Shown: positions 1 to 64,000 of the stretch, one piece after another
How positions within the stretch are numbered: position 1 is the stretch's first letter
Layout: each line of letters begins with the position of its first letter
Assembly: GCA_947503785.1 (NCBI GenBank)
Contig: CANNFB010000005.1
Coordinates: 1 to 64,000 of the forward strand
Direction: 5' to 3'
Source: an uncultured Campylobacterales bacterium
GTDB taxonomy: Bacteria; Campylobacterota; Campylobacteria; Campylobacterales; Arcobacteraceae
DNA: 64,000 bases
The notes under the pieces: model-generated
The model's database searches: none
Told to the model about the DNA's origin: nothing
The model's input: the letters and a program-made list of their open reading frames with translations, nothing else
Translations under genes and position numbers: made by a program

Positions 1-318
1 AAGACAAATGAGACTCCAAAAATAGTTGATAAAAAAGATGTAGCTAAAAATATAGAAACATCACAAGTAACACAACAATCAATACCAGAAACAGAAAAAC
101 AAACAACACAAATAATAGAAACAAATGTAAAAACTGAATTAAAAACAAATGAGACTTCAAAAATAGTTGATAAAAAAGATGTAGCTAAAAATATAGAAAC
201 ATCACAAGTAACACAACAGTCAATACCAGAAACAGAAAAACAAACAACAGGAATAGAAAAAGTTACAAATACAGGACAAACAACACAAATAATAGAAACA
301 AATGTAAAAACTGAATTA
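1..318 (+). repeat. Tandem repeat inside fliK
   Basis: Two in-frame copies of a 141-base (47-codon) unit are visible, at 1-141 and 142-318. The second copy carries an in-frame 36-base insertion at 250-285. A third, degenerate beginning follows at 319. Copies are nearly identical at the DNA level, which points to recent slippage or recombination. The array continues beyond the left window edge. Confidence 0.9.
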
Positions 319-1383
319 AAAATAAATGAAAATAATAATACTAAACTAGGAAAAGATTTAGCTTCGTTAGATAAAGAAAATATTGTAAATGAAAAAGCAA
401 ATATTACAAAAAATGAAATAGAGTCTTTACCAACTAAACAAAAAGAAGAACCTAAATCTTTAATGGATAGCTTGATTGAGAAAACAAAAACATTAAAAAA
501 TCAAAATTCTTTAAGTGATGAGGAATCAAAAACTTTAAAAAATACAAATATTGCAAATAACTCAAAAGATGTAATAAGTAATATCTATTTGAGTTCACAA
601 AGAAGTAATATAAATAATAATGCACTATCTAATAAAACAGAAGCAATAAACTCAGTAAAAAATGCAACTACAACAGAAGAAGTAGAAGTAAATGCTAAGA
701 AATTAGATCTAAATTTAAAAGATATTAGTTTAGAAACAAAAGCAGTTGAAATAAAAAAAGATACAATAAATTTAATTGATAGAAGGAATAGTCTTGATAA
801 GATTATTCTAAATAATAATGCAAGACATAATGAAGTTACAAGTTTAATTACGAAATCTGTACAAGCTAGTAAAGCTATATTAGAAGACAGTTTAAATATT
901 GATAATGAAGTTACCTTAAGCGTTAACCCTGTATTAGCCCAAAGTATTCAATCAAAGATAATTGGAGCAAGACAGCAAATGTCAAGCATGATGTCAGAAG
1001 TTGCAAAACAAATGTATGAAAACTATAAACCACCTGTTACTGCATTTAGAATCAACTTAACTCCCGGAGCTTTAGGAAATATTGCAATTGTCATGAAAAG
1101 TGATAAAGATAGTGGAATAAACATTAGTTTAAATATTTCTAATAATGCAACCCTTGATGCTTTTGTTGATAGTCAAAATAGTTTAAGAAATGCGTTAAAT
1201 AAAACATTTGAAGAAGGAACTGAATTTAATTTAGACTTTAGTTCAAGTGAAGAAAACAATAATAAATCAGATAATAAAGAAGATACAAATCAAGCATTTG
1301 ATAATCAATCTGATACACAAAGTATCTTAGAATCAAGAGAGAAAAACTTAGAATCAGAAGATAGAAACTTAGACTATATGTAA
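1..1383 (+). CDS. fliK: Flagellar hook-length control protein FliK (5' end outside window)
   Basis: The frame is open from base 1, so the gene starts upstream and 460 residues are visible; the first in-frame ATG at 463 is unlikely to be the true start. FliK is secreted through the flagellar export gate, measures hook length and switches export specificity through FlhB. The visible N-terminal part is low-complexity (Lys, Glu, Thr, Asn, Gln) with a tandem repeat in bases 1-318. A compact C-terminal Flg_hook-like domain is encoded around bases 1020-1250 and contains the motif LTPGALGNIAIVM. The extreme tail is acidic and disordered. The stop codon shares its last base with the fliR start. FliK is poorly conserved, so the call relies on the C-terminal motif and on the position ahead of fliR-flhB. 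Confidence 0.85.
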   Translation, partial: KTNETPKIVDKKDVAKNIETSQVTQQSIPETEKQTTQIIETNVKTELKTNETSKIVDKKDVAKNIETSQVTQQSIPETEKQTTGIEKVTNTGQTTQIIETNVKTELKINENNNTKLGKDLASLDKENIVNEKANITKNEIESLPTKQKEEPKSLMDSLIEKTKTLKNQNSLSDEESKTLKNTNIANNSKDVISNIYLSSQRSNINNNALSNKTEAINSVKNATTTEEVEVNAKKLDLNLKDISLETKAVEIKKDTINLIDRRNSLDKIILNNNARHNEVTSLITKSVQASKAILEDSLNIDNEVTLSVNPVLAQSIQSKIIGARQQMSSMMSEVAKQMYENYKPPVTAFRINLTPGALGNIAIVMKSDKDSGINISLNISNNATLDAFVDSQNSLRNALNKTFEEGTEFNLDFSSSEENNNKSDNKEDTNQAFDNQSDTQSILESREKNLESEDRNLDYM

Positions 1384-2132
1384 TGGAAGCATTTTTATCT
1401 TTATTAAATGAAGATATTGTTTATCAATTTCTACTCTTACTTGCAAGAATTATTGCATTTGTAGCCTTTATGCCTATTTTTGGGCATACGGCAGTTAGTT
1501 CTCCAATAAGAATAGCCTTTGCCTTTTATATTACAATTTTTGTATTTCCCTTAGTTGATGTAACAAGTTCCGTAACTGAAGATACTTTTATACTTGCTTT
1601 AATTTCAGAAATCACCTTAGGTTTAGTAGCTTCAATGTTTATAAATATTATATTCTCTGCGGTACGTGTTATTGGAGAATTTATTGGATTTTCTACAGCT
1701 TTGTCAATGGCTACAATGTTTGACCCTTCTACTGGTTCACAAGAAGGACTTGTATCAAGATTACTATACTGGATTACAATAGTGTTGTTTTTCCAAACAG
1801 GTATGTATGAAATGACTTTAGTTATCTTAGTGAAAAGTTTTACAATGATTAACTTAGGTACCTTTGATATATTTTCTTATGATGGAATTCAAATTGCAAT
1901 TGATGAAGTAAAAAGAATGTTTGCCTTTGCTTTTGCCTTTGCCTTGCCATTATTTTTTATTGGTTTTATAATGGATATTTATTATGGATATGGGACAAAA
2001 TCTATGCCAGCTTTTTCTCCATTTGTAATTACATTTCAACTAAAATTTGCATTGATTTTTATATTTTTAATACTTGGTATGGAAGTTTTCACAGAAGCTT
2101 TTACTAATTATTTTATAACAAAATTTGAATAG
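1383..2132 (+). CDS. fliR: Flagellar biosynthesis protein FliR
   Basis: FliR is an inner-membrane component of the flagellar type III export gate, forming the core with FliP and FliQ. The 249-residue length is normal. It is very hydrophobic, with several predicted membrane helices and a conserved-looking central stretch (GEFIGFSTALSMATMFDP) typical of the family. The ATG overlaps the fliK stop codon by one base, so translation is probably coupled. flhB follows after 11 bases, the usual fliR-flhB order. Confidence 0.93.
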   Translation: MEAFLSLLNEDIVYQFLLLLARIIAFVAFMPIFGHTAVSSPIRIAFAFYITIFVFPLVDVTSSVTEDTFILALISEITLGLVASMFINIIFSAVRVIGEFIGFSTALSMATMFDPSTGSQEGLVSRLLYWITIVLFFQTGMYEMTLVILVKSFTMINLGTFDIFSYDGIQIAIDEVKRMFAFAFAFALPLFFIGFIMDIYYGYGTKSMPAFSPFVITFQLKFALIFIFLILGMEVFTEAFTNYFITKFE

Positions 2133-2143
2133 GGAGGTTTATT

Positions 2144-3193
2144 ATGGCTGATGAAGACGAAAAAACCGAAGAACCTACCCAGAAAAAAATTGATGATGCT
2201 AAAGAAGAAGGAAATGTAAATAAATCAGCAGAAGTGACAGGTGCTGCTATATTAACATTAGGGTCTATGTATTTATTGTTTTTTTCTTCTTATTCTATGG
2301 GTCAAATTAAAAAAATGATGATGTTTTCTTTTAATTTTATTGGTGAGGATATGGATGGTTCTGTATATTATTCACTAACTTATACTGTTGTAACTACTTT
2401 TTTGACTGCCTTAATGCCATTATTTGCACTTATAATGGTTTTGGTTTTTGCTACAAATTGGATGCAATTTGGTTTCCTAATAACACCTTTAAAAATTGAT
2501 CTTCAAAAGTTAGATCCTATAAAAGGTTTTGGAAATATTTTTGGCTTAAAAAAAGGAATTGAAGCTTTAAAATTAACTGCAAAACTTAGTATTATTGTAG
2601 TTGTAATGTTTATATTATTTATATTAACACATAAAGAGTTTCTTTCAATGATGGACCAAGAAACAGCAGGTTCAATTGCTTCAATGATACAAATGACATT
2701 TTATTTTTTAGCGGCAATACTATTTATTATAATTATTTTTGCTATAATGGATTTTTATTTTACAAGACATTATTATATGAAATCTTTACGAATGAGTAAG
2801 CAAGATATAAAAGATGAATTTAAAAATATGGATGGAGATCCTCAAGTTAAGGGTCGTATTCGAAGAATTCAAATGGAAATGTCTCGTAAAAGAATGATGG
2901 CAGATGTTCCTGATGCGGATGTTGTTATAACAAATCCCACACATTATGCAATTGCTTTAAAATATGATAAAGATGTTGATTCAGCACCTAAAATGATTGC
3001 AAAAGGTATTGATTTTATTGCTGTAAAAATTAAAGATATTGCAAAAGAAAATAATATACCAATTATTGAAAATCCTGCATTAGCAAGGGCTTTGCATGAT
3101 CAAATTGAGTTAGAACAACAAATTCCAAGTGAATTTTATAAAGCATTAGCAGAGATATTTTCCTATGTATATGAATTAAAAAAGAAAAGGTAA
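2144..3193 (+). CDS. flhB: Flagellar biosynthesis protein FlhB
   Basis: FlhB is the export-gate protein that switches substrate specificity from rod/hook to filament proteins after autocleavage. The 349-residue protein has a charged N-terminus, four membrane segments in the first ~210 residues and a cytoplasmic C-terminal domain with the autocleavage motif NPTH at residues 264-267. A strong ribosome site (GGGAGG) precedes the ATG. The gene sits between fliR and a periplasmic TPR gene in the same operon; its substrate ruler FliK is encoded two genes upstream. Confidence 0.96.
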   Translation: MADEDEKTEEPTQKKIDDAKEEGNVNKSAEVTGAAILTLGSMYLLFFSSYSMGQIKKMMMFSFNFIGEDMDGSVYYSLTYTVVTTFLTALMPLFALIMVLVFATNWMQFGFLITPLKIDLQKLDPIKGFGNIFGLKKGIEALKLTAKLSIIVVVMFILFILTHKEFLSMMDQETAGSIASMIQMTFYFLAAILFIIIIFAIMDFYFTRHYYMKSLRMSKQDIKDEFKNMDGDPQVKGRIRRIQMEMSRKRMMADVPDADVVITNPTHYAIALKYDKDVDSAPKMIAKGIDFIAVKIKDIAKENNIPIIENPALARALHDQIELEQQIPSEFYKALAEIFSYVYELKKKR

Positions 3194-3196
3194 AGT

Positions 3197-5191
3197 TTGA
3201 AAATTATAATACTTATACTAATTTTATTAAATTTTCTTTATGCAAAAAAAGATTTTTATTATAGCTTTATTAACTCTTCTGGAGCACAAATTTCTGAAAA
3301 GAGAAAACAGACTATTCGTGATGGTTTTGACATAATTGAAAATGCAAAAATGCTAGCTAGAGATGGAAAAATTGATGAAGCATATACTTTAATAAAAACA
3401 TATAAAATAAAAAATAAAATAAATGTTTTAGATTCAGATTTGATTATTTTGTATTCTGAGTTATCTTTAAAGAAACAATCAAAAAGATTTTCATTAGAAG
3501 CTGCTAAATTACTTGAGAATGCAATTAATTCTTCATCAATAAATCAATTTGATTTATCAAAAGCATATATGCTCTTAGTCGAATTAAAATTAAAAATTAA
3601 CAAAACTAAAGATGCAAAATATTTTGCAGAAATTATTATAAATAATTTTAATGATGAGCTTACTAAAACATATGGAAAAATTCAACTTGCAAAAGTTTAC
3701 AAATACCAAAAATCTTATGATAGAGCAATAAAGATACTTTATTCAATTTTAGCAAAAACAAATGATAAACTTGTTGCTACTGTAGTTGCTGATGAACTTT
3801 TCGATGTATATATAGCAAATGAAAATTTTGAAAAAGCTAATAAGTTAATATCTAATGTTTTAAAAAATAATGTTGAATATTATGCTAATGACTCATACTT
3901 AGCTAATCAAAAAATTACAAAACTTATTAAATCAAATATGCCTGAACATGCTGTTGATATTTTAAAAGAGCTATTAAATAAAACTACTAAAGAAGAATCT
4001 ATTGAAGATTTCAAGTTTAAATTAGCAAATACTTATATGCTTATGTATGATAGAACAAATTTTTATTTAGAAAAAGCAAAAGAATTATATAAAGATATTA
4101 TAAATGATTATTCACAAGGTACATACGCAAAGAGTTCTAAAATGATAATTGATGAAATCTTAATGAGACAAGGAAGAGTGAAGCCTGCTGTTATTGCAGC
4201 TAAATACCAGTCTTCTGAATCAATGCAACAAAAAGCTTTATTACAAGAACTAATTAATGATAAAGAAGATAAAAAATATAAACTTGTTTTACGTTCTAAA
4301 AAAGTATATAAAAAAATATCGAATAAAATTGCGAATAGATTTGGATATGAGTCTATTGACTCAATTTTTGATGAAGTTAATATTGAAATGATTAAAGAGT
4401 TTTTAAATACGGGTAAATGTTTTGAATTAAATAAAGCATTAAAAACTTCTAGAAGTGAGACCTTGGAAAAATTAATTGAAGATGAAACTATCAAGTATAA
4501 ATTTTTCGAATGCTTAATTGAAGTGCCTTATGAAAGAGGATATTTGCAAGTTAAAGATACTTTTAATACTAGTAGAGATCCTAATATTTATTTATATCTA
4601 GAGAGAATGGCCTATTCACTAAACTTTATTGAGGATTCATTGGATTATTCAGCAAAAGTTGAGATGATAGATAATCGTGATGTTTTAATAAAAGAGTTTT
4701 TATTTAGATATCAAATTTTAAAATCAAAAGGAGATAGCCTTTCTTTAGATAAATTTTTCTCTTATACAAGTAGAAATTTAGATTTTATTGAGTTAAATAA
4801 AAACAATCCTGTAATTGTTGATTTTTATTATGATTACTATTTATATTTACTTAAAAAGAATGATAATAAAAGGGCAAATGAAATTTTAAATAAATTATAT
4901 TTAAAACAAAAAGAATTAAAAGCTAATATATATTCACCTTTTGTTGAAATAGAATTATCAAAATTATCAAAAGATGAAAATAATTTACAAAGGTCTATTG
5001 ATTATTTATTAGAATCAAAAGAAAATACAAGAAGATTAAAAGCAAATGATGAAGTAAAAATTTATTACGATATTTTAAAACTATATGATGCTTTAGGAAA
5101 TAAAATCAAAAAAGATGAATATATACAAAAATGTAAAGATGTTAAAGATACAAAAGATAGTTTATACAAAAAAATGTGCGATGAAATGTAA
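3197..5191 (+). CDS. Secreted TPR-rich protein in the flagellar operon
   Basis: The 664-residue protein starts at a TTG three bases after flhB. The N-terminus is a signal peptide (hydrophobic residues 2-14, likely cleavage after FLYA), so it should be periplasmic. The rest is nearly all alpha-helical, with degenerate tetratricopeptide-like pairs (for example the stretches containing AKVYKYQKSYDRAIKIL and ANEILNKLYLKQKELKA). Its stop overlaps the fliI start. Membership of the flagellar operon suggests a role in motor or export-apparatus structure. In Campylobacter, PflA is a periplasmic TPR protein of the motor scaffold, and this could be a counterpart, but that is inference from architecture and context only. 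Confidence 0.75.
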   Translation: MKIIILILILLNFLYAKKDFYYSFINSSGAQISEKRKQTIRDGFDIIENAKMLARDGKIDEAYTLIKTYKIKNKINVLDSDLIILYSELSLKKQSKRFSLEAAKLLENAINSSSINQFDLSKAYMLLVELKLKINKTKDAKYFAEIIINNFNDELTKTYGKIQLAKVYKYQKSYDRAIKILYSILAKTNDKLVATVVADELFDVYIANENFEKANKLISNVLKNNVEYYANDSYLANQKITKLIKSNMPEHAVDILKELLNKTTKEESIEDFKFKLANTYMLMYDRTNFYLEKAKELYKDIINDYSQGTYAKSSKMIIDEILMRQGRVKPAVIAAKYQSSESMQQKALLQELINDKEDKKYKLVLRSKKVYKKISNKIANRFGYESIDSIFDEVNIEMIKEFLNTGKCFELNKALKTSRSETLEKLIEDETIKYKFFECLIEVPYERGYLQVKDTFNTSRDPNIYLYLERMAYSLNFIEDSLDYSAKVEMIDNRDVLIKEFLFRYQILKSKGDSLSLDKFFSYTSRNLDFIELNKNNPVIVDFYYDYYLYLLKKNDNKRANEILNKLYLKQKELKANIYSPFVEIELSKLSKDENNLQRSIDYLLESKENTRRLKANDEVKIYYDILKLYDALGNKIKKDEYIQKCKDVKDTKDSLYKKMCDEM

Positions 5192-6495
5192 TGGATATTG
5201 AAAATCTAATTAAAAATATCGATTCAACTAATCTTTCAATCGCTTTTGGACGAATTAAAAACATTTCAACAACTACTATTACTGCAACTGGCTTAGAAGT
5301 AGCAGTTGGAGATATAGTAAAAATAGAATCAGTTCCACATAACTCTACTGTTTTAGGGATGGTTGCTTCAATTTCAAATGATGAATTTACAATAGTACCT
5401 TTTTCTTTTATTGAAGGTTTTAGAATTTATGATAAAGTTTATTTACAAAAAGAAGGTTTATCTGTTAAGTGTGGATATGGACTTCTTGGACGTGTGGTTA
5501 ATGCTTTAGGTGAACCAATTGATGATATTGGAAAAATTAAAGATTTAGAAGAGAGCTCTGCCATAAATAAAATCTCAATGCCTGCGTTAGAACGTGGAAT
5601 AATTGAAGAAAGATTCTCAACAGGTGTTAAATCTATTGATTCAATGTTAACATCAGGGAAAGGCCAAAAAGTAGGAATATTTGCAGGTTCTGGTGTTGGA
5701 AAATCAACACTTATGGGAATGATTGTAAAAGGTTGCGAAGCTCAGATTAAAATAGTTGCATTAATTGGAGAAAGAGGTAGAGAAATCCCTGAGTTTATAC
5801 ATTATAATTTAGATAATAATTTAGAAAACACTGTAATAATTGCAGCAACTTCTGATGAATCAGCTTTAATGCGTAAATATGGAGCGTTTACTGCAATGGC
5901 AATAGCAGAGTTTTTTAGAGATAAAGGACATGATGTTTTGCTTATGATGGATTCAGTTACTAGATTTGCAATGGCTCAAAGAGAAATTGGATTAAGTACT
6001 GGTGAACCTCCTGTAAGCCGTGGATATCCACCTTCAGTATTTTCATTATTACCACAATTAATGGAAAGAGCTGGGAACAATAAAAAAGGTTCAATTACCG
6101 CATTTTTTACTGTTTTAGTTGATGGAGATGACATGAATGATCCAATAGCAGATCAAAGTAGATCTATTTTAGATGGGCATATTGTATTAACAAGAGAATT
6201 AACTGAGCAAGGTTTTTATCCACCAATAAACTTACTTAAATCAGCTTCAAGAGTAATGGACAAAGTAGTTGATAAACAGCATTATAATGACTTTTTAAAG
6301 TTAAAAAGAGTATTATCTTTAATAAAAGAGAATGAAGTTTTAGTTCGTGTAGGTGCATATAAACAAGGTATGGATCCAGAATTAGACAATGCAATGGCAA
6401 AAAAAGAACAAATAAGAGAGTTTCTAATTCAAGGGACTGATAAAAAATATGATTTCAATGAAATTGTATCAATGTTTAGAAAGGTTTTACAATGA
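5191..6495 (+). CDS. fliI: Flagellum-specific ATPase FliI
   Basis: FliI is the F1-beta-like ATPase that feeds export substrates to the FlhA/FlhB gate. The 434-residue protein has a normal length and a Walker A motif GSGVGKST at residues 166-173, followed by the family motifs GERGREIPEF and LLMMDSVTRFAMAQREI. Its ATG overlaps the stop of the upstream TPR gene, and its stop overlaps the flgL start in an ATGA arrangement, indicating one transcript with coupled translation. Confidence 0.97.
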   Translation: MDIENLIKNIDSTNLSIAFGRIKNISTTTITATGLEVAVGDIVKIESVPHNSTVLGMVASISNDEFTIVPFSFIEGFRIYDKVYLQKEGLSVKCGYGLLGRVVNALGEPIDDIGKIKDLEESSAINKISMPALERGIIEERFSTGVKSIDSMLTSGKGQKVGIFAGSGVGKSTLMGMIVKGCEAQIKIVALIGERGREIPEFIHYNLDNNLENTVIIAATSDESALMRKYGAFTAMAIAEFFRDKGHDVLLMMDSVTRFAMAQREIGLSTGEPPVSRGYPPSVFSLLPQLMERAGNNKKGSITAFFTVLVDGDDMNDPIADQSRSILDGHIVLTRELTEQGFYPPINLLKSASRVMDKVVDKQHYNDFLKLKRVLSLIKENEVLVRVGAYKQGMDPELDNAMAKKEQIREFLIQGTDKKYDFNEIVSMFRKVLQ

Positions 6496-7697
6496 TTAAT
6501 CAAACAGACCAAACGTTATTTAGATTATCTAATTTAAATACTGAGCAAACTAGAATATCATATCAGATGGCTACAGGTAAAAAAATTGATAATGGTAGTG
6601 AAAATGCTTCTTTATACTCAAGAGAAATATTTGTAGATGACAGAATTAGAACTTATGAAGGTATAAAATACCAAATTGAAAGAACAACTGCCCAAAATAA
6701 TGTTTCTGATTCGACAATAGGTGAAATGAAGAAATTATTTGAAGTGGTTAAAACAGAATTAATAAAAGCAAATACAGATACTACAAGTGATGAGGGTAGA
6801 AAGTCAATTGCCCTAAATATTGCAGGTATCAAAGAAAATCTTTTAGATTTAGCTAATACACAAGTTGAAGGTGAATATTTATTTTCAGGTTCAGATACTG
6901 CAATAAAGCCTTTTAGCGAAGATAGTGCTGGAAAAGTATCTTATCAAGGTGATAATATTTCAAGAAAAATATCTGTTGATGATGGTTCTTATAGAGAACG
7001 TGGAGTTAATGGTTATGATGTAATGACTTATCCTTCAAGCACAGCAAGAATTGGTGAAACTTTTAACTTTAAAGAAAGTGATACTATAATTGATGAAGAT
7101 GGTTCAATTTGGAAATTTGTTCCTGGTAGTGAAGCTATTCCTGAAATCCCAGCTATTGGTGGAAATCCTTCTATTCCTGCAGTACCAGAAGTTTTATATA
7201 GTATTCAAAAGTTTGATAGCGCTGGGAATACTGTTGATACAAAATTTATTACATCAGATAATGAATTAACTCCTGCAACTTATCAAATAGATGATATTGG
7301 TGATGTTGATGGCACAAAATTTGAAGCTAGATCAAGCATTTTTGATTTACTTGATACTATAACAAATGCTTTAAATAAACAAGATAGTGCAGGAAATTCT
7401 ATATCAGCTAGTGATGCTAATGATATTTTAAATGAAAGTCAAGATGCTTTTTCTAGTTCTTATGATGCATTAAATGTTTCTCATTCAAAATTAGGTTCTA
7501 AAAATAAAATGTTTGAACTCTCTCTAGAGAGAGTAAGTGCAAAATTAACACAGTATAATATTTTATCTCAAGAAATAGGGGCAGTTGATTTAGCAAAAGT
7601 TGCAATTGAGTCTAAGTCTTTAGAGTTAACTTATACAGCATTATATTCAACGATACAAAAAACAAATGAATTATCATTAGTAAATTTTTTAAAATAG
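6492..7697 (+). CDS. flgL: Flagellar hook-filament junction protein FlgL
   Basis: FlgL (HAP3) joins the hook to the filament. The 401-residue protein has a flagellin-type N-terminal coiled coil (motif LSNLNTEQTRISYQMATGKK, with the helix continuing to about residue 125), a variable middle rich in Gly, Ser and Pro, and a C-terminal flagellin-like helix ending in TALYSTIQKTNELSLVNFL. A short Pro-rich segment (IPEIPAIGGNPSIPAVPEV) near residues 215-235 is a lineage-specific insertion. Overlap with fliI (ATGA) places it in the same operon. Confidence 0.9.
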   Translation: MINQTDQTLFRLSNLNTEQTRISYQMATGKKIDNGSENASLYSREIFVDDRIRTYEGIKYQIERTTAQNNVSDSTIGEMKKLFEVVKTELIKANTDTTSDEGRKSIALNIAGIKENLLDLANTQVEGEYLFSGSDTAIKPFSEDSAGKVSYQGDNISRKISVDDGSYRERGVNGYDVMTYPSSTARIGETFNFKESDTIIDEDGSIWKFVPGSEAIPEIPAIGGNPSIPAVPEVLYSIQKFDSAGNTVDTKFITSDNELTPATYQIDDIGDVDGTKFEARSSIFDLLDTITNALNKQDSAGNSISASDANDILNESQDAFSSSYDALNVSHSKLGSKNKMFELSLERVSAKLTQYNILSQEIGAVDLAKVAIESKSLELTYTALYSTIQKTNELSLVNFLK

Positions 7698-7714
7698 TTA
7701 AATAAAAATAGTAC

Positions 7715-9826
7715 ATGAACATAAGAAAGATATTTAGCAAAGATTTATTTGTTGTTGCAATATTTGCAGCAATATTAACGATTATTATTGTTCCTTTATC
7801 AAAAGGGATTTTAGACTTTTTTTTAATAATCTCTTTGTCTTTATCTTTACTTATTTTACTTATTTCTTTATATATACAAAAACCTGCAGATTTAACAACA
7901 TTTCCAACTATTATATTAATATTAGCGCTTTTTAGACTGTCTTTAAATATTGCAACCACAAGGTCAATTTTAAGTGAAGGTCACAATGGTCCTGAAGCAG
8001 TTAGTTCCATAATCTCTGCCTTTGGTGATTTTGTTGTTGGTGGAAATATGGTTATTGGTGTAATCATTTTTATTATTCTTGTTCTTATTAACTTTATGGT
8101 TGTAACAAAAGGTGCTACGAGAGTTGCTGAGGTAACTGCAAGGTTTACACTTGATTCAATGCCTGGAAAACAAATGGCAATTGATGCGGATTTAAATGCT
8201 GGATTTATTGATGATAAGCAAGCGCAACAAAGAAGAAAAGAATTAATCTCTGAAGCAAACTTTTATGGAGCGATGGATGGATCATCTAAGTTTGTAAAAG
8301 GTGATGCTGTAGCTGGTATTATTATTACTATAGTTAACTTAGTTGGTGGATTATTAATTGGTATATTTCAGCATGATATGACAGCTGCACAAAGTGGAGA
8401 AATATATACAATTTTAACTATTGGTGATGGATTAGTTGCTCAAATTCCTGCACTTGTTCTATCAACTGCAACTGCTATTATTATTACACGTTCTAATATG
8501 GATGAAGAGAAATTTGCAGATCAATCTATAAATCAATTAGTAAAAGACAGTAAGTCTTTAATTTTAGTTGGTATATCAATGGTTTTATTTTCATTAATAC
8601 CTGGTTTTCCTACTGGAATATTAATTGTAATGGGATTATTATTAGTATTTATTGGTTATACAATTGGAATGATAAATGATCAAAAAGATAATGCAGTTAC
8701 TAGATTCTTTAAACCAGAATCCGCAAAACCAAAAATTGATGATAATATCGAGACTCTAAAAGATAGAAAAAAACAAGCTTCTGTTCCAAATGAAGAGCAA
8801 TCACTTGAAACTATCATGAAACTTGAAGTTTTAGAATTGAAATTAGGTATTAGACTATTACAACTAGTTCAAGGAAATTCTGAATTACTGGATAAAATTA
8901 AAGCTATTAGAAAAACAATTGCAACAGAATTAGGATTTGTAATTCCTCAAATTAGAATTTCAGATGATGCGACATTAGCTCCAAATGAATATCGATTATT
9001 TTTAAAAAGAATACCATTAGTTAGTGGAAAAGTAGAGATTGAAAAGCTACTTGCCATGGGTGGTTTAGGAAACGAAAAACTCCAAGGTTTAAAAGTTAAA
9101 GAGCCTGTATTTAATTTAGAAGCTACATGGATAAGTCCAGAATTAAAAGAAGAAGCCTTGATGAAAGGCTTTACTGTAGTTGATGCTCCTACAATTATTT
9201 CAACTCATATTTCTGAAATAATTAAAAAACATGCCGAAGATATTATTACTAGACAAGATATTGTAGATATTATTGATAGAATAAAAAAAGATTTCCCTAT
9301 TGTAATAGAAGAGGCTATGAAAGTTACTTCTTATGGAGCTTTATTAAAAGTATGTAAAGACTTATTACACGAAAAAATTCCTATTGTTGATATGCTTACA
9401 ATTATTGAAGCAATTGCAGATATTGCAGAGTTTACAAAAGCTCCTGATATTTTACTTGAACATGTTAGATCTAAACTCTTTAGATTAATCACAGAAAAGT
9501 TTAAAGATACAGATGGGGTTTTACATATTATTACTATTAAACCTGAGTTAGAACAACAGTTTATTGGAAAATTACAAGAACAACATGGAATTTCACAGTT
9601 AATGTTATCTATTGCAGAAATTAATAACTTAGTTACTAAAACAAAAGAATTATTAGATGAAATTGAAGTTAAAGGTTTTTCAAAAGTTACAATGGTTGTA
9701 GATCCTGTTTTAAGAAAAAGAGTATCAGAAATTTATGAGAAGTTTGGATTGCAAGTTGCTGTTTTATCTCATGCAGAACTTGATTCACGAGCAAACTTTG
9801 CAATTGAGGGAACTTTAAACTTTTAG
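7715..9826 (+). CDS. flhA: Flagellar biosynthesis protein FlhA
   Basis: FlhA is the major export-gate protein, with a membrane half that couples proton flow to export and a cytosolic ring that docks substrates. The 703-residue protein has about eight membrane helices in residues 1-320, the FHIPEP-family signature region (RVAEVTARFTLDSMPGKQMA with downstream AGFIDD), and a soluble C-terminal half ending in a typical AVLSHAEL motif. It begins 17 bases after flgL and is followed two bases later by the BatD-like gene, so it is probably the last flagellar cistron of this transcript. Confidence 0.97.
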   Translation: MNIRKIFSKDLFVVAIFAAILTIIIVPLSKGILDFFLIISLSLSLLILLISLYIQKPADLTTFPTIILILALFRLSLNIATTRSILSEGHNGPEAVSSIISAFGDFVVGGNMVIGVIIFIILVLINFMVVTKGATRVAEVTARFTLDSMPGKQMAIDADLNAGFIDDKQAQQRRKELISEANFYGAMDGSSKFVKGDAVAGIIITIVNLVGGLLIGIFQHDMTAAQSGEIYTILTIGDGLVAQIPALVLSTATAIIITRSNMDEEKFADQSINQLVKDSKSLILVGISMVLFSLIPGFPTGILIVMGLLLVFIGYTIGMINDQKDNAVTRFFKPESAKPKIDDNIETLKDRKKQASVPNEEQSLETIMKLEVLELKLGIRLLQLVQGNSELLDKIKAIRKTIATELGFVIPQIRISDDATLAPNEYRLFLKRIPLVSGKVEIEKLLAMGGLGNEKLQGLKVKEPVFNLEATWISPELKEEALMKGFTVVDAPTIISTHISEIIKKHAEDIITRQDIVDIIDRIKKDFPIVIEEAMKVTSYGALLKVCKDLLHEKIPIVDMLTIIEAIADIAEFTKAPDILLEHVRSKLFRLITEKFKDTDGVLHIITIKPELEQQFIGKLQEQHGISQLMLSIAEINNLVTKTKELLDEIEVKGFSKVTMVVDPVLRKRVSEIYEKFGLQVAVLSHAELDSRANFAIEGTLNF

Positions 9827-9828
9827 CC

Positions 9829-11289
9829 ATGTTTTTAATTAAATATTTTATTCTAATAATATTTCTTTCAGTATCAGTATTTGCTAATGTGCAACTTAAT
9901 CTTCCTAAAGATGTTGTAAGAGGAGAGCCATTACTTTTTTCTATAGAAATTACTGGTAATGATATAACTTTGCCAGATTTTAAAACTATTGATTCTTATA
10001 GTGTTCAAGAAGTATCAAGTTCTACATCAACAAATATTATTAATAGTAAAATCACTAAAAGAGTTAAAAAAACATATTCTTTATATCCTAGCAAAGATTT
10101 TTTATTTCCTAGTCTAAAGTTTATTGTTGATGGAAAAGAGTATTTATCAAAAGAACGAAATATTGTTTTGAAAAACTCTCAAAAAACTATTTCATCTGAT
10201 TTTGATTTATCCTTAAAAACTGATGTAAAAGAATTATATGTAAGTGAAAATTTTATCTTAACAATGATTTTTAAATATAAAAAAAGTGCAAATATTGTAG
10301 ATTTATCTTTTCAAAAGCCTAGTTTTGATAATTTTTGGTATAAACAGTTAGATGATTCAAAACAGTATCAAGAAGGTGCTTTTGTTGTTCAAGAACTAAA
10401 GTTTTTATTATTCCCTCTTAAAAGTGGGAATCTAAAAATCAATCCTTTAAAAATCAATGCCCAAATAATTGATGGAAACAACTCTTTTTCTTTCTTCTCA
10501 AATGCTACATCTAATGTAAAAATTTATTCAAATGATTTAGAATTTAATGTAAAAGAATTACCTTCAAATGTAAATTTAATTGGAAAATTTGATATTAAAA
10601 CACAAGTTGATAAAAGGCAAATCAATCAAGGTGAGGCAGTATCTTATAAATTAGAAATTAGTGGATATGGAAATATTGATGATATTAAGGATATAAAACT
10701 TGATATAAAAGATGCAACAGTTTATGAAAATAAGCCAATTATAAAAACTAAATATGAAGATAATAAGTATACAGGAACATATACAAAAGTATTTTCAATT
10801 ATTCCAAATAAATCTATGACAATACCTAAGGTAAATTTAGAATATTTTGATAAAGAATTAGGTGAGGTAGTTTTAAAACAAAGCGATGCAATAGATATTA
10901 AACTTTTAAATGCAAGTATTGTAAAAAAGCCTGAATTAATACAAAAGCCTAATGTCGAAATTAAAGAAAAAGAAATGGTAAAAGATATAGAAAAAGTTTC
11001 TACTAAAGATAGAATAATATTCTTCTTTTTAGGTCTTTTTATAGGAATATTAATATTGGGTTTATATTTCTATGTTATAAAATACAAGAATAAAAATAAA
11101 TCTTCTGAAACCTCTTTATTAAAGAAAATAAAAAAGTCAAAAAATAAAGATGAATTATTGAAGCTTTTAGCAGTTTATATAAAAATAGATTCTTCTTTGG
11201 ATAAATTAATTTTTAAATTAGAAGAAAAAGATGATATCAAATTACTAAAAAAAGATATCATTATAAAAATAAAAGAATTAAAATTATAA
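9829..11289 (+). CDS. BatD-like protein, secreted with C-terminal membrane anchor
   Basis: The 486-residue protein has an N-terminal signal peptide (cleavage probably after SVFA), a long beta-rich extracytoplasmic region with the BatD-like opening NVQLNLPKDVVRGEPLLFSI, repeated immunoglobulin-like beta domains, one membrane helix around residues 395-415 (FFFLGLFIGILILGLYFYV) and a short lysine-rich cytoplasmic tail. BatD proteins usually occur with BatA/BatB and MoxR ATPases and are linked to envelope stress or aerotolerance; none of these partners is nearby. The start lies two bases after flhA, so it is probably co-transcribed with the flagellar genes. The role here is unknown. Confidence 0.7.
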   Translation: MFLIKYFILIIFLSVSVFANVQLNLPKDVVRGEPLLFSIEITGNDITLPDFKTIDSYSVQEVSSSTSTNIINSKITKRVKKTYSLYPSKDFLFPSLKFIVDGKEYLSKERNIVLKNSQKTISSDFDLSLKTDVKELYVSENFILTMIFKYKKSANIVDLSFQKPSFDNFWYKQLDDSKQYQEGAFVVQELKFLLFPLKSGNLKINPLKINAQIIDGNNSFSFFSNATSNVKIYSNDLEFNVKELPSNVNLIGKFDIKTQVDKRQINQGEAVSYKLEISGYGNIDDIKDIKLDIKDATVYENKPIIKTKYEDNKYTGTYTKVFSIIPNKSMTIPKVNLEYFDKELGEVVLKQSDAIDIKLLNASIVKKPELIQKPNVEIKEKEMVKDIEKVSTKDRIIFFFLGLFIGILILGLYFYVIKYKNKNKSSETSLLKKIKKSKNKDELLKLLAVYIKIDSSLDKLIFKLEEKDDIKLLKKDIIIKIKELKL

Positions 11290-11300
11290 GGATAAATTAG

Positions 11301-12008
11301 ATGAAAATAGTTATATTTTGTTTTATATTAATTAATAGTATTTTTGCAGCAGAGTATTATGCAAAATTAGAGCCAATTGAGAGTTACAAGATAAAATCTG
11401 CAGTTGCTGGAAAAGTTGTTTTTTCAAATACTAAAATAGAAGGTTTTAAAGCAAGTAATTCAACGATAATTGAACTTGATTCAAAAGTAAATAAAATGGA
11501 TTTACAACAATCTAGAAATAAATTAAAATATATTAATGAAATGATTACTATAGAAACTAATAATTATAATAGATTACAAAAAGTTTCTTCAAAATCAGTT
11601 TTTGAAAAAGATACACAAAAATTAAAAACTATAAATTTAAAGTCATCAAAAGCAGATATGATTATTAAAATTGAGAACTTAAAAGATACTATTAAAAATA
11701 AAAAGTTAATAGAAAAGTCAAATTATATTTCTATGATTGCTGTAAAAGAAGGTGATTATGTTAATCCTGGAACGCTACTTTATGAGTCAAAAGATTTATC
11801 AAAAGCTAAACTAGAAATTTTTGTACCTATTATGGAAGTTGAAAATTTAAAAGAAAAGACTGTTTATCTTGATGGCGTAAAAAGTGATGTTAAGATTAAT
11901 AAGATTTACAATACTGCAGATACTCAGAATATCTCTTCATATAAAGTACAACTTTTAGTACCTAATGTAAAAGTATTTTCAAGATTGGTGAAAATTGAAT
12001 TCAAATAA
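11301..12008 (+). CDS. HlyD-like periplasmic adaptor protein
   Basis: The 235-residue protein has a signal peptide (cleavage after IFAA or nearby) and the layout of a short membrane-fusion protein: a lipoyl/barrel half-motif (KSAVAGKVVF), a coiled-coil hairpin (about residues 60-145, rich in Lys, Asn and Ile), the second lipoyl half (VKEGDYVNPGTLLYES) and a beta-barrel end. Such adaptors bridge inner-membrane transporters to outer-membrane channels, but no RND or ABC pump or TolC gene is adjacent. It follows the BatD-like gene after 11 bases and overlaps the downstream oxidoreductase start by 14 bases. Confidence 0.7.
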   Translation: MKIVIFCFILINSIFAAEYYAKLEPIESYKIKSAVAGKVVFSNTKIEGFKASNSTIIELDSKVNKMDLQQSRNKLKYINEMITIETNNYNRLQKVSSKSVFEKDTQKLKTINLKSSKADMIIKIENLKDTIKNKKLIEKSNYISMIAVKEGDYVNPGTLLYESKDLSKAKLEIFVPIMEVENLKEKTVYLDGVKSDVKINKIYNTADTQNISSYKVQLLVPNVKVFSRLVKIEFK

Positions 12009-13701
12009 GAAAGTAGCATGTCCTATGGACTGTTACGATGCATGCCAAGCAGAAGTAATTGAAGATAATATAAAAGGTTCAAAAGATAATACAGTTACTA
12101 ATGGAAAGTTATGTGTAAACTTTGCACAGTTATTAAAAGAGGATTATTTGAAAACTCCAATCTTTGATAATAAAGAAATTTCTTTAGATGAATCTTTAAA
12201 AATACTAAGTGAAAAATTAGAAAATGCTAACCCTTCAAGTACTTTATTTTATACAGGTAGTGGAAACCTAGGAGTTATGCAAAATTCAACAAAAAACTTT
12301 TTCACTCAATACGGTTCTGTATTAACAAAAGGAAGTTTATGTGATGGTGGTGGTGGATTAGGAATTGAGCAAGGAAGACAAGCTGTTATAAATCCACCAA
12401 TTGAGAAACTTATTGAATCTGATATTATTATAGTTTGGGGACGTAATTTTTCTGTAACTTCTTCACATATGTATAATCTTGTAAAAGATAAAACATTTAT
12501 CACCATTGATCCTATAAAAACTGATATTGCTAAAAAATCAAAAATACATATGCAAATTAATCCTAAAACAGACTATGAATTAGCATTACTATTAACAAGA
12601 TTTACACATATGCAAGATATGGAAGATGAAGAATTTTTAGAAGAACATTCAGAAGGTTCTGATTGGTTCTTTGATATTACTAGGAATCGTCCTGTTGTTT
12701 CTTATGAAGCAACTACGGGGGTACCATTATCACAAGTTAATGAGCTTTTAGAATTAGTTGAAAATAAAAAAGTTTCAATAGTTGTAGGACTTGGTGTTCA
12801 AAAGTATTTTGAAGGTGCTCAAATTATGAGATGTATTGATTCTTTTGCTGCATACTTAGGTGTTCACAAAAAAGACTCTGGTGGAGTTTGGTACTTAAGT
12901 GATTCTTCACACGGCTATGAAAATCAGCTAAAAATTGAAGGAAAGAATAAAAAAGTTTCAGTGGCTGAAGTTGATTTTTCTTCTTATGAATTAGTATTTA
13001 TTCAAGGTGGAAACCCAGTCGTTTCTGCACCAAACACTAAAAGTGTAATTGAAGGTTTAAAAAATAGCTTTGTAGTTTGTTTTACGACTACTTATAACGA
13101 TACTTGTGAATTTGCGGACTTAGTTATACCATCTTCGTCTTTTCTTTCTAAAAGAGATGTGAGGCTATCTTATGGACATGAATACAAAGCAATTTCTGAA
13201 ATAGTTGAACCTGCCCTTGAAAATACAATAAGTGAATATGAATTAGCAACATATTTAATAGAAAAGTTTGGCCTTAAAGCAATGAAGTCAGAAGATGAGA
13301 TTATTGATTATTATAAAAATACGTCTGTTGTTCATGAAGATTTTGAAACGTTTGAATTTATAGAAGAAGTAGATATAGAACCTTTATATAAAAATAAAAC
13401 TTCTGCAAATTTTTATTTAGTTACAGGAAAGAGTAAAAACTCTTTGAATTCTCAATTTACAATTGATAATTATGTATATTTACATCCATCAAGTGGCTTT
13501 AATAATGAAGATAATGTGAAAATTACTTCTCCTTATGGGGAAGCTGTATTTGCTGTAAAAATAAGCGAAGATATAAAAAGTCAATGTGCATTTTTTTACA
13601 CAGGAAATAAGAAAACAAACTATTTAACGCCAAATAAAGCTGATGAAGAATCTTTTTCTGCAATGTTCCAAGAGGTTTTAATAGAAATTGAACTATCGTA
13701 A
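11995..13701 (+). CDS. Molybdopterin-dependent oxidoreductase (short form)
   Basis: The 568-residue protein belongs to the molybdopterin/DMSO-reductase superfamily. The N-terminus carries a 4Fe-4S site (C9, C13, C17, C41, in the pattern CPMDCYDAC then KLC). The middle holds the pterin-binding region with FIQGGNPVVSAPNTK and a later TCEFADLVIPSSSFLSKRD, a hallmark of the family. A shortened molybdopterin-dinucleotide-binding domain sits at the end. No twin-arginine signal is seen, so it is probably cytoplasmic. It starts at TTG within the adaptor gene, a coupled arrangement. The substrate is unknown, and no partner Fe-S or membrane subunit is adjacent. Confidence 0.8.
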   Translation: MNSNKKVACPMDCYDACQAEVIEDNIKGSKDNTVTNGKLCVNFAQLLKEDYLKTPIFDNKEISLDESLKILSEKLENANPSSTLFYTGSGNLGVMQNSTKNFFTQYGSVLTKGSLCDGGGGLGIEQGRQAVINPPIEKLIESDIIIVWGRNFSVTSSHMYNLVKDKTFITIDPIKTDIAKKSKIHMQINPKTDYELALLLTRFTHMQDMEDEEFLEEHSEGSDWFFDITRNRPVVSYEATTGVPLSQVNELLELVENKKVSIVVGLGVQKYFEGAQIMRCIDSFAAYLGVHKKDSGGVWYLSDSSHGYENQLKIEGKNKKVSVAEVDFSSYELVFIQGGNPVVSAPNTKSVIEGLKNSFVVCFTTTYNDTCEFADLVIPSSSFLSKRDVRLSYGHEYKAISEIVEPALENTISEYELATYLIEKFGLKAMKSEDEIIDYYKNTSVVHEDFETFEFIEEVDIEPLYKNKTSANFYLVTGKSKNSLNSQFTIDNYVYLHPSSGFNNEDNVKITSPYGEAVFAVKISEDIKSQCAFFYTGNKKTNYLTPNKADEESFSAMFQEVLIEIELS

Positions 13702-14869
13702 GTTATTTGCTGAACATAAAATAATTCGTGATTTATCACTAGTTCAATTTATTGCATATTTTGGAGCATGGTTTTCAAATGTTGCAATTTATACAATGCT
13801 TGTAGACTTTGGTTCTTCTGAACTTGCAATTGCTACAGTTACTGCTATGCATTTTTTACCAGCTGTTCTTATGGCTCCTTTTTCAGGAGCTATTATAGAT
13901 AGATTCAAAATCAAACCTTTAATGCTTTCTTTATTAGTTGTTGAATTTATAATGACTTTACTTTTTTTAACTATAGAAAATGAAAGTCAAATATGGCTTC
14001 TAATGATATTTATATTTATAAGAATGAGTGCAGCTTCAATATTTTTCTCAACTGAAATGTCACTTTTAGCAAAACTTCTAAAAGGTGAAGCCCTACAAAA
14101 AGCAAATGAAATACACTCTATTATTTGGTCATTTTGTTATGCTGCGGGTATGGCTGTTAGTGCATTAATTGTAAATTATATTGGAATAAAGGCTGCTTTT
14201 ATAGTTGATTCTTTATTTTTTCTCGTAGCCTTTGTAGTATTTATAAGAATTGATTTTGTTGTAAAGGCTAGTATCGTTCAAGATAAAATATTCACTTTAA
14301 TTAAAGATGGATTTTTATATATAAAAGAGAATAAAATTATAATGCATTTAATACTTTTGCATGCAAGCGTTGGTTTAACTTCTTTTGATACCTTAGTTAC
14401 TCTACTTGCAAAAAGTGAATATAAATATGTTATCTCTGTACCTTTGGCAATTGGAATATCAAATGCTACAAGAGCAATTGCTTTAATGATAGGACCCTTT
14501 TTAATCTCTAAATATGTTAATAAAGACAATTTGCACTATTTATTAGCTCTTCAAGGAATTATGATAATGATTTGGGGATTAACTCAATTTAATTTTTATA
14601 TTTCACTTATATCTTTATTTTTTGTAGGACTTTTTACGACAGTACTTTGGTCATTTACTTATGCATTACTTCAAGATAAATGTGAAGAAAAATATTTAGG
14701 TCGGGTAATATCTTATAATGATATGTTTTTTATGATTTCATGTATTATAACTACCATGTTTATAGGATTAATGGCAAGTTTAACTTCGCTTGCTATAATT
14801 ACTATTCTATTAGGCCTAGGTTTTATTATTTTTGCCTATTACTATACTAGGATATTAAAATGGATATAA
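13688..14869 (+). CDS. MFS transporter
   Basis: The 393-residue protein has about twelve hydrophobic segments and the MFS loop 2-3 signature (FSGAIIDRFKIKPLM). It resembles the enterobactin-exporter/drug-efflux type of MFS protein. The TTG start overlaps the end of the molybdopterin enzyme by 14 bases, and its own stop overlaps the next small gene by 10 bases, so all are probably co-expressed. The transported compound cannot be told from the sequence. Confidence 0.85.
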   Translation: MNYRKLFAEHKIIRDLSLVQFIAYFGAWFSNVAIYTMLVDFGSSELAIATVTAMHFLPAVLMAPFSGAIIDRFKIKPLMLSLLVVEFIMTLLFLTIENESQIWLLMIFIFIRMSAASIFFSTEMSLLAKLLKGEALQKANEIHSIIWSFCYAAGMAVSALIVNYIGIKAAFIVDSLFFLVAFVVFIRIDFVVKASIVQDKIFTLIKDGFLYIKENKIIMHLILLHASVGLTSFDTLVTLLAKSEYKYVISVPLAIGISNATRAIALMIGPFLISKYVNKDNLHYLLALQGIMIMIWGLTQFNFYISLISLFFVGLFTTVLWSFTYALLQDKCEEKYLGRVISYNDMFFMISCIITTMFIGLMASLTSLAIITILLGLGFIIFAYYYTRILKWI

Positions 14870-15084
14870 ACGAAAAAATATTATTACTTGCAATATTAAA
14901 GAAAAAAGATGATGAAACATTAATGGATGTAGTATCAACTTTAGAAAATACTCAACTTTTTACACTAAAAGAGGGTAAAAAGTTACTTAAAAAACTTAAA
15001 AGCGAAGAGTTCCTTACTGATGGTTTTTTAACATTAAAAGGTGATTTGATTGCAAAAGAAGTAGAGAAAGAATTTAAAATATAG
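14860..15084 (+). CDS. Small conserved-looking protein, possibly winged-helix
   Basis: The 74-residue protein overlaps the MFS transporter end and has no signal or membrane segment. The predicted pattern of two amphipathic helices followed by a short hairpin (EEFLTDGFLTLKGDLIAKEVEKEF) resembles a mini winged-helix, so DNA or protein binding is possible. No family was recognised. Codon use matches its neighbours, and the overlap supports a real gene. Confidence 0.6.
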   Translation: MDINEKILLLAILKKKDDETLMDVVSTLENTQLFTLKEGKKLLKKLKSEEFLTDGFLTLKGDLIAKEVEKEFKI

Positions 15085-15113
15085 TACTTTAAAATAAAAT
15101 ACAAGGGAAATAA

Positions 15114-15677
15114 ATGATTTTAGACTATAAAGATATTAATGATTTAAACAGATATAAAATAATGTCGGATACTGTTATTCCAAGACCCATTGCATGGATT
15201 GTTACTGAAGATGAAGGTGTTTTAAATGCAGCACCTTTTTCATATTTTATTCCTATCTCAACAAACCCTGCGCTAATTATTGTTGCAATTGGTGAAAAAG
15301 AAGAGGGTGTTCCAAAAGATACTTTAGCAAATATTTTAAAACATAAAAAAGCAACTATTTGTTTTGTAAATAAAAATAATGCTGAACAAGTAAAAAAATG
15401 TGCAATTCCTTTAGGTAAAGAGACAAGTGAAATTGAAAAATTTGAAATTGATGTAAATGAAGTTATGGATGGATATCCTCCTATGATTACTTCATCTCAA
15501 AGTGCATTATTATGTGAATATTATAGTACTGTAGATATTCCAGGTGTTACTACTCCAATTATCTTAGAGATTAAACATCAGTATTTAGAAGATGGTAGAT
15601 TAGATGAAAAATCACATGTAAATGTAGAAAATATTGGAAGATGTGGAGCTACTTTTAAAGCTTTAGTAGATTTATAA
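15114..15677 (+). CDS. Flavin reductase-like FMN-binding protein
   Basis: The 187-residue protein fits the flavin reductase/FMN-binding split-barrel family: the opening PRPIAWIVTEDEGVLNAAPF corresponds to the conserved flavin-binding start, followed by SYFIPISTNPALIIVAIG. Such proteins reduce flavins with NAD(P)H or act as small redox enzymes. The start has a ribosome site (AAGGGA) seven bases upstream. It ends in a convergent terminator shared with mscL. Confidence 0.85.
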   Translation: MILDYKDINDLNRYKIMSDTVIPRPIAWIVTEDEGVLNAAPFSYFIPISTNPALIIVAIGEKEEGVPKDTLANILKHKKATICFVNKNNAEQVKKCAIPLGKETSEIEKFEIDVNEVMDGYPPMITSSQSALLCEYYSTVDIPGVTTPIILEIKHQYLEDGRLDEKSHVNVENIGRCGATFKALVDL

Positions 15678-15699
15678 AATTTCTATATAAAGAGTAAAG

Positions 15700-15726
15700 A
15701 ATTAAAAGGCTTAAAGCCTTTTAATT
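15700..15726. terminator. Bidirectional terminator between flavin reductase and mscL
   Basis: A perfect 11-bp inverted repeat (AATTAAAAGGC and its complement) with a five-base loop lies between the convergent genes. A-rich and T-rich arms flank the GC core, so it can act on both strands. Confidence 0.85.
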
Positions 15727-15731
15727 AATTT

Positions 15732-16169
15732 TTATACTTCTGTATTTCCACAGTGAGCACATTTTTTAGCTGCAATTGGAATTTCCATAGCACAATCACC
15801 ACAAACTTTTGTAGTTGGCTCTGCTGGAACTTCTTCTTCTTTCTTTTGCATTTTATTGTAAGATTTAATAAACATAAACATTACAAAACCTAAAATTACA
15901 AATGAAATTGTATCATTCATAAATAAACCAATTTTAATAGCAGGAGCACCAGCTTCAGTTAACTTAGCCATTGTTTCATAAGTTTTGCCATCAAGTGCAA
16001 TAAACAGTTGTGAAAAGTCTACATTTCCTAATAACATACCAACTGGTGGCATAATAACGTTTGCAACTAGTGATTTAATCAAAGTAGCAAAAGCAGCTCC
16101 AAAAATAAATCCTACTGCCATATCTACCATATTCCCTTTAATAAGGAATTCTTTAAACTCTTTTAACAT
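15732..16169 (-). CDS. mscL: Large-conductance mechanosensitive channel MscL with zinc-ribbon tail
   Basis: MscL opens under membrane tension to release osmolytes during hypo-osmotic shock. The 145-residue protein has the typical N-terminal amphipathic helix and TM1 (KGNMVDMAVGFIFGAAFATL), a periplasmic loop and TM2 (about residues 84-103). The usual cytoplasmic helix is followed by an acidic linker and a four-cysteine ribbon: C123, C126, C137 and C140. This tail is not needed in classical MscL and may bind zinc or a partner. The gene is monocistronic, with the convergent terminator downstream. Confidence 0.94.
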   Translation of the reverse strand: MLKEFKEFLIKGNMVDMAVGFIFGAAFATLIKSLVANVIMPPVGMLLGNVDFSQLFIALDGKTYETMAKLTEAGAPAIKIGLFMNDTISFVILGFVMFMFIKSYNKMQKKEEEVPAEPTTKVCGDCAMEIPIAAKKCAHCGNTEV

Positions 16170-16245
16170 ATAAGTCCTTCAAATATTTTTTGTGATTGTA
16201 TTTAAAAAGACTTATATTAAACTGAAATTAAAATAATAAAATAGT

Positions 16246-17079
16246 TTATTTTACAATTTGATGTAATTTCGAACATTTACTCAGGAATGTATCCATTCCA
16301 CACATATCATTATACATATCATCAAAAGAGTGGAAATGTGCATCATAAACATAAACAAAGATTTCATCACCTTTTTCTAAGTAGTTAGTCTTTCCAAACT
16401 CTGCATAAGCTGTGGCACCTGCTGCGATTAAAATACCTTTAGCTTCTTTAGCATTTTTAGTAAATTGTGTTAACTCTTCTAATGGCCCACAATCTTCTTG
16501 AGTATTTAATTTTTTTATCATCCATTCTTTTAATTGATTAAAAAAGTAACTGTATGATTTTACAGATGAAGTCATTCCATAATCATGTACGATACCATCT
16601 CTTTTTATAAATGAAGCAATATGATATTTACTTAAAATACCATCTTCTGTAAAATTATCAATTTCTATTAACTCTTGAGAAATACCTTTTGTATTATTTC
16701 CCCAGTTTTTCTTTGTACTTAACTTATTTCCATCTTGAATTCTAATTGAACAATCATTAAAGGCTGAGAAATATTTAGGAATTATATCAATAAATTTTCC
16801 CTCTTCATATACAAAATCACATATCAAAGCAACTTCAGCTTCTACTTGTAAATTCTCAGCTTCTCTTCCATGTGTAAGTATAGTTTCATCACAAAGAGGA
16901 TAATTTCCTAAAAAACTATCATGCTCTTTTATATAAAAAGGAAACATTCCTTTTGGCGCATCTTTTTCTTCTGTTTTAATTACATCAAATTCATCTGCTT
17001 CTCCAGCTTCACCTAAGTGATTTGCAAAGTTTCCTGCAACTGCAAAGCCTAAATAATCTTTTAAATCTTCAATTATCAT
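16246..17079 (-). CDS. FAH-like protein, DUF5718 type
   Basis: The 277-residue soluble protein resembles the fumarylacetoacetate hydrolase fold, with sequences such as EAEVALICDF and LIAAGATAYAEFGKTNYLEKGDEI, the latter like the conserved late FAH motif around a GT/GxGxF strand. I associate it with the uncharacterised DUF5718 group seen in Campylobacterota. The substrate is unknown. It stands alone, upstream of mscL on the same strand and downstream of the fumarase gene but beyond its terminator. Confidence 0.6.
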   Translation of the reverse strand: MIIEDLKDYLGFAVAGNFANHLGEAGEADEFDVIKTEEKDAPKGMFPFYIKEHDSFLGNYPLCDETILTHGREAENLQVEAEVALICDFVYEEGKFIDIIPKYFSAFNDCSIRIQDGNKLSTKKNWGNNTKGISQELIEIDNFTEDGILSKYHIASFIKRDGIVHDYGMTSSVKSYSYFFNQLKEWMIKKLNTQEDCGPLEELTQFTKNAKEAKGILIAAGATAYAEFGKTNYLEKGDEIFVYVYDAHFHSFDDMYNDMCGMDTFLSKCSKLHQIVK

Positions 17080-17216
17080 TTATAGTTTCCTGTATTATTA
17101 TTTATTATGGAATATAACATTAATCATTTTTTCTTAACGTCAAGTATGAAATATAGTTTTTTACTCTAAGGATAGTTTTATAGTAAGTATTATCGTAGGG
17201 ATTAAGTAATAATTAC

Positions 17217-17232
17217 AAAGGCCTAAGCCTTT
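17217..17232 (-). terminator. Terminator of the fumarase gene
   Basis: A six-bp stem (AAAGGC and GCCTTT) with a CTAA loop lies five bases past the fumarase stop on the minus strand. The plus-strand A-rich flank gives a weak U-tract on the minus transcript. Confidence 0.6.
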
Positions 17233-17236
17233 ATAA

Positions 17237-18730
17237 TTAAATAGTTCTCCATTTAGCAGGACCTGTTGTATGAATTGAAACACCTTCTGTATCAACAGCA
17301 ACAGTAACAGGCATATCAACTACATCGAATTCATAAATAGCTTCCATTCCCATTTCAGGAAATGCAAGAACTTTTGAATCTTTAATTGATTGAGAAATTA
17401 AATAAGCAGCTCCACCAGTTGCAATTAAATACATAGATTTGTATTCTTTAATTAAATCAATTGTAGGTTGCTTTCTTTCAGCCTTACCAATCATTCCCAT
17501 GATACCAATTTCCATCATATCTTTAGTGAATTTATCCATTCTTGTAGATGTAGTTGGTCCCGCAGGTCCTACTTTTTCATCACGAACTGGATCAACTGGT
17601 CCAACGTAGTAAATAAATCTATCTTTTAAATCTACACCATTTGGAAGTGGCTTACCAGCATTTTTGTACTCAACAATTTTTTTATGAGCAGCATCACGTG
17701 CAGTTAAAATTTTTCCAGTTAATAATAAAGTATCACCTGATTTAAATTGAGACAAGTTTTCTTTTGTTAAGTCTGCAATATTTACTTTTTTAATTGAATC
17801 TAATGGTAATTCAATATCTGGCCATATATCTAAATCTGGTTTTTTAAATTTAGCTACACCTTCTCCCGCTTTTAATTTAAAGTGAATATGTCTAGTAGCT
17901 GCACAGTTTGGAATCATAGCAACTGGTAATGAAGCTGCATGACATGGATAATCTAAAATCTTAACATCAACAACAGTAGTTAAGCCACCAAGTCCTTGAG
18001 CTCCAATTCCGATTTTATTAATATCAGTATAAAGTCTTAATCTTAATTCTTCTAAAGCATTTTGAGGACCTCTTGCTTGAAGCTCATGAATATCAACATG
18101 ACCCATTAAAGATTCTTTTGCTAAAAGCATAGATTTTTCAGGATTTCCACCAATACCAATACCTAAGATTCCAGGAGGACACCAACCAGCACCCATTTCT
18201 CTTACGTTTGCCATAACCCAGTCATAAACTGAATCAGATGGATTTAATACTGCGAATTTAGATTTATTTTCACTTCCACCACCTTTAGCAGCAACAGTAA
18301 TATCTAATTCATCTGAATTATCAACCGTTACATGAATAACAGCTGGAGTATTATCTTTTGTATTTGTTCTTGCACCTGCTGGGTCTGAAACTACAGAGTA
18401 TCTTAAAGTATTATCTGGATTAGTATAACCTTTTGCTACACCTGCATTTAATACATCAGTTAATTCTCTTGTAATTTCTAAATTACACTTTAACCCAACT
18501 CTAACAAAAATATTAACACTTCCTGTATCTTGACATAAAGGTCTATGTCCTAAGGCACACATTTTAGAGTTAATTAATATTTGACCTAATGCATTTTTAG
18601 CAGCTTCTGATTGCTCGTTTTCATAAGCTTCAACTATTGATTTTACAAAATCTTCAGGGTGAAAATATGAAATATATTGACATGCATCTGCAATACTATC
18701 TATAATATCTTGTTCTGTAATTACGCTCAT
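17237..18730 (-). CDS. fumA: Class I iron-sulfur fumarase (possible mesaconase activity)
   Basis: The 497-residue protein is a single-chain class I fumarate hydratase, with the alpha and beta domains of two-subunit enzymes fused. Three cysteines at C66 (PLCQDTG), C184 (GWCPPG) and C276 (PNCAATRH) have the spacing of the 4Fe-4S ligands in known class I fumarases. The C-terminal domain includes GPAGPTTSTRMD. It converts fumarate to malate in the TCA cycle. Class I fumarases are also known to hydrate mesaconate to citramalate, which is relevant because a mesaconyl-CoA module lies 2.3 kb away on the same strand. It is oxygen-sensitive by nature. It is separately transcribed and has its own terminator. 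Confidence 0.93.
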   Translation of the reverse strand: MSVITEQDIIDSIADACQYISYFHPEDFVKSIVEAYENEQSEAAKNALGQILINSKMCALGHRPLCQDTGSVNIFVRVGLKCNLEITRELTDVLNAGVAKGYTNPDNTLRYSVVSDPAGARTNTKDNTPAVIHVTVDNSDELDITVAAKGGGSENKSKFAVLNPSDSVYDWVMANVREMGAGWCPPGILGIGIGGNPEKSMLLAKESLMGHVDIHELQARGPQNALEELRLRLYTDINKIGIGAQGLGGLTTVVDVKILDYPCHAASLPVAMIPNCAATRHIHFKLKAGEGVAKFKKPDLDIWPDIELPLDSIKKVNIADLTKENLSQFKSGDTLLLTGKILTARDAAHKKIVEYKNAGKPLPNGVDLKDRFIYYVGPVDPVRDEKVGPAGPTTSTRMDKFTKDMMEIGIMGMIGKAERKQPTIDLIKEYKSMYLIATGGAAYLISQSIKDSKVLAFPEMGMEAIYEFDVVDMPVTVAVDTEGVSIHTTGPAKWRTI

Positions 18731-18948
18731 TTGTTTCCTTTTTGCTTTTGAAATTTATATATTATACCTATGTGCGTATGAAAGAGTTCTTTTTTTATTA
18801 ATATATTTAAAGTTTATTTTAAAAAGTGTTATCTTTTCACATGTATATAAAATAATAGCTATTTTAACTAATTTATATTAAGTGATTTAATATTTTGAAG
18901 AGTTAAAATATATTTTAAGTTAAATATAAGAGTGAAGCTTAAATTTTT

Positions 18949-20865
18949 TTATTCTTCCTTTTGAGGTAATTTAATTATTGTTAATGCGCCTTCATAAGTT
19001 GTATCTTTATATTTATACTTACAGTTTTCCATATATATATTACCATTAAACTGTTTTTCAATAATTTCTTTTGACATGTATAATCCTATTCCAGTACCTT
19101 TGTCTTTACTCTTAGTTGTAAAGTATGGATCAAAAACATGTTCCAAAATCTCTTTTGGCACTCCTCCTGCATTATCTTTTATTTTAATATATATTGTATT
19201 TTTATCTTTGTAAATATGAATATGAATAATTCTATTAAGTGCTTCATCTTTTATTAATTCATCTCTTGAGTTATTTAGAATATTTATAAATACTTGCGTT
19301 AATTGGCTTTTTATTCCAATTGTTTTTATATGTTGAATATCTTTTTCTATAGTAATATTTTTATTTTTATATTGAATACCTATAATATTTATAGCGTTCT
19401 CAAATGCATCTTCAAGAGAAAATATTATCTTTTCTTTATCATTTGAAAAAAAGTTCCTAAAATCATCTATTGTTCGGGATAAATATTGTGTGGAGTTATT
19501 TATATACTCAAGACCTTCATTAAACTCTTCATCACTTAACTCTCCAAACTCTTTTTTAATTTTCAATCCTGTTGCAGATGTAGAAATAATGCTTAGAGGT
19601 TGTCTCCATTGATGGCCAATATTTGCAATCATTTCACCAATTGCAGCCATTTTTGATTGCTGAGATAAAATATTTTGTTGTTTTGTAAGCTCTAATAAAT
19701 TTGTTTTTATTTCATCTTGGTAGTCTTTAAATCTTCTTTCTAGTAATTTTGATATATAAATAGAAATAAATAGTAAAATACTTGTTAAAACTAAAGTACT
19801 AATTATTAAGTTGTTTAAATCTTCTTTAAGCCGTGTATCTAAGATAGCTTTTTTTTCTAAAACAATTTTATTTATTTCATTTTCGTAAAAACCTTTTCCT
19901 ATAATCCATTCCCAGTTTTTTATGCCTTTTAAATAACTCGTTTTCTTTTCTGGTAAATCAACAGTTGAATTTTTTACTTGTGAATAAGTTCCAAATGCAT
20001 CTTTTTTATTTTTTGCTATTTCTATAGATTTATGAAACTCTTTATTGTTTTTTGTTTCTTTTGTTTTGTATATGTTAAGGCCAATAATATCTTTTCTAAT
20101 ATGGCTTAAAAAATAACCTTCATAATTTAAAACAAATATATAGCCATTCTTTGAATATGTAAAATTTTGTATATGTTCTAAGACATCTTTTTTTATATCA
20201 TTTTCAAAATCATCTATATATTCACCTGTTCCTATAAACCAATCATATGGTTCAAAATGTTTATTAAACCCAAGTTTCTCATACTGATTGTTCATATCTG
20301 ATGGTTTATGATACCACCATCTCATATAATCCTCTTTTTTTTCTTTTACAACTTTTATAATATTTCTAGTTAGGTATTCCCCTTTACCTTCTTTAAAATT
20401 ATAAAAGTTTTTTCCCTCGATTTTTTTATTAATTGGCAATAAGATACATTCATAATCAAAAGAATATATAAAAAAGTATCCCCGTCCATTATTAAATCGT
20501 ATAGTACGAATGGCATCTTTTATCATCTTTTGTACTATTTTCTTATCTAAGTGCTTATTCTCTTCATAAATGTTCATTGCAATTTTATGTGCAGAATAAA
20601 CCTTCTCTTTTAAATTTTCTTTTAATTTATTTTCTGTGTTTTTTTGTTGCTTAATTATATATTTATATATGCTATTAACTTGATTTTTTATAAGCTCTTT
20701 ATTACTTTCTATATGCTCTATTTCTATTAGTTTTTTTTCTTTATTAAATATTTTTTTATTATTAATATATAAAGAAAAAGATATAAGTATTGACATCGTT
20801 ATAATAAATAAAGGTGGTGTATATTTAATTATTTGTAATATAAAAGATTCATGTTTACTATTCAT
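18949..20865 (-). CDS. Cache-domain sensor histidine kinase (paralogue 1)
   Basis: The 638-residue kinase has an N-terminal membrane helix (about 14-31), a periplasmic sensor with two Cache-like modules (motifs GRGYFFIY and EGKNFYNF in the first, KNGYIFVLNYEGYFL in the second), a second membrane helix (about 350-370), a short coiled coil, an H-box (GHQWRQPLSIIS) and an HATPase domain (DNAGGVPKEIL, then GTGIGLYMSKEII). It probably senses a small extracellular carboxylate or similar ligand. No response regulator is adjacent, so its partner is encoded elsewhere. It is clearly paralogous to the kinase at 50899-52788. Confidence 0.92.
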   Translation of the reverse strand: MNSKHESFILQIIKYTPPLFIITMSILISFSLYINNKKIFNKEKKLIEIEHIESNKELIKNQVNSIYKYIIKQQKNTENKLKENLKEKVYSAHKIAMNIYEENKHLDKKIVQKMIKDAIRTIRFNNGRGYFFIYSFDYECILLPINKKIEGKNFYNFKEGKGEYLTRNIIKVVKEKKEDYMRWWYHKPSDMNNQYEKLGFNKHFEPYDWFIGTGEYIDDFENDIKKDVLEHIQNFTYSKNGYIFVLNYEGYFLSHIRKDIIGLNIYKTKETKNNKEFHKSIEIAKNKKDAFGTYSQVKNSTVDLPEKKTSYLKGIKNWEWIIGKGFYENEINKIVLEKKAILDTRLKEDLNNLIISTLVLTSILLFISIYISKLLERRFKDYQDEIKTNLLELTKQQNILSQQSKMAAIGEMIANIGHQWRQPLSIISTSATGLKIKKEFGELSDEEFNEGLEYINNSTQYLSRTIDDFRNFFSNDKEKIIFSLEDAFENAINIIGIQYKNKNITIEKDIQHIKTIGIKSQLTQVFINILNNSRDELIKDEALNRIIHIHIYKDKNTIYIKIKDNAGGVPKEILEHVFDPYFTTKSKDKGTGIGLYMSKEIIEKQFNGNIYMENCKYKYKDTTYEGALTIIKLPQKEE

Positions 20866-20976
20866 TTGATTTCCTTAAAAAAAGATTATATCAAAATTTT
20901 ATGCTTAAGTTATATTAAAGATGTTAAGAGTGGTTCAAAAATTATTTATATTTTGGAAATTTAACAGAAGTCTTAA

Positions 20977-21000
20977 AATCTAAGGCTTTAGCCTTAGATT
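20977..21000 (-). terminator. Terminator of the CoA-ester operon
   Basis: A 10-bp perfect stem (AATCTAAGGC and its complement) with a four-base loop lies immediately downstream of the last gene of the operon. The minus-strand transcript continues into a TTTT tract. Confidence 0.8.
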
Positions 21001-21005
21001 AAGTA

Positions 21006-21992
21006 TTATTTAGAGAAAAATCTTTCTTGAACTATATCTTGTAGTTTTGTTCCAGAGAAGTTTGCTCTTTGAACTAATTCCCAGAAGTATCTGTAAGTTG
21101 CTCTGTCATGTAACTCACCATCATACTGAATAGGTCCCCATTCAGCATCTTGTGCTGCAATTAAAATATTTTGTGCAGCTTCTAATTCTGTAAAGTCTGG
21201 TTTCATTGCATCAACAATAGCTTGCACTTGTGTTGGATAAATTGACCACATTCTTAAGAACCCAAACTCGTTTCTTGCTTTTTCAGCATCTTTAAAAGTT
21301 TGGTATGGGTTTTTTAAATCAAGTGTAACATTGTGACAAGGAATGATATGGTTTTGTAAAGCTGCCTGAACAACTTTTGCTTTAGCAGCAGCAATTAATC
21401 TATGATCAAATTGACCAGGAGATCTCATATTTGATGCTGGAATTGCACCTTGGTAACCAGAAACAAAGTCCATTAAACCAAAGTCAAGAACTTGTACCCA
21501 TGGTAAAGTTGCAGTTTTTTCAACATCCATTAAAGCACCATGTGTTTCAATTAAAACGTGAATTGGGATTTCTCTAGAAATACCAGCTTTTTTTGCAGCA
21601 GCTTGAATATATTCAACTTGAGTTTTAGCATCTTCATAAGAAGTTGATTTAGGAATAGTAATGTATGCTAATTTTTCACCAGCACCCGGTACTAAAATAT
21701 CAATATCTTGTCTCCAGTCAGCATGATCAAAATCATGAATTCTTGTTCCTGCCATTGCATACTTATTAGCTTCAGAGTTTACAACTCTAACAATCATTTC
21801 AGCATGCTCAACTTCTTTACCAGTTTCAGCTCCATCTTCACAATCACAAGTGATATCAAAAACAGGTCCAAGCTTTTCTTGCATAGAAAAACCTTTTAAA
21901 ATTAACTTTTCGCTTCCTGCAAAGTGCTCACAAGATGGAATAATTGGTAAATTGTCTCCAGAACCGAATAGTGCTACGTTAGGGTGTGTCAT
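21006..21992 (-). CDS. CitE-type malyl-CoA / beta-methylmalyl-CoA lyase-like protein
   Basis: The 328-residue protein belongs to the HpcH/HpaI-CitE family of magnesium-dependent CoA-ester lyases. It shows the conserved CEDGAETGKEVEHAEMIVR segment, TIPKSTS, IETHGAL (metal-binding glutamate) and a late PCHNVTLD motif. It most resembles lyases that cleave or form malyl-CoA and beta-methylmalyl-CoA (glyoxylate plus acetyl- or propionyl-CoA). It is the last gene of a four-gene operon and lies directly after the mesaconyl-CoA-hydratase-like gene, whose product would be beta-methylmalyl-CoA. Citramalyl-CoA lyase activity cannot be excluded from sequence. Confidence 0.8.
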   Translation of the reverse strand: MTHPNVALFGSGDNLPIIPSCEHFAGSEKLILKGFSMQEKLGPVFDITCDCEDGAETGKEVEHAEMIVRVVNSEANKYAMAGTRIHDFDHADWRQDIDILVPGAGEKLAYITIPKSTSYEDAKTQVEYIQAAAKKAGISREIPIHVLIETHGALMDVEKTATLPWVQVLDFGLMDFVSGYQGAIPASNMRSPGQFDHRLIAAAKAKVVQAALQNHIIPCHNVTLDLKNPYQTFKDAEKARNEFGFLRMWSIYPTQVQAIVDAMKPDFTELEAAQNILIAAQDAEWGPIQYDGELHDRATYRYFWELVQRANFSGTKLQDIVQERFFSK

Positions 21993-22040
21993 TTTATTTC
22001 CTTTTGTTAAATTTAATTTTTTGTATTTATTCTATAGTTT

Positions 22041-23111
22041 TTATTTTGCTGTTTTTCTTTTAGGAATAACAACTGTATAATCTAAATCAAGTACTACATT
22101 TTTTAAGTACTTACCGTCTTCACCTTTGGGATTAGATATCTCATCGGACTTTTGATTAGTAACAGCAACTGTTCTTAATCTTAATAATCCAATATCTTCT
22201 CTTTTATGGTCAATCGTTTCAATAACTTCTGTGTATGCATAAATTGTATCACCAGCATAAGTAGGGTTAGCGTGAGCTCCACTATTTATTGCGTAGATCC
22301 ATTGTGCATTTTGGAAGCCATTAAATGATAATGCTCTTGCCATTGAAATAACAATTCCACCATACATAAGTCTTTGACCCATTGGTGAACTTTTCATCAT
22401 ATGGTCATTGAAATGTACTTTTGCATTGTTTTGGTATAACTTAGTTGCTAGTGTATGATCACTATTATCAACTGTAATACCTTCTGGATGATTTAATCTC
22501 TCACCAGCTTCGTAATCTTCAAAGAAGTATTTTCCACCAGTTGAATTTGTGTCTACACACTTAATTTCTGGAAGATTAATAATATCAGCAATAGGTGTAG
22601 TTTTTAAGAAAGTAGGAACTTCATTTATACCTGATTTAGTTTCCTTGTCTTTCTTATGAACCATAACCCATCTTTTGAAGTTTAATACTTCTTTATTATC
22701 CTGGTTATATCCAATAGAGTGTACATAAACAACTCCACTTTTACCACTTGAATTTTCTTTTAATCCAATTACAGTAGATGTCATAGATACCGTATCTCCA
22801 ACATAAGTAGGATTAGGGAATGAAATCTCTGCGTAACCTAAGTTAGCAATTGCATTTAAAGATACATCTTGAACAGATTTTCCAAATGTTAAGTGAAACA
22901 TTAATGTATCATCAACTGGTCTTTTATCATAACCCATTTCAGCAGCAACTAAATCTGAAGAGTTAAGTGCAAATCTAGAACCAGTAAAAGCGATGTATAA
23001 AGATACATCTCCTTCACTAATTGTTCTAGGAAGTGGGTGAACTATTTTTTGACCAATTGAAAAATCTTCGAAAAAATTTCCCACATTGATTTTAGAGTTA
23101 ATTTTAGACAA
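22041..23111 (-). CDS. Mesaconyl-CoA hydratase-like protein (double MaoC/hot-dog)
   Basis: The 356-residue protein carries two MaoC-type hot-dog domains. The first contains FEDFSIGQKIVHPLPRTI and a conserved NPTYVGDTV; the second contains FEDYEAGERLNHPEG and ANPTYAGDTIYAYTEV. This layout matches mesaconyl-CoA (C1) hydratase, which adds water reversibly to give beta-methylmalyl-CoA in the ethylmalonyl-CoA and methylaspartate routes. Clustering with CitE-type lyases supports the call. Start chosen at the ATG ten bases after the upstream gene. An itaconyl- or mesaconyl-C4-CoA hydratase role is the main alternative. Confidence 0.8.
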   Translation of the reverse strand: MSKINSKINVGNFFEDFSIGQKIVHPLPRTISEGDVSLYIAFTGSRFALNSSDLVAAEMGYDKRPVDDTLMFHLTFGKSVQDVSLNAIANLGYAEISFPNPTYVGDTVSMTSTVIGLKENSSGKSGVVYVHSIGYNQDNKEVLNFKRWVMVHKKDKETKSGINEVPTFLKTTPIADIINLPEIKCVDTNSTGGKYFFEDYEAGERLNHPEGITVDNSDHTLATKLYQNNAKVHFNDHMMKSSPMGQRLMYGGIVISMARALSFNGFQNAQWIYAINSGAHANPTYAGDTIYAYTEVIETIDHKREDIGLLRLRTVAVTNQKSDEISNPKGEDGKYLKNVVLDLDYTVVIPKRKTAK

Positions 23112-23121
23112 TATAATCTCC

Positions 23122-25641
23122 TTATTTATTAAATAGGTTTTGACCTAATGATTTATATGTTTCGTATAGTGTAATCATCTTTTTAGCCCATTTAATTCTA
23201 GAACCATCAACTAATCTATCATTATGATAAATTACTTCTTTTCCATCTTTCTTAGCTTCTTCATATTTGTTAATCATAACTTCATAATCTTCAACTTCAA
23301 CTTGTTTTGGAGTAAAGATATCATTAATGTATTCAATTTGAATTGGATGAACTAATGATTTACCATCAAATCCTAAGTTAAACGCATCTTTAGTTGAATC
23401 TTCACAAGCAAACTCATCATGGATATCAAAGTGAGGACCATCAATAACTGTTTGACCATACGCTTTTGCAGCAAGTGCAATTTGCGATAAATAGTTAAAC
23501 ATTGCTTTTGAACCTTTTTTAATATCAATTTGAAGTCTATTTGCAAGTTTATTAGAACCAACAACAACAACTTCAACTTTAGGAGATGCTGAACAAATTT
23601 CTTGAATATTTAAAACTGATAATGGTGTTTCAATCATAATCATTAAAGATAAATCAGGATTTACTTCTTCAATTAATTTAACAGCTTCTAAAACCTGAGC
23701 TCCAGTTTCAATTTTTGAGAATACTAAACCATCAATTTCAATTTCTTTAGCTAATTCTAAATCTTTTACAATGTCTTCACTACCTAAGTTATTAATTCTT
23801 AGAATTCGCTCAGAGTCACCAAATTTAGAGCCACTGTCTTTATAAACATCTCTAATAGTATCTCTAGCAACACTTCTTTGTTCTGATAAAATAGCTTCTA
23901 AATCAAAGATAACTGAATCTGCTAAAACAGTTTTTGCTTTTTCAACATTATGTCTATTATAAGCAGGTACAAATAACATAGATCTTCTAGCTTTATACTC
24001 TTTAATTTCTTCACCAGTTTCTTTTGCATGGTAAATATCATGTAAGTTTTTAACTAATTGCTTTCTTAAAACTTTTCCATTTTTAGTTCTTGGATAATCT
24101 TTAAGTGCAAAAATTGTTTTAGGTGCTTTATATTTTGCAAGGTTTGCTTGAGAAAATGCTAACACTTCTGCTTCTTGTTCAGCAGTTAACTCTTCATGTC
24201 CAATTACAGCAATTGCAACAATTACTTTATCTTTTCCAATTTCTAAACCAAAAGCAACACAATCAGCTACTAAATCGTGAGTTTTTACAACTCTCTCAAT
24301 TTCATGTGGAGATACTCTAAATCCGAATGTATTAATAATATCATCTTTTCTACCAATGAACCAGATATAACCATCTTCATCTCTTTTAGCATAATCACCT
24401 GTAAAGAAGTAACCATTATGTTTAGCTTTTCTAGTTTCTTCTTCTAATTGCCAGTATTCTAAGAATAATCCTGGATCATCTTCACCAATAGAAATCATAC
24501 CTTCTTCACCATCTGCTACTTCTTCTAATGTATCAGGATCAAGTAGTTTTACAGTATGTCCAGGTTGTACAAATCCTGCACTTCCAGGTCTAATTGGATT
24601 GTTTTTAGAGTGAGAAATATAGTAAGAACACTCACTCATTCCAATAGCTTCATAAATATCTTGCTTAAATCTATCTCTCCATAAACTAATCATTTCATCA
24701 GATAAATGCTCACCAGCAGACATACAATATCTTAAAGATGGACAATCCGCAGATGTATATTCAGTTTTTTGAATAATTTGTCTATAGATTGTAGGTACTC
24801 CAATAAAGATAGTACATTTATGTTTTTTAATTAATTCAATCCATTTCCCAGCATCATTACCACCTTCATAGGCAATAACTGTATGACCGTTAAATAATGG
24901 ATCCATAAGTGCAGAACCTAATACATAAGTCCAGTTAAATTTACCAGAATGCATGATTCTGTCATTTTCTTTAAAATCAAACCAATATTCAGTAGCTGGA
25001 GTTCTTCCAACTAATGATCTATGTGAGTGTAATACACCTTTTGGATAACCAGTAGTTCCTGATGTATATACTAAATAAGCAGGTTCTCCTGATCTTGATT
25101 TATAATGGTTTGGTTTTTTATCTGCAGTTTTTAATATTTCAGAGAAAGAATATACATTCATTCCTTTTGGAATATTTAAACCATCAGTAGAATCAATTCC
25201 AGCAACAATAATAGTTTTTAAGTTATCAAGATTTTCTAAGTAAGGTAGTAAATTATCATACATAGTTGCAGATAATACAATAGCATTTGCTTGTGAATCT
25301 TCTGCTAAATACTTAACTTCTGAACCTGATAATAATGTTGAAGTAGGTACTGCAATAATACCAGCTTTAATTGCTCCAAAAAATGAAATAGGGTAAGCAA
25401 GAGAGTTTTTTAAACATACTAAAACTCTATCTCTTGGCTCAAATCCTAAACCAGTTAAGAAGTTACACATTTGATCAGATTTTTCTGTTAATTCTTTATA
25501 AGAAATTTCGTCAGTACCTAAATTATCATCTTCTATAATCATAGCAGTACTATTTTCTTTTGCTGTTCCTACATGTTTAGATGTACAAGCAACACCAATG
25601 TTTAAGTATTCTGGTACTTCAATTGTAATATTTGAACTCAT
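23122..25641 (-). CDS. Fusion of AMP-forming acyl-CoA ligase and CitE-type lyase domain
   Basis: The 839-residue protein has two modules. Residues 1 to about 545 form an acyl-CoA synthetase: YTSGTTGYPKG at 191-201, the YEAIGMSE-type motif at 330-337, GYFFTGD at 410-416 and the catalytic lysine K523 in RTKNGKVLRK. Residues ~552-839 form a complete CitE-like lyase opening with RRSMLFVPAYNRHNVEKA. In this second module the usual LEDA signature reads DLEAIL (580-585), so the Asp after the Glu is replaced by Ala, while the R615-I-N617 and MIMIETPLS motifs remain. The neighbours suggest a dicarboxylic C4 or C5 acid (mesaconate, citramalate, malate) is activated and its CoA ester passed to the lyase domain. 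The fusion reads through with no frameshift. Substrate unknown. Confidence 0.85.
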   Translation of the reverse strand: MSSNITIEVPEYLNIGVACTSKHVGTAKENSTAMIIEDDNLGTDEISYKELTEKSDQMCNFLTGLGFEPRDRVLVCLKNSLAYPISFFGAIKAGIIAVPTSTLLSGSEVKYLAEDSQANAIVLSATMYDNLLPYLENLDNLKTIIVAGIDSTDGLNIPKGMNVYSFSEILKTADKKPNHYKSRSGEPAYLVYTSGTTGYPKGVLHSHRSLVGRTPATEYWFDFKENDRIMHSGKFNWTYVLGSALMDPLFNGHTVIAYEGGNDAGKWIELIKKHKCTIFIGVPTIYRQIIQKTEYTSADCPSLRYCMSAGEHLSDEMISLWRDRFKQDIYEAIGMSECSYYISHSKNNPIRPGSAGFVQPGHTVKLLDPDTLEEVADGEEGMISIGEDDPGLFLEYWQLEEETRKAKHNGYFFTGDYAKRDEDGYIWFIGRKDDIINTFGFRVSPHEIERVVKTHDLVADCVAFGLEIGKDKVIVAIAVIGHEELTAEQEAEVLAFSQANLAKYKAPKTIFALKDYPRTKNGKVLRKQLVKNLHDIYHAKETGEEIKEYKARRSMLFVPAYNRHNVEKAKTVLADSVIFDLEAILSEQRSVARDTIRDVYKDSGSKFGDSERILRINNLGSEDIVKDLELAKEIEIDGLVFSKIETGAQVLEAVKLIEEVNPDLSLMIMIETPLSVLNIQEICSASPKVEVVVVGSNKLANRLQIDIKKGSKAMFNYLSQIALAAKAYGQTVIDGPHFDIHDEFACEDSTKDAFNLGFDGKSLVHPIQIEYINDIFTPKQVEVEDYEVMINKYEEAKKDGKEVIYHNDRLVDGSRIKWAKKMITLYETYKSLGQNLFNK

Positions 25642-25656
25642 TGTTATAACTCCTTA

Positions 25657-26787
25657 TTAAATTTGACCAAATGGCCAGTTTTCTTTAAATGTATGTATAG
25701 GCATTTTGTTAAGAACCGATAATGCAAATATTTCATCTTCTTTATTTAAACTTCTAAGTGCATAAGCTCTTAAAATATTTTGTAAAGCTTTACCAAACAT
25801 TGGTGGATCTAACATCTCACCTTTATATCTAATAGCTCCAGATAATAAAGCATCAGTTTCAATTGCAAGTTTTAATACAGTTACATCATGCTCTAATTCT
25901 TTTGGACTTGGAGTAAATGCAACTTTACATACATTAATATGATTTGGAGTAATAACTTGCTTTCCAGTTAATCCCATTGCATTTTCTCTTAGTGCGTGAG
26001 CATAAACATGTCTAGATGCTTCATCTCCATGTAAATCTAACCATCTTCTAATGTCTTTTTTCTCAACACAGTGATCTGGTAGTGAGTGTGGTGTTAACAT
26101 AACTTCAACTCCACCAATAACTCCAGCACCTTTAACTCTAGCTTCCATTGTAAGCATATTAAAGAATGTTTCTAACTCATCAATCCAACCTTCTGGCGTG
26201 ATTTTATAAGCCATTGCTTTAGAGAAATCATGAATACCAAAAACAACATGTTTAACAGTTGAATGTTCCATTAATCTATCAGCAATTTGAAGAGACTTTG
26301 GATGCTCAATAATTGGTTGAATAGTTAAATTACTTCCAATAGATACTAACCAAGAAGATAAATCTCTTATCTCAGCAGAACCATAAACTTCTCCAGCTTT
26401 TGCTAAAACAATTACATCAATGTATTTATGAATTTGCTTTAACATTTTTAAATCTTCTTCATACTCATCTGTTCTAAATGGATTTATTCTCACTGCTATT
26501 TGGAAAGTTCTTTCAGGAAACTTTGGAAGTTCTTGAATTAATAATTCTCTTGACATAGCTTTTTGTCTACAACCATCTTCTAAATCGAATAATACAGTAT
26601 GTGCTTTAGTTTTATAAGCATGTTTTTGTAATCTTAATTTAGCTTGCTCCATACTTTCGTATGTACCATCAAGTGGATTGAATTTAATTGGTGGGTAATA
26701 AATTTGAATACCAGGCCAGTATCCACCAAGAACCGGTGTTAAATCATCGTTTGCTGTTAATTTTGATAAATCTATTGCAGAAGTCAT
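25657..26787 (-). CDS. Second CitE-type CoA-ester lyase-like protein
   Basis: The 376-residue protein is another HpcH/HpaI-CitE family member, with FDLEDGCRQKAMSRELL (canonical LEDG), RINPFRTDE, IIEHPKSLQIADRLM and ITPNHINVCKVAFTPS. It is distinct in sequence from the lyase at 21006. It is the first gene of the operon, followed 15 bases later by the ligase-lyase fusion. Candidate roles are malyl-CoA or citramalyl-CoA lyase or, as in haloarchaea, a CitE-like malyl-CoA thioesterase; sequence alone does not decide. Confidence 0.78.
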   Translation of the reverse strand: MTSAIDLSKLTANDDLTPVLGGYWPGIQIYYPPIKFNPLDGTYESMEQAKLRLQKHAYKTKAHTVLFDLEDGCRQKAMSRELLIQELPKFPERTFQIAVRINPFRTDEYEEDLKMLKQIHKYIDVIVLAKAGEVYGSAEIRDLSSWLVSIGSNLTIQPIIEHPKSLQIADRLMEHSTVKHVVFGIHDFSKAMAYKITPEGWIDELETFFNMLTMEARVKGAGVIGGVEVMLTPHSLPDHCVEKKDIRRWLDLHGDEASRHVYAHALRENAMGLTGKQVITPNHINVCKVAFTPSPKELEHDVTVLKLAIETDALLSGAIRYKGEMLDPPMFGKALQNILRAYALRSLNKEDEIFALSVLNKMPIHTFKENWPFGQI

Positions 26788-27133
26788 TTTTTATCTACCT
26801 TTCTTTTGTTAATTTTGTGCTTTTTAATCACTGTTTGTAACTCTATAAGTATATAGAATAAAACTGATGTGAAAGTTATACATTATTTAAAATGAATTGT
26901 TTTTATGTAAAAAAAAATAGTGTTTTAACTTAAGCTTAGATTCAAAAAACTTTAGCAAAGACCTTAAAATAGGGAAAGTAAACTTAAAGTAGTAGTAAAA
27001 TATAGTCAAAATGATATAAAAAGACATGAAAAATTAAGGATATAAAATAATATAAATCTGCAAATTTGCAAATTCTTTTGTAAATTCATCCATATTTGAT
27101 AAATTTACAAAAATTTGAAGAATTTAGAACGAC
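26788..27133. promoter_or_regulatory. Intergenic region between bioD and the CoA-ester operon, with a hairpin
   Basis: These 346 bases hold no convincing gene. The part nearest 26787 must contain the promoter of the minus-strand CoA-ester operon. A near-perfect 15-bp inverted repeat (one mismatch) occupies 27076-27090 and 27098-27112, just past the bioD stop, and probably serves as the bioD terminator. The adjacent GCAAATTTGC at 27060-27069 is a 10-base palindrome that could be an operator. Confidence 0.5.
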
Positions 27134-27766
27134 CTATAATTCATCTAAAAATGATAGTTTTTTAAAATGATTTTGCAAAAATGGTTTTGATACTTTTTCA
27201 AAATCATCTTTATCTTCATATAAATTGATATAGAACTCAAAATCAATATTTCTATTTTTTAAAGCTTCTATTGAAAGTAGGGTGTCATTGATACATCCTA
27301 GTTTTGAAGGTGTTATTAAAATAGCTTCACTATTAAACTCTTTTATTAAGTCAATAATAAATAAGTCTTCTTCTAGAGGAACTAAAAGTCCTCCTGCTCC
27401 TTCAATTATTAAAATGTCACAAATTGATTGTAAGTACTCTTTTTTCTTTTTTAATAAATCTAAAGAAATCGTAGTATTTTCTTTAGCAACATAAGGAGCT
27501 GCTGGAAGTTTAAATTGGTAAGGTACTACATCTTTTATAGATACATTAAACTCTGGATTTAATTCTTTGGTTAGTCTTAGCATTTTGGAACCATCAATTG
27601 GAAAGTCAATAACACCTGTTTCACAGGGCTTAAAATAGCCAACTTTAAAGCCTTTACTTGAAAAATATCGTAAGAACTTTTCACAAGCATAAGTTTTTCC
27701 AACATCGGTATTTGTAGCACTAATAAAAATTGATTTATTTTTATAGTAGTTTATGTCTTTATTCAT
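27134..27766 (-). CDS. bioD: Dethiobiotin synthetase BioD
   Basis: BioD closes the ureido ring of biotin using ATP and CO2. The 210-residue protein has the N-terminal P-loop FISATNTDVGKTYACEKF with the family TDVGKT, the substrate Lys motif YFKPCETG, the DVVPYQFKLPAAPYVA substrate loop and LIIEGAGGLLVPL. Length is slightly short but complete. It is a single gene transcribed away from clpS, so no other biotin genes are linked here. Confidence 0.93.
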   Translation of the reverse strand: MNKDINYYKNKSIFISATNTDVGKTYACEKFLRYFSSKGFKVGYFKPCETGVIDFPIDGSKMLRLTKELNPEFNVSIKDVVPYQFKLPAAPYVAKENTTISLDLLKKKKEYLQSICDILIIEGAGGLLVPLEEDLFIIDLIKEFNSEAILITPSKLGCINDTLLSIEALKNRNIDFEFYINLYEDKDDFEKVSKPFLQNHFKKLSFLDEL

Positions 27767-27839
27767 ATATATTTCTTTTTTGGTATAATATTTTTTAAAT
27801 TAAAAATTAGAATGGTATTTTATCATAAAAAGGTTTGAA

Positions 27840-28139
27840 GTGAGTAATGAGATTGAAATAGAATTAGATGATGATTTAGATTTACAAGAGCCAAAAAAAT
27901 ATAAAGTTTTTTTATTAAATGACGATTATTCAACAATGGATTTCGTTATTGATGTATTAGTAAAAGTATTTAGAAAAAGTGTAGATGAATCAGCAAATAT
28001 TATGTTAAATATACATAATAATGGTAGAGAAGTATGTGGTGTTTATACACATGAAATAGCAGCCACAAAAGTTGGACAAGTTAAAACACTTGCACGAGAA
28101 AAAGGCTTTCCTTTAAAAGCTGTAATGGAAGAAGAATAA
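27840..28139 (+). CDS. clpS: ClpS adaptor protein
   Basis: ClpS delivers N-degron substrates to ClpAP. The 99-residue protein begins at GTG and has the ClpS core KYKVFLLNDDYSTMDFVIDVL (split here as KYKVFLLNDD then YSTMDFVIDVL) and a late HEIAATKV motif. The clpA start follows after one base, so the pair is translationally linked. Aat and Bpt, which create leucine N-degrons, are encoded 7 and 12 kb downstream. Confidence 0.95.
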   Translation: MSNEIEIELDDDLDLQEPKKYKVFLLNDDYSTMDFVIDVLVKVFRKSVDESANIMLNIHNNGREVCGVYTHEIAATKVGQVKTLAREKGFPLKAVMEEE

Positions 28140-28140
28140 A

Positions 28141-30354
28141 ATGATAAGTAAAGAATTAAGAAGTATTTTTTCGCAAGCAGTTGGCTATGCAAAAAGTAGT
28201 AAACATGAATATTTAACAATTGAACATATTTTTTTAATGTTATTACATGATGAGTCTATAGAAAATTTATTTATAGATTTAGGAGTAGATTCAAGTAAGT
28301 TGTTTGATGATACTAAAAAGTATATAGATGAGAATACACCAAAACTTCCAGAAGATGTTGAAGATGAGCCTTTAGAGACTATTTCTTTAACTTCTACAAT
28401 AGAATATATGGTAGCACATACTCAAACATCAGGAAGAGGCAATGCAACAGTTGAAGATATGTTTGTGGCAATCTTAAAAGATGAAAAATCGTATGCTCTT
28501 TATCTTTTAAGAACACTTGGTATTGAAAGAATTGATATTTTAGAAGAAATTTCTCACAAAGTTGAAGATGAAGTAGTAGAAGAAGCTGAAGATAAAAATA
28601 ATAAAGTTTTAGCTAAAAATTCTACTGAATTAGTTGCTGTTGCATTAAAGGGTGAAATAGACCCTGTAATTGGAAGAGAAAAAGAGATTTCAAGAGTTAT
28701 TGAAATTTTAAGTAGAAGAAAGAAAAACAATCCAATTTTAGTAGGTGAACCAGGTGTTGGTAAAACTGCAATTGCAGAAGGTTTAGCTTTACAAATAGCA
28801 GAACAAAAAGTACCTGAGTTTTTATTTGATGCAAAAGTATTCTCACTAGATATGGGTTCTATGATTGCAGGAACTAAATATAGAGGAGATTTTGAGAAAA
28901 AATTAAAATCTTTATTACAAGAAGTTATTAAAGTTCCTAATGCAATTTTATTCATTGATGAAATACATACAATTGTGGGCGCTGGAAGTGTTGGCGGATC
29001 TGCTATGGATGCTTCAAATATTCTAAAACCAATGCTTTCAAATGGAAAATTAAGATGTATTGGTGCTACTACTTTTGCAGAATATAGAAATGATTTTTCA
29101 AAAGATAAAGCACTTTCTAGAAGGTTTGCTAAAGTAGATGTAGAAGAGCCATCAATTGAAGATTCAATTTTAATTTTAGATGGATTAAAATCTAAATATG
29201 AAGAGTTTCATGGTATTAAATATTCTAAAACTGCAATTAGAAGTGCTGTTGAACTTAGTAAAAAATATATTACTGATAGATTTTTACCTGATTGCGCTAT
29301 TGATGTTATTGATGAGGTTGGGGCTTCAAAGAAGATTTCTTTAGTAGCAACTTTAAAAACAAAAAGCAAAAAGAATATCACAGTTTCACAAGAAGATATT
29401 GAAAATACAGTTGCTAAAATGGCTCATATCCCAGCTAAATCTGCAACTAAGTCTGATTTATCTTTATTGAAATCATTAGAAAAGAATATGCAAAAAAGAG
29501 TTTATGGACAAGATGACGCAATTACTACTATTGTTCAATCTATTAAACGAAATAAAGCAGGACTAGGTTTAGATAAAAAGCCAATTGGAAGTTTCCTATT
29601 TACAGGTCCAACTGGTGTTGGTAAAACGGAAGTTGCTAAAGAGTTATCTTTACAGTTAGGTGTTCATTTTGAAAGATTTGATATGAGTGAATATATGGAA
29701 GCTCATACAATTTCTAGACTTATTGGAGCACCTGCTGGTTATGTTGGATTTGAGCAAGGTGGCTTATTAACAGAAGCTATTAGAAAACATCCTCATACTG
29801 TTTTATTACTTGATGAAATTGAGAAAGCTCATCCTGATTTAATGTCAGTATTATTACAAGTTATGGATAATGCAGAATTAACTGATAATGCAGGTAATAA
29901 AGCAGACTTTCAAAATGTAATACTTGTAATGACATCAAATTTAGGTGCAACTGAAGCAAATGTTATGGGATTTGCTAAAGATGATAATCTAAATGAAAAT
30001 AAAGCAATTACAAAGTTCTTTGCACCAGAATTTAGAAATAGATTAGATAGCGTTGTTTCTTTTGAAAGTTTATCAATTGATGTAGTAACAAAAGTTGTTG
30101 CTAAATTTATAGGTGATTTAGAAGAGCAATTAAGTGATAAAAATATCAAAATAAATATTACTAATAAAGCTAAAAAAGAACTCGCAACGATTGGTTATGA
30201 TAAAGCAATGGGTGCAAGACCTCTTAATAGAGTGATTTCTGATAAAATTAAAAATGTATTAACAGATGAGATTTTATTTGGAAAACTTAAAAAAGGTGGA
30301 ATTGTAAATATTGACTTTACGGATGATTTTACTTTTGATTATATCGTGTTATAA
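28141..30354 (+). CDS. clpA: ATP-dependent Clp protease ATP-binding subunit ClpA
   Basis: ClpA is an AAA+ unfoldase that feeds ClpP. The 737-residue protein has the N-terminal double Clp-N domain, a first AAA module with Walker A GEPGVGKT (202-209) and a second with GPTGVGKT (489-496), and Walker B LLLDEIEKAHPD in module two. There is no long middle coiled-coil domain, which separates ClpA from ClpB/ClpC. It follows clpS directly, the classical pair. Confidence 0.96.
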   Translation: MISKELRSIFSQAVGYAKSSKHEYLTIEHIFLMLLHDESIENLFIDLGVDSSKLFDDTKKYIDENTPKLPEDVEDEPLETISLTSTIEYMVAHTQTSGRGNATVEDMFVAILKDEKSYALYLLRTLGIERIDILEEISHKVEDEVVEEAEDKNNKVLAKNSTELVAVALKGEIDPVIGREKEISRVIEILSRRKKNNPILVGEPGVGKTAIAEGLALQIAEQKVPEFLFDAKVFSLDMGSMIAGTKYRGDFEKKLKSLLQEVIKVPNAILFIDEIHTIVGAGSVGGSAMDASNILKPMLSNGKLRCIGATTFAEYRNDFSKDKALSRRFAKVDVEEPSIEDSILILDGLKSKYEEFHGIKYSKTAIRSAVELSKKYITDRFLPDCAIDVIDEVGASKKISLVATLKTKSKKNITVSQEDIENTVAKMAHIPAKSATKSDLSLLKSLEKNMQKRVYGQDDAITTIVQSIKRNKAGLGLDKKPIGSFLFTGPTGVGKTEVAKELSLQLGVHFERFDMSEYMEAHTISRLIGAPAGYVGFEQGGLLTEAIRKHPHTVLLLDEIEKAHPDLMSVLLQVMDNAELTDNAGNKADFQNVILVMTSNLGATEANVMGFAKDDNLNENKAITKFFAPEFRNRLDSVVSFESLSIDVVTKVVAKFIGDLEEQLSDKNIKINITNKAKKELATIGYDKAMGARPLNRVISDKIKNVLTDEILFGKLKKGGIVNIDFTDDFTFDYIVL

Positions 30355-30365
30355 CACGATTTTTA
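30343..30365 (+). terminator. Terminator overlapping the clpA stop
   Basis: A perfect 18-base palindrome (ATCGTGTTATAACACGAT) contains the TAA stop and runs into a T-tract, giving a rho-independent terminator. Confidence 0.85.
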
Positions 30366-30458
30366 TACAATTGTAAATTAATATATATAAAGTTTAATTA
30401 CTTTCTTAAGATAAAGAAAGTAAAATTCAAAATTATTTAAGAAAAAGGATCAAAACAA

Positions 30459-31307
30459 ATGACAAAAATTTTAATAAGTTCTGCAGTTGCAGTTTTTCTA
30501 TTAACAGGGTGTGGTGAAGACAAAAAAGTTACAACAGAAGTAGCTAAAGCAGTTGAACCTGCAAAGACTGAGATGGTTAAAGCTACAGAAGCTACGACAG
30601 TAGCTGCAAAAGAAGCAAGCACTGATGTTAAAGAAACTGTAATGAAAGCAGCAAGCGAATTAAAGACTACAGTAAGTGATGCAGCTACTAAAGTTATTGA
30701 TACTACAACTGCAGTTGTTAAAGAAACAACTGCATCTGTTGTAGAAACAGCTAAATCAGCAATGAATAATACTGCAAGTGATTCAAAAGAAATGGCTACA
30801 GCAGTTACAGAAAAAGCTGTTGAAGTTAAAGATACAGCAAAAGAAGCAGTTACAACAAGTGTTGAAAAAGCTAAAGAAGCTACAACAGCAGCAGTATCTG
30901 CTACAGCAGAAAAAACAAAAGAAGTAGTATCAAATGTAACAGACTCAGCAAATGAAAAAGTTGCAGCAGCAGTTACAGCAGTTACTGCTACTAAAGAAGC
31001 TACAAGTGAAAAAGTAGAAGAAGTAAAAACTGAAACTATTGCAAAAGTTGCAGCTGCAGCGCCTTCTATTAATGCAAAAGCATTATTTGGTGCATGTGCT
31101 GGATGTCATGGTCAAAATGGTGAAAAACCTGCATTAGGAAAATCACAAGTTATTCAAGGTTGGGATAAAGCTAAAGTTATCGCTGCATTAAATGGTTATA
31201 AAGATGGTTCTTATGGTGGAGTTATGAAAGGTGTTATGAAAGGTCAAGTTGCGACTAAATCAGATGCTGAAATTGATGCTCTAGCAGAATTCATTTCTAA
31301 CTTATAA
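30459..31307 (+). CDS. Lipoprotein with long alanine-rich helix and C-terminal cytochrome c domain
   Basis: The 282-residue protein has a lipobox (LLTGC, C18), then about 185 residues of low-complexity Ala/Thr/Lys/Val/Glu sequence with a heptad-like and 11-mer-like rhythm resembling apolipoprotein or LEA helices. A small class I cytochrome c domain follows with CAGCH (C213, C216, H217) and methionines around residues 245-252 as candidate axial ligands. The heme domain is therefore tethered to a membrane by a long flexible or helical arm. It probably shuttles electrons in the periplasm near terminal oxidases. It is monocistronic, with terminators on both sides. Confidence 0.85.
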   Translation: MTKILISSAVAVFLLTGCGEDKKVTTEVAKAVEPAKTEMVKATEATTVAAKEASTDVKETVMKAASELKTTVSDAATKVIDTTTAVVKETTASVVETAKSAMNNTASDSKEMATAVTEKAVEVKDTAKEAVTTSVEKAKEATTAAVSATAEKTKEVVSNVTDSANEKVAAAVTAVTATKEATSEKVEEVKTETIAKVAAAAPSINAKALFGACAGCHGQNGEKPALGKSQVIQGWDKAKVIAALNGYKDGSYGGVMKGVMKGQVATKSDAEIDALAEFISNL

Positions 31308-31318
31308 TATTTATAATA

Positions 31319-31340
31319 GAAGAAGGTCTTTCCTTCTTTT
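31319..31340 (+). terminator. Terminator after the cytochrome lipoprotein
   Basis: A 7-bp stem (AAGAAGG and CCTTCTT) with a five-base loop is followed by TTTT. Confidence 0.8.
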
Positions 31341-31470
31341 ATTTATTACTAATAAATAAACTTACATAAACTCCTAATATTTTCTAAAATAAATAAGAAT
31401 TAATTTAAAACTTATACTTAACTAACACTACTATTTTATAATTTCATACATTCAAATTAAGGAAAATTAA

Positions 31471-31704
31471 ATGAAATTAAAAAAAATATTAGCAATGGTA
31501 ACTATTGCAGCAACAGTTGGTTTATTTGCGGATGGGCTTAGTAATGTTGATTCACTAATAGCTCGAATTAATAAAACTACTGATACAAAAGAAAAAAGTG
31601 TTTTAATAAAAAAATTAAATGCAGAACTTTCAGTTATGGATAAAAAAGAAGTTTTAAAAGCCAAAGAACTTATTGATGCTAAACTAGAAATATCAAATCT
31701 TTAA
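31471..31704 (+). CDS. Small secreted helical protein, copy 1
   Basis: The 77-residue precursor has a signal peptide (cleavage near LFAD, residue 21) and a short charged helical body with the pattern NKTTDTKEKSVLIKKL. It is a close paralogue of the protein at 31995 and a distant one of that at 33917. No family was recognised. A ribosome site (AAGGA) precedes the ATG. The body is predicted to be soluble and periplasmic, and its position next to a two-component system suggests an envelope-related role, which is inference. Confidence 0.8.
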   Translation: MKLKKILAMVTIAATVGLFADGLSNVDSLIARINKTTDTKEKSVLIKKLNAELSVMDKKEVLKAKELIDAKLEISNL

Positions 31705-31763
31705 TATCTAGAATTGAAATTAATTCCTTAGCCCGGTTTATTCCAACTCTTAATATATATTAT

Positions 31764-31788
31764 AAAAGAAGGCCTTTCCTTCTTTTTT
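31764..31788 (+). terminator. Terminator after small secreted protein copy 1
   Basis: A 9-bp perfect stem (AAAAGAAGG and CCTTCTTTT) with a five-base loop ends in a T-run. It closely resembles the terminator at 31319. Confidence 0.85.
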
Positions 31789-31994
31789 ACTAACTTTTAA
31801 TTTATACTAACTTCTAAATCTTTATACCTCTAAATAACACTTCTTTTATATAATTTTATACCTTCAATTTCTATATTACGTATACAAAAATATTGTCAGA
31901 AAAAAAGCAAAACAAAATAAAAAATAGTTTAAAACTTACATTCAACTAACACTATAATCTTATAATTTCATACATTCAAATTAAGGAGAATTAA

Positions 31995-32219
31995 ATGAGA
32001 TTAAGAAAAATATTAGCAATGGTAGCAATTGCTGGAGCAGTTAGTTTATTTGCAGATGGGATTAGTAATGTTGGTGCAATAGTGGATCAAATTAATAAAA
32101 CTACTGATGCAAAAGAAAAAAGTGTTTTAATGAAAAAACTTGATGTTGAAATCGCTGTTATGGATAAGAAAGATGTTCCAAAAGCAAAAGCAATTATTGA
32201 CGCAAAACTAAAAAAATAG
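31995..32219 (+). CDS. Small secreted helical protein, copy 2
   Basis: The 74-residue precursor has a signal peptide ending at LFAD and a helical body with NKTTDAKEKSVLMKKL and a terminal AKAIIDAKLKK. It is a tandem duplicate of the gene at 31471, including the upstream region. It is convergent with the histidine kinase gene, whose stop lies eight bases away. Function unknown. Confidence 0.8.
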   Translation: MRLRKILAMVAIAGAVSLFADGISNVGAIVDQINKTTDAKEKSVLMKKLDVEIAVMDKKDVPKAKAIIDAKLKK

Positions 32220-32226
32220 TTTAATT

Positions 32227-33261
32227 TTAGGGGAATTCAAGTGTAACTTGAGTGCCTTCCCCTAAAGTACTTTTTATCTGAATATTTATATTTAATACTT
32301 CGCATAATTGTTTTACAATACTCATCCCAATACCAAGTCCTAAAGTATTCTCTTTATAATATCTTTGAAATACTTTTTTTGGATTTTTTATTCCAATTCC
32401 TGTATCTTTTATAATAAGTTTTTTATTAAGTATACTTAAATGAATTTGCCCATTTTTCTTATTATATTTACATGCATTATTTATAATATTATCAATTATT
32501 CGTTCAATTCCATTTTGATTACTTTGTATTATTAGAGGAGTTAACTCTTTTGTAAAATGAATTTTTGGATATATTTTTTGTAAAATTTCAACTTTTCCAG
32601 TAACAATTTCATCTATAGAAATATCTTCATTTCTTTGAATATTATTTGGACTCATAAATTCTAAGTTTTTATATAATGAGGCAATACTTTGTGCACTAAG
32701 TTCTATTCTTTCTATTTCTTCAAAATCACCACGTTTTCTTAAGAGTTTTGAATTTAATAAAATTGAAGTTGCTGGAGTATTTAAATCGTGAATTATATCT
32801 TTTAAGAAGTTTTCTAAAAGATAAATAGCTTCTTTTATAGGTCTTAATGCATAAATAGCAAAGCCAATTGAAATAAATAAAAGAGAAAAGAATATAATAA
32901 TACTAAATTTTAAAATCTTTTGTAAAAACTCATTATATAGTTTCTCATATTTTGCTTTATCATATACTATTTTTAATAAATAAGGACTAGTTGATACTGT
33001 TTGGAAATAGGCACAAAGACCTTTTTTACAATGATATATTTTAAATAACTGTTTTTGATTGTCTTTTTGTATAATATCAAGAGAGAACTTATCCCCTTTA
33101 AAATCAAAAGTGTAATCTTTCATTTGATAAAGTATGTTTTGCTCTATATCCTGAACTTTATCTTGATGATACATATATAAAACAATACTTGAAAGTATAA
33201 GTAAAGGAATAAAAAAAAGAAATAATGTTGTAAAGAATGATTTCTTTTCATATCTTTTCAA
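32227..33261 (-). CDS. Two-component sensor histidine kinase
   Basis: The 344-residue kinase has two membrane helices (about 11-30 and 115-137) flanking a ~85-residue periplasmic sensor that contains a Cys pair (HCKKGLCAYF). The H-box is DIIHDLNTPATS, with HATPase motifs NACKYNK, KDTGIG and GLGIGMSIVKQL. It lacks a HAMP domain. Its ATG overlaps the end of the response-regulator gene, so the two form a cognate pair. The periplasmic cysteines hint at redox or metal sensing, but this is only inference. Confidence 0.92.
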   Translation of the reverse strand: MKRYEKKSFFTTLFLFFIPLLILSSIVLYMYHQDKVQDIEQNILYQMKDYTFDFKGDKFSLDIIQKDNQKQLFKIYHCKKGLCAYFQTVSTSPYLLKIVYDKAKYEKLYNEFLQKILKFSIIIFFSLLFISIGFAIYALRPIKEAIYLLENFLKDIIHDLNTPATSILLNSKLLRKRGDFEEIERIELSAQSIASLYKNLEFMSPNNIQRNEDISIDEIVTGKVEILQKIYPKIHFTKELTPLIIQSNQNGIERIIDNIINNACKYNKKNGQIHLSILNKKLIIKDTGIGIKNPKKVFQRYYKENTLGLGIGMSIVKQLCEVLNINIQIKSTLGEGTQVTLEFP

Positions 33262-33892
33262 GTTTATATCCTATTCCCTTAGTATTTGAAATGTCTAAAT
33301 CCAATATCTTTTTTAATTTACTTATTAAAACTCGAAGTGCACTATCACTAGGTTTATTCATGTAGTCAAAGAATGTTGATTTATTTACCGTCATATTTAT
33401 ATTTCGTATTAGAAGAGAAAAAATTTCTTTTTCAACAATTCCTAAAGCAATTTCATCATTTTTTATAAAAACCCTGTTTTCTAGTAGGTCGAAAGTTATA
33501 TCTTTATATTGAATAGTTGGGTTTTTTCGTTTTAATATAGCCTTTATTCGTGCTAATAATTCATCTAAATCAAATGGCTTTTTAATATAATCATCACATC
33601 CACAATTAAAACCTTCAAGAGTAGTTGTTGTATCTCTATGTGCAGTGATAAAAAAAGTTGGGGTATTATCTTCTGCTTGTCTTAAAAGTTTTAAAGTTTC
33701 TAAACCATTAAGTAAGGGCACATTAATATCAAATAAGTATAAATCAAATTTAGTTTCATACGTATATTCAAGTACTTCTTCACCATCATTAACTAATGTA
33801 ACCTCATAATCTTCTTGTTCTAAAATTTGTACCATTGTTTGTGCTAATATTTCATCGTCTTCTAATAATAAAATTTTAGATTTTTTATCCAT
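33248..33892 (-). CDS. OmpR-family response regulator
   Basis: The 214-residue regulator has a receiver domain with acidic pocket E11-D12-D13, phosphoacceptor D55 (LFDINVPLL), the switch Thr in FFITAHRD and the KKPFDLDEL lysine, followed by an OmpR/PhoB-type winged helix. Overlaps the downstream kinase by 14 bases. Likely targets nearby include the small secreted protein genes, since a third member of that family lies just upstream in the same operon; this is inference. Confidence 0.93.
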   Translation of the reverse strand: MDKKSKILLLEDDEILAQTMVQILEQEDYEVTLVNDGEEVLEYTYETKFDLYLFDINVPLLNGLETLKLLRQAEDNTPTFFITAHRDTTTTLEGFNCGCDDYIKKPFDLDELLARIKAILKRKNPTIQYKDITFDLLENRVFIKNDEIALGIVEKEIFSLLIRNINMTVNKSTFFDYMNKPSDSALRVLISKLKKILDLDISNTKGIGYKLEKI

Positions 33893-33916
33893 GAGTATCC
33901 TATTTTAATAAAATAT

Positions 33917-34174
33917 TTATTTTTGTGATGATTTTTCTTTATAAATTTTAATAGGTAATTTTCCTTTTGCTTTTATAATTGCATCTGCTTGTTCTCTTGC
34001 TTTAATATTTTCCTTAGCAAGTTTTTCTTTTAATTCTTCAAGTAGTTTTTTTCTTTCATTATTTGAACCAGCTTGATTAACTTTTTCCAGTAAATTACTT
34101 ACTTCTTTATTTTGTGCAAATGAAATACTTTTGAAAAAGATTATGCAAATGATTAATATACTTAGTCTTTTCAT
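33917..34174 (-). CDS. Small secreted helical protein, distant third family member
   Basis: The 85-residue precursor has a signal peptide (cleavage after SFAQ or nearby) and a charged helical body. Its layout (VNQAGSNNERKKLLEELKE, then ADAIIKAKGKLP) aligns with the pattern of the proteins at 31471 and 31995: an N-K/Q-x-x motif, charged residues, a KKL-like core and a final A-x-x-I-I-x-A-K. It overlaps the upstream lipoprotein gene by four bases and precedes the regulator by 24. Confidence 0.75.
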   Translation of the reverse strand: MKRLSILIICIIFFKSISFAQNKEVSNLLEKVNQAGSNNERKKLLEELKEKLAKENIKAREQADAIIKAKGKLPIKIYKEKSSQK

Positions 34175-34662
34175 TTTTTAATCTCTTTGCTTTTTTCCAT
34201 CTGAATTTCAAGCATTTTTATTTTTCTTTTAACAGATTCTATGGGATGTCTTTTAAACTTTTTTAAATTACATTTATTTTTTTTTGCTAAGTTGTGTTGA
34301 GTATTATATGATTTTATAGCATTATTTATATTTTGTGAAAAAATACTTTTTGAGTTGCTTTCTATTAAAAAAAGTTGTGCTTTTGCTCCTATAATATCTT
34401 TTTGAATAAAATAACCTTTTTGAAATTCTTCTTTAATATATCTAGAAGCATGAGTCATCACTTTTGTGTGTTTCTGGCAAAACTTATATGTTTGTACTCT
34501 CTTTTTTTTTGCTAAAGTTTTTTTTATCTTTATAGGTTCTTTAATGTTTTGTTCTTGTTTTATAGGAGTAAGTACTTTATTTTGATTGAAATTATTTAAG
34601 GTACATCCTGAAAAAAATATTATAAAAATGATAATAAAATATGTATGTTTTTGAATAAACAT
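34171..34662 (-). CDS. Small lipoprotein of the two-component operon
   Basis: The 163-residue precursor has a hydrophobic start and a lipobox (FFSGC, cysteine 20), followed by a very basic helical region with repeated Lys-rich stretches. No family was recognised. It is the first gene of an operon with the small secreted protein, the regulator and the kinase, so it may be an envelope accessory or signal partner of that system. Confidence 0.75.
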   Translation of the reverse strand: MFIQKHTYFIIIFIIFFSGCTLNNFNQNKVLTPIKQEQNIKEPIKIKKTLAKKKRVQTYKFCQKHTKVMTHASRYIKEEFQKGYFIQKDIIGAKAQLFLIESNSKSIFSQNINNAIKSYNTQHNLAKKNKCNLKKFKRHPIESVKRKIKMLEIQMEKSKEIKK

Positions 34663-34742
34663 TTTGTCCTTTCTTCTTTGTATATAATAATTAATTGATC
34701 GATTATTATATAGGAAAAAGTATTAAAAGCTAAATTAAAAAA

Positions 34743-34807
34743 GTATCAATAATTTTTGATACAATCTAGTAAAAAATCAACTCATATCCTAATCTTTTAG
34801 GTATAAT
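34743..34807 (+). promoter_or_regulatory. Probable aat promoter and upstream inverted repeat
   Basis: A perfect 7-bp inverted repeat (GTATCAA at 34743-34749, TTGATAC at 34756-34762) lies upstream of a TATAAT box at 34802-34807, 24 bases before the TTG start of aat. The repeat may be the end of an upstream signal or an operator in this divergent region. Confidence 0.45.
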
Positions 34808-34830
34808 TTTATCAAAAATAAGGCTAATAT

Positions 34831-35499
34831 TTGGATATCTATCCTTTAGATAAAAACTCATATATTTTTCCAAATCCAATTTATGCACAAGACAAAGGTT
34901 TATTAGCTTATGGCGGTGATTTAAATCCATCTCGTATTATGACTGCATATTTAAATGGAATTTTTCCTTGGTACAATGAATCTGATCCAATTTTATGGTG
35001 GAGTCCAAATCCTAGATGTGTATTAGATTTTGAGGACTTTAAAATATCAAAAAGTCTTCGTAAGGTAATAGATAAAAATATATTTGAAATTAAGTTTGAT
35101 ACTAATTTTGTTCAAGTTATGAAAGAGTGTAAAAATATAAATAGAGAAAATCAAAAAGGTACTTGGATTCAAGATGAATTAATTGAAGCTTATACCAAAA
35201 TACATGAAATGGGCTTTGCTCACTCTTTTGAGGCTTATTACAATGACGAATTAGTTGGTGGGGGATATGGGATTAATATAGGAAATATTTTTTGTGGAGA
35301 ATCAATGTTTGCGAAAAAAACTGATGCTTCAAAAGTTGCTCTTTATTTTTTGATTCAAAGATTAAAAGAAAAAGGTTTTTCTTTTATTGATTGTCAAATC
35401 CCAACACCTCACTTATTGTCACTTGGTGCTAAAACAATGGAGAGAAAAGAGTTTATATTAAGTGTTAAAAAATCATCTGAGAATTTAAAAGAATTTTAA
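34831..35499 (+). CDS. aat: Leucyl/phenylalanyl-tRNA-protein transferase Aat
   Basis: Aat adds Leu or Phe from tRNA to N-terminal Lys or Arg, marking proteins for ClpS/ClpAP. The 222-residue protein has the family signature GIFPWYNESDPILWWSPNPR, the core EAYYNDELVGGGYGINIG and FCGESMF. The start is TTG; the alignment of the PLDKNSYIFPNP opening supports it. clpSA and bpt lie within 12 kb, giving the full bacterial N-degron set. Confidence 0.95.
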   Translation: MDIYPLDKNSYIFPNPIYAQDKGLLAYGGDLNPSRIMTAYLNGIFPWYNESDPILWWSPNPRCVLDFEDFKISKSLRKVIDKNIFEIKFDTNFVQVMKECKNINRENQKGTWIQDELIEAYTKIHEMGFAHSFEAYYNDELVGGGYGINIGNIFCGESMFAKKTDASKVALYFLIQRLKEKGFSFIDCQIPTPHLLSLGAKTMERKEFILSVKKSSENLKEF

Positions 35500-35515
35500 A
35501 ATATAAAGGAAAAAA

Positions 35516-35740
35516 ATGGCAGGTAATAACGAAAATAATCCCTTACATGGAATAAAACTAGAAATGATTCTTACTGAATTAGTAAAAGAATATGGTTGGG
35601 CAGAATTAGACAAAAGAATAAAATTAAATTGTTTTTATAATAATCCATCGATTAAGTCTTCTTTGAAGTTTTTACGAAGAACTCCTTGGGCTAGGACTAA
35701 AATAGAAAATTTATATATTACAACTTTCAAAAAATCATAA
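35516..35740 (+). CDS. VF530-family DNA-binding-like protein
   Basis: The 74-residue protein fits the VF530 (DUF2132) family: the opening [20 protein letters not shown] and the later [22 protein letters not shown] are characteristic. Proteins of this family are small, all-helical and proposed to bind DNA; the role is not established. It follows aat after 16 bases and probably shares its transcript. Confidence 0.88.
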
Positions 35741-35802
35741 TATATTAAAACTAATGAAGATTATACTAAACTACGTTTTCAAAAATTTATAGGATAGTTA
35801 AA

Positions 35803-36549
35803 ATGATAAAGAAAATAGATACAAATAGTGAAGAATTTCAAACAGAATTTGAATTAACAAAACAATTTACAGACAAAGTTGTTAAAAATTTTAACTTTGC
35901 ATATAATCCAAATGATGAAGTAAATGAATCAATTCAAATGGGACTTGCTAGAAATAAAATGATTTATGGAAAAAGATATTGTCCATGTTTTATGGTTATT
36001 GGTGAAACAAAAGAGGAACAAAAAACTGCAGATAATAGATTGTGTCCATGTAAACCAGCTCTTGAAAAAGAGATACCTGAATCTGGAAATTGTCACTGTG
36101 GAATTTTTTGTACACCTGAATTTGCAGAACAAAGTGCAAAAGAAGAAGATTTACACGATGCGATTGCAACTCATTCTAGAGGAATTACAAAAGAAGAATG
36201 TGAGCAATTACTTTTAAAACAAGAAGTAAATTCTCAAGAAGTAGAATCTTTATTAGAAGCTAGAGATTTAGGTTTTGTTAAATTTAATCTTATTGATACA
36301 AGAGAGTGGATGGAATGGGTAGGTACTCGAATTAAAGGAACAGATTATTTAATTCCTACAACATCATTTTATCAAGCACTAGAAAGAGTGGATGACCAAA
36401 AAGACACTCCTGTAATCGTTTATTGTTTAAGTGGAAGTAGATCTGCTTACTGTCAAAGAATTATGTTAGATTTAGGATATAAATCTGTTGCAAACTTGGA
36501 TTATGGAATTTCTACTTATCAAGGTGAAAGAGAAAGTGGAGAAGAGTAG
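35803..36549 (+). CDS. Ferredoxin-thioredoxin reductase catalytic domain fused to rhodanese
   Basis: The 248-residue protein joins two modules. Residues ~20-110 match the FTR catalytic (beta) subunit with CPC at 60-62, CPC at 81-83 and CHC at 97-99 plus C103, the ligands of a 4Fe-4S cluster and the redox-active disulfide. Residues ~145-245 are a rhodanese domain with the active-site loop VYCLSGSRS (C208). The FTR part may pass electrons from ferredoxin to a thiol or persulfide on the rhodanese cysteine. No FTR variable subunit is adjacent. A terminator follows. Confidence 0.9.
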   Translation: MIKKIDTNSEEFQTEFELTKQFTDKVVKNFNFAYNPNDEVNESIQMGLARNKMIYGKRYCPCFMVIGETKEEQKTADNRLCPCKPALEKEIPESGNCHCGIFCTPEFAEQSAKEEDLHDAIATHSRGITKEECEQLLLKQEVNSQEVESLLEARDLGFVKFNLIDTREWMEWVGTRIKGTDYLIPTTSFYQALERVDDQKDTPVIVYCLSGSRSAYCQRIMLDLGYKSVANLDYGISTYQGERESGEE

Positions 36550-36570
36550 AAAAGTTTAAGTTACAGTGTT

Positions 36571-36599
36571 ATAATGTATCCTTAACTAGGATACATTAT
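36571..36599. terminator. Bidirectional terminator between the FTR-rhodanese gene and the AI-2E gene
   Basis: A perfect 12-bp stem (ATAATGTATCCT and its complement) with a five-base loop lies where the two genes converge; the minus-strand gene's stop is inside it. Confidence 0.8.
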
Positions 36600-37632
36600 C
36601 TTTAAGATCTTCAGAATAGGTTTTTAATAAGTGCATAATTGATATGAAGAATGTCACCATTGCAGGTCCTATAATCATCCCCCAAAATCCAAATGTTGAA
36701 AGTCCAGCTACAATTGAAAAGAATATTAAAATCTCATTTACTTTTGTAGGAGTTTTTACAACTTTTTGATTTATATATTTTATGATAATAGGTTTTGCAA
36801 AAGTATCTGCAAAAACTGAAATCATTAATATCGAATAAACAGCAATTACAATTGCATTTGTAATTGAACCTGTCATCGCTTCATAGATTACTACAGGAAG
36901 CCACATAATAATTCCTCCAATTACAGGAATTAGTGAAGCAAAGCCATATAAAACTCCAAGTAATAATCCATCATATCTATAAAAGGTTAGAAAGAATCCA
37001 AATAAAAAGCCTTGAAAAATTGCTGTAATTAAAATAGAATATAAAACTACAGTCATTACATTAGATGATTCATAAAAAAGTGTAATTGAATCATCTTTTT
37101 TTATTGGTAATAATCCTTTTACAAATGTTGATAATCCGTGTGCATAAAGTGTAAAGAAGAAGAAAAATATTAGAATCATAACCATATCAATCATAAATCT
37201 TGCAGAATTTTTACCTAAGTAAGCACCAATTGAGAGTATGTTTTGAACTACTTCTCTTACATCTATTTTTTCTAAAATTTGATTTAATTGTTGTTTGAAG
37301 AATAAAAAATCGTCAGATATATTTTCAACCCAAAACTTAATATTATCAAATAAGCCAAATAAAGCTTGTTTATCTACATGATTAAAAAAATTAGCGAAGG
37401 CAAAAATACAATACATCACAGGAATGAAAAATATTCCAGCAAGTGTTATTGTCATTATAACTGAAGATAAAGTTCTACTTTTTAATCTATTTTCTAAAAA
37501 TAGTGTCAAAGAGTTCGTTGCAACTGCTAAAAGTAGGGCAACAAACATTGCTTTTAAAAATGGATTAAATAACTCCACCATAAAAAATATAGTTATAGCT
37601 GCAATAAAGATTAAAAAGTAAACTGGTTTCAA
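36586..37632 (-). CDS. AI-2E family transporter (PerM-type membrane protein)
   Basis: The 348-residue protein has about seven or eight membrane helices and the family layout: two N-terminal helices, a helical cytoplasmic or periplasmic stretch (about 75-150) and a C-terminal block with the motif [13 protein letters not shown]. These proteins include TqsA and Na+/H+ antiporters; the substrate cannot be inferred. The start overlaps the ruvB stop by four bases, so it belongs to the panB-ruvB operon. Confidence 0.85.
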
Positions 37633-38657
37633 AATAGCGTACCTTCTTCATCTAATTTTTCGCTTCCAGGATATGAAAGTCTAAACATTTCATAAGTTTT
37701 AATTGAAGCTACTCTTCCCCTTGCTGTTCTTTCTATAAAACCATTTGCAAGTAAATAAGGTTCAATTGCATCTTCAATTGTTCCCTCATCTTCACTAAGT
37801 GCTGCTGCCATTGTAGAAAGTCCCATGGGTTTGCCTCTATTTGAAACTAAAAGTTCAAGAAGGTTTATATCCATTTCATCAAAGCCACTTTCATTAACTC
37901 CTAGTTCATCTAAGGCAAATTTACATCTTGATAAATTTATTTTTTCTTCATTTTCTACTTCAGCAAAATCTCTTACTCTTCTAAGAAGTCTTAATGCAAC
38001 TCTTGGCGTTCCTCTACTTCTTCTTGAAATTTCATCTGCTGCATTATCTTCACAATATTTATTTAGTTTTGTAGATGCAATTTGAATAATTTTTGCTAAT
38101 TCTTCATGATTATAAAACTGCATTCTAAAATGCATTCCAAATCTTTCTCTTAAAGGATTTGAAAGCATCCCCGCTCTTGTTGTTGCACCTATTAGTGTAA
38201 ATCTAGGTAAATCAATCTTAACAGTTTGTGCAGCTGGTCCTGAACCAATTATGATATCTAACCTATAATCTTCCATTGCAGGATAAAGTATCTCTTCAAC
38301 AGCAGGGGAAAGTCTATGTATTTCATCAATAAATAAAATATCACCTTCTTCTAGGTTTGTTAAAATTGCTGCCAAATCACCTGATTTTTCAATCATAGGT
38401 CCAGCAGTAATTTTAATATTTGTATTCATTTCATTTGAAATTAAATATGAAATGGTTGTTTTCCCAAGGCCAGGAGGTCCATAGAATAAAATATGATCTA
38501 GTGCTTCATTTCTTTTTTTAGATGCTTCAATAAAAACTTTTAAATTTCTTTTTATTTTTTCTTGACCTATATAATCATCCCAAGTAGAAGGCCTTAAACT
38601 TACTTCATTATTATCTTCTTCAAATGATACGGATTCTACTTCTACTATTCTTTCCAT
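37629..38657 (-). CDS. ruvB: Holliday junction helicase RuvB
   Basis: RuvB drives branch migration with RuvA. The 342-residue protein has the N-terminal [19 protein letters not shown], Walker A GPPGLGKT (60-67), Walker [12 protein letters not shown], sensor motif [21 protein letters not shown] and a C-terminal winged helix ending near GYRxxR-like [11 protein letters not shown]. The order panB-ruvB-AI-2E on one strand is compact, with gaps of three and minus four bases. Confidence 0.97.
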
Positions 38658-38660
38658 GCC

Positions 38661-39470
38661 CTAGTATTCTTCATCTTTTGAAGGAAATGATGAATCTTGA
38701 ACGTCTTTTCTATATTGATTCACAGACTCTTTTACTAATTGGGCACCATTTAAATAATGTCTTACAAATTTTGGTTTAAAATCTTCAAAGAAACCTAACA
38801 TATCTGACCAAACTAAGACTTGACCATCAGTAACATTTCCTGCACCTATACCAATTACTGGAATATTTACAGCTTCTGTAATTTTTAAAGCAGTGTCACT
38901 TAATACACCTTCTACAACTATTGCAAAAGCACCTGCTTTTTCTACTGCAATTGCATCGCGAATTAATTGTTCACTATCTTCTGCTGTTTTTCCTCTAACT
39001 TTATATCCACCTTCACTTCTTACATATTGTGGCATAAGGCCAATATGTCCCATAACAGCAATTGAATTTGAAGTTAGATGTTTTATAATATGTGCTCTAT
39101 CTTCACCACCTTCAATTTTAACAGCTGCAGCTGGTGATTCTTGGTAAACTTTTACTGCATTTTGTAAAGCTTGATTTTCATTTATATATGCACCAAAAGG
39201 CATATCTAAAATTACAAAAGCTTTAGGTGCACCTTTGCATACTGCATTTGTATGATAAATCATTTGATCTAATGTTGCAGATAGTGTATCTGGCATTCCT
39301 GCAAAGCTCATATTTAAACTATCACCTACTAAAATCATATCTGCAATTTCATCAAAAAGTTTTGCGAAAAGTGCATCATATGCTGTAATCATTGTAAGCT
39401 TTTTATTATTTTTAGAATTTTTTATTTTTGTAATATTCATTTTTTCGAAATCATTTTTTATAATACTCAT
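38661..39470 (-). CDS. panB: Ketopantoate hydroxymethyltransferase PanB
   Basis: PanB makes ketopantoate for pantothenate and CoA. The 269-residue protein has the metal-binding start MITAYDALFAKLFDE and DMILVGDSLNMSFAG, the VKIEGGE motif, and IGIGAGNVTDGQVLVWSDMLG. It opens the panB-ruvB-AI-2E operon; the intergenic region to trpA (39471-39621) carries both divergent promoters. Confidence 0.96.
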   Translation of the reverse strand: MSIIKNDFEKMNITKIKNSKNNKKLTMITAYDALFAKLFDEIADMILVGDSLNMSFAGMPDTLSATLDQMIYHTNAVCKGAPKAFVILDMPFGAYINENQALQNAVKVYQESPAAAVKIEGGEDRAHIIKHLTSNSIAVMGHIGLMPQYVRSEGGYKVRGKTAEDSEQLIRDAIAVEKAGAFAIVVEGVLSDTALKITEAVNIPVIGIGAGNVTDGQVLVWSDMLGFFEDFKPKFVRHYLNGAQLVKESVNQYRKDVQDSSFPSKDEEY

Positions 39471-39621
39471 TTTATATTTATCCCATTAGTTAACTTAATA
39501 GATATTTTATCACAAAAATCTTTTTTATAAATAAATAAGAGTATTTAAGAACTTTTATAAAGTCAGATTAAACATGAGTTTAGATAATATATATGCTATT
39601 AATTAATTAGGATATATTTTA

Positions 39622-40377
39622 ATGAGTGAAAATATGGATAAAAAACTTGTAGGTTATATTACAGCCTGCTACCCAGATAATAACTTTACAGTTGATTTGA
39701 GCTTAAGTATGAAAGAAGTTGGAGTTGATACATTAGAACTAGGAGTTCCTTTCTCAGATCCAGTTGCAGATGGACCAGTAATTGAAAAAGCTAATTTACT
39801 TGCTTTAAATAATGGTTTTAAATTAAAAGACCTTTTTGAAGTTTCTTCAAAAATAGCACCTTTTATGGATACTTTATGGATGGGATATATGAATCCGTTT
39901 TATAGATATGGGATTGAAAACTTTTTACAAAAAGCTCAAGAGTTTGGAGTAAGTGGAACAATTATTCCTGACCTTCCTTTTGAAATGGCAGATAATATTT
40001 TACCTTTATATAAAAAATACAATAAAGCTAATATCTCATTTGTTGCGCCTACTGATAGTGATGAGAGAATTAAAGAAATTATTACAGATAGTAAAAAGTT
40101 TATTTATATGGTTGCATATGCTGGAATTACAGGTAGTGGTCAAAGTGAAGATTTATCTAAGATTATTGAAAGTGTAAGAAAATATACTAAAACTCCTTTA
40201 TATATTGGGTTTGGTGTAGATGAAAATACATGTAAAGAAAAATCACAAGGTGTTGATGGTGTAATTGTTGGAAGTGCATTTGTTAAGCATATTATAGATG
40301 ATTCTTTATCAAGTAATGAAAAAATTAAAAAAATCACAGCAATAGCTAAAGAAATAAAAGAAAAAATAAACGAATAA
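39622..40377 (+). CDS. trpA: Tryptophan synthase alpha subunit TrpA
   Basis: TrpA cleaves indole-3-glycerol phosphate for TrpB. The 251-residue TIM barrel has LELGVPFSDPVADGPVIE (catalytic acid region), WMGYMNPFYRYG, and GVDGVIVGSAFVKHI. It is separated from other trp genes here. A bpt gene follows after two bases, an unusual pairing that probably reflects a shared transcript only. Confidence 0.95.
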   Translation: MSENMDKKLVGYITACYPDNNFTVDLSLSMKEVGVDTLELGVPFSDPVADGPVIEKANLLALNNGFKLKDLFEVSSKIAPFMDTLWMGYMNPFYRYGIENFLQKAQEFGVSGTIIPDLPFEMADNILPLYKKYNKANISFVAPTDSDERIKEIITDSKKFIYMVAYAGITGSGQSEDLSKIIESVRKYTKTPLYIGFGVDENTCKEKSQGVDGVIVGSAFVKHIIDDSLSSNEKIKKITAIAKEIKEKINE

Positions 40378-40379
40378 TC

Positions 40380-41117
40380 ATGCATATTTTAAACAAAGAT
40401 ATTGAGTTTCTAGAAGAGCAAAGAGATTGTTCGTATTTTGAAGATAAAATATCTGATATTAGATATAAATATATGTTTTCTTGTCCTCCTAGTTCTTATC
40501 AAGAGATGTTAGAGCGAGGTTGGAGACGTTTTGGAAAGATGCATTTTGTGCCAGAATGTAAAGCTTGTACAAAATGTGTTTCTATGAGAATTGATGTTGC
40601 AAACTATAAATTTTCAAAATCAGAAAATAGAGTTATAAATAAAAATAAAGATACAAAACTTTACATAAGACCTCCTTCTTTAACAATGGAGCATTTAGAG
40701 TTGTATGATAAATATCATGAGTTTATGAATAAAAAGAAAGATTGGCCTTACTCTCCAATTGAAGCAAATGAATATTCAAAATCTTATGTTGAATCTAAAG
40801 AAGAGTATGCAAAAGAGTTTTTATATATGAGAGATAACCAGCTAGTTGGTGTTGCCTTAGTTGATATTTTACCTAATGCAATGTCTTCTATTTATTGCTA
40901 TTATGACCATGATTATGCAGAATTATCTTTAGGAAAGTTTTCAATTTTAGCGCAGATTAAAATAGCTAAAGAGATGAACATTCCTTATATATATTTAGGG
41001 TATTGGATAAAAGATCATTTTTCTATGGGTTATAAAGAAGCTTATACACCCTTCGAGGTTTTGGCAAATAGGCCGAGTTTAGATGAAGAAACGGTATGGG
41101 AAAAATATGAATTATAA
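40380..41117 (+). CDS. bpt: Aspartate/glutamate leucyltransferase Bpt
   Basis: Bpt transfers Leu to N-terminal Asp or Glu, creating ClpS substrates. The 245-residue protein has the CPPSSYQEMLERGWRRFG opening, the Cys motif PECKACTKCVSMRIDV, the central YLVDRLPNAMSSIYCYYD-like stretch (here VDILPNAMSSIYCYYDHD) and YLGYWIKDHFSMGYKEAY. With Aat and ClpSA nearby, both bacterial leucylation routes are present. It overlaps the next small gene. Confidence 0.94.
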   Translation: MHILNKDIEFLEEQRDCSYFEDKISDIRYKYMFSCPPSSYQEMLERGWRRFGKMHFVPECKACTKCVSMRIDVANYKFSKSENRVINKNKDTKLYIRPPSLTMEHLELYDKYHEFMNKKKDWPYSPIEANEYSKSYVESKEEYAKEFLYMRDNQLVGVALVDILPNAMSSIYCYYDHDYAELSLGKFSILAQIKIAKEMNIPYIYLGYWIKDHFSMGYKEAYTPFEVLANRPSLDEETVWEKYEL

Positions 41118-41331
41118 TATTGTAGTAATTGTAAGTATTCTTATTTGTGCTATACTTTCTTTATTATTAAGCTATTATGGAGTATTACTAATTTTAGATG
41201 AAAATAGTTCTCTTTTTAAGATGGCTCAATTAATCGTAGCCTTAGTGTCAATGACAACATTTTATGCACCTATAAAACATTTATTATTAAAATATATGAA
41301 TATAGATGAAAGTGAGAATATAAATGATTAA
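41107..41331 (+). CDS. Small two-helix membrane protein
   Basis: Start chosen at the internal ATG (41107), giving 74 residues that begin MNYNIVVIVSILICAILSLL, a membrane helix without the charged extension of the longer reading. A second helix covers about residues 40-60. It overlaps bpt by 11 bases and the next gene by eight, so coupling is likely. No family was recognised. Confidence 0.65.
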   Translation: MNYNIVVIVSILICAILSLLLSYYGVLLILDENSSLFKMAQLIVALVSMTTFYAPIKHLLLKYMNIDESENIND

Positions 41332-41713
41332 ATATTTATTCCCTTTTTTATTATTTTTAACAATTACAAATGCTGAAAATATAAATACAGATAATGACGA
41401 ACTAGAAAATGAATATCCAATAGAAAATATAAATCAAGCAATAATTGAACCTTCGGTAGATTGCTTGATTTTACAAGATGAAAATTCTATTATTTGTAAA
41501 TTTGAAACTAATAGAAATTTAGAAGATAAAGAAATTGTTGTTCAATGGGTAGATCCTCAAGGGGATGTTTCAAGAAGTAGAAATATGATAGTACCTGCTG
41601 GGCATGCTTCAATTTATGACTATAGATATATTAATGGTAGACTTTTGGGTTCTTGGACCTTTAAAGTTATTGAAAATGAAAAGTCATATACAACTACTTT
41701 TGAATTAAAATAG
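41324..41713 (+). CDS. Small secreted protein of unknown function
   Basis: The 129-residue precursor has a signal peptide (cleavage near TNAEN, about residue 19), an acidic spacer and a beta-rich domain with ILQDENSIICKFETNRNL, DKEIVVQWVDPQGDVS and LLGSWTFKVIENEKSY. The pattern suggests an Ig-like or DUF-type envelope domain. It is the last gene of the trpA-bpt group and ends in a terminator. Confidence 0.7.
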   Translation: MIKYLFPFLLFLTITNAENINTDNDELENEYPIENINQAIIEPSVDCLILQDENSIICKFETNRNLEDKEIVVQWVDPQGDVSRSRNMIVPAGHASIYDYRYINGRLLGSWTFKVIENEKSYTTTFELK

Positions 41714-41745
41714 TTAATTGTATAAGACTTTTCTTATACAATTAA
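41714..41745. terminator. Bidirectional terminator between the secreted protein and feoB
   Basis: A perfect 13-bp stem (TTAATTGTATAAG and its complement) with a six-base loop lies between convergent genes and contains the feoB stop. Confidence 0.88.
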
Positions 41746-43839
41746 TCTTGTTATATTATATGCAATAAATGAGAATATCCATGCAGTTGCAGTTGTAAAT
41801 ACAAATAAATAAACTAAATATTTCCATCCTCCAGCTTCTCTAGCAAATACCATTGATGCAGCTAAACAAGGTAAATATATCATTACAAATACTATAAATG
41901 ACACAGCTGATGCAAAAGGTATATTATTTTGAATTTTTTCTAGTAATCCTTTAGAATTTTCATCGCTATCTTCACCTAATCCATATAAAATACCTAAAGT
42001 AGAAACAACAATTTCTTTTGCTGCTAATCCTGTTTCAAGTGCTACAGACATTTTCCAATCAAACCCTAATGGTGAAAATAGAGGTTCAGAAAACTTTCCT
42101 ATTTTCCCTAAGTATGAATTTTCTAAATTATATAAAGCTAGTTTTCCCGCAATATAACTTTGTTCTTCTTCACTTACTGCTTGTTCAATTTTTATAGAGT
42201 ATTGCTCTTGGATTAATGGATATTTTGGATAGTTTGAGGCAAACCATATTAAAAGTGATGCAGCTAAAATATATGTTCCGGCTTTCTTTAAATACATATA
42301 TGCTTGATTTGAAACAGTATGTCTTATTAGCTTAAATGATGGCATTCTATATTTAGGCATTTCCATTACAAAAGGTTCATCTTCACTTTTAAATACAACT
42401 ATTTTTAATACCTTAGCAGCAGCTAAACCTAATAAAGCTCCTGAAATATAGATTAAAAATATTATATTACCTGCATTTTCAGGAGAAAAAAATGCTCCTG
42501 TAAATAAAACATAAATAGGTAATCTAGCCCCACAAGACATAAATCCAATGATAAATAAAGTTAGCAATCTATCCTTCTCATTTTTTAAAGTTCGCGCAGC
42601 CATATAAGCTGGAACTGAACATCCAAAACCTGTAACTAAAGGAATAAATGATTTTCCATGTAATCCAAACTTATGAAAAAATCCATCTAAAAGAAAAGCG
42701 ACTCTACTCATATATCCAGTTGTTTCAAGTAGTGCAATTCCAAAGAATAAAATTACAATATTAGGAAGGAATAAAATAACGGCTCCAACTCCTGCAATTG
42801 CTCCATCAGCTACTATTGATGCAAATTCATTATCTCCTAGAACTTCTTTTGTTGAATCAATTAAAGATGCAAAAAAAGCATCAATCATATCCATTGGAAT
42901 ATTTCCAAGAACAAAAGTTAATTGAAATAATCCCCACATTAAAAAAAGAAAAATTGGAATACCAAATAATTTATGAATTAAAAGTGCATCAATTTTCTCA
43001 GTAATAGTTTTTTTTGTAGAAATTTTTTGTTTAACAGTTTCAGTTACTGCACCTTTTGCAAAGGCAAATTTTTCATCATTAAAAATATCTTCAATATTTT
43101 TTGTATTGTAGTGAATATTTAAATGCTCAAAAGCATGATTTAAAATAGGTTGTAATTTAACCCAAATTGGTTCATCATGAAATACTTTATATGTTTGCTT
43201 ATCTTCTTTTAAAAGTTTTAAAGCTAACTCTCTATAAGTACAATGAGTTTTAAAACCAGTTTCTTTAAATAAATTTGAAATATTTTCTATCTCTTCTTCA
43301 ATTACATCTGAAAAAATAAGTTTTGTAGGAAGTTTCTCATCTTCAAATTTTGTAACAATTGCTTCTATAACTTCAGTAATTCCTATATTTTTAGCAGCAC
43401 TTGTTTTAAAACATGGCTTTCCAAGAATTTTACTTAATTGTATTTCATCAATTTGAATATCTTCTTTTATAGCTTCATCAATCATATTTAAAGCAATAAT
43501 CATTTTTTTATCTAATGCTAGTAATTCTGATGTTAAAAATAAGTTTCTCTCTAAGTTTGTTGAATCTAAAACATTTAGAATAATATCATAAGGAGAATTG
43601 TCTAAAAACTCTTTAGTAACTTTTTCTTCAAGTGTGTATTCATTTAAAGAGTAAGCCCCAGGTAAATCTGTTATTTCAATCTTATAATCTTTGTATGTTA
43701 AAAAGACTTCTTCTTTTGCAACAGTAACTCCAGAGAAATTACCAACTTTTAATCTTGCATTTGAGATTGAATTAATAAGCATTGATTTCCCAACATTTGG
43801 TTGACCAACTAATGCTACTTTTATAATTTTATTGTTCAT
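41734..43839 (-). CDS. feoB: Ferrous iron transporter FeoB
   Basis: FeoB imports Fe(II) using a GTPase-linked membrane channel. The 701-residue protein has an N-terminal G-domain (GQPNVGKS at 12-19, then DLPGAYSL and the NMIDEA motif), a helical linker and a C-terminal membrane domain with two Gate motifs (VTGFGCSVPAYMAARTL and VMIYLPCLAASMVFA). It overlaps feoA by 11 bases. Fur boxes lie upstream of feoA, consistent with iron repression. Confidence 0.96.
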   Translation of the reverse strand: MNNKIIKVALVGQPNVGKSMLINSISNARLKVGNFSGVTVAKEEVFLTYKDYKIEITDLPGAYSLNEYTLEEKVTKEFLDNSPYDIILNVLDSTNLERNLFLTSELLALDKKMIIALNMIDEAIKEDIQIDEIQLSKILGKPCFKTSAAKNIGITEVIEAIVTKFEDEKLPTKLIFSDVIEEEIENISNLFKETGFKTHCTYRELALKLLKEDKQTYKVFHDEPIWVKLQPILNHAFEHLNIHYNTKNIEDIFNDEKFAFAKGAVTETVKQKISTKKTITEKIDALLIHKLFGIPIFLFLMWGLFQLTFVLGNIPMDMIDAFFASLIDSTKEVLGDNEFASIVADGAIAGVGAVILFLPNIVILFFGIALLETTGYMSRVAFLLDGFFHKFGLHGKSFIPLVTGFGCSVPAYMAARTLKNEKDRLLTLFIIGFMSCGARLPIYVLFTGAFFSPENAGNIIFLIYISGALLGLAAAKVLKIVVFKSEDEPFVMEMPKYRMPSFKLIRHTVSNQAYMYLKKAGTYILAASLLIWFASNYPKYPLIQEQYSIKIEQAVSEEEQSYIAGKLALYNLENSYLGKIGKFSEPLFSPLGFDWKMSVALETGLAAKEIVVSTLGILYGLGEDSDENSKGLLEKIQNNIPFASAVSFIVFVMIYLPCLAASMVFAREAGGWKYLVYLFVFTTATAWIFSFIAYNITRLIV

Positions 43840-44062
43840 TTACTATCTCTATATCAATTTTTGCAGCTTCTGAAAATCTTATTGCTACTTTTGTATTTTT
43901 GATTCTTATTTCCATTGTATTTCTTGCAAGAGTAATTTCTTCTACTGTTACAATTGAACCTTTTACCATTCCAAATGAATAAAATCTATTTCTTAATTCA
44001 TTTTCACAATTAACAGCTTGTATCACTGCTTTATCTCCGATATTTAACTTATCTAGAGTCAT
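43829..44062 (-). CDS. feoA: FeoA protein
   Basis: The 77-residue SH3-like protein has the FeoA pattern (NIGDKAVIQAVN, RFYSFGMVKGSIVTVEEI, AIRFSEAAKIDIE) and acts on FeoB. It is the first gene of the feoAB operon; a Fur-box-like palindrome (TAATAATGATTATTATA) begins 18 bases upstream of its start. Confidence 0.93.
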   Translation of the reverse strand: MTLDKLNIGDKAVIQAVNCENELRNRFYSFGMVKGSIVTVEEITLARNTMEIRIKNTKVAIRFSEAAKIDIEIVNEQ

Positions 44063-44080
44063 TTTTTACCTTTTTAAAAC

Positions 44081-44176
44081 TAATAATGATTATTATAACA
44101 AACTTTAACTTATCGTATCTTGATTAATATCAACTATCATTATGAAGATTATTATCAAATGATAATGATTACTATG
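44081..44176. promoter_or_regulatory. Fur boxes between feoA and fur
   Basis: The divergent region holds at least two Fur-box-like sites. TAATAATGATTATTATA at 44081-44097 faces feoA, and TGATAATGATTACTA at 44160-44174 agrees with the TGATAATNATTATCA consensus at most positions and lies 65 bases before fur. A 14-base palindrome (TTATCAAATGATAA, 44152-44165) overlaps the second. Both operons are probably iron-repressed. Confidence 0.7.
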
Positions 44177-44239
44177 TGAAATTTTAAAAAACTTTAGATA
44201 TACTACTTTAAATTAGATAATTATAAGAGGCATATTTAC

Positions 44240-44677
44240 ATGATTAGTAGTGAAGAAGCAATAGAAGAATTAAAGAAAATTGTGAAGCAAAAAGGTCTTA
44301 AATATACAGAACAAAGAGAAATTGTACTAAGTATTTTAATTCATGCAGAAGATCATTTAAGTGCAGAAGAAGTTTATAATGAAATAAAAGCAAAGCATAC
44401 AGAGTCAAATATCGGTATTGCAACAGTATATAGAGCACTTAGTTTTTTAGAAGAAGTAGATTTAATCACATCAATTACTTTTGGTAGTGATGGTAAAAAA
44501 TATGAAAGTAATGCAAAATCACATCATGATCATTTAATTTGTACTGAGTGTGGAAAAATTGTAGAATTTTTAGATGATGAAATTGAAAAAAGGCAAGAAA
44601 GAATTGCAAAGAAAAATAAGTTTAAAATAACAAATCATTCTATGCAATTATATGGAATTTGTGGTGATTGTCAATAA
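44240..44677 (+). CDS. fur: Ferric uptake regulator Fur
   Basis: Fur represses iron-uptake genes with Fe(II). The 145-residue protein has a winged-helix DNA-binding half (LSAEEVYNEIKAKHTESNIGIATVYRAL) and a metal-binding half with HHDHLICTECGKIVEF and a terminal CGDC, giving two CxxC pairs of the structural zinc site. Preceding Fur boxes suggest autoregulation. It is divergent from feoAB. Confidence 0.95.
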   Translation: MISSEEAIEELKKIVKQKGLKYTEQREIVLSILIHAEDHLSAEEVYNEIKAKHTESNIGIATVYRALSFLEEVDLITSITFGSDGKKYESNAKSHHDHLICTECGKIVEFLDDEIEKRQERIAKKNKFKITNHSMQLYGICGDCQ

Positions 44678-44704
44678 TATATTAAGAGTTTCCTCTTAAT
44701 ATAT
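44677..44704. terminator. Bidirectional terminator between fur and flavodoxin
   Basis: A perfect 12-bp stem (ATATATTAAGAG and its complement) with a TTTC loop lies between convergent genes, starting within the fur stop codon. Confidence 0.85.
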
Positions 44705-44707
44705 ATT

Positions 44708-45205
44708 TTATAAAATCTCAGATTTTATTTCTTCAGTCCAACTTTTAATTCTTTCATCTGTTAAATCATCTTGATTATCTTCATCAATTACTAAACCTAC
44801 AAATTTTCCGTCAATCTGTGCTTTTGAATCATCAAACTCATAACCTTCAGTCGAAGTAAATCCAACTATTTTTGCACCACTTGTACTTACATGTTCATAG
44901 ATAATTCCTAAAGCACTACAAAAATCATCAGGATAACCATCTTGATCTCCTAAGCCAAATAGTGCTACAGTTTTATCAACTAAATTAATTGTTTTAAATG
45001 AATCCCAAGCTTCATCCCAATCATCATTTAACTCACCATCACCCCAAGTAGAGCCACCTAGAATTACTTTTTTATAATCATTTATTTTTTCAATATCAGT
45101 ATTACTTAAATCAAATACATCTATATCACCTAGTTCACCTGCAATTTTACTTGCAATCTCTTCTGAATTTCCTGTACTACTTGCGTAAAATAATGCTGTT
45201 GCCAT
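44708..45205 (-). CDS. fldA: Flavodoxin (long-chain type)
   Basis: The 165-residue protein has the FMN phosphate loop ASSTGNSEEIASKI, WGDGELNDDWDEAWDSF and the GLGDQDGYPDDFCSAL loop that is typical of long-chain flavodoxins. Flavodoxin replaces ferredoxin in low iron. It is the last gene of a three-gene operon preceded by a strong Fur box (46398-46412), which fits iron-starvation induction. Confidence 0.94.
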   Translation of the reverse strand: MATALFYASSTGNSEEIASKIAGELGDIDVFDLSNTDIEKINDYKKVILGGSTWGDGELNDDWDEAWDSFKTINLVDKTVALFGLGDQDGYPDDFCSALGIIYEHVSTSGAKIVGFTSTEGYEFDDSKAQIDGKFVGLVIDEDNQDDLTDERIKSWTEEIKSEIL

Positions 45206-45214
45206 TTTTAACTC

Positions 45215-45976
45215 CTATATATTTTTTCTAATTATTGATCTTAAAGAATAAGGTATTGCTTTTATCTGATATGTTTTATATTTTAATTCATCAACGTAAA
45301 CTGGTATATGTCTAGTAAAGTCATTATCTTTTGGATATATCAAATACACTTGATTAAACTCACCTTTGTTTATCACTTCTATTGCATAATTTACTTCATT
45401 TTTTATATTTGGATTATCTTTTTGAATATTTTTCCAAGAAGTATATATCTTAAGTGCACAAACACCTTTTTGTTTAATTGATATAGAATCACCTAAATCT
45501 TTTACTTCTTTATCTTTATGTAAATTTTTTAATTTTTCAAGAACAAATTCATGAAAGAGTAAATTTTTATCTATTAAAAGCTGCATTTTATTGTTAATAA
45601 AACAATGTGATATTAACTTTGCAGCTGGTAATAAGTTTTTGCTATTTACAATGATTTGCTTCTTTGTTTTTAAAGAAGTATAGTTATTGATAATCTTTGT
45701 TGAATTTATACACAAATTAAATTTTGTAACTTCTGCTTTTACTTTTATATTACATTGAGGTAATAGTGCTTTTATTTTTGATTCAAAGGCAACTTTTAAA
45801 GGCACCTTTGCTAAGCTTTTTTGCTCATACTTTGTAAAAGAACAAAAAGAATTTAAAACAAAATTACTAAGATGTAAAAATAGCTGTCTTAATTTAAATT
45901 TTGAATCAAAAGTATCAAAATCTTTTGTTAAGAGCTCTTTATTTCCATCAAATCCTACAAAATTATTAAAGTCCAT
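45215..45976 (-). CDS. Unknown protein of the flavodoxin operon
   Basis: The 253-residue soluble protein has no recognised family, signal or membrane segment. It is Lys/Asn-rich, with a C-terminal region (TRHIPVYVDELKYKTYQIKAIPYS) that looks like a conserved beta-rich domain. It sits between flavodoxin (nine bases) and a DUF2325 gene (two bases), an arrangement under a Fur box. A role in iron starvation, iron-sulfur handling or flavodoxin metabolism is inferred only from context. Confidence 0.65.
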   Translation of the reverse strand: MDFNNFVGFDGNKELLTKDFDTFDSKFKLRQLFLHLSNFVLNSFCSFTKYEQKSLAKVPLKVAFESKIKALLPQCNIKVKAEVTKFNLCINSTKIINNYTSLKTKKQIIVNSKNLLPAAKLISHCFINNKMQLLIDKNLLFHEFVLEKLKNLHKDKEVKDLGDSISIKQKGVCALKIYTSWKNIQKDNPNIKNEVNYAIEVINKGEFNQVYLIYPKDNDFTRHIPVYVDELKYKTYQIKAIPYSLRSIIRKNI

Positions 45977-45978
45977 TT

Positions 45979-46305
45979 CTATTTTCCTTTACAATTTGCA
46001 TAACATTCACTACAATCTTTTATACCCATTATCTTCACATACTCTTCATATACACATGATACTGATCTTTTTGCACATACAAATGGGATATTTCTTTTTT
46101 TTGCTTCACTTTTATATTTAAGCATTGTATTGTGATTTAAAAAAGATGTAAGCATCAAAATACAGTCGGTGTCTTGAGGTACTTTTTTTTTAGGAGCAGA
46201 AGATTTTTTTCTAGCATCCCAATGATTAATTGTTTTTGCTCCAAGACTTTCTAACATTGTAGAGATATGTGAAATTTTATCTCCACCTATAATTAAGATA
46301 CTCAT
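45979..46305 (-). CDS. DUF2325 protein
   Basis: The 108-residue protein shows the DUF2325 layout: SILIIGGDKISHISTMLESLGA at the start, a central DCILMLTSFLNHNTM and a Cys-rich end (C93 onwards: IKDCSECYANCKG). The Cys-rich end may bind metal. It is the first gene of the flavodoxin operon and so lies directly downstream of the Fur box. The function of the family is not established. Confidence 0.82.
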   Translation of the reverse strand: MSILIIGGDKISHISTMLESLGAKTINHWDARKKSSAPKKKVPQDTDCILMLTSFLNHNTMLKYKSEAKKRNIPFVCAKRSVSCVYEEYVKIMGIKDCSECYANCKGK

Positions 46306-46397
46306 ACTAACTCCTATGTTAACAAGTGCAACCAGTTGGTTTTACTAAGTTTTTTTTATTTGATACATTTAATTCATACATTTAATATTCCTTGTAT

Positions 46398-46412
46398 TGA
46401 TAATCATTATTG
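46398..46412 (-). promoter_or_regulatory. Fur box upstream of the flavodoxin operon
   Basis: TGATAATCATTATTG matches 13 of 15 positions of the TGATAATNATTATCA consensus, 93 bases before the DUF2325 start. A second, weaker AT-rich candidate (TTGATAATAAATATCATT) lies at about 46449-46466. The rest of this intergenic stretch (46306-46556) holds no gene. Confidence 0.72.
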
Positions 46413-46529
46413 GAATAGTAACAGTACGAAACTTAATCTTTAATTAATATTGATAATAAATATCATTAATATAAAAAATTGTGTTAGGACTTAAATTTGA
46501 AAAGGGGAGAAAAAAGAAAAAAAGGAGTT

Positions 46530-46559
46530 TGTAAAAAAGAAGTAGGTTAAAGAAACCTA
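46530..46559 (-). terminator. Terminator of the small membrane protein gene
   Basis: A 6-bp stem (TAGGTT at 46543-46548 and AACCTA at 46554-46559) overlaps the stop codon of the minus-strand gene and is followed on that strand by a T-rich run. Confidence 0.6.
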
Positions 46560-46871
46560 TTTCTTTTTAGTACTTTGTGGAGAGTATTTAAAAAATACAA
46601 ATAAAACTGCAAGCATAACGAATACAGTTAATACAGACATGAAGCTAAGTTCTACCTCTGAACCTGTTCCATCGAGTGTTCTTTGATAATCTTTTGGCAT
46701 AAATAAAAATAGTGTAGATAAAAGCATAAAAGAAGCTGTTGTAACTGCTATTAAGTGCGCTAGCACTTTATGCAATTTTGTAATATAAAAATCTTTTACC
46801 ATTTTCCAAGTTAAAACACCTGCTAGTAGTACTATACCAAGTACAATCATTTCTTCATATTGTGGTTCCAA
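46557..46871 (-). CDS. Three-helix membrane protein of unknown function
   Basis: The 104-residue protein has three membrane helices (about 8-24, 37-58 and 76-94) and a polar loop between helices two and three. It resembles small uncharacterised inner-membrane proteins; no family was recognised. It stands alone with its own terminator. Confidence 0.65.
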   Translation of the reverse strand: MEPQYEEMIVLGIVLLAGVLTWKMVKDFYITKLHKVLAHLIAVTTASFMLLSTLFLFMPKDYQRTLDGTGSEVELSFMSVLTVFVMLAVLFVFFKYSPQSTKKK

Positions 46872-46934
46872 TATTATTATCCTTATTATAAATTGTTGTA
46901 TTCTATGTATTATGTACTTAAAGAATACTTATGT

Positions 46935-47396
46935 TTATTTATTAAAATCTTTTATAAAATCTCTTAAAATTTCTGCATGGTCAAAAACTAGCTTTTCAAA
47001 AGGTATATCTTCAATTTTATAAATGTAAACATCTTTTGCATCATCAGCTGCTTTTGGAATTCCTTTAGCCTTACAAACAAAAACACAAGATGCACAATGA
47101 AACCTTTTATCTCTTAAAGGATTTGAATAAACACCTAAAAGCTTTTCTATTTTAACATTAAGGGTAACTTCTTCTTTCATCTCTCTTATTACAGCGTCTT
47201 CAACACTTTCACCAATATCTACAAAACCACCAGGAATTGCAATACCTTTTGGTTCATTTAGTCTTTGGATTAGTACTATACCTTGAAAAATATCTTTATC
47301 ATCATAAAGTTTTATTATTCCATCTGATGCAAGATGTGGAGTTTTAAGTTCAAAATTTGCGATAATATATCCTTTTATTAAATCATATTTTATCAT
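46935..47396 (-). CDS. NUDIX hydrolase
   Basis: The 153-residue protein contains a Nudix box GGFVDIGESVEDAVIREM followed by KEEV, with the acid pair that binds magnesium. Such enzymes hydrolyse nucleoside diphosphates linked to other groups; the substrate here is unknown. It is divergent from the CPXCG protein gene. Confidence 0.9.
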   Translation of the reverse strand: MIKYDLIKGYIIANFELKTPHLASDGIIKLYDDKDIFQGIVLIQRLNEPKGIAIPGGFVDIGESVEDAVIREMKEEVTLNVKIEKLLGVYSNPLRDKRFHCASCVFVCKAKGIPKAADDAKDVYIYKIEDIPFEKLVFDHAEILRDFIKDFNK

Positions 47397-47450
47397 AAAG
47401 TAAATAATAAAAATGATAACATAAGGCTAAAGAATAAAAGGAAACGCATA

Positions 47451-47645
47451 ATGGAAGAAATGAACATACAATGCCCATACTGCTTACAAGCAATAACAGT
47501 TTTAGTTGATATAGGAGTCTATGAATATACGACTTTAATTGATGATTGTGAAGTTTGCTGTAGACCTATTGAAATATCTTATAGTGTTAAGAATGGTGAA
47601 GTTTCTAGTCTTTCATATAATAGTATTGAAGGGAATGAATTTTAA
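47451..47645 (+). CDS. CPXCG-type small zinc-binding protein
   Basis: The 64-residue protein has CPYC at residues 8-11 and a CEVC-type pair at 33-36, as in the CPXCG-motif cysteine-rich family, and probably binds zinc. A good ribosome site (AAGGAAA) precedes its ATG. Function unknown. It lies upstream of hemH on the same strand but with an 87-base gap. Confidence 0.8.
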   Translation: MEEMNIQCPYCLQAITVLVDIGVYEYTTLIDDCEVCCRPIEISYSVKNGEVSSLSYNSIEGNEF

Positions 47646-47732
47646 AATATTTATTAATTAACAAAAAATACCTATGAAAAATATTTCAATATTGTAAAGT
47701 ATACGAAATAATTACAAAAGAGGTATAAGAGT

Positions 47733-48665
47733 TTGAAAAGAGCAATTGTTTTAATGAATATGGGTGGACCAAATAATGTAGATGAAGTAAAAGTTTTTTT
47801 AAGAAATATGTTTAATGATAAATATATTATTGGAGCTCCCCAGCCAATTAGAGCAATGATTGGCGAATTGATTATCTTTAAAAGATTGAAAGAATCACAA
47901 GAAAACTATAACAAATTAGGTGGAATGTCTCCAATTGTTGGGCATACAAAAAGATTAGTTCGAAGACTTAATAAAGAGCTTGATGCGGATGTATTTTACG
48001 AAATGAGATATACACCACCTTTTGCATCTGAAGTAATGCAAAAACTAGTAGATTATGACGAAATTTATGCAATCCCTATGTATCCACATTATTCAAGTAC
48101 AACAACTAAATCTTCAATTGAAGATTTTATGAAAATTGCAAAAAAACATAATCTTGATAAAAAAGTTAAAACGATAGACAGTTACTATGAGAATAAACTT
48201 TATAATAAAGCAATAGTTGAGAGAATAAAAGAGACAATAAAAGAAGGCGAAAGCACAGAAGATTTTGAGCTTATTTTTTCAGCTCATGGATTAACACAAA
48301 GAATTGTTGATAAAGGTGATTTATACCAAAAACATATTTTAGCAAATGTAGAGTGTGCTAAAAAAGAGTTAGAAGAACAAGGTATAAAGTTTAAAAAAAT
48401 ACATGTAGCATACCAATCAAGACTAGGACCTATGGAGTGGCTAAGACCATATTTAGAAGATAAACTAGCAGAAATTGAATCAAAAGTAATTCTTTACCCA
48501 ATATCTTTTACAGTTGATAACTCAGAAACTGAATATGAGTTAGATATGGAATATTTAGAAGTAGCAGAAGACTTAGGTCTTGTAGATTACAGAGTTGCAA
48601 AAACACCAAATCATCACCCTTATTTTATGGAAGCTATAAAAGAGATATATGCAGGAATGAAATAA
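47733..48665 (+). CDS. hemH: Ferrochelatase HemH
   Basis: HemH inserts iron into protoporphyrin IX to make heme. The 310-residue protein starts at TTG and has the family opening VLMNMGGPNN, YYEMRYTPPF-like YEMRYTPPFAS, YPHYSSTTTKSS and the catalytic FSAHGLTQRIVDKGD. Full length for the family. It is a separate transcript. Confidence 0.94.
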   Translation: MKRAIVLMNMGGPNNVDEVKVFLRNMFNDKYIIGAPQPIRAMIGELIIFKRLKESQENYNKLGGMSPIVGHTKRLVRRLNKELDADVFYEMRYTPPFASEVMQKLVDYDEIYAIPMYPHYSSTTTKSSIEDFMKIAKKHNLDKKVKTIDSYYENKLYNKAIVERIKETIKEGESTEDFELIFSAHGLTQRIVDKGDLYQKHILANVECAKKELEEQGIKFKKIHVAYQSRLGPMEWLRPYLEDKLAEIESKVILYPISFTVDNSETEYELDMEYLEVAEDLGLVDYRVAKTPNHHPYFMEAIKEIYAGMK

Positions 48666-48787
48666 AAAGTTATAGACTTACAACTTAATTATATTTACCT
48701 TGAGAGTAGTTTTTATACCGCTTAGATAATTCTTCTTGAAAAATTATTTGCTATAATAAAGATTACTCAAATAAAACAAGGACAACA

Positions 48788-50389
48788 ATGTTAACTATTA
48801 TAGTTACAACACTATTTTTTGCTTTAGTTATTAATATCTTTTTGAAGAAAATACATTTACCAACAATAATTGGATATATATTCACAGGTACAGTTATTGC
48901 ATACTCTTTTGATTTGCATGAGGCTGTAAATAATCATACCTTAAAAGAAATTGCCGAGTTTGGTGTAGTATTTTTAATGTTTACAATAGGGTTAGAATTC
49001 TCTATAGAACATCTAAAGAAGATGAGAAATGAAGTATTTGTTGCGGGAAGTTTACAAATAGCAGTTACAGCTATTATAGTATTTTTAACATGTTATTATA
49101 TATTGGATATTGAAAAAAATATTTCATTTATTTTGTCTTTAGCTATTGCATTATCTTCAACTGCCATTGTTCTAAAAACTTTTAATGAAACAAATGAGAT
49201 AAACAAAAGATATGGACAAAGAAGTTTAGGTGTTCTTATCATGCAAGATATTGCAGTTATTCCTATTTTATTAATAATTGGCTTTATGTCAACTACAACT
49301 AACACGAGCATTTCTGATGTAGTATTTGAGATGTTAATTGATGGAGCTATTCTATTAGTTTTTATGGTAGTTATTGGTAAATATTTATTAGAACCATTTT
49401 TTAGAGAAATTACGAAAACAAACTCTGATGAACTTTTTGTCGGTTCTATTTTATTTTTAGCTATTGGGGCATCTTTATTAGCTCATGCTTTAGGTTTTTC
49501 TTACTCACTAGGTGCATTTATTGCAGGGATGCTTATTGCAGAAACTAGATATAAACACCAAGCTGAAGCTGATCTTGTTCCTTTTAGAGATTTATTATTA
49601 GGAATTTTCTTTGTGACTGTTGGCATGCAGTTAAAATTTGACATTATTGCTTCATATATCCATATTATATTAGTGTTATTAATTGCTATAATGCTCCTGA
49701 AATTTATTATCATTTATGCAATTATGCGAATTAATGAAAACAAAAGAATTAGTTTAAAAACGGCACTTTCTTTAGTACAAATAGGTGAGTTTTCTCTAGC
49801 TTTATTGGAGCTAGCAAGAACAGGTGATTTGATACCTTCTCCTTATGGCCAAATTATGATTATTACAATTGTATTATCAATGATAATTACGCCAGTAATT
49901 TTAAAAAACCTTAGCTCGATTGCAGATTATTTTATTGAAAGTCTTGAGCCTGATGTAGAAGAAGTTAAATCAACACATTTAAGTAATCATACGGTTATTT
50001 TAGGACTAGGAGAGTTTGGTCGTAATATTGCAGATGAATTAAGAGTAAATTCAGAACCTTATCTTGCTATTGAAAATAATGTTGAAAGTTTTTACCGATC
50101 TTCAAAAAGTGGATATAACGTAGTATTTGGAAATGTTACGAATAAAGAGTTATTGAAAAGTGTGAATTTAAAAGAGGCAAAACATATAATTATTGCAATA
50201 GATAATGCACATAAACTTTATCAAGTATGTGATGCCGTACGGCAAATGGTATCTACAGATAAAATTATTGTAAAGGTTCATACAAAATCAGAAGCCGATA
50301 TAATCAAAGATTTTGATATATCAAATATTTTTATAGAAAATGTTATTACAAGTCAAAATATTAGAGATTTAATTATAAAAAAAGATTAA
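48788..50389 (+). CDS. Kef/CPA2-type cation:proton antiporter with TrkA-N domain
   Basis: The 533-residue protein has about twelve membrane helices in residues 1-380, with the CPA2 motifs HLPTIIGYIFTGTV-like start and GVVFLMFTIGLEFS, and SSTAIVLKTF. Residues ~395-533 form an RCK/TrkA-N domain (VILGLGEFGRNIADEL, GxGxxG). It is probably a potassium or sodium/proton exchanger regulated by a nucleotide. No KefF/KefG partner is adjacent. Confidence 0.9.
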   Translation: MLTIIVTTLFFALVINIFLKKIHLPTIIGYIFTGTVIAYSFDLHEAVNNHTLKEIAEFGVVFLMFTIGLEFSIEHLKKMRNEVFVAGSLQIAVTAIIVFLTCYYILDIEKNISFILSLAIALSSTAIVLKTFNETNEINKRYGQRSLGVLIMQDIAVIPILLIIGFMSTTTNTSISDVVFEMLIDGAILLVFMVVIGKYLLEPFFREITKTNSDELFVGSILFLAIGASLLAHALGFSYSLGAFIAGMLIAETRYKHQAEADLVPFRDLLLGIFFVTVGMQLKFDIIASYIHIILVLLIAIMLLKFIIIYAIMRINENKRISLKTALSLVQIGEFSLALLELARTGDLIPSPYGQIMIITIVLSMIITPVILKNLSSIADYFIESLEPDVEEVKSTHLSNHTVILGLGEFGRNIADELRVNSEPYLAIENNVESFYRSSKSGYNVVFGNVTNKELLKSVNLKEAKHIIIAIDNAHKLYQVCDAVRQMVSTDKIIVKVHTKSEADIIKDFDISNIFIENVITSQNIRDLIIKKD

Positions 50390-50462
50390 TAAAACAGATT
50401 AAATTCTTTAGGCTTATCATTAGAGTGCTTTTGATAAAATAAAATAAAAAATAGGAGAAAAT

Positions 50463-50735
50463 ATGAGTTTTGAAGAACAAGGTTATTTTGATAAGGTTTA
50501 CCACCGAAATGGCAAGTTATATAAAAAAGTAAATAAAGAAAGTATACAAGAAATGATTGATACTGTTAATAGTGATTCTTTTTCTAGTAAAGATTTACTA
50601 ATTGTTGATATTACTGATGAAGAAATTAGAAACTACAAAAAAATGTTGTTAAAACTTGAATCTGAAAATATAGAAGAACTATCAATTAAATTAGATAAAT
50701 TAAAATATAAAGTGTATTTACGATTGAAAATCTAA
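50463..50735 (+). CDS. Small soluble protein of unknown function
   Basis: The 90-residue protein is charged and helical with no signal peptide, membrane helix or known motif. A ribosome site (TAGGAG) lies six bases before the ATG. Codon use matches the surrounding chromosome. No function can be suggested. Confidence 0.55.
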   Translation: MSFEEQGYFDKVYHRNGKLYKKVNKESIQEMIDTVNSDSFSSKDLLIVDITDEEIRNYKKMLLKLESENIEELSIKLDKLKYKVYLRLKI

Positions 50736-50898
50736 AATAACTCTAATATCATAGATAATTAAGATTTATAATGTTAATCTATCTTTTAATAATTTAAAAA
50801 TAAAGTTTTTCTTTATTTTTAAATTTTTAATTCAGCTAAAATTGTATTTTACTTTTTGTACTTTACAAGTGGCTCCATAATAGAATAAGGACTTGTAG

Positions 50899-52788
50899 TT
50901 GAATAGAAATGAACAACAAATATTAAAAATTATTAAATATGCTCCTTCTATATTTATACTTCTTTTATCTAGTTTTATTACATTGTTTTTTTATTTTGAA
51001 AAAAATAATAATTTTATAAAAGAAAAAAATAATATTCAAAATAACTATATTATTGAAAATAAAAATATTATAAATAATGAAGTTAATAGGGTTTATAATT
51101 TTATAAAACAATTAGAAAAAACTACTGAAATTGAATTAAAAGAATCTATAAGAAATAGAGTTTATGAAGCTCATTCTATTGCTACGGCTATTTATAATAA
51201 ATACAAAACTAAAAAAACTAAAGAAGAAATATTTGAAATAATAAAAGTATCCTTAAATGATATACGATACAATCAAGGAAGAGGGTATTTTTTTATTGAT
51301 AATAATAAAGGTGTAAAACTATTACAACCACCCAACAAAGAAATTGAAGGTAAAAATTTTTATAATTTCACAGATACAAAAGGTCATAAATTTATGCATG
51401 ATATTGTAGAAATTATAGATGCTAAAACTGAAAATTTTATTGAATATTATTGGAAAAACCCAAATAGTAAAGAGGATGGATCTAAAAAGGTTTCTTTTAT
51501 TAAATATTTTGAACCTTTCAATGTTGCTATTGGAAGTGGTGAATATGTTGAAGATTTTGAAAAACTAATTCAAAAAAAAGCACTTGAATATATAAAACTT
51601 GTTCGCTTTGGTAAAAATGGATATATTTTTATTATAAATTATGATGGAGTATATTTAAATCATATAAGAGAAGAGTTTATAGGAAAAAGTGCCCGTGCGA
51701 ATAATGACACAGTTGATATTGAAAAAGTATTAAGAGATTTAATAAGTATTTCAAAAAAGGGAGAGGGATATTATCCCTATGTTCAAACTAAAAAACCAGA
51801 TACTAATTTGCCAACACAAAAAGTAAGTTTTGTAAAAGGTTTAAATGAATGGGGTTGGATAATTGGAACGGGTTTTTATGAAGATGAAATAAATAAAAGT
51901 GTAAAACAAAAAGAGAAAGAAGTAACAGAAAAATTTGATATTTTAATGAAAGATATATTTGTTATTTCAATATTTTTGACATTAGTATTATTAATTATTT
52001 CAATATATATATCTAAATTTTTAGAAAATAAATTTAATGAATATAAAAAAGAATTAAAAAGTAAACAAAATATTTTATACCAGCAATCAAAAATGGCTTC
52101 AATGGGTGAAATGATTGGAAATATAGCTCATCAATGGAGACAGCCTTTATCTACAATAACAACAGCAGCAACGGGAACCTTACTCTTTAAAGAAGAAGGT
52201 ATTTTAAATGATAATATACTTGAAGATTCATTAATAAAAATAAATAAATCAGCACAACATTTATCAAAAACCATAGATGATTTTAGAGACTTTTTTAATC
52301 CAGAAAAAATTAAAAATGAGTTTTTATTAACGGACACTTTTTCTGACACTTTAGAGCTGATCTCTGCCCAATTTAATTCTCAAAATATAATTGTTATAAA
52401 GAAAATTGAAGAAGTGAAAATTAGTAGCTATGAGAATGAATTAAAACAAGTATTAATTAACATACTTAATAATGCAAGAGATGAACTGAAAAATAAAGAG
52501 TTATCAAAAAAATTTATTTTTATTGATGTGTATAAAAATGAAAAATATGCAATTATTAGTATAAAAGATAATGCAGGTGGAATTTCAGAAGAGAATATAA
52601 GTAAGATATTTGAACCTTATTTTACTACTAAGCACAAATCACAAGGTACAGGTATTGGATTATTTATGTGTGAAGAAATTATTGTTAAACATATAAAAGG
52701 TCAAATAGAAGTAAAAAATGTAGATTTTGTATATGAAGAGCATCAATATACCGGAGCTGAATTTATAATTAAAATTCCACTTTTTTAA
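50899..52788 (+). CDS. Cache-domain sensor histidine kinase (paralogue 2)
   Basis: The 629-residue kinase shares the full layout of the kinase at 18949: first membrane helix, two Cache modules (GRGYFFID, EGKNFYNF and then KNGYIFIINYDGVYL), second membrane helix, H-box (AHQWRQPLSTITT) and HATPase with DNAGGISEENI and GTGIGLFMCEEII. It starts at TTG. No adjacent response regulator is present. The pair presumably sense related ligands after divergence; the sensor modules differ most. It lies at the left edge of the accessory region. Confidence 0.92.
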   Translation: MNRNEQQILKIIKYAPSIFILLLSSFITLFFYFEKNNNFIKEKNNIQNNYIIENKNIINNEVNRVYNFIKQLEKTTEIELKESIRNRVYEAHSIATAIYNKYKTKKTKEEIFEIIKVSLNDIRYNQGRGYFFIDNNKGVKLLQPPNKEIEGKNFYNFTDTKGHKFMHDIVEIIDAKTENFIEYYWKNPNSKEDGSKKVSFIKYFEPFNVAIGSGEYVEDFEKLIQKKALEYIKLVRFGKNGYIFIINYDGVYLNHIREEFIGKSARANNDTVDIEKVLRDLISISKKGEGYYPYVQTKKPDTNLPTQKVSFVKGLNEWGWIIGTGFYEDEINKSVKQKEKEVTEKFDILMKDIFVISIFLTLVLLIISIYISKFLENKFNEYKKELKSKQNILYQQSKMASMGEMIGNIAHQWRQPLSTITTAATGTLLFKEEGILNDNILEDSLIKINKSAQHLSKTIDDFRDFFNPEKIKNEFLLTDTFSDTLELISAQFNSQNIIVIKKIEEVKISSYENELKQVLINILNNARDELKNKELSKKFIFIDVYKNEKYAIISIKDNAGGISEENISKIFEPYFTTKHKSQGTGIGLFMCEEIIVKHIKGQIEVKNVDFVYEEHQYTGAEFIIKIPLF

Positions 52789-52841
52789 AAGAAAGATATG
52801 TGATGATATTATCAATATAATTATTGCTTTCACTAGGTTAC

Positions 52842-52978
52842 AATTGGGTAAAAGAATAGCTTATATATTGGTGGAAGATGTCCGGGATTAAAGTTAACCA
52901 ATATATAAGAGTTTAATGATATATTTTATAAAAGTATCCCTAAATAGTACCCTAAACTTTTAATTGGGTATAAGAATA
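52842..52978. repeat. Direct and inverted repeats at the edge of the accessory region
   Basis: A perfect 13-bp inverted repeat (CTTATATATTGGT at 52860-52872, complement at 52897-52909) has a 24-base loop. Flanking it, AATTGGGTAAAAGAATA (52842-52858) and AATTGGGTATAAGAATA (52962-52978) form a direct repeat with one difference. This lies at the boundary between chromosomal and accessory genes, so it may be an attachment-site remnant or the terminator of the kinase gene. Confidence 0.5.
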
Positions 52979-52988
52979 AATTGATATT

Positions 52989-53756
52989 TTATTTTATATG
53001 ATTTCTAAAAAATGAATCCATTTTAGGATAATATTCATTATCTTTTTTTATTTCTAAAATTTGTCTTAGTACATAACTATCTAATAAATCATCTTTTAAA
53101 TCTTCAAAATCACTTTCTTTATAAATATCAAGATATAAGTTCTTTGCTTTTGAATTAAGATATTTAATTATATCTTCACTTAAAATATTCTTTTTATTTA
53201 AAATGTTTAAATCTTCTAAAAGAATATCTACTTTTTCTAACATTTCGTTATTCTCATTTCTTGCCCAATCAATAAGATCTTCTTTATCTATAATATTTAG
53301 GTGTGCAACTGCTATTGCTTGATTAAAACATTCTTCTCCACCATGATAAACTAATGCACATAATCTATCTTTTATACAATCTGTTGGAGTAAGTAAAGTT
53401 AGTGTACCAACGTGAGTTTTTAATTCAGCAAATTCTTTTGTTAAATCATTACCTAAACTTACTGGTCCAGTTGGGAACTCAATATAGTTTGGATTATTAT
53501 CATATTTATAATATCTTGATTCAGTTTTCTTAAATCCAAGTTCAAGCATTGTATTTTCAATTTGTTTTGAGGTAATAGTGGGATTAGGAATGAAATCAAT
53601 ATCTAAAGATGAAAAATTTGCTTTTGTATATATTTCCATACAAGAACCACCTGATAGGACAACATCTATATTTTTTTCTTTTAACTTTGTGCATACGAAA
53701 GCTGCCGTTTCTTCTAATGTTAATAAATTATCTAATGGATTACTTTTCATTTTCAT
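52989..53756 (-). CDS. Nucleotidyltransferase, AbiEii-like toxin candidate
   Basis: The 255-residue protein has an MNT-type nucleotidyltransferase core with GGS at residues 36-38 and the metal-binding pair D52-x-D54 (SLDIDFI), followed by a helical C-terminal half. Such enzymes pair with winged-helix partners in AbiE and similar toxin-antitoxin systems, where the NTase modifies tRNA or other targets. It overlaps the upstream HTH gene by 17 bases, and the operator palindromes upstream fit toxin-antitoxin control. Other roles (antibiotic-type NTase) are possible. Confidence 0.78.
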   Translation of the reverse strand: MKMKSNPLDNLLTLEETAAFVCTKLKEKNIDVVLSGGSCMEIYTKANFSSLDIDFIPNPTITSKQIENTMLELGFKKTESRYYKYDNNPNYIEFPTGPVSLGNDLTKEFAELKTHVGTLTLLTPTDCIKDRLCALVYHGGEECFNQAIAVAHLNIIDKEDLIDWARNENNEMLEKVDILLEDLNILNKKNILSEDIIKYLNSKAKNLYLDIYKESDFEDLKDDLLDSYVLRQILEIKKDNEYYPKMDSFFRNHIK

Positions 53757-54096
53757 TTCTCATTATTAATGGTTTATTATTAGCTCTTGGTCTTGTTCTT
53801 TTTTTTCTAATAAGCTTCATTCTTTCTTCATCAGAATATGTAGAACGAGCTTTTTTTAATAGGGCAGATAGTTCTTCATAAAATGGGTATCTTTTATTTA
53901 ATTCATACATTCTTATATTTGCTAAATTTTTACCTACTATAATATTTGCAAGTTCAAATTTGTCTAATTGTTTTTTTATTACTGAGGGACTAACTTCATA
54001 AAATTGAGCAATTTCCCTTATATAACCAGTTTCTTTTGATAAAAGGTATTGAAGTACTCTTTCTGCATTTTTACTTCCAAATAATATATCTAACAT
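53740..54096 (-). CDS. Winged-helix regulator, antitoxin candidate
   Basis: The 118-residue protein has an N-terminal winged-helix (SKETGYIREIAQFYEVSPSV, with the recognition helix containing VIKKQLDKF), and a basic C-terminal tail (KLIRKKRTRPRANNK). It lies upstream of the nucleotidyltransferase with a 17-base overlap, as AbiEi-type antitoxins do. It probably binds the repeated palindromes at 54125-54172 and represses its own promoter. Confidence 0.75.
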   Translation of the reverse strand: MLDILFGSKNAERVLQYLLSKETGYIREIAQFYEVSPSVIKKQLDKFELANIIVGKNLANIRMYELNKRYPFYEELSALLKKARSTYSDEERMKLIRKKRTRPRANNKPLIMRNENEK

Positions 54097-54124
54097 AAAT
54101 ATTCCTTGATACCATACTCTTATA

Positions 54125-54172
54125 TAGAACTAATGTTCTATTATAGAATATATTTGTACTCTATTATAGAAC
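54125..54172 (-). promoter_or_regulatory. Operator region with repeated palindromes
   Basis: Three palindromic elements occur in 48 bases: TAGAAC-N4-GTTCTA (54125-54140), TTCTATTATAGAA (54136-54148) and TCTATTATAGAAC (54160-54172). They lie just upstream of the winged-helix gene and probably form its autorepression site. Confidence 0.65.
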
Positions 54173-54201
54173 ATTAATAAATAAAAGTCAAATATAAGAC
54201 T

Positions 54202-54375
54202 TTAATGTCTTAATCTATTCATCCATTGATCAACCTTGTCTTCTTCCCAGACAGTTATTCTTGGACTTAATTTAATAGGTTTTGGGAATTTATCCTCATT
54301 GATCCATAACCATATAGTACTTTTTGCAATACCTGTTTTCTTCATTACATCTGTTATTCTTATAAAATTATTCAT
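54202..54375 (-). CDS. AlpA-type phage/element regulator
   Basis: Start chosen at the internal methionine (54373-54375 on the complement), which has a good ribosome site (GGGAAAG) in front, giving 57 residues starting MNNFIRITDVMKKTGIAKST. It matches the AlpA/excisionase type of winged helix-turn-helix (SKSTIWLWINEDKFPKPIKL-like SIWLWINEDKFP). AlpA proteins switch on element functions. It overlaps the end of the ATPase gene by eight bases. Confidence 0.85.
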   Translation of the reverse strand: MNNFIRITDVMKKTGIAKSTIWLWINEDKFPKPIKLSPRITVWEEDKVDQWMNRLRH

Positions 54376-55549
54376 TTCTTTCCCTTTTTTTAGTAGTTTC
54401 GCACTTTGGCATGTTTTCCAGTATTTCTTTTTCAACTTTTATATAATAATAAATTGAATTCTTCATATCAGGTCTTTTTTCCATTTCCCATCTATCTTCT
54501 TCTGCATATTTCTGAAGCCATTTTATAGCTTTTTTTTGACCAACTTTAAATTCTGTAAAGTATCTGATTTTATTCAGATGGGCTAACACTTCACTTTGGT
54601 TCATTTCTCCATCTTCAAGTAAATCAATTATTATCCTAATAAATTCAGATTCTTTTTCTTGTACGTTTACTTCATCATAATTTACTTCATTACAAATGAT
54701 TCTGTCTTTTGTTAAAAAAGCTTTAGGTTGAATATCATATCTACTAGCTTTTTGTGGATGAAGTAGGACACAAGAATTAAATTCATTTCTCTCAATCATA
54801 TAAGTATAATCTGCAAAGTTTTCAATATGTTGAGTATCTGCAAAAACACCACTTTTATTCATATGATGAATGATAATACAACTGGAACCCGCTGCTCTTA
54901 ACTTTCTTTCATATTTATATAAACTTTCTGTGTCAATAAAGCCTCTTTTCTTTTTTGCTGTCAAACTAAGAGAATCTTCAATTACTATATAAGATCTGTT
55001 AGAATTGTTTAATTGTTCTAGAACCGTATCTCTTAATAGTTCTTGTGCTATCTTCGAAAAATCGTTTACACTCTTTCCTGCATATTTAAACCTTTCTTTA
55101 TATATCTTCATTAATTCATAGGCTTCTGATTCTTTTATCTTCTGAGCATCCATATCTCCATCAATATAAATTATGTAAGTATTGGAATGGAGACTTAATA
55201 TCTTTTTACAAAAGTGAAGAACAACTGTACTTTTACCACTCCCACTTTTCCCAATAAATACACCAATTGTTTTTTTTGCAATAACACCTTCAATTAGCCA
55301 TTGTATAGTTGGAGCATTTTTTATATCTTCAATTGAATAGAAGAAATTTTGATATTTTTTATCTATGTTCATTGAATATGAGTCTGATTGTGATTGAAGT
55401 TTTTCTTTTTCTTCATAAACCTCAACTATCTCATCTTTTGTTAAAAGATGAGAATAGTTTTCTAGTATCAAATCAAATTCTTCAATTTCTTTTTGTAATT
55501 TTGTTTGCTTTTTTATTTTCGTTTCTAGTTTTAATTTTATCGTATTCAT
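54368..55549 (-). CDS. RepA-like AAA ATPase
   Basis: The 393-residue protein begins with a coiled coil (1-55), then a RecA-like ATPase core with GKSGSGKS at residues 100-107, YIVIEDSLSLTA as Walker B and IIHHMNKSG as sensor. It resembles RepA/DnaB-type ATPases (AAA_25) of plasmids and integrated elements. The C-terminal third has a predicted winged-helix-like region. It overlaps AlpA downstream and the next gene upstream by 68 bases. Confidence 0.82.
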   Translation of the reverse strand: MNTIKLKLETKIKKQTKLQKEIEEFDLILENYSHLLTKDEIVEVYEEKEKLQSQSDSYSMNIDKKYQNFFYSIEDIKNAPTIQWLIEGVIAKKTIGVFIGKSGSGKSTVVLHFCKKILSLHSNTYIIYIDGDMDAQKIKESEAYELMKIYKERFKYAGKSVNDFSKIAQELLRDTVLEQLNNSNRSYIVIEDSLSLTAKKKRGFIDTESLYKYERKLRAAGSSCIIIHHMNKSGVFADTQHIENFADYTYMIERNEFNSCVLLHPQKASRYDIQPKAFLTKDRIICNEVNYDEVNVQEKESEFIRIIIDLLEDGEMNQSEVLAHLNKIRYFTEFKVGQKKAIKWLQKYAEEDRWEMEKRPDMKNSIYYYIKVEKEILENMPKCETTKKRERNE

Positions 55550-56021
55550 TTTTTACCTTTAGAAATTTGCTATGTGCTAAATATTTTGTATTTGATTGCT
55601 TTCTTGTCATGATGAGAATCAAATCTTCAATTAAATCAAAATGAATTTCTCTTCCTTTCATTTTATTTTCCAAAGCTAAGAATTTAAGTAAAGCATCTCC
55701 ACTATTTTTTTCCCATTGTTCCTCTGTATATCTATCCTTAAAGTTTTTTGCAGCCTTTGAATTTTTATATTGATAAATATAACTATTTATTAATTGTTTG
55801 TTTTTCTTGAAGCTATTAATATATTTCGTTCTGAAACTATAAAAGAATTTCTTCTGTCTTATATTGTCATCATATGCTAAATGTGGCATTTTTTCTTTAA
55901 AATATGATGTTATTAACACATTTGTTCTCATTGTCTTTTTTAAATCATAACTTTCCACAATCCCTTTTGTATATTTTCTTTGAACGTAGTTTCGTATCTT
56001 TTTCTCAATTGTTGCTGCCAT
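55482..56021 (-). CDS. Basic element protein of unknown function
   Basis: The 179-residue protein is very basic (many Lys and Arg) and helical, which suggests nucleic-acid binding. No family was recognised. It overlaps the start of the RepA-like gene by 68 bases, so the two are co-expressed; an accessory replication or DNA-binding role is inferred from context. Confidence 0.55.
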   Translation of the reverse strand: MAATIEKKIRNYVQRKYTKGIVESYDLKKTMRTNVLITSYFKEKMPHLAYDDNIRQKKFFYSFRTKYINSFKKNKQLINSYIYQYKNSKAAKNFKDRYTEEQWEKNSGDALLKFLALENKMKGREIHFDLIEDLILIMTRKQSNTKYLAHSKFLKVKNEYDKIKTRNENKKANKITKRN

Positions 56022-56141
56022 AATAAGCCCTTTTTATATTTTTAGAGATAATGAGTCCTTAGACCTTCTTACCCCTTATTTAATAGTTCTCATAAAAAAG
56101 TGATTTTGCGTTGGATATTTTTGAAATTTCTTGGAATTCTT

Positions 56142-56191
56142 TAAAGTTTATTAAACTTTAATGGATTTATATAGAGCTATATAAATTCATT
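56142..56191. repeat. Two adjacent palindromes upstream of the basic protein gene
   Basis: TAAAGTTTA-T-TAAACTTTA occupies 56142-56160 (perfect). Directly after it, a 14-bp inverted repeat with one wobble pair spans 56160-56191 with a GAGC loop. They lie between two minus-strand genes: downstream of the broken lipoprotein and upstream of the basic protein. They could be an operator, a terminator or an origin-type site for the element. Confidence 0.5.
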
Positions 56192-56212
56192 AAGCTTTTT
56201 AGTAGGCTGTTT

Positions 56213-56907
56213 CTATTTTTTCATAAGTACATTTATCCCTTCACATGTACAATATTTATTAATACTATTATTTACATTTCCAATCTTTGAAATAAACTTC
56301 CAGTTATCATCTAGACTTTCTTGTAAGAGAGAATATCCTGTATTATCAATATTGTAGTTTTTGCAAGATTTAACACAGGTATTTTCGTACTTCTTGTTAC
56401 CATTAAATGTAAAGCTATTGTAAAAAATAAGAGAATATGTTCCTTCTCTATTACGTAAATTATCAATTTCTTTATATTGTGACTCTATTCTTCGTATCTT
56501 TTTTTCTGCATCTTTTTTAAGAGAATCTATATAATATAAATAATCACGTTTTGAGGACTTAGATATATTGATTACGTTATCTCTATATCTATCTTTAAAT
56601 CTTCGTATATGACTATCAATTCTTATTATTTCAAGATACTCATTTGTAGTTTCTATGTAACATCCATGTAATGTTGAGTAATCTACAATTCTATCACTTG
56701 CTTTTAAATTACCTTCTAATCCTAAAACTGTAGTTGAACCAAGTACTGGAGTATATTTTTTTAATTGACTATTTTTTAATCTTCATCACTTATTTCTTTG
56801 TTTTTTACAGTATCAGCAATTCTATATTCATAGATTTTTTTTGAACATCCTGTGATAGTAAATACTAACAAGGTTAAGAATAAAAAGTTTTTTAAGTTAT
56901 TAATCAT
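56213..56907 (-). pseudogene. Frameshifted lipoprotein gene
   Basis: A lipoprotein start (MINNLKNFLFLTLLVFTITG then C; lipobox ITGC) runs 43 codons to a TAA at 56778-56780. The reading frame shifted by one base continues open from there for about 185 codons without a start codon (begins RLKNSQLKKYTPVLG, ends ...CEGINVLMKK at 56213). The two parts look like one lipoprotein of about 230 residues broken by a single-base change next to an A-rich run. The second part has several cysteines and a coiled-coil stretch. Sequencing error is possible. Confidence 0.7.
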
Positions 56908-57007
56908 TTTTATTTTCTTCTTTATCAAAATTATTTAGAGCCTTATTAAATGCTAAAGCAAGTACCATCATAATTAATATTAATCCAAAAGCAACATATG
57001 TACCCAT
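56900..57007 (-). CDS. 35-residue single-helix membrane protein
   Basis: A short ORF reads MGTYVAFGLILIMMVLALAF followed by a charged tail (NKALNNFDKEENKND). It has a good ribosome site (AGGAG) seven bases upstream, and its stop overlaps the ATG of the lipoprotein gene, so the pair was probably translationally coupled. One membrane helix, N-terminus outside or inside not certain. It resembles phage- or element-encoded lysis accessory or small-membrane proteins, but no family was recognised. Confidence 0.6.
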   Translation of the reverse strand: MGTYVAFGLILIMMVLALAFNKALNNFDKEENKND

Positions 57008-57393
57008 TCAATACTCCTAATGTTAAAATTTATTTTATAATTAAAACTTTAACTAAATTATTAGTTTTTGGCAATACGAAATTAAAAAGTAACCTTAAGT
57101 TTAAATAAATCACCGTAGGTGAATTTGACCTATGTGTATAAATACTTGTAGTGAGTAAGTGAATTTATATTTTTGAAAAAGAATATTTATAAAATAACTA
57201 GAGCTTCTTGATTTATAAATATTATGAAATAAAGGATTGCTAAACTGCTAAACTTGCTAAATTACTTCACTGAAAATTGTTTATAAATTTTTAAATAAAG
57301 TTTTATATATGTCCATAAATAAATTATTTATTATGATTTTTTAATAATTTTAGGAGTATACTAATTAATAACAATATTGGAGTATTATTTAAT
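57008..57393. promoter_or_regulatory. Intergenic region with short iterons and inverted repeats, upstream of the defence operon
   Basis: This 386-base stretch holds no convincing gene. It contains three copies of TGCTAAA(C/T) at 57238-57245, 57246-57253 and 57255-57262; a perfect 12-bp inverted repeat (AATATTTATAAA at 57182-57193, complement at 57212-57223); and the small palindrome TCACC-GTA-GGTGA near 57109-57121. A ribosome site (GGAG) precedes the ATPase start. The region must hold divergent promoters; the repeats are candidate regulator sites. Confidence 0.55.
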
Positions 57394-59787
57394 ATGAATA
57401 TTAAGATTGATTGGTTAGATTTACAAAAAGATTTGGTTAAATCCTTATCTGAATTCTATAAAACTCATGAAATGAATTCAGGAAATGAATTCTATAAGTT
57501 ATGTATGAGTGATATTAATAAAAAAGAGTTTTTAAAATTAAATCCTTGGGCAGAAAAGTTTAAAGATGAATGGAAAATAGAAAGCTTTGATCCTATGCAT
57601 ATATTTTCTACAATTTATGCTCTGGGAATAAAGTTAGAAAAAAAGATAAAAAAAATAAAATTTTTTTATAAAATATTAGGTGTTACAAAGTATGAAAATA
57701 TTTCAATTGAGAATATTATAGAGACAGATGGAATCCCTCATTTACAATTAACAAGGGTTGTATCAGCAAGAAATACAGAAGAACAAGAAAAATTATGGAC
57801 TTTTTTTGCTCAAGTGAATAAAAATCAATCGAGTGGGAGTATATTAGATCAAATAAACATATATACAAATTATTACGGAATAGGTTTTAGTTCTATAACT
57901 ATATTCTTATATTGGATAAATTCGAAAATCTTTTTGCCTATGGATAAAGCTACAGAAAGTTTGATTAGAAAATTTTATTTTTATAATCAAAAAGAAGAGA
58001 TAGAAGTTTATAAAAAGCTAGTTAATTTAGGTCGAATGGTAAATGATAGTGAAGTTTTATTTTTAAATATTTCAAGATATTCTTATAACAGGAGTTTTAT
58101 ACCAGATAGTAATATTGAAAAACTTGAACTAATGAGATTTTTTACTAATTTAAAAAATCAAATATTTTTAAAAGAACAGATAAATAAATATGAAAATCTA
58201 GAGATAATATCAGAATGTGAAAAGTTTGATATATTTGCTATTTCTCTAAAGAATAAAAAGAATGTAGAAAAACACTTAAAAGCTTTAAATAAAGAAATTT
58301 ACTGTTTAAATAGAATATATAAAATTGTAGATAATAAAATCTTATATAATAAAGATAGTGACATTTCAATATATGATAATGAAAACTATAAAATAAATTT
58401 AAATGTAATTATTGGTAAAAATGGTGAAGGGAAAAGTACGATAGTAGAACTTATATTGAAAGCTTTTAATAATATAATTAAAAAAATCAATCATGATGAT
58501 GATATTAAAGAAGTTGATGATTTATATTTAGAGATTTTTTTTAGTTATAAAAAAAGTAAGTCTTCAAATGTTGAAATATTTAATATAGTTGTTGATAATT
58601 CAGATATAAAGCTATATAAATCAGAAGATAAAATTGATTTTGATGAAAAAAATAAGTTATATATATATGAGATTGATAGAACTAAGGAAAAAGACATCTC
58701 TATATTGAGAAACTTTATCCCTTTAATTTATAAAGATTATTCACTTTTTTCTTTAAACTCAAGTAAAGAGACATTTTCATTTTTAGAAAATATGGATTAT
58801 CTTGAAAAGAATCAAATAATAATACAGCCAAAAAGGATTAAAGGCAATATAGATGTAAATAATTTTGAAAAAGATATAAAACATAAATTATTAATGGTGT
58901 TATTAAATAATTTTGAAGATGAAAATAAATTAAATGATTTTAGAGTAATTTCAACTGAGAATGAAAAAATTAGAAAAAAATTTAAATATATAGAGTTTTC
59001 TAGTTTACCTGATTCTTTAGATGATAAATTAAAAGAAATATTTACTGAAAAAGAAAAGTTGAATATTAAAGATTTAAGAATAAAGCTTGAAAAAATAAGG
59101 TATGAGAAAGGAGTGCAACTTAAAGAATTACTACCTGTAGGACTTAATGACGTAAATTTTTTTGTTGAAATAAAAAAATTAGAAAAAGATGATATTCCTT
59201 ATGGTACTTTAAGCTCTGGAGAAAAACAATTAATTTATTCTTTTTGTAATATATATTATTATCTACAAGAACTTAATAATAACGATGATGATTTTAAAAA
59301 TGTATTGATAGTATTAGATGAAATGGAATTATACCTTCATCCTGAAATGCAGAGAGAATTTCTCTCTAGATTATTAAATCTATTAAAAAACTATTCTAAA
59401 CTAGAAAAAATTAATATTATAAATATCATTATTATTACACATTCACCATTGATTGTATCTGATATTATTAAAGATAGAACATTGATTTTAGGTGCAAATA
59501 AAAAAGATATGCCTACCTTTGCAAGTAATATCCATGAGCTTTTTTCTGATAGTTTTTTTCTTACAAATACAGTAGGTGCATTTGCATATAGCAAGATACT
59601 AGATATTGGTGCTTTTTATAAGGATTTAAGTGAAGAGTTTGAAGATAAAAAATACAAAAAATTTGAAAAAAATAGATTTTTATATGAGTATATATTAGAA
59701 AATATTGGGGAACCATATCTTAAAAAAATAGTTGAAAATACTATATCTGAAATAGATGAAATAAAAAAAAGAAATACTAATGATTAA
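57394..59787 (+). CDS. ABC/SMC-type ATPase with large N-terminal domain (Septu PtuA-like)
   Basis: The 797-residue protein has an N-terminal domain of about 300 residues, whose helical stretch (GIGFSSITIFLYWINSKIFL, then PMDKATESLI) recalls the N-terminal domains of other restriction-associated ATPases. An ABC-type ATPase follows: Walker A GKNGEGKS at 341-348, signature LSSGEKQ at 606-612, Walker B VLIVLDE (D642, E643), and an H-loop histidine H683 (THSPL). The lid between Walker A and signature is long and helical. It overlaps the HNH gene by eight bases. PtuA of Septu is shorter and normally lacks such a long N-terminal domain. It probably forms a sensor-effector complex with the nuclease. 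Confidence 0.83.
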   Translation: MNIKIDWLDLQKDLVKSLSEFYKTHEMNSGNEFYKLCMSDINKKEFLKLNPWAEKFKDEWKIESFDPMHIFSTIYALGIKLEKKIKKIKFFYKILGVTKYENISIENIIETDGIPHLQLTRVVSARNTEEQEKLWTFFAQVNKNQSSGSILDQINIYTNYYGIGFSSITIFLYWINSKIFLPMDKATESLIRKFYFYNQKEEIEVYKKLVNLGRMVNDSEVLFLNISRYSYNRSFIPDSNIEKLELMRFFTNLKNQIFLKEQINKYENLEIISECEKFDIFAISLKNKKNVEKHLKALNKEIYCLNRIYKIVDNKILYNKDSDISIYDNENYKINLNVIIGKNGEGKSTIVELILKAFNNIIKKINHDDDIKEVDDLYLEIFFSYKKSKSSNVEIFNIVVDNSDIKLYKSEDKIDFDEKNKLYIYEIDRTKEKDISILRNFIPLIYKDYSLFSLNSSKETFSFLENMDYLEKNQIIIQPKRIKGNIDVNNFEKDIKHKLLMVLLNNFEDENKLNDFRVISTENEKIRKKFKYIEFSSLPDSLDDKLKEIFTEKEKLNIKDLRIKLEKIRYEKGVQLKELLPVGLNDVNFFVEIKKLEKDDIPYGTLSSGEKQLIYSFCNIYYYLQELNNNDDDFKNVLIVLDEMELYLHPEMQREFLSRLLNLLKNYSKLEKINIINIIIITHSPLIVSDIIKDRTLILGANKKDMPTFASNIHELFSDSFFLTNTVGAFAYSKILDIGAFYKDLSEEFEDKKYKKFEKNRFLYEYILENIGEPYLKKIVENTISEIDEIKKRNTND

Positions 59788-60931
59788 GATAAACTACGAA
59801 AATATAGAAGATATGAAAAAGGAATATGTAAATTTAATATTTAAAGAAGATAAACTCAAAAAAAAAGTAGAGATAGAAAATATTAATTATACATATAAAG
59901 AGATTTTAACATTTGATTTTAAAGAATTGGTAAAAATTTATATTGATTTTAAAGTAATTAGAGAATCTTATTCTATGTCAAGAAAATATAATGAATTTTA
60001 TAACATATTACAGGATAATACATTTAATATTGAGAAATTATCATCAGAGTCAGAAAAGATTTATAAGTCATTATTTACCGTGGTGCAACATGTAATAATA
60101 AAACATAAACTAGATGATAAAATAAAAAACTTAGAAGATCAATTTAAAGAAAATAAATCTAAAATAGATAAATTAAAAAAAATTAAGAATAAACTTAATA
60201 ACCTTTTTTCTAATGAAGAAAAAAGTAAATTTATTCAAATTTTTAATTATAAAGCTAAAAGAGAAAAAATCTCAAACTTTTTTATGAAATATAGTAAAAG
60301 TTTGAATATTAAAACTTGTTTTTATTGTAATATTGACTATGTTTATATCTTTAAAGATATAAATGTTGATGAAGATGATGTAGGAGAAAAAAACCTTTTC
60401 ACTCTTGATCATGTAATAGATAAAGCATTTTTCCCTATATTTGCATTAAGTTTATTTAATTTTGTTCCTTCTTGTTATGCATGTAATAGCAAATTTAAGC
60501 GAGATAATAAATTAATTACTAATGAAATTTCATCAAGATTAAGTCCCTCATCAAAGGACTTTGATGTGAATGAAAAAATAAAATTTAAGATAAGACAAAA
60601 TGGTGAAAAACAAGAGTTTTATATGGATATAGAAGATAGAGAGAACGAAATATATGAAAAATATATTGAAACTTTTAAATTAAATGGACGATACAATTAT
60701 TTTGAAGATGAAGTAAATGATATAAAAAACAAATTTAAGACTTATTCTGATTCAGTAATAGAACAACTTGTTCAAGACAATAAAAATATAAGGGGAAATA
60801 TTATTTCTAAAAACCTATTAAAAAATGATATTTTTGGAGAAAATGTACTTAGTAATGATATTTATAAAGTACCATTAACAAAGTTAAAAAGAGATATATA
60901 TAAATGGCTTGAAGGAGAAAAAGAGTTATGA
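59780..60931 (+). CDS. HNH endonuclease partner (Septu PtuB-like)
   Basis: The 383-residue protein has a long helical N-terminal region (about 1-170) and an HNH module with C180-x-x-C183, L209-D210-H211 (catalytic Asp-His) and C232-x-x-C235-N236, which together form the zinc-braced beta-beta-alpha-metal fold. The C-terminal part is helical. Gene order and overlaps (eight bases with the ATPase, four with the next gene) support one complex, as in PtuA-PtuB pairs. The protein is longer than typical PtuB. Confidence 0.85.
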   Translation: MIKINYENIEDMKKEYVNLIFKEDKLKKKVEIENINYTYKEILTFDFKELVKIYIDFKVIRESYSMSRKYNEFYNILQDNTFNIEKLSSESEKIYKSLFTVVQHVIIKHKLDDKIKNLEDQFKENKSKIDKLKKIKNKLNNLFSNEEKSKFIQIFNYKAKREKISNFFMKYSKSLNIKTCFYCNIDYVYIFKDINVDEDDVGEKNLFTLDHVIDKAFFPIFALSLFNFVPSCYACNSKFKRDNKLITNEISSRLSPSSKDFDVNEKIKFKIRQNGEKQEFYMDIEDRENEIYEKYIETFKLNGRYNYFEDEVNDIKNKFKTYSDSVIEQLVQDNKNIRGNIISKNLLKNDIFGENVLSNDIYKVPLTKLKRDIYKWLEGEKEL

Positions 60932-61389
60932 AATATTTAGAAGTATTAGAAAATGCAACAGATGTTTTTGAAGGAGAAAATATTTATGCATATATTAATA
61001 ACTTTTCTAGAAATACTAGTGCTGAAATAGATTATTTAATAGATTTATTTAATGAGACTCCCAATCTTGAAATTTATTTATATTTTAAAGAGTCTGATAC
61101 CTTTAACAGTAGAGAATTATTAGTAATGGTTAAATTTGATAACACATATATTATTTTTACTAATTTATCTATAAATGCTGAAAGAACATCTAGAATATAT
61201 GAAATGAAGAAGCTTTGTCAATATTTATATTCTTCTAATCATCCTATTTACTTTAATAAAAGTGATAAAAAAATTGATGATATTAGTTCAATAACTACGG
61301 AAGAGTTATTTAATAGATTGTTGAAAAATGATAGTTTAAATAATAAAGAGGAATTAGAAAGTTTTTTGATCTATAATACATTAATATGA
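60928..61389 (+). CDS. Unknown 153-residue protein of the defence operon
   Basis: The protein is acidic, without signal or membrane segment, and has a mixed helix-strand pattern (YLEVLENATDVFEGENIYAY, then LEIYLYFKESDTF). No family was recognised. It overlaps the HNH gene by four bases (ATGA) and the following nuclease by four (ATGA), so it is translated in concert with both. It may be a specificity factor, an inhibitor or a structural subunit; nothing in the sequence decides. Confidence 0.7.
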   Translation: MKYLEVLENATDVFEGENIYAYINNFSRNTSAEIDYLIDLFNETPNLEIYLYFKESDTFNSRELLVMVKFDNTYIIFTNLSINAERTSRIYEMKKLCQYLYSSNHPIYFNKSDKKIDDISSITTEELFNRLLKNDSLNNKEELESFLIYNTLI

Positions 61390-62867
61390 TCCTCTCTAAA
61401 TCCCTATATACAAGAGGTATCCAATGCCCAAAAGCACTATGGCTAAAAAAGTACAATAAAGAAGTACTATCTTCTCCAGATGAAACAGCACTTGCTAGAT
61501 TTGAGACTGGAAATGTAGTAGGGGATTTAGTTTGTAAGCTTTTCCCAAATGGTGTAGAAATACCATATACTACAAACTTTGATGAGATGATAAAACAAAC
61601 AGCCAAATATATAGATGATGGTATCAAGTATATATATGAAGCTACTTTTAATTTCAATGGTATTTTAGTCTTAGTAGATGTATTAGAAATACATGAAGAT
61701 GGTAGAGTATCTATATACGAAGTAAAAAGCTCATCAAGTGTAAAAGATATATATGTACATGATACTTCTATTCAATACTATGTATTAGAACAACTTGGAT
61801 TTTCAATAGTATCAACAAATGTAGTACATATCAATAGCTCTTATATAAGAGATGATACTTTAGAGTTAGATGAGCTTTTTACTATTGTAGATGTTAGTGA
61901 TGAAGTAGTAGCTTTGCAAGGTGCGATTTCTAATACTCTAAAAGAGTTCGAAACTATACTAGAAGATAAAACAAACGAACCAAATATTGATATAGGAAAA
62001 CACTGTCATAATCCATACGTATGTGATGCCAAAGATTACTGTTGGAAAACTCAAAGAGCTATACCTGAGTACTCTATTTTTAATATCTTCAACCTAGGAA
62101 GTAAAAAGCAAATAGAGTTATATTCACAAGGTATAACAAAAATAGAAGATATACCAGATGACTTTGCTATGACTGCAAATCAAGCACAAGCAGTAGAAAA
62201 CTACAAGTCAAAAGAAACTTTTATAAATAAAGAAAAAATAAAAGAGTTTGTATATACTTTAACTTATCCTATCTATCACTTAGATTTTGAAACATTTCAA
62301 CAAGCTATACCAGAGTTTAAAGGTATTAGCCCATATCAACAAATACCATTTCAATACTCACTTCATATTGAACATGAAGATGGAAGACTTGAACATAAAG
62401 AGTATTTAGCACAAGATGGAATTGACCCAAGAGAGCAAATAGCCAAAAGGTTAGTGGAAGATATACCAAGTGATGTGACAGTATTAGCATATAACATGAG
62501 TTTTGAAAAAGGTGTTATCAAAAGGCTATCAGATTTATACCTAGAACTTAGTACTCATCTTCTAAGTATAAATGAGAATATGAAAGACTTGATGATACCT
62601 TTTCAAAAGAAATACTATGTAACTCCCTCTATGAATGGCTCTTATTCCATCAAATATGTATTACCAGCATTAGTACCAGAGTTTGCAAAAGCATATAAAG
62701 ACCTAGAGGGAGTACAAAATGGAAGTCAAGCTATGAATGCCTTTGCAAATATGCGTAAGATGAAAGAAGATGAAAAACAAAAAATGAGAACTTCACTTTT
62801 AGAGTATTGTAAATTGGATACTTTAGCAATGGTTAAAGTATTGGATAAATTAAAAGAAAATAAATAA
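61386..62867 (+). CDS. DUF2779 protein: Cas4-like RecB nuclease fused to a DEDD exonuclease-like domain
   Basis: The 493-residue protein combines a PD-(D/E)XK nuclease with a DUF2779 domain. The first half has C14 in RGIQCPKALWLKK, the catalytic region LVLVDVLEIH ... IYEVKSSSS (D, then E-x-K), a Q-x-x-Y motif (IQYYVLEQL), and C207, C213, C219, which with C14 match the four-cysteine Fe-S layout of Cas4/AddB-type nucleases. The second half begins with YHLDFETF (D300, E302), a DEDD-type exonuclease start, followed by later acidic residues. It probably degrades or processes DNA or RNA. It is coupled by ATGA overlap to the third gene. Its codon use (more CTA, ATC, TAC) differs from that of the genes just upstream. 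Confidence 0.83.
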   Translation: MILSKSLYTRGIQCPKALWLKKYNKEVLSSPDETALARFETGNVVGDLVCKLFPNGVEIPYTTNFDEMIKQTAKYIDDGIKYIYEATFNFNGILVLVDVLEIHEDGRVSIYEVKSSSSVKDIYVHDTSIQYYVLEQLGFSIVSTNVVHINSSYIRDDTLELDELFTIVDVSDEVVALQGAISNTLKEFETILEDKTNEPNIDIGKHCHNPYVCDAKDYCWKTQRAIPEYSIFNIFNLGSKKQIELYSQGITKIEDIPDDFAMTANQAQAVENYKSKETFINKEKIKEFVYTLTYPIYHLDFETFQQAIPEFKGISPYQQIPFQYSLHIEHEDGRLEHKEYLAQDGIDPREQIAKRLVEDIPSDVTVLAYNMSFEKGVIKRLSDLYLELSTHLLSINENMKDLMIPFQKKYYVTPSMNGSYSIKYVLPALVPEFAKAYKDLEGVQNGSQAMNAFANMRKMKEDEKQKMRTSLLEYCKLDTLAMVKVLDKLKENK

Positions 62868-62933
62868 TTGATTATTAAGTTATTAAATTAAGAAAATATG
62901 ATATTATATTATACTTTTAGTATAAGGAAAACA

Positions 62934-63017
62934 ATGATTTTTTCAAAAGATTTATCCGAAACTGATTTTAGAATAACTATTCAAACTACTTTAAAAAAAG
63001 TATTTGATAATGAATAG
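62934..63017 (+). CDS. 27-residue ORF directly before kwaA
   Basis: The ORF has a strong ribosome site (AAGGAA, six bases before ATG) and encodes MIFSKDLSETDFRITIQTTL followed by seven more residues, ending in TAG. The first kwaA start codons (TTG 63004, ATG 63010) lie within its last codons, so it may act as a leader that couples or tunes kwaA translation. It could instead be a small gene in its own right. A hairpin (TTATAC-TTTTA-GTATAA) precedes it. Confidence 0.45.
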   Translation: MIFSKDLSETDFRITIQTTLKKVFDNE

Positions 63018-63588
63018 TACTTTATACAAATTTAATTTGTATAACTTATCTTTAATACCTTTATATTTGATTTTTATTATTCAATATATAAAAATTGAGC
63101 CATTCCTTAAATGGGATGATACAATATTTAAACGTGATTATTTTTATGATATTATAATTTGTAATTGGCAGGTTACATTTTTTATTTTATTAATAATATG
63201 TGCTTTATTCTCATATCTTTTTTTTAAAAAGAATAGTAATTATGGGAAAAAAGGATCTAAACAATTCAGTGAAATCACTACATCAGATTTTGATCATTTA
63301 ACCTTTTTATCTACATATATAATTCCTCTTATTACTTTTAATCTTAATGAACCACGAAGTTTTGTGGTTGTAATTGTACTTCTTTTGATGATAGGAATAA
63401 TTTATATAAAATCAAATTTATATTATCTTAATCCAACTCTGTTACTTTTTGGTTATAAGGTTTATAAAGCTAAAAGTGATAAGAAAGCTGTAGTTTTAAT
63501 TATAAAAGGTAGTCTTTCTCATATATCAGAAGAAATGAATTATAAAGATTTAGGTAACAATATATATTTAATTAAAGGACAAAAATGA
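63010..63588 (+). CDS. kwaA: Kiwa membrane protein KwaA
   Basis: Start taken at ATG 63010 (TTG 63004 is also possible). The about 192-residue protein has four membrane helices (roughly residues 11-27, 52-71, 96-110 and 116-134) and the KwaA-like segment DFDHLTFLSTYIIPLITF followed by IGIIYIKSNLYYLNPTLLLFG. In Kiwa, KwaA is a membrane sensor that detects phage adsorption and signals to KwaB. It overlaps kwaB by four bases (ATGA). Context in a defence island supports the call. Confidence 0.8.
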   Translation: MNSTLYKFNLYNLSLIPLYLIFIIQYIKIEPFLKWDDTIFKRDYFYDIIICNWQVTFFILLIICALFSYLFFKKNSNYGKKGSKQFSEITTSDFDHLTFLSTYIIPLITFNLNEPRSFVVVIVLLLMIGIIYIKSNLYYLNPTLLLFGYKVYKAKSDKKAVVLIIKGSLSHISEEMNYKDLGNNIYLIKGQK

Positions 63589-64000
63589 AAGTAGATGATC
63601 TACAGAAAAAATTAAAGGCTATTTTAAAAGATAAGAAAACAGTTTTGGAGTTATATTTGATAACACCAACTAAAGATATAAAGTTTGCTTCAATATCAGA
63701 TGAGGCATCTTCTAATTTATTAAAGCTTTTCAAACAAAATATTGATGATAATTTATTAGATACAGAGAATGAATATAACTTAAAACCAATTAATGAGGCT
63801 AATGATGAAGATGCTAAAAGTTATTACTATTTTGACAGCAATAATATTTATGAGAAAATAAAGTATTTTACAAGTTTCGATACTGATAGTGCAACAAACT
63901 TTTCTTTCAAAGATATGAAATTCGAAAATATAGATACTTTTTTAATCAAGATTGGTACTGATTCAAATCATATTATTTTATATAAAAAGAATTATCCTAT
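63585..64000 (+). CDS. kwaB: Kiwa effector KwaB (DUF4868), cut by window edge
   Basis: The frame is open from the ATG at 63585 through the last base; 138 residues are visible and the C-terminus is missing. The visible part shows the DUF4868-like pattern: ELYLITPTKDIKFASIS, NIYEKIKYFTSFDTDSA and IDTFLIKIGTDSNHIILYKKNYP (quoted here in pieces of at most 20 residues: IDTFLIKIGTDSNHI, ILYKKNYP). KwaB is the cytoplasmic partner that acts with KwaA in blocking phage DNA. The pair is adjacent and overlapping, as in known Kiwa systems. Confidence 0.8.
   Translation, partial: MKVDDLQKKLKAILKDKKTVLELYLITPTKDIKFASISDEASSNLLKLFKQNIDDNLLDTENEYNLKPINEANDEDAKSYYYFDSNNIYEKIKYFTSFDTDSATNFSFKDMKFENIDTFLIKIGTDSNHIILYKKNYP

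Follow-up and report, generated by a model that had tools for sequence, protein, structure and literature searches.

We found that a 64,000-nucleotide stretch of an Arcobacteraceae genome (the window; GenBank assembly GCA_947503785.1, contig CANNFB010000005.1) encodes an AMP-forming acyl-CoA ligase fused to a CitE-type domain that has lost its metal site, within a gene set strictly linked to methylcitrate cycle genes. Judging from sequence and gene context, there is an even chance that the fusion serves as the CoA ligase that activates a C5 dicarboxylate, probably mesaconate, in a proposed citramalate-methylcitrate cycle. Both the fusion and an idea for a similar pathway had already been published in 2007: the available sections of the A. 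butzleri genome paper (PMC2147049) describe a cluster, AB1917-AB1921, in which AB1918 is a fusion of CaiC and CitE domains, and suggest a pathway linking glyoxylate and propionyl-CoA with pyruvate and acetyl-CoA. Gene set and fusion, as described in those sections, are the same as in the window. What we add is the degeneration of the metal site, a most likely single origin of the fusion and a strict methylcitrate linkage across phyla, none of which is mentioned in those sections, where the other direction is favoured. No later work on the AB1917-AB1921 pathway was found in the literature searched, to which most subscription journals do not belong. The gene context is more interesting than the fusion itself. 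Through the strict methylcitrate linkage, one concrete pathway can now be tested in Arcobacteraceae and methylotrophs that grow in culture.

The 839-amino-acid frame lies at 23122-25641 on the minus strand and begins with an ATG preceded by AAGGAG; strand, coordinates and length all agreed with a preliminary description of this DNA, which had reported a single intact ligase-CitE frame. The ligase is N-terminal and the CitE-type domain C-terminal, with Pfam matches to AMP-binding (PF00501, residues 30-397), AMP-binding_C (PF13193, 447-523) and HpcH_HpaI (PF03328, 553-766). The features of ANL acyl-CoA ligases were present: YTSGTTG from Y192, the hinge region G430-R431 and the C-terminal catalytic K523. 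This lysine, also pointed out in the preliminary description, lies in TKNGK523 and is invariant across 24 aligned fusions. The positions of domains and key residues are:

24028-25641, minus strand: AMP-forming acyl-CoA ligase domain, aa 1-538 (PF00501/PF13193)
24073-24075, minus strand: K523, ligase catalytic lysine, invariant in aligned fusions
23122-24006, minus strand: CitE-like domain, aa 546-839, metal site dismantled (PF03328; AF2 model; Foldseek)
23893-23904, minus strand: D580-L-E-A583, LED Asp deleted (33/33 fused relatives)
23629-23631, minus strand: E671, remaining Mg2+-ligand Glu (kept in 31/33)
23548-23550, minus strand: K698, replacing the Mg2+-ligand Asp (Asp gone in 33/33)
23206-23208, minus strand: D812, retained lid Asp (33/33)

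The fusion is neither an assembly artefact nor a chance join, because it was found full-length in 26 of the 37 sampled Arcobacteraceae genomes (66-100% identity, the window's genome counted) and also in Sulfurospirillaceae and some Gammaproteobacteria. The closest named genome was that of Poseidonibacter ostreae (96% for the fusion). In a maximum-likelihood tree, fused and split (stand-alone) CitE-like domains formed one clade (100/99), and the fused sequences formed a single clade (100/100) beside split genes of Kangiella and Thalassotalea, in which the ligase and the CitE-like protein (CitE_f) are encoded by neighbouring genes in the same order as in the fusion. Because the fused forms group in this way beside adjacent genes in the same order, a single fusion event between neighbouring module genes is the most likely origin. 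Its occurrence in both Campylobacterota and some Gammaproteobacteria suggests horizontal transfer. Against a joint function, the preliminary description had weighed the case of the two halves being separate genes with other functions in relatives; they are separate in many relatives, yet inside the same gene set, and this supports a shared pathway. AlphaFold modelled the complete fusion at moderate quality (pLDDT 70.5, pTM 0.47), too low for a domain arrangement to be inferred. In a Halioglobus genome, a ligase orthologue was found in one 1039-aa open frame (L075:7471-10590) with a mannitol-dehydrogenase-like protein, which is either another fusion or a misjoined frame, and an acetyl-CoA hydrolase/transferase-family gene adjoins it. 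Halioglobus relatives of the ligase sit beside genes of that family and not beside the full module.

Catalytic residues were counted in an alignment of 33 fused domains, 39 split relatives, 59 CitE1 and 72 CitE3 proteins, for which CLYBL, the malyl-CoA lyase of R. sphaeroides, RipC and the CitE of D. radiodurans served as references. The Asp of the LED motif was absent from all 33 fused domains, where it falls in an alignment gap, while the LED Glu was kept in 33/33. The preliminary description had noted the altered motif as an Asp-to-Ala substitution. The Asp is indeed gone, but a deletion fits better than a substitution, since the fusions (DLE-AILxEQRxxAR) have one residue fewer in the loop that follows LE than the split relatives (DLEDPVLPEHKTEAR). 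Furthermore, the Asp that serves as Mg2+ ligand was lost in 33/33 fusions (Lys in 25, Thr in 4, Asn in 3 and Gln in 1), so that GGEDF in CLYBL corresponds to GSNK698L in the window's fusion. This second loss was missed in the preliminary description, which thus caught half of the change; its statement that the Arg-Asn and Glu motifs persist was borne out by D580-L-E582, R615 and N617. The Mg2+-ligand Glu was kept in 31 of the 33 fusions and lost in 2, and the lid Asp and the substrate Arg were each present in 33/33. All scored acidic catalytic residues, Arg and Lys were intact in CitE1 (59/59) and CitE3 (72/72). Split relatives had a lid Glu (36/39) or Gln (3/39) and mostly kept the metal-ligand Asp (35/39). 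The AF2 model of the CitE-like domain (pLDDT 92, pTM 0.88) retained the TIM barrel with the C-terminal lid, and its best Foldseek matches were malyl-CoA lyase 4l9y and CLYBL (TM 0.79-0.87).

In the CitE-like superfamily, the LED Asp and the metal-ligand Asp are reported to be absolutely conserved, and every characterised enzyme, thioesterase included, to require Mg2+ or Mn2+ (PMC3832036, Zarzycki and Kerfeld). Neither the Glu-Asp metal pair nor the LED Glu-Asp pair of a Mg2+-dependent lyase is complete in any fused domain (Asp 0/33 in both). Because both Asp residues have been lost, the fused domain is very unlikely to act as a metal-dependent lyase or as a normal malyl-CoA thioesterase. The preliminary description had the fused domain cleave or hydrolyse the CoA ester that the ligase produces. 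The fold, the CoA-region residues, R615, E582 and lid D812 have all been kept, and the ancestor looks thioesterase-like by its lid Glu, but the loss in 33/33 fusions of two residues described as absolutely conserved makes activation plus cleavage by one protein distinctly unlikely. Cleavage probably falls to the two CitE proteins that the operon encodes separately. The only cluster for which the same paper reports a lid Asp-to-Glu change is that of the malyl-CoA thioesterase from R. sphaeroides. The split relatives share this change, whereas the fused form differs from that cluster in having a lid Asp (33/33) and no metal-ligand Asp. The thioesterase idea therefore suits the stand-alone ancestral form rather than the fused one: judged by residue state, the ancestor of the fused domain looks thioesterase-like, since its stand-alone relatives have a lid Glu (36/39) together with the metal Asp (35/39).

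The fused domain is probably a CoA-ester-binding or assembly domain. In malyl-CoA lyases, each active site is completed by the lid of an adjacent subunit (PMC3832036), and the retained lid Asp of the fusion could complete the site of a neighbouring lyase subunit in the same way. The fused form has the lid Asp without the metal site and the split form has the opposite, so that the fusion might assemble with CitE1 or CitE3 into a heteromer; it might just as well only bind CoA esters or act as a scaffold. It would clearly exemplify a metal-dependent lyase/thioesterase fold whose metal site was dismantled in a ligase-fused lineage.

The fusion lies in a tight minus-strand run of CitE3, fusion, MaoC hydratase and CitE1, spaced by 15, 10 and 48 bp; Shine-Dalgarno-like sequences precede the starts. 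The neighbouring genes are:

25657-26787, minus strand: CitE3, intact CitE-type lyase, candidate citramalyl-CoA lyase/synthase (PF03328), 15 bp upstream of the fusion
22041-23111, minus strand: MaoC-type hydratase of the mesaconyl-CoA hydratase family (PF19315 MC_hydratase), 10 bp downstream of the fusion
21006-21992, minus strand: CitE1, intact CitE-type lyase, candidate beta-methylmalyl-/malyl-CoA lyase (PF03328)
17237-18730, minus strand: class I fumarase, candidate mesaconase (PF05681/PF05683)

The MaoC hydratase scored 84.6 bits against PF19315 (cut-off 26.5), and no NCBIfam equivalog cut-off was reached by CitE1, CitE3 or MaoC. Class I fumarases can hydrate mesaconate (PMC4682846), and in Methylophilaceae the class I fumarase gene adjoins the ligase gene. 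A second, class II fumarase was considered as a sign that the class I enzyme is a dedicated mesaconase. This held in some relatives (G009, G011, G022, G060, G061, G063 and G067) and failed in the window's genome, which has no class II fumarase above the cut-off, so that its class I enzyme may simply be its fumarase. Two PDB entries deposited as (putative) citrate lyase, 3qqw and 3r4i, are close relatives of CitE1 and might accordingly be beta-methylmalyl- or malyl-CoA lyases. The genes for CitE1 and the class I fumarase are separated by that for a sensor histidine kinase (18949-20865), where the examined relatives have only about 50-1000 bp, and a DUF5718 protein (16246-17079) is encoded downstream of the fumarase.

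CitE3, ligase, CitE_f, MaoC and CitE1 make up a module that occurs as a conserved set in both Campylobacterota and Pseudomonadota. In Methylophilaceae and relatives it occurs in two nearby gene blocks. In OM43 strain LSUCC0665, which has a 1.3-Mb genome, one strand carries citE_f-maoC-citE1-prpB-prpC-prpD at intergenic distances of -4 to 17 bp, and the other carries the GntR gene that separates the two blocks, the sdh genes and citE3-lig-fum, the latter downstream of sdhAB after a 204-bp gap; PrpB, PrpC and PrpD of this strain exceed the curated cut-offs. This shared gene run is the strongest evidence for the methylcitrate link. In addition, prpB-prpC-acnD-prpF of the window's own genome were above the curated cut-offs, and PrpB and PrpC were found together in all 19 module-bearing genomes checked. 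Among 249 sampled Campylobacterota, CitE1 was present in 13, and a PrpC-type synthase in 13/13 of these compared to 44/236 without the module (Fisher 1.5e-9). Close PrpC relatives (at least 76% identity) were found in 11 of the 13 CitE1 carriers and 1 of the 236 others; such co-occurrence p-values overstate independence, because the sampled genomes are related. Some genomes, such as G013, have the methylcitrate cycle without the module.

A homologous set has been described in Methylophilaceae as a 'methylcitric acid cycle' cluster (prpCBD, cyl1, maoC, cyl2, gntR, mdh, sdhABCD, cyl3, prpE and fum; PMC4109929, PMC3728764), in which the ligase and the third CitE are separate, unfused genes. The cluster was highly expressed in situ, and its role and metabolite were called unknown (PMC3728764). 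In OM43 strain NB0046, an HpcH transcript rose from 101 under nutrient-deplete conditions to 1,055 with DOM and a CoA-ligase transcript from 104 to 1,045, about tenfold in each case, and the methylcitrate genes were likewise up in the DOM treatment (PMC5120137). By their names and adjacency, these two transcripts would be those of CitE3 and the ligase.

The nearest solved structures to the ligase domain were benzoate-, anthranilate- and 4-hydroxybutyrate-CoA ligases and MatB. Four residues, R213, H231, K292 and H312, were specific to the family: they were conserved in 80-81 of 81 members and missing from two outgroups (benzoate- and 4-hydroxybutyrate-CoA ligases). Without being proof, these basic residues suggest an acidic substrate. 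The prpE listed between cyl3 and fum in Methylophilaceae (PMC4109929) occupies the position of the ligase, which, with the linkage to prpBCD, might point to a propionate-CoA ligase that feeds the methylcitrate cycle, with a separate function for the CitE and MaoC genes. However, the ligase scored 215 bits against TIGR02188 (acetate-CoA ligase; cut-off 725), no PrpE-named model was among its best 25 model matches, and its nearest solved relatives are those given above and not PrpE. Since the family-specific Arg213, His231 and His312 suggest an acidic substrate and a propionate-CoA ligase would leave MaoC, three CitE proteins and the fumarase without a role, this assignment is quite improbable. 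The preliminary description had proposed that a dicarboxylic acid is activated. This part of it gains support from the operon, which, with its mesaconyl-CoA hydratase-type MaoC, two intact CitE lyases and class I fumarase, would best be fitted by a branched-dicarboxylate ligase.

The substrates and direction of the following cycle are inferred. Candidate genes were present for the citramalate-cycle lyase, the mesaconase-type fumarase, mesaconate activation, the mesaconyl-CoA hydratase and the beta-methylmalyl-CoA lyase. CitE3 would join acetyl-CoA and pyruvate to citramalyl-CoA, which would be hydrolysed to citramalate; among the genes of fusion-bearing genomes, none was identified as a separate thioesterase for citramalyl-CoA or malyl-CoA. 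The class I fumarase would dehydrate citramalate to mesaconate, the fused ligase would activate it to mesaconyl-CoA, MaoC would hydrate this to beta-methylmalyl-CoA, and CitE1 would cleave the product to glyoxylate and propionyl-CoA. PrpC, AcnD/PrpD and PrpB would then turn propionyl-CoA and oxaloacetate into succinate and regenerate pyruvate. The net conversion of acetyl-CoA and oxaloacetate to glyoxylate and succinate would equal that of the isocitrate lyase shunt, at the additional cost of ATP spent to AMP. Malate synthase matched in only one of the 19 module genomes, and glyoxylate could re-enter as malate via a CitE enzyme with malate-synthase-like activity. The gene set could thus give bacteria that carry the methylcitrate cycle an alternative to the glyoxylate shunt. 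A bolder reading, less likely than not, is that Arcobacteraceae, OM43, other methylotrophs and marine Gammaproteobacteria possess a complete glyoxylate shunt free of isocitrate lyase and B12. In one lineage, the ligase would then have acquired a one-time CoA-thioesterase that has since lost its metal site and now acts in assembly, completing the active site of a partner lyase.

The citramalate cycle has so far been a proposal for purple bacteria. In Rhodospirillum rubrum (PMC8307300) it likewise leads from pyruvate and acetyl-CoA through citramalate, mesaconate, mesaconyl-CoA and methylmalyl-CoA to glyoxylate and propionyl-CoA, but there a CoA transferase activates mesaconate and propionyl-CoA is carboxylated to succinyl-CoA, whereas here an AMP-forming ligase and the methylcitrate cycle would take these parts. 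The return route from propionyl-CoA would be provided by PrpB and PrpC. The haloarchaeal methylaspartate cycle (PMC5592240) shares the mesaconyl-CoA hydratase and beta-methylmalyl-CoA lyase steps but draws mesaconate from glutamate.

The same gene content would also allow the reverse run, in which propionyl-CoA and glyoxylate are disposed of as pyruvate and acetyl-CoA and the ligase activates citramalate. This is the direction of the 3-hydroxypropionate bi-cycle and is close to the one favoured in the available sections of the A. butzleri paper (PMC2147049), which argue from growth on malate, fumarate, lactate and pyruvate and not on acetate or propionate. We consider it unlikely, as PrpBCD of the same OM43 gene run also consumes propionyl-CoA, so that the two arms would compete, and no glyoxylate source was seen alongside the module. 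We favour the forward direction, in which the module would supply the substrate of PrpC and take up the product of PrpB. Another use of the same enzyme types is the scavenging of external C5 dicarboxylates (itaconate, mesaconate and citramalate), with the ligase in place of the usual CoA transferase. The enzyme types match those of itaconate degradation, and there were weak matches to RipB/Ich and RipC/Ccl; these fell far below the cut-offs (106 vs 340 for RipB and 39-50 vs 375 for RipC), and no RipA-type gene was seen next to the module. Retention beside sdh and prp in 1.3-Mb genomes of obligate methylotrophs suggests central metabolism instead, which makes scavenging highly improbable.

Several known routes were also checked and set aside. 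The glyoxylate shunt proper was rejected on the absence of isocitrate lyase from all 19 module genomes, where PF00463 matches were partial and all on prpB-type genes, and of malate synthase from 18. Ethylmalonyl-CoA or methylmalonyl-CoA routes were rejected as an ScpA-type mutase matched in two of the 19 and had no match in 17. Citryl-CoA-type ATP-dependent citrate cleavage by the fusion would leave MaoC without a role, and the CitE-like domain has no metal site. For the methylaspartate cycle, methylaspartate ammonia-lyase was above the cut-off in none of 10 module genomes, and glutamate mutase was found in 8 of 20 genomes and absent from 12 (11 of the 19 with the module). The glutamate mutase E subunit occurred in most module-bearing Arcobacteraceae tested and in one Sulfurospirillaceae. 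In the window's genome, a row of genes at L116:6593-11526 (contig C1, ~144592-149525) encodes mutase S and E subunits, a MutL-like protein, an AMP-binding ligase and a 113-aa ORF, and is possibly a biosynthetic cluster that uses 3-methylaspartate.
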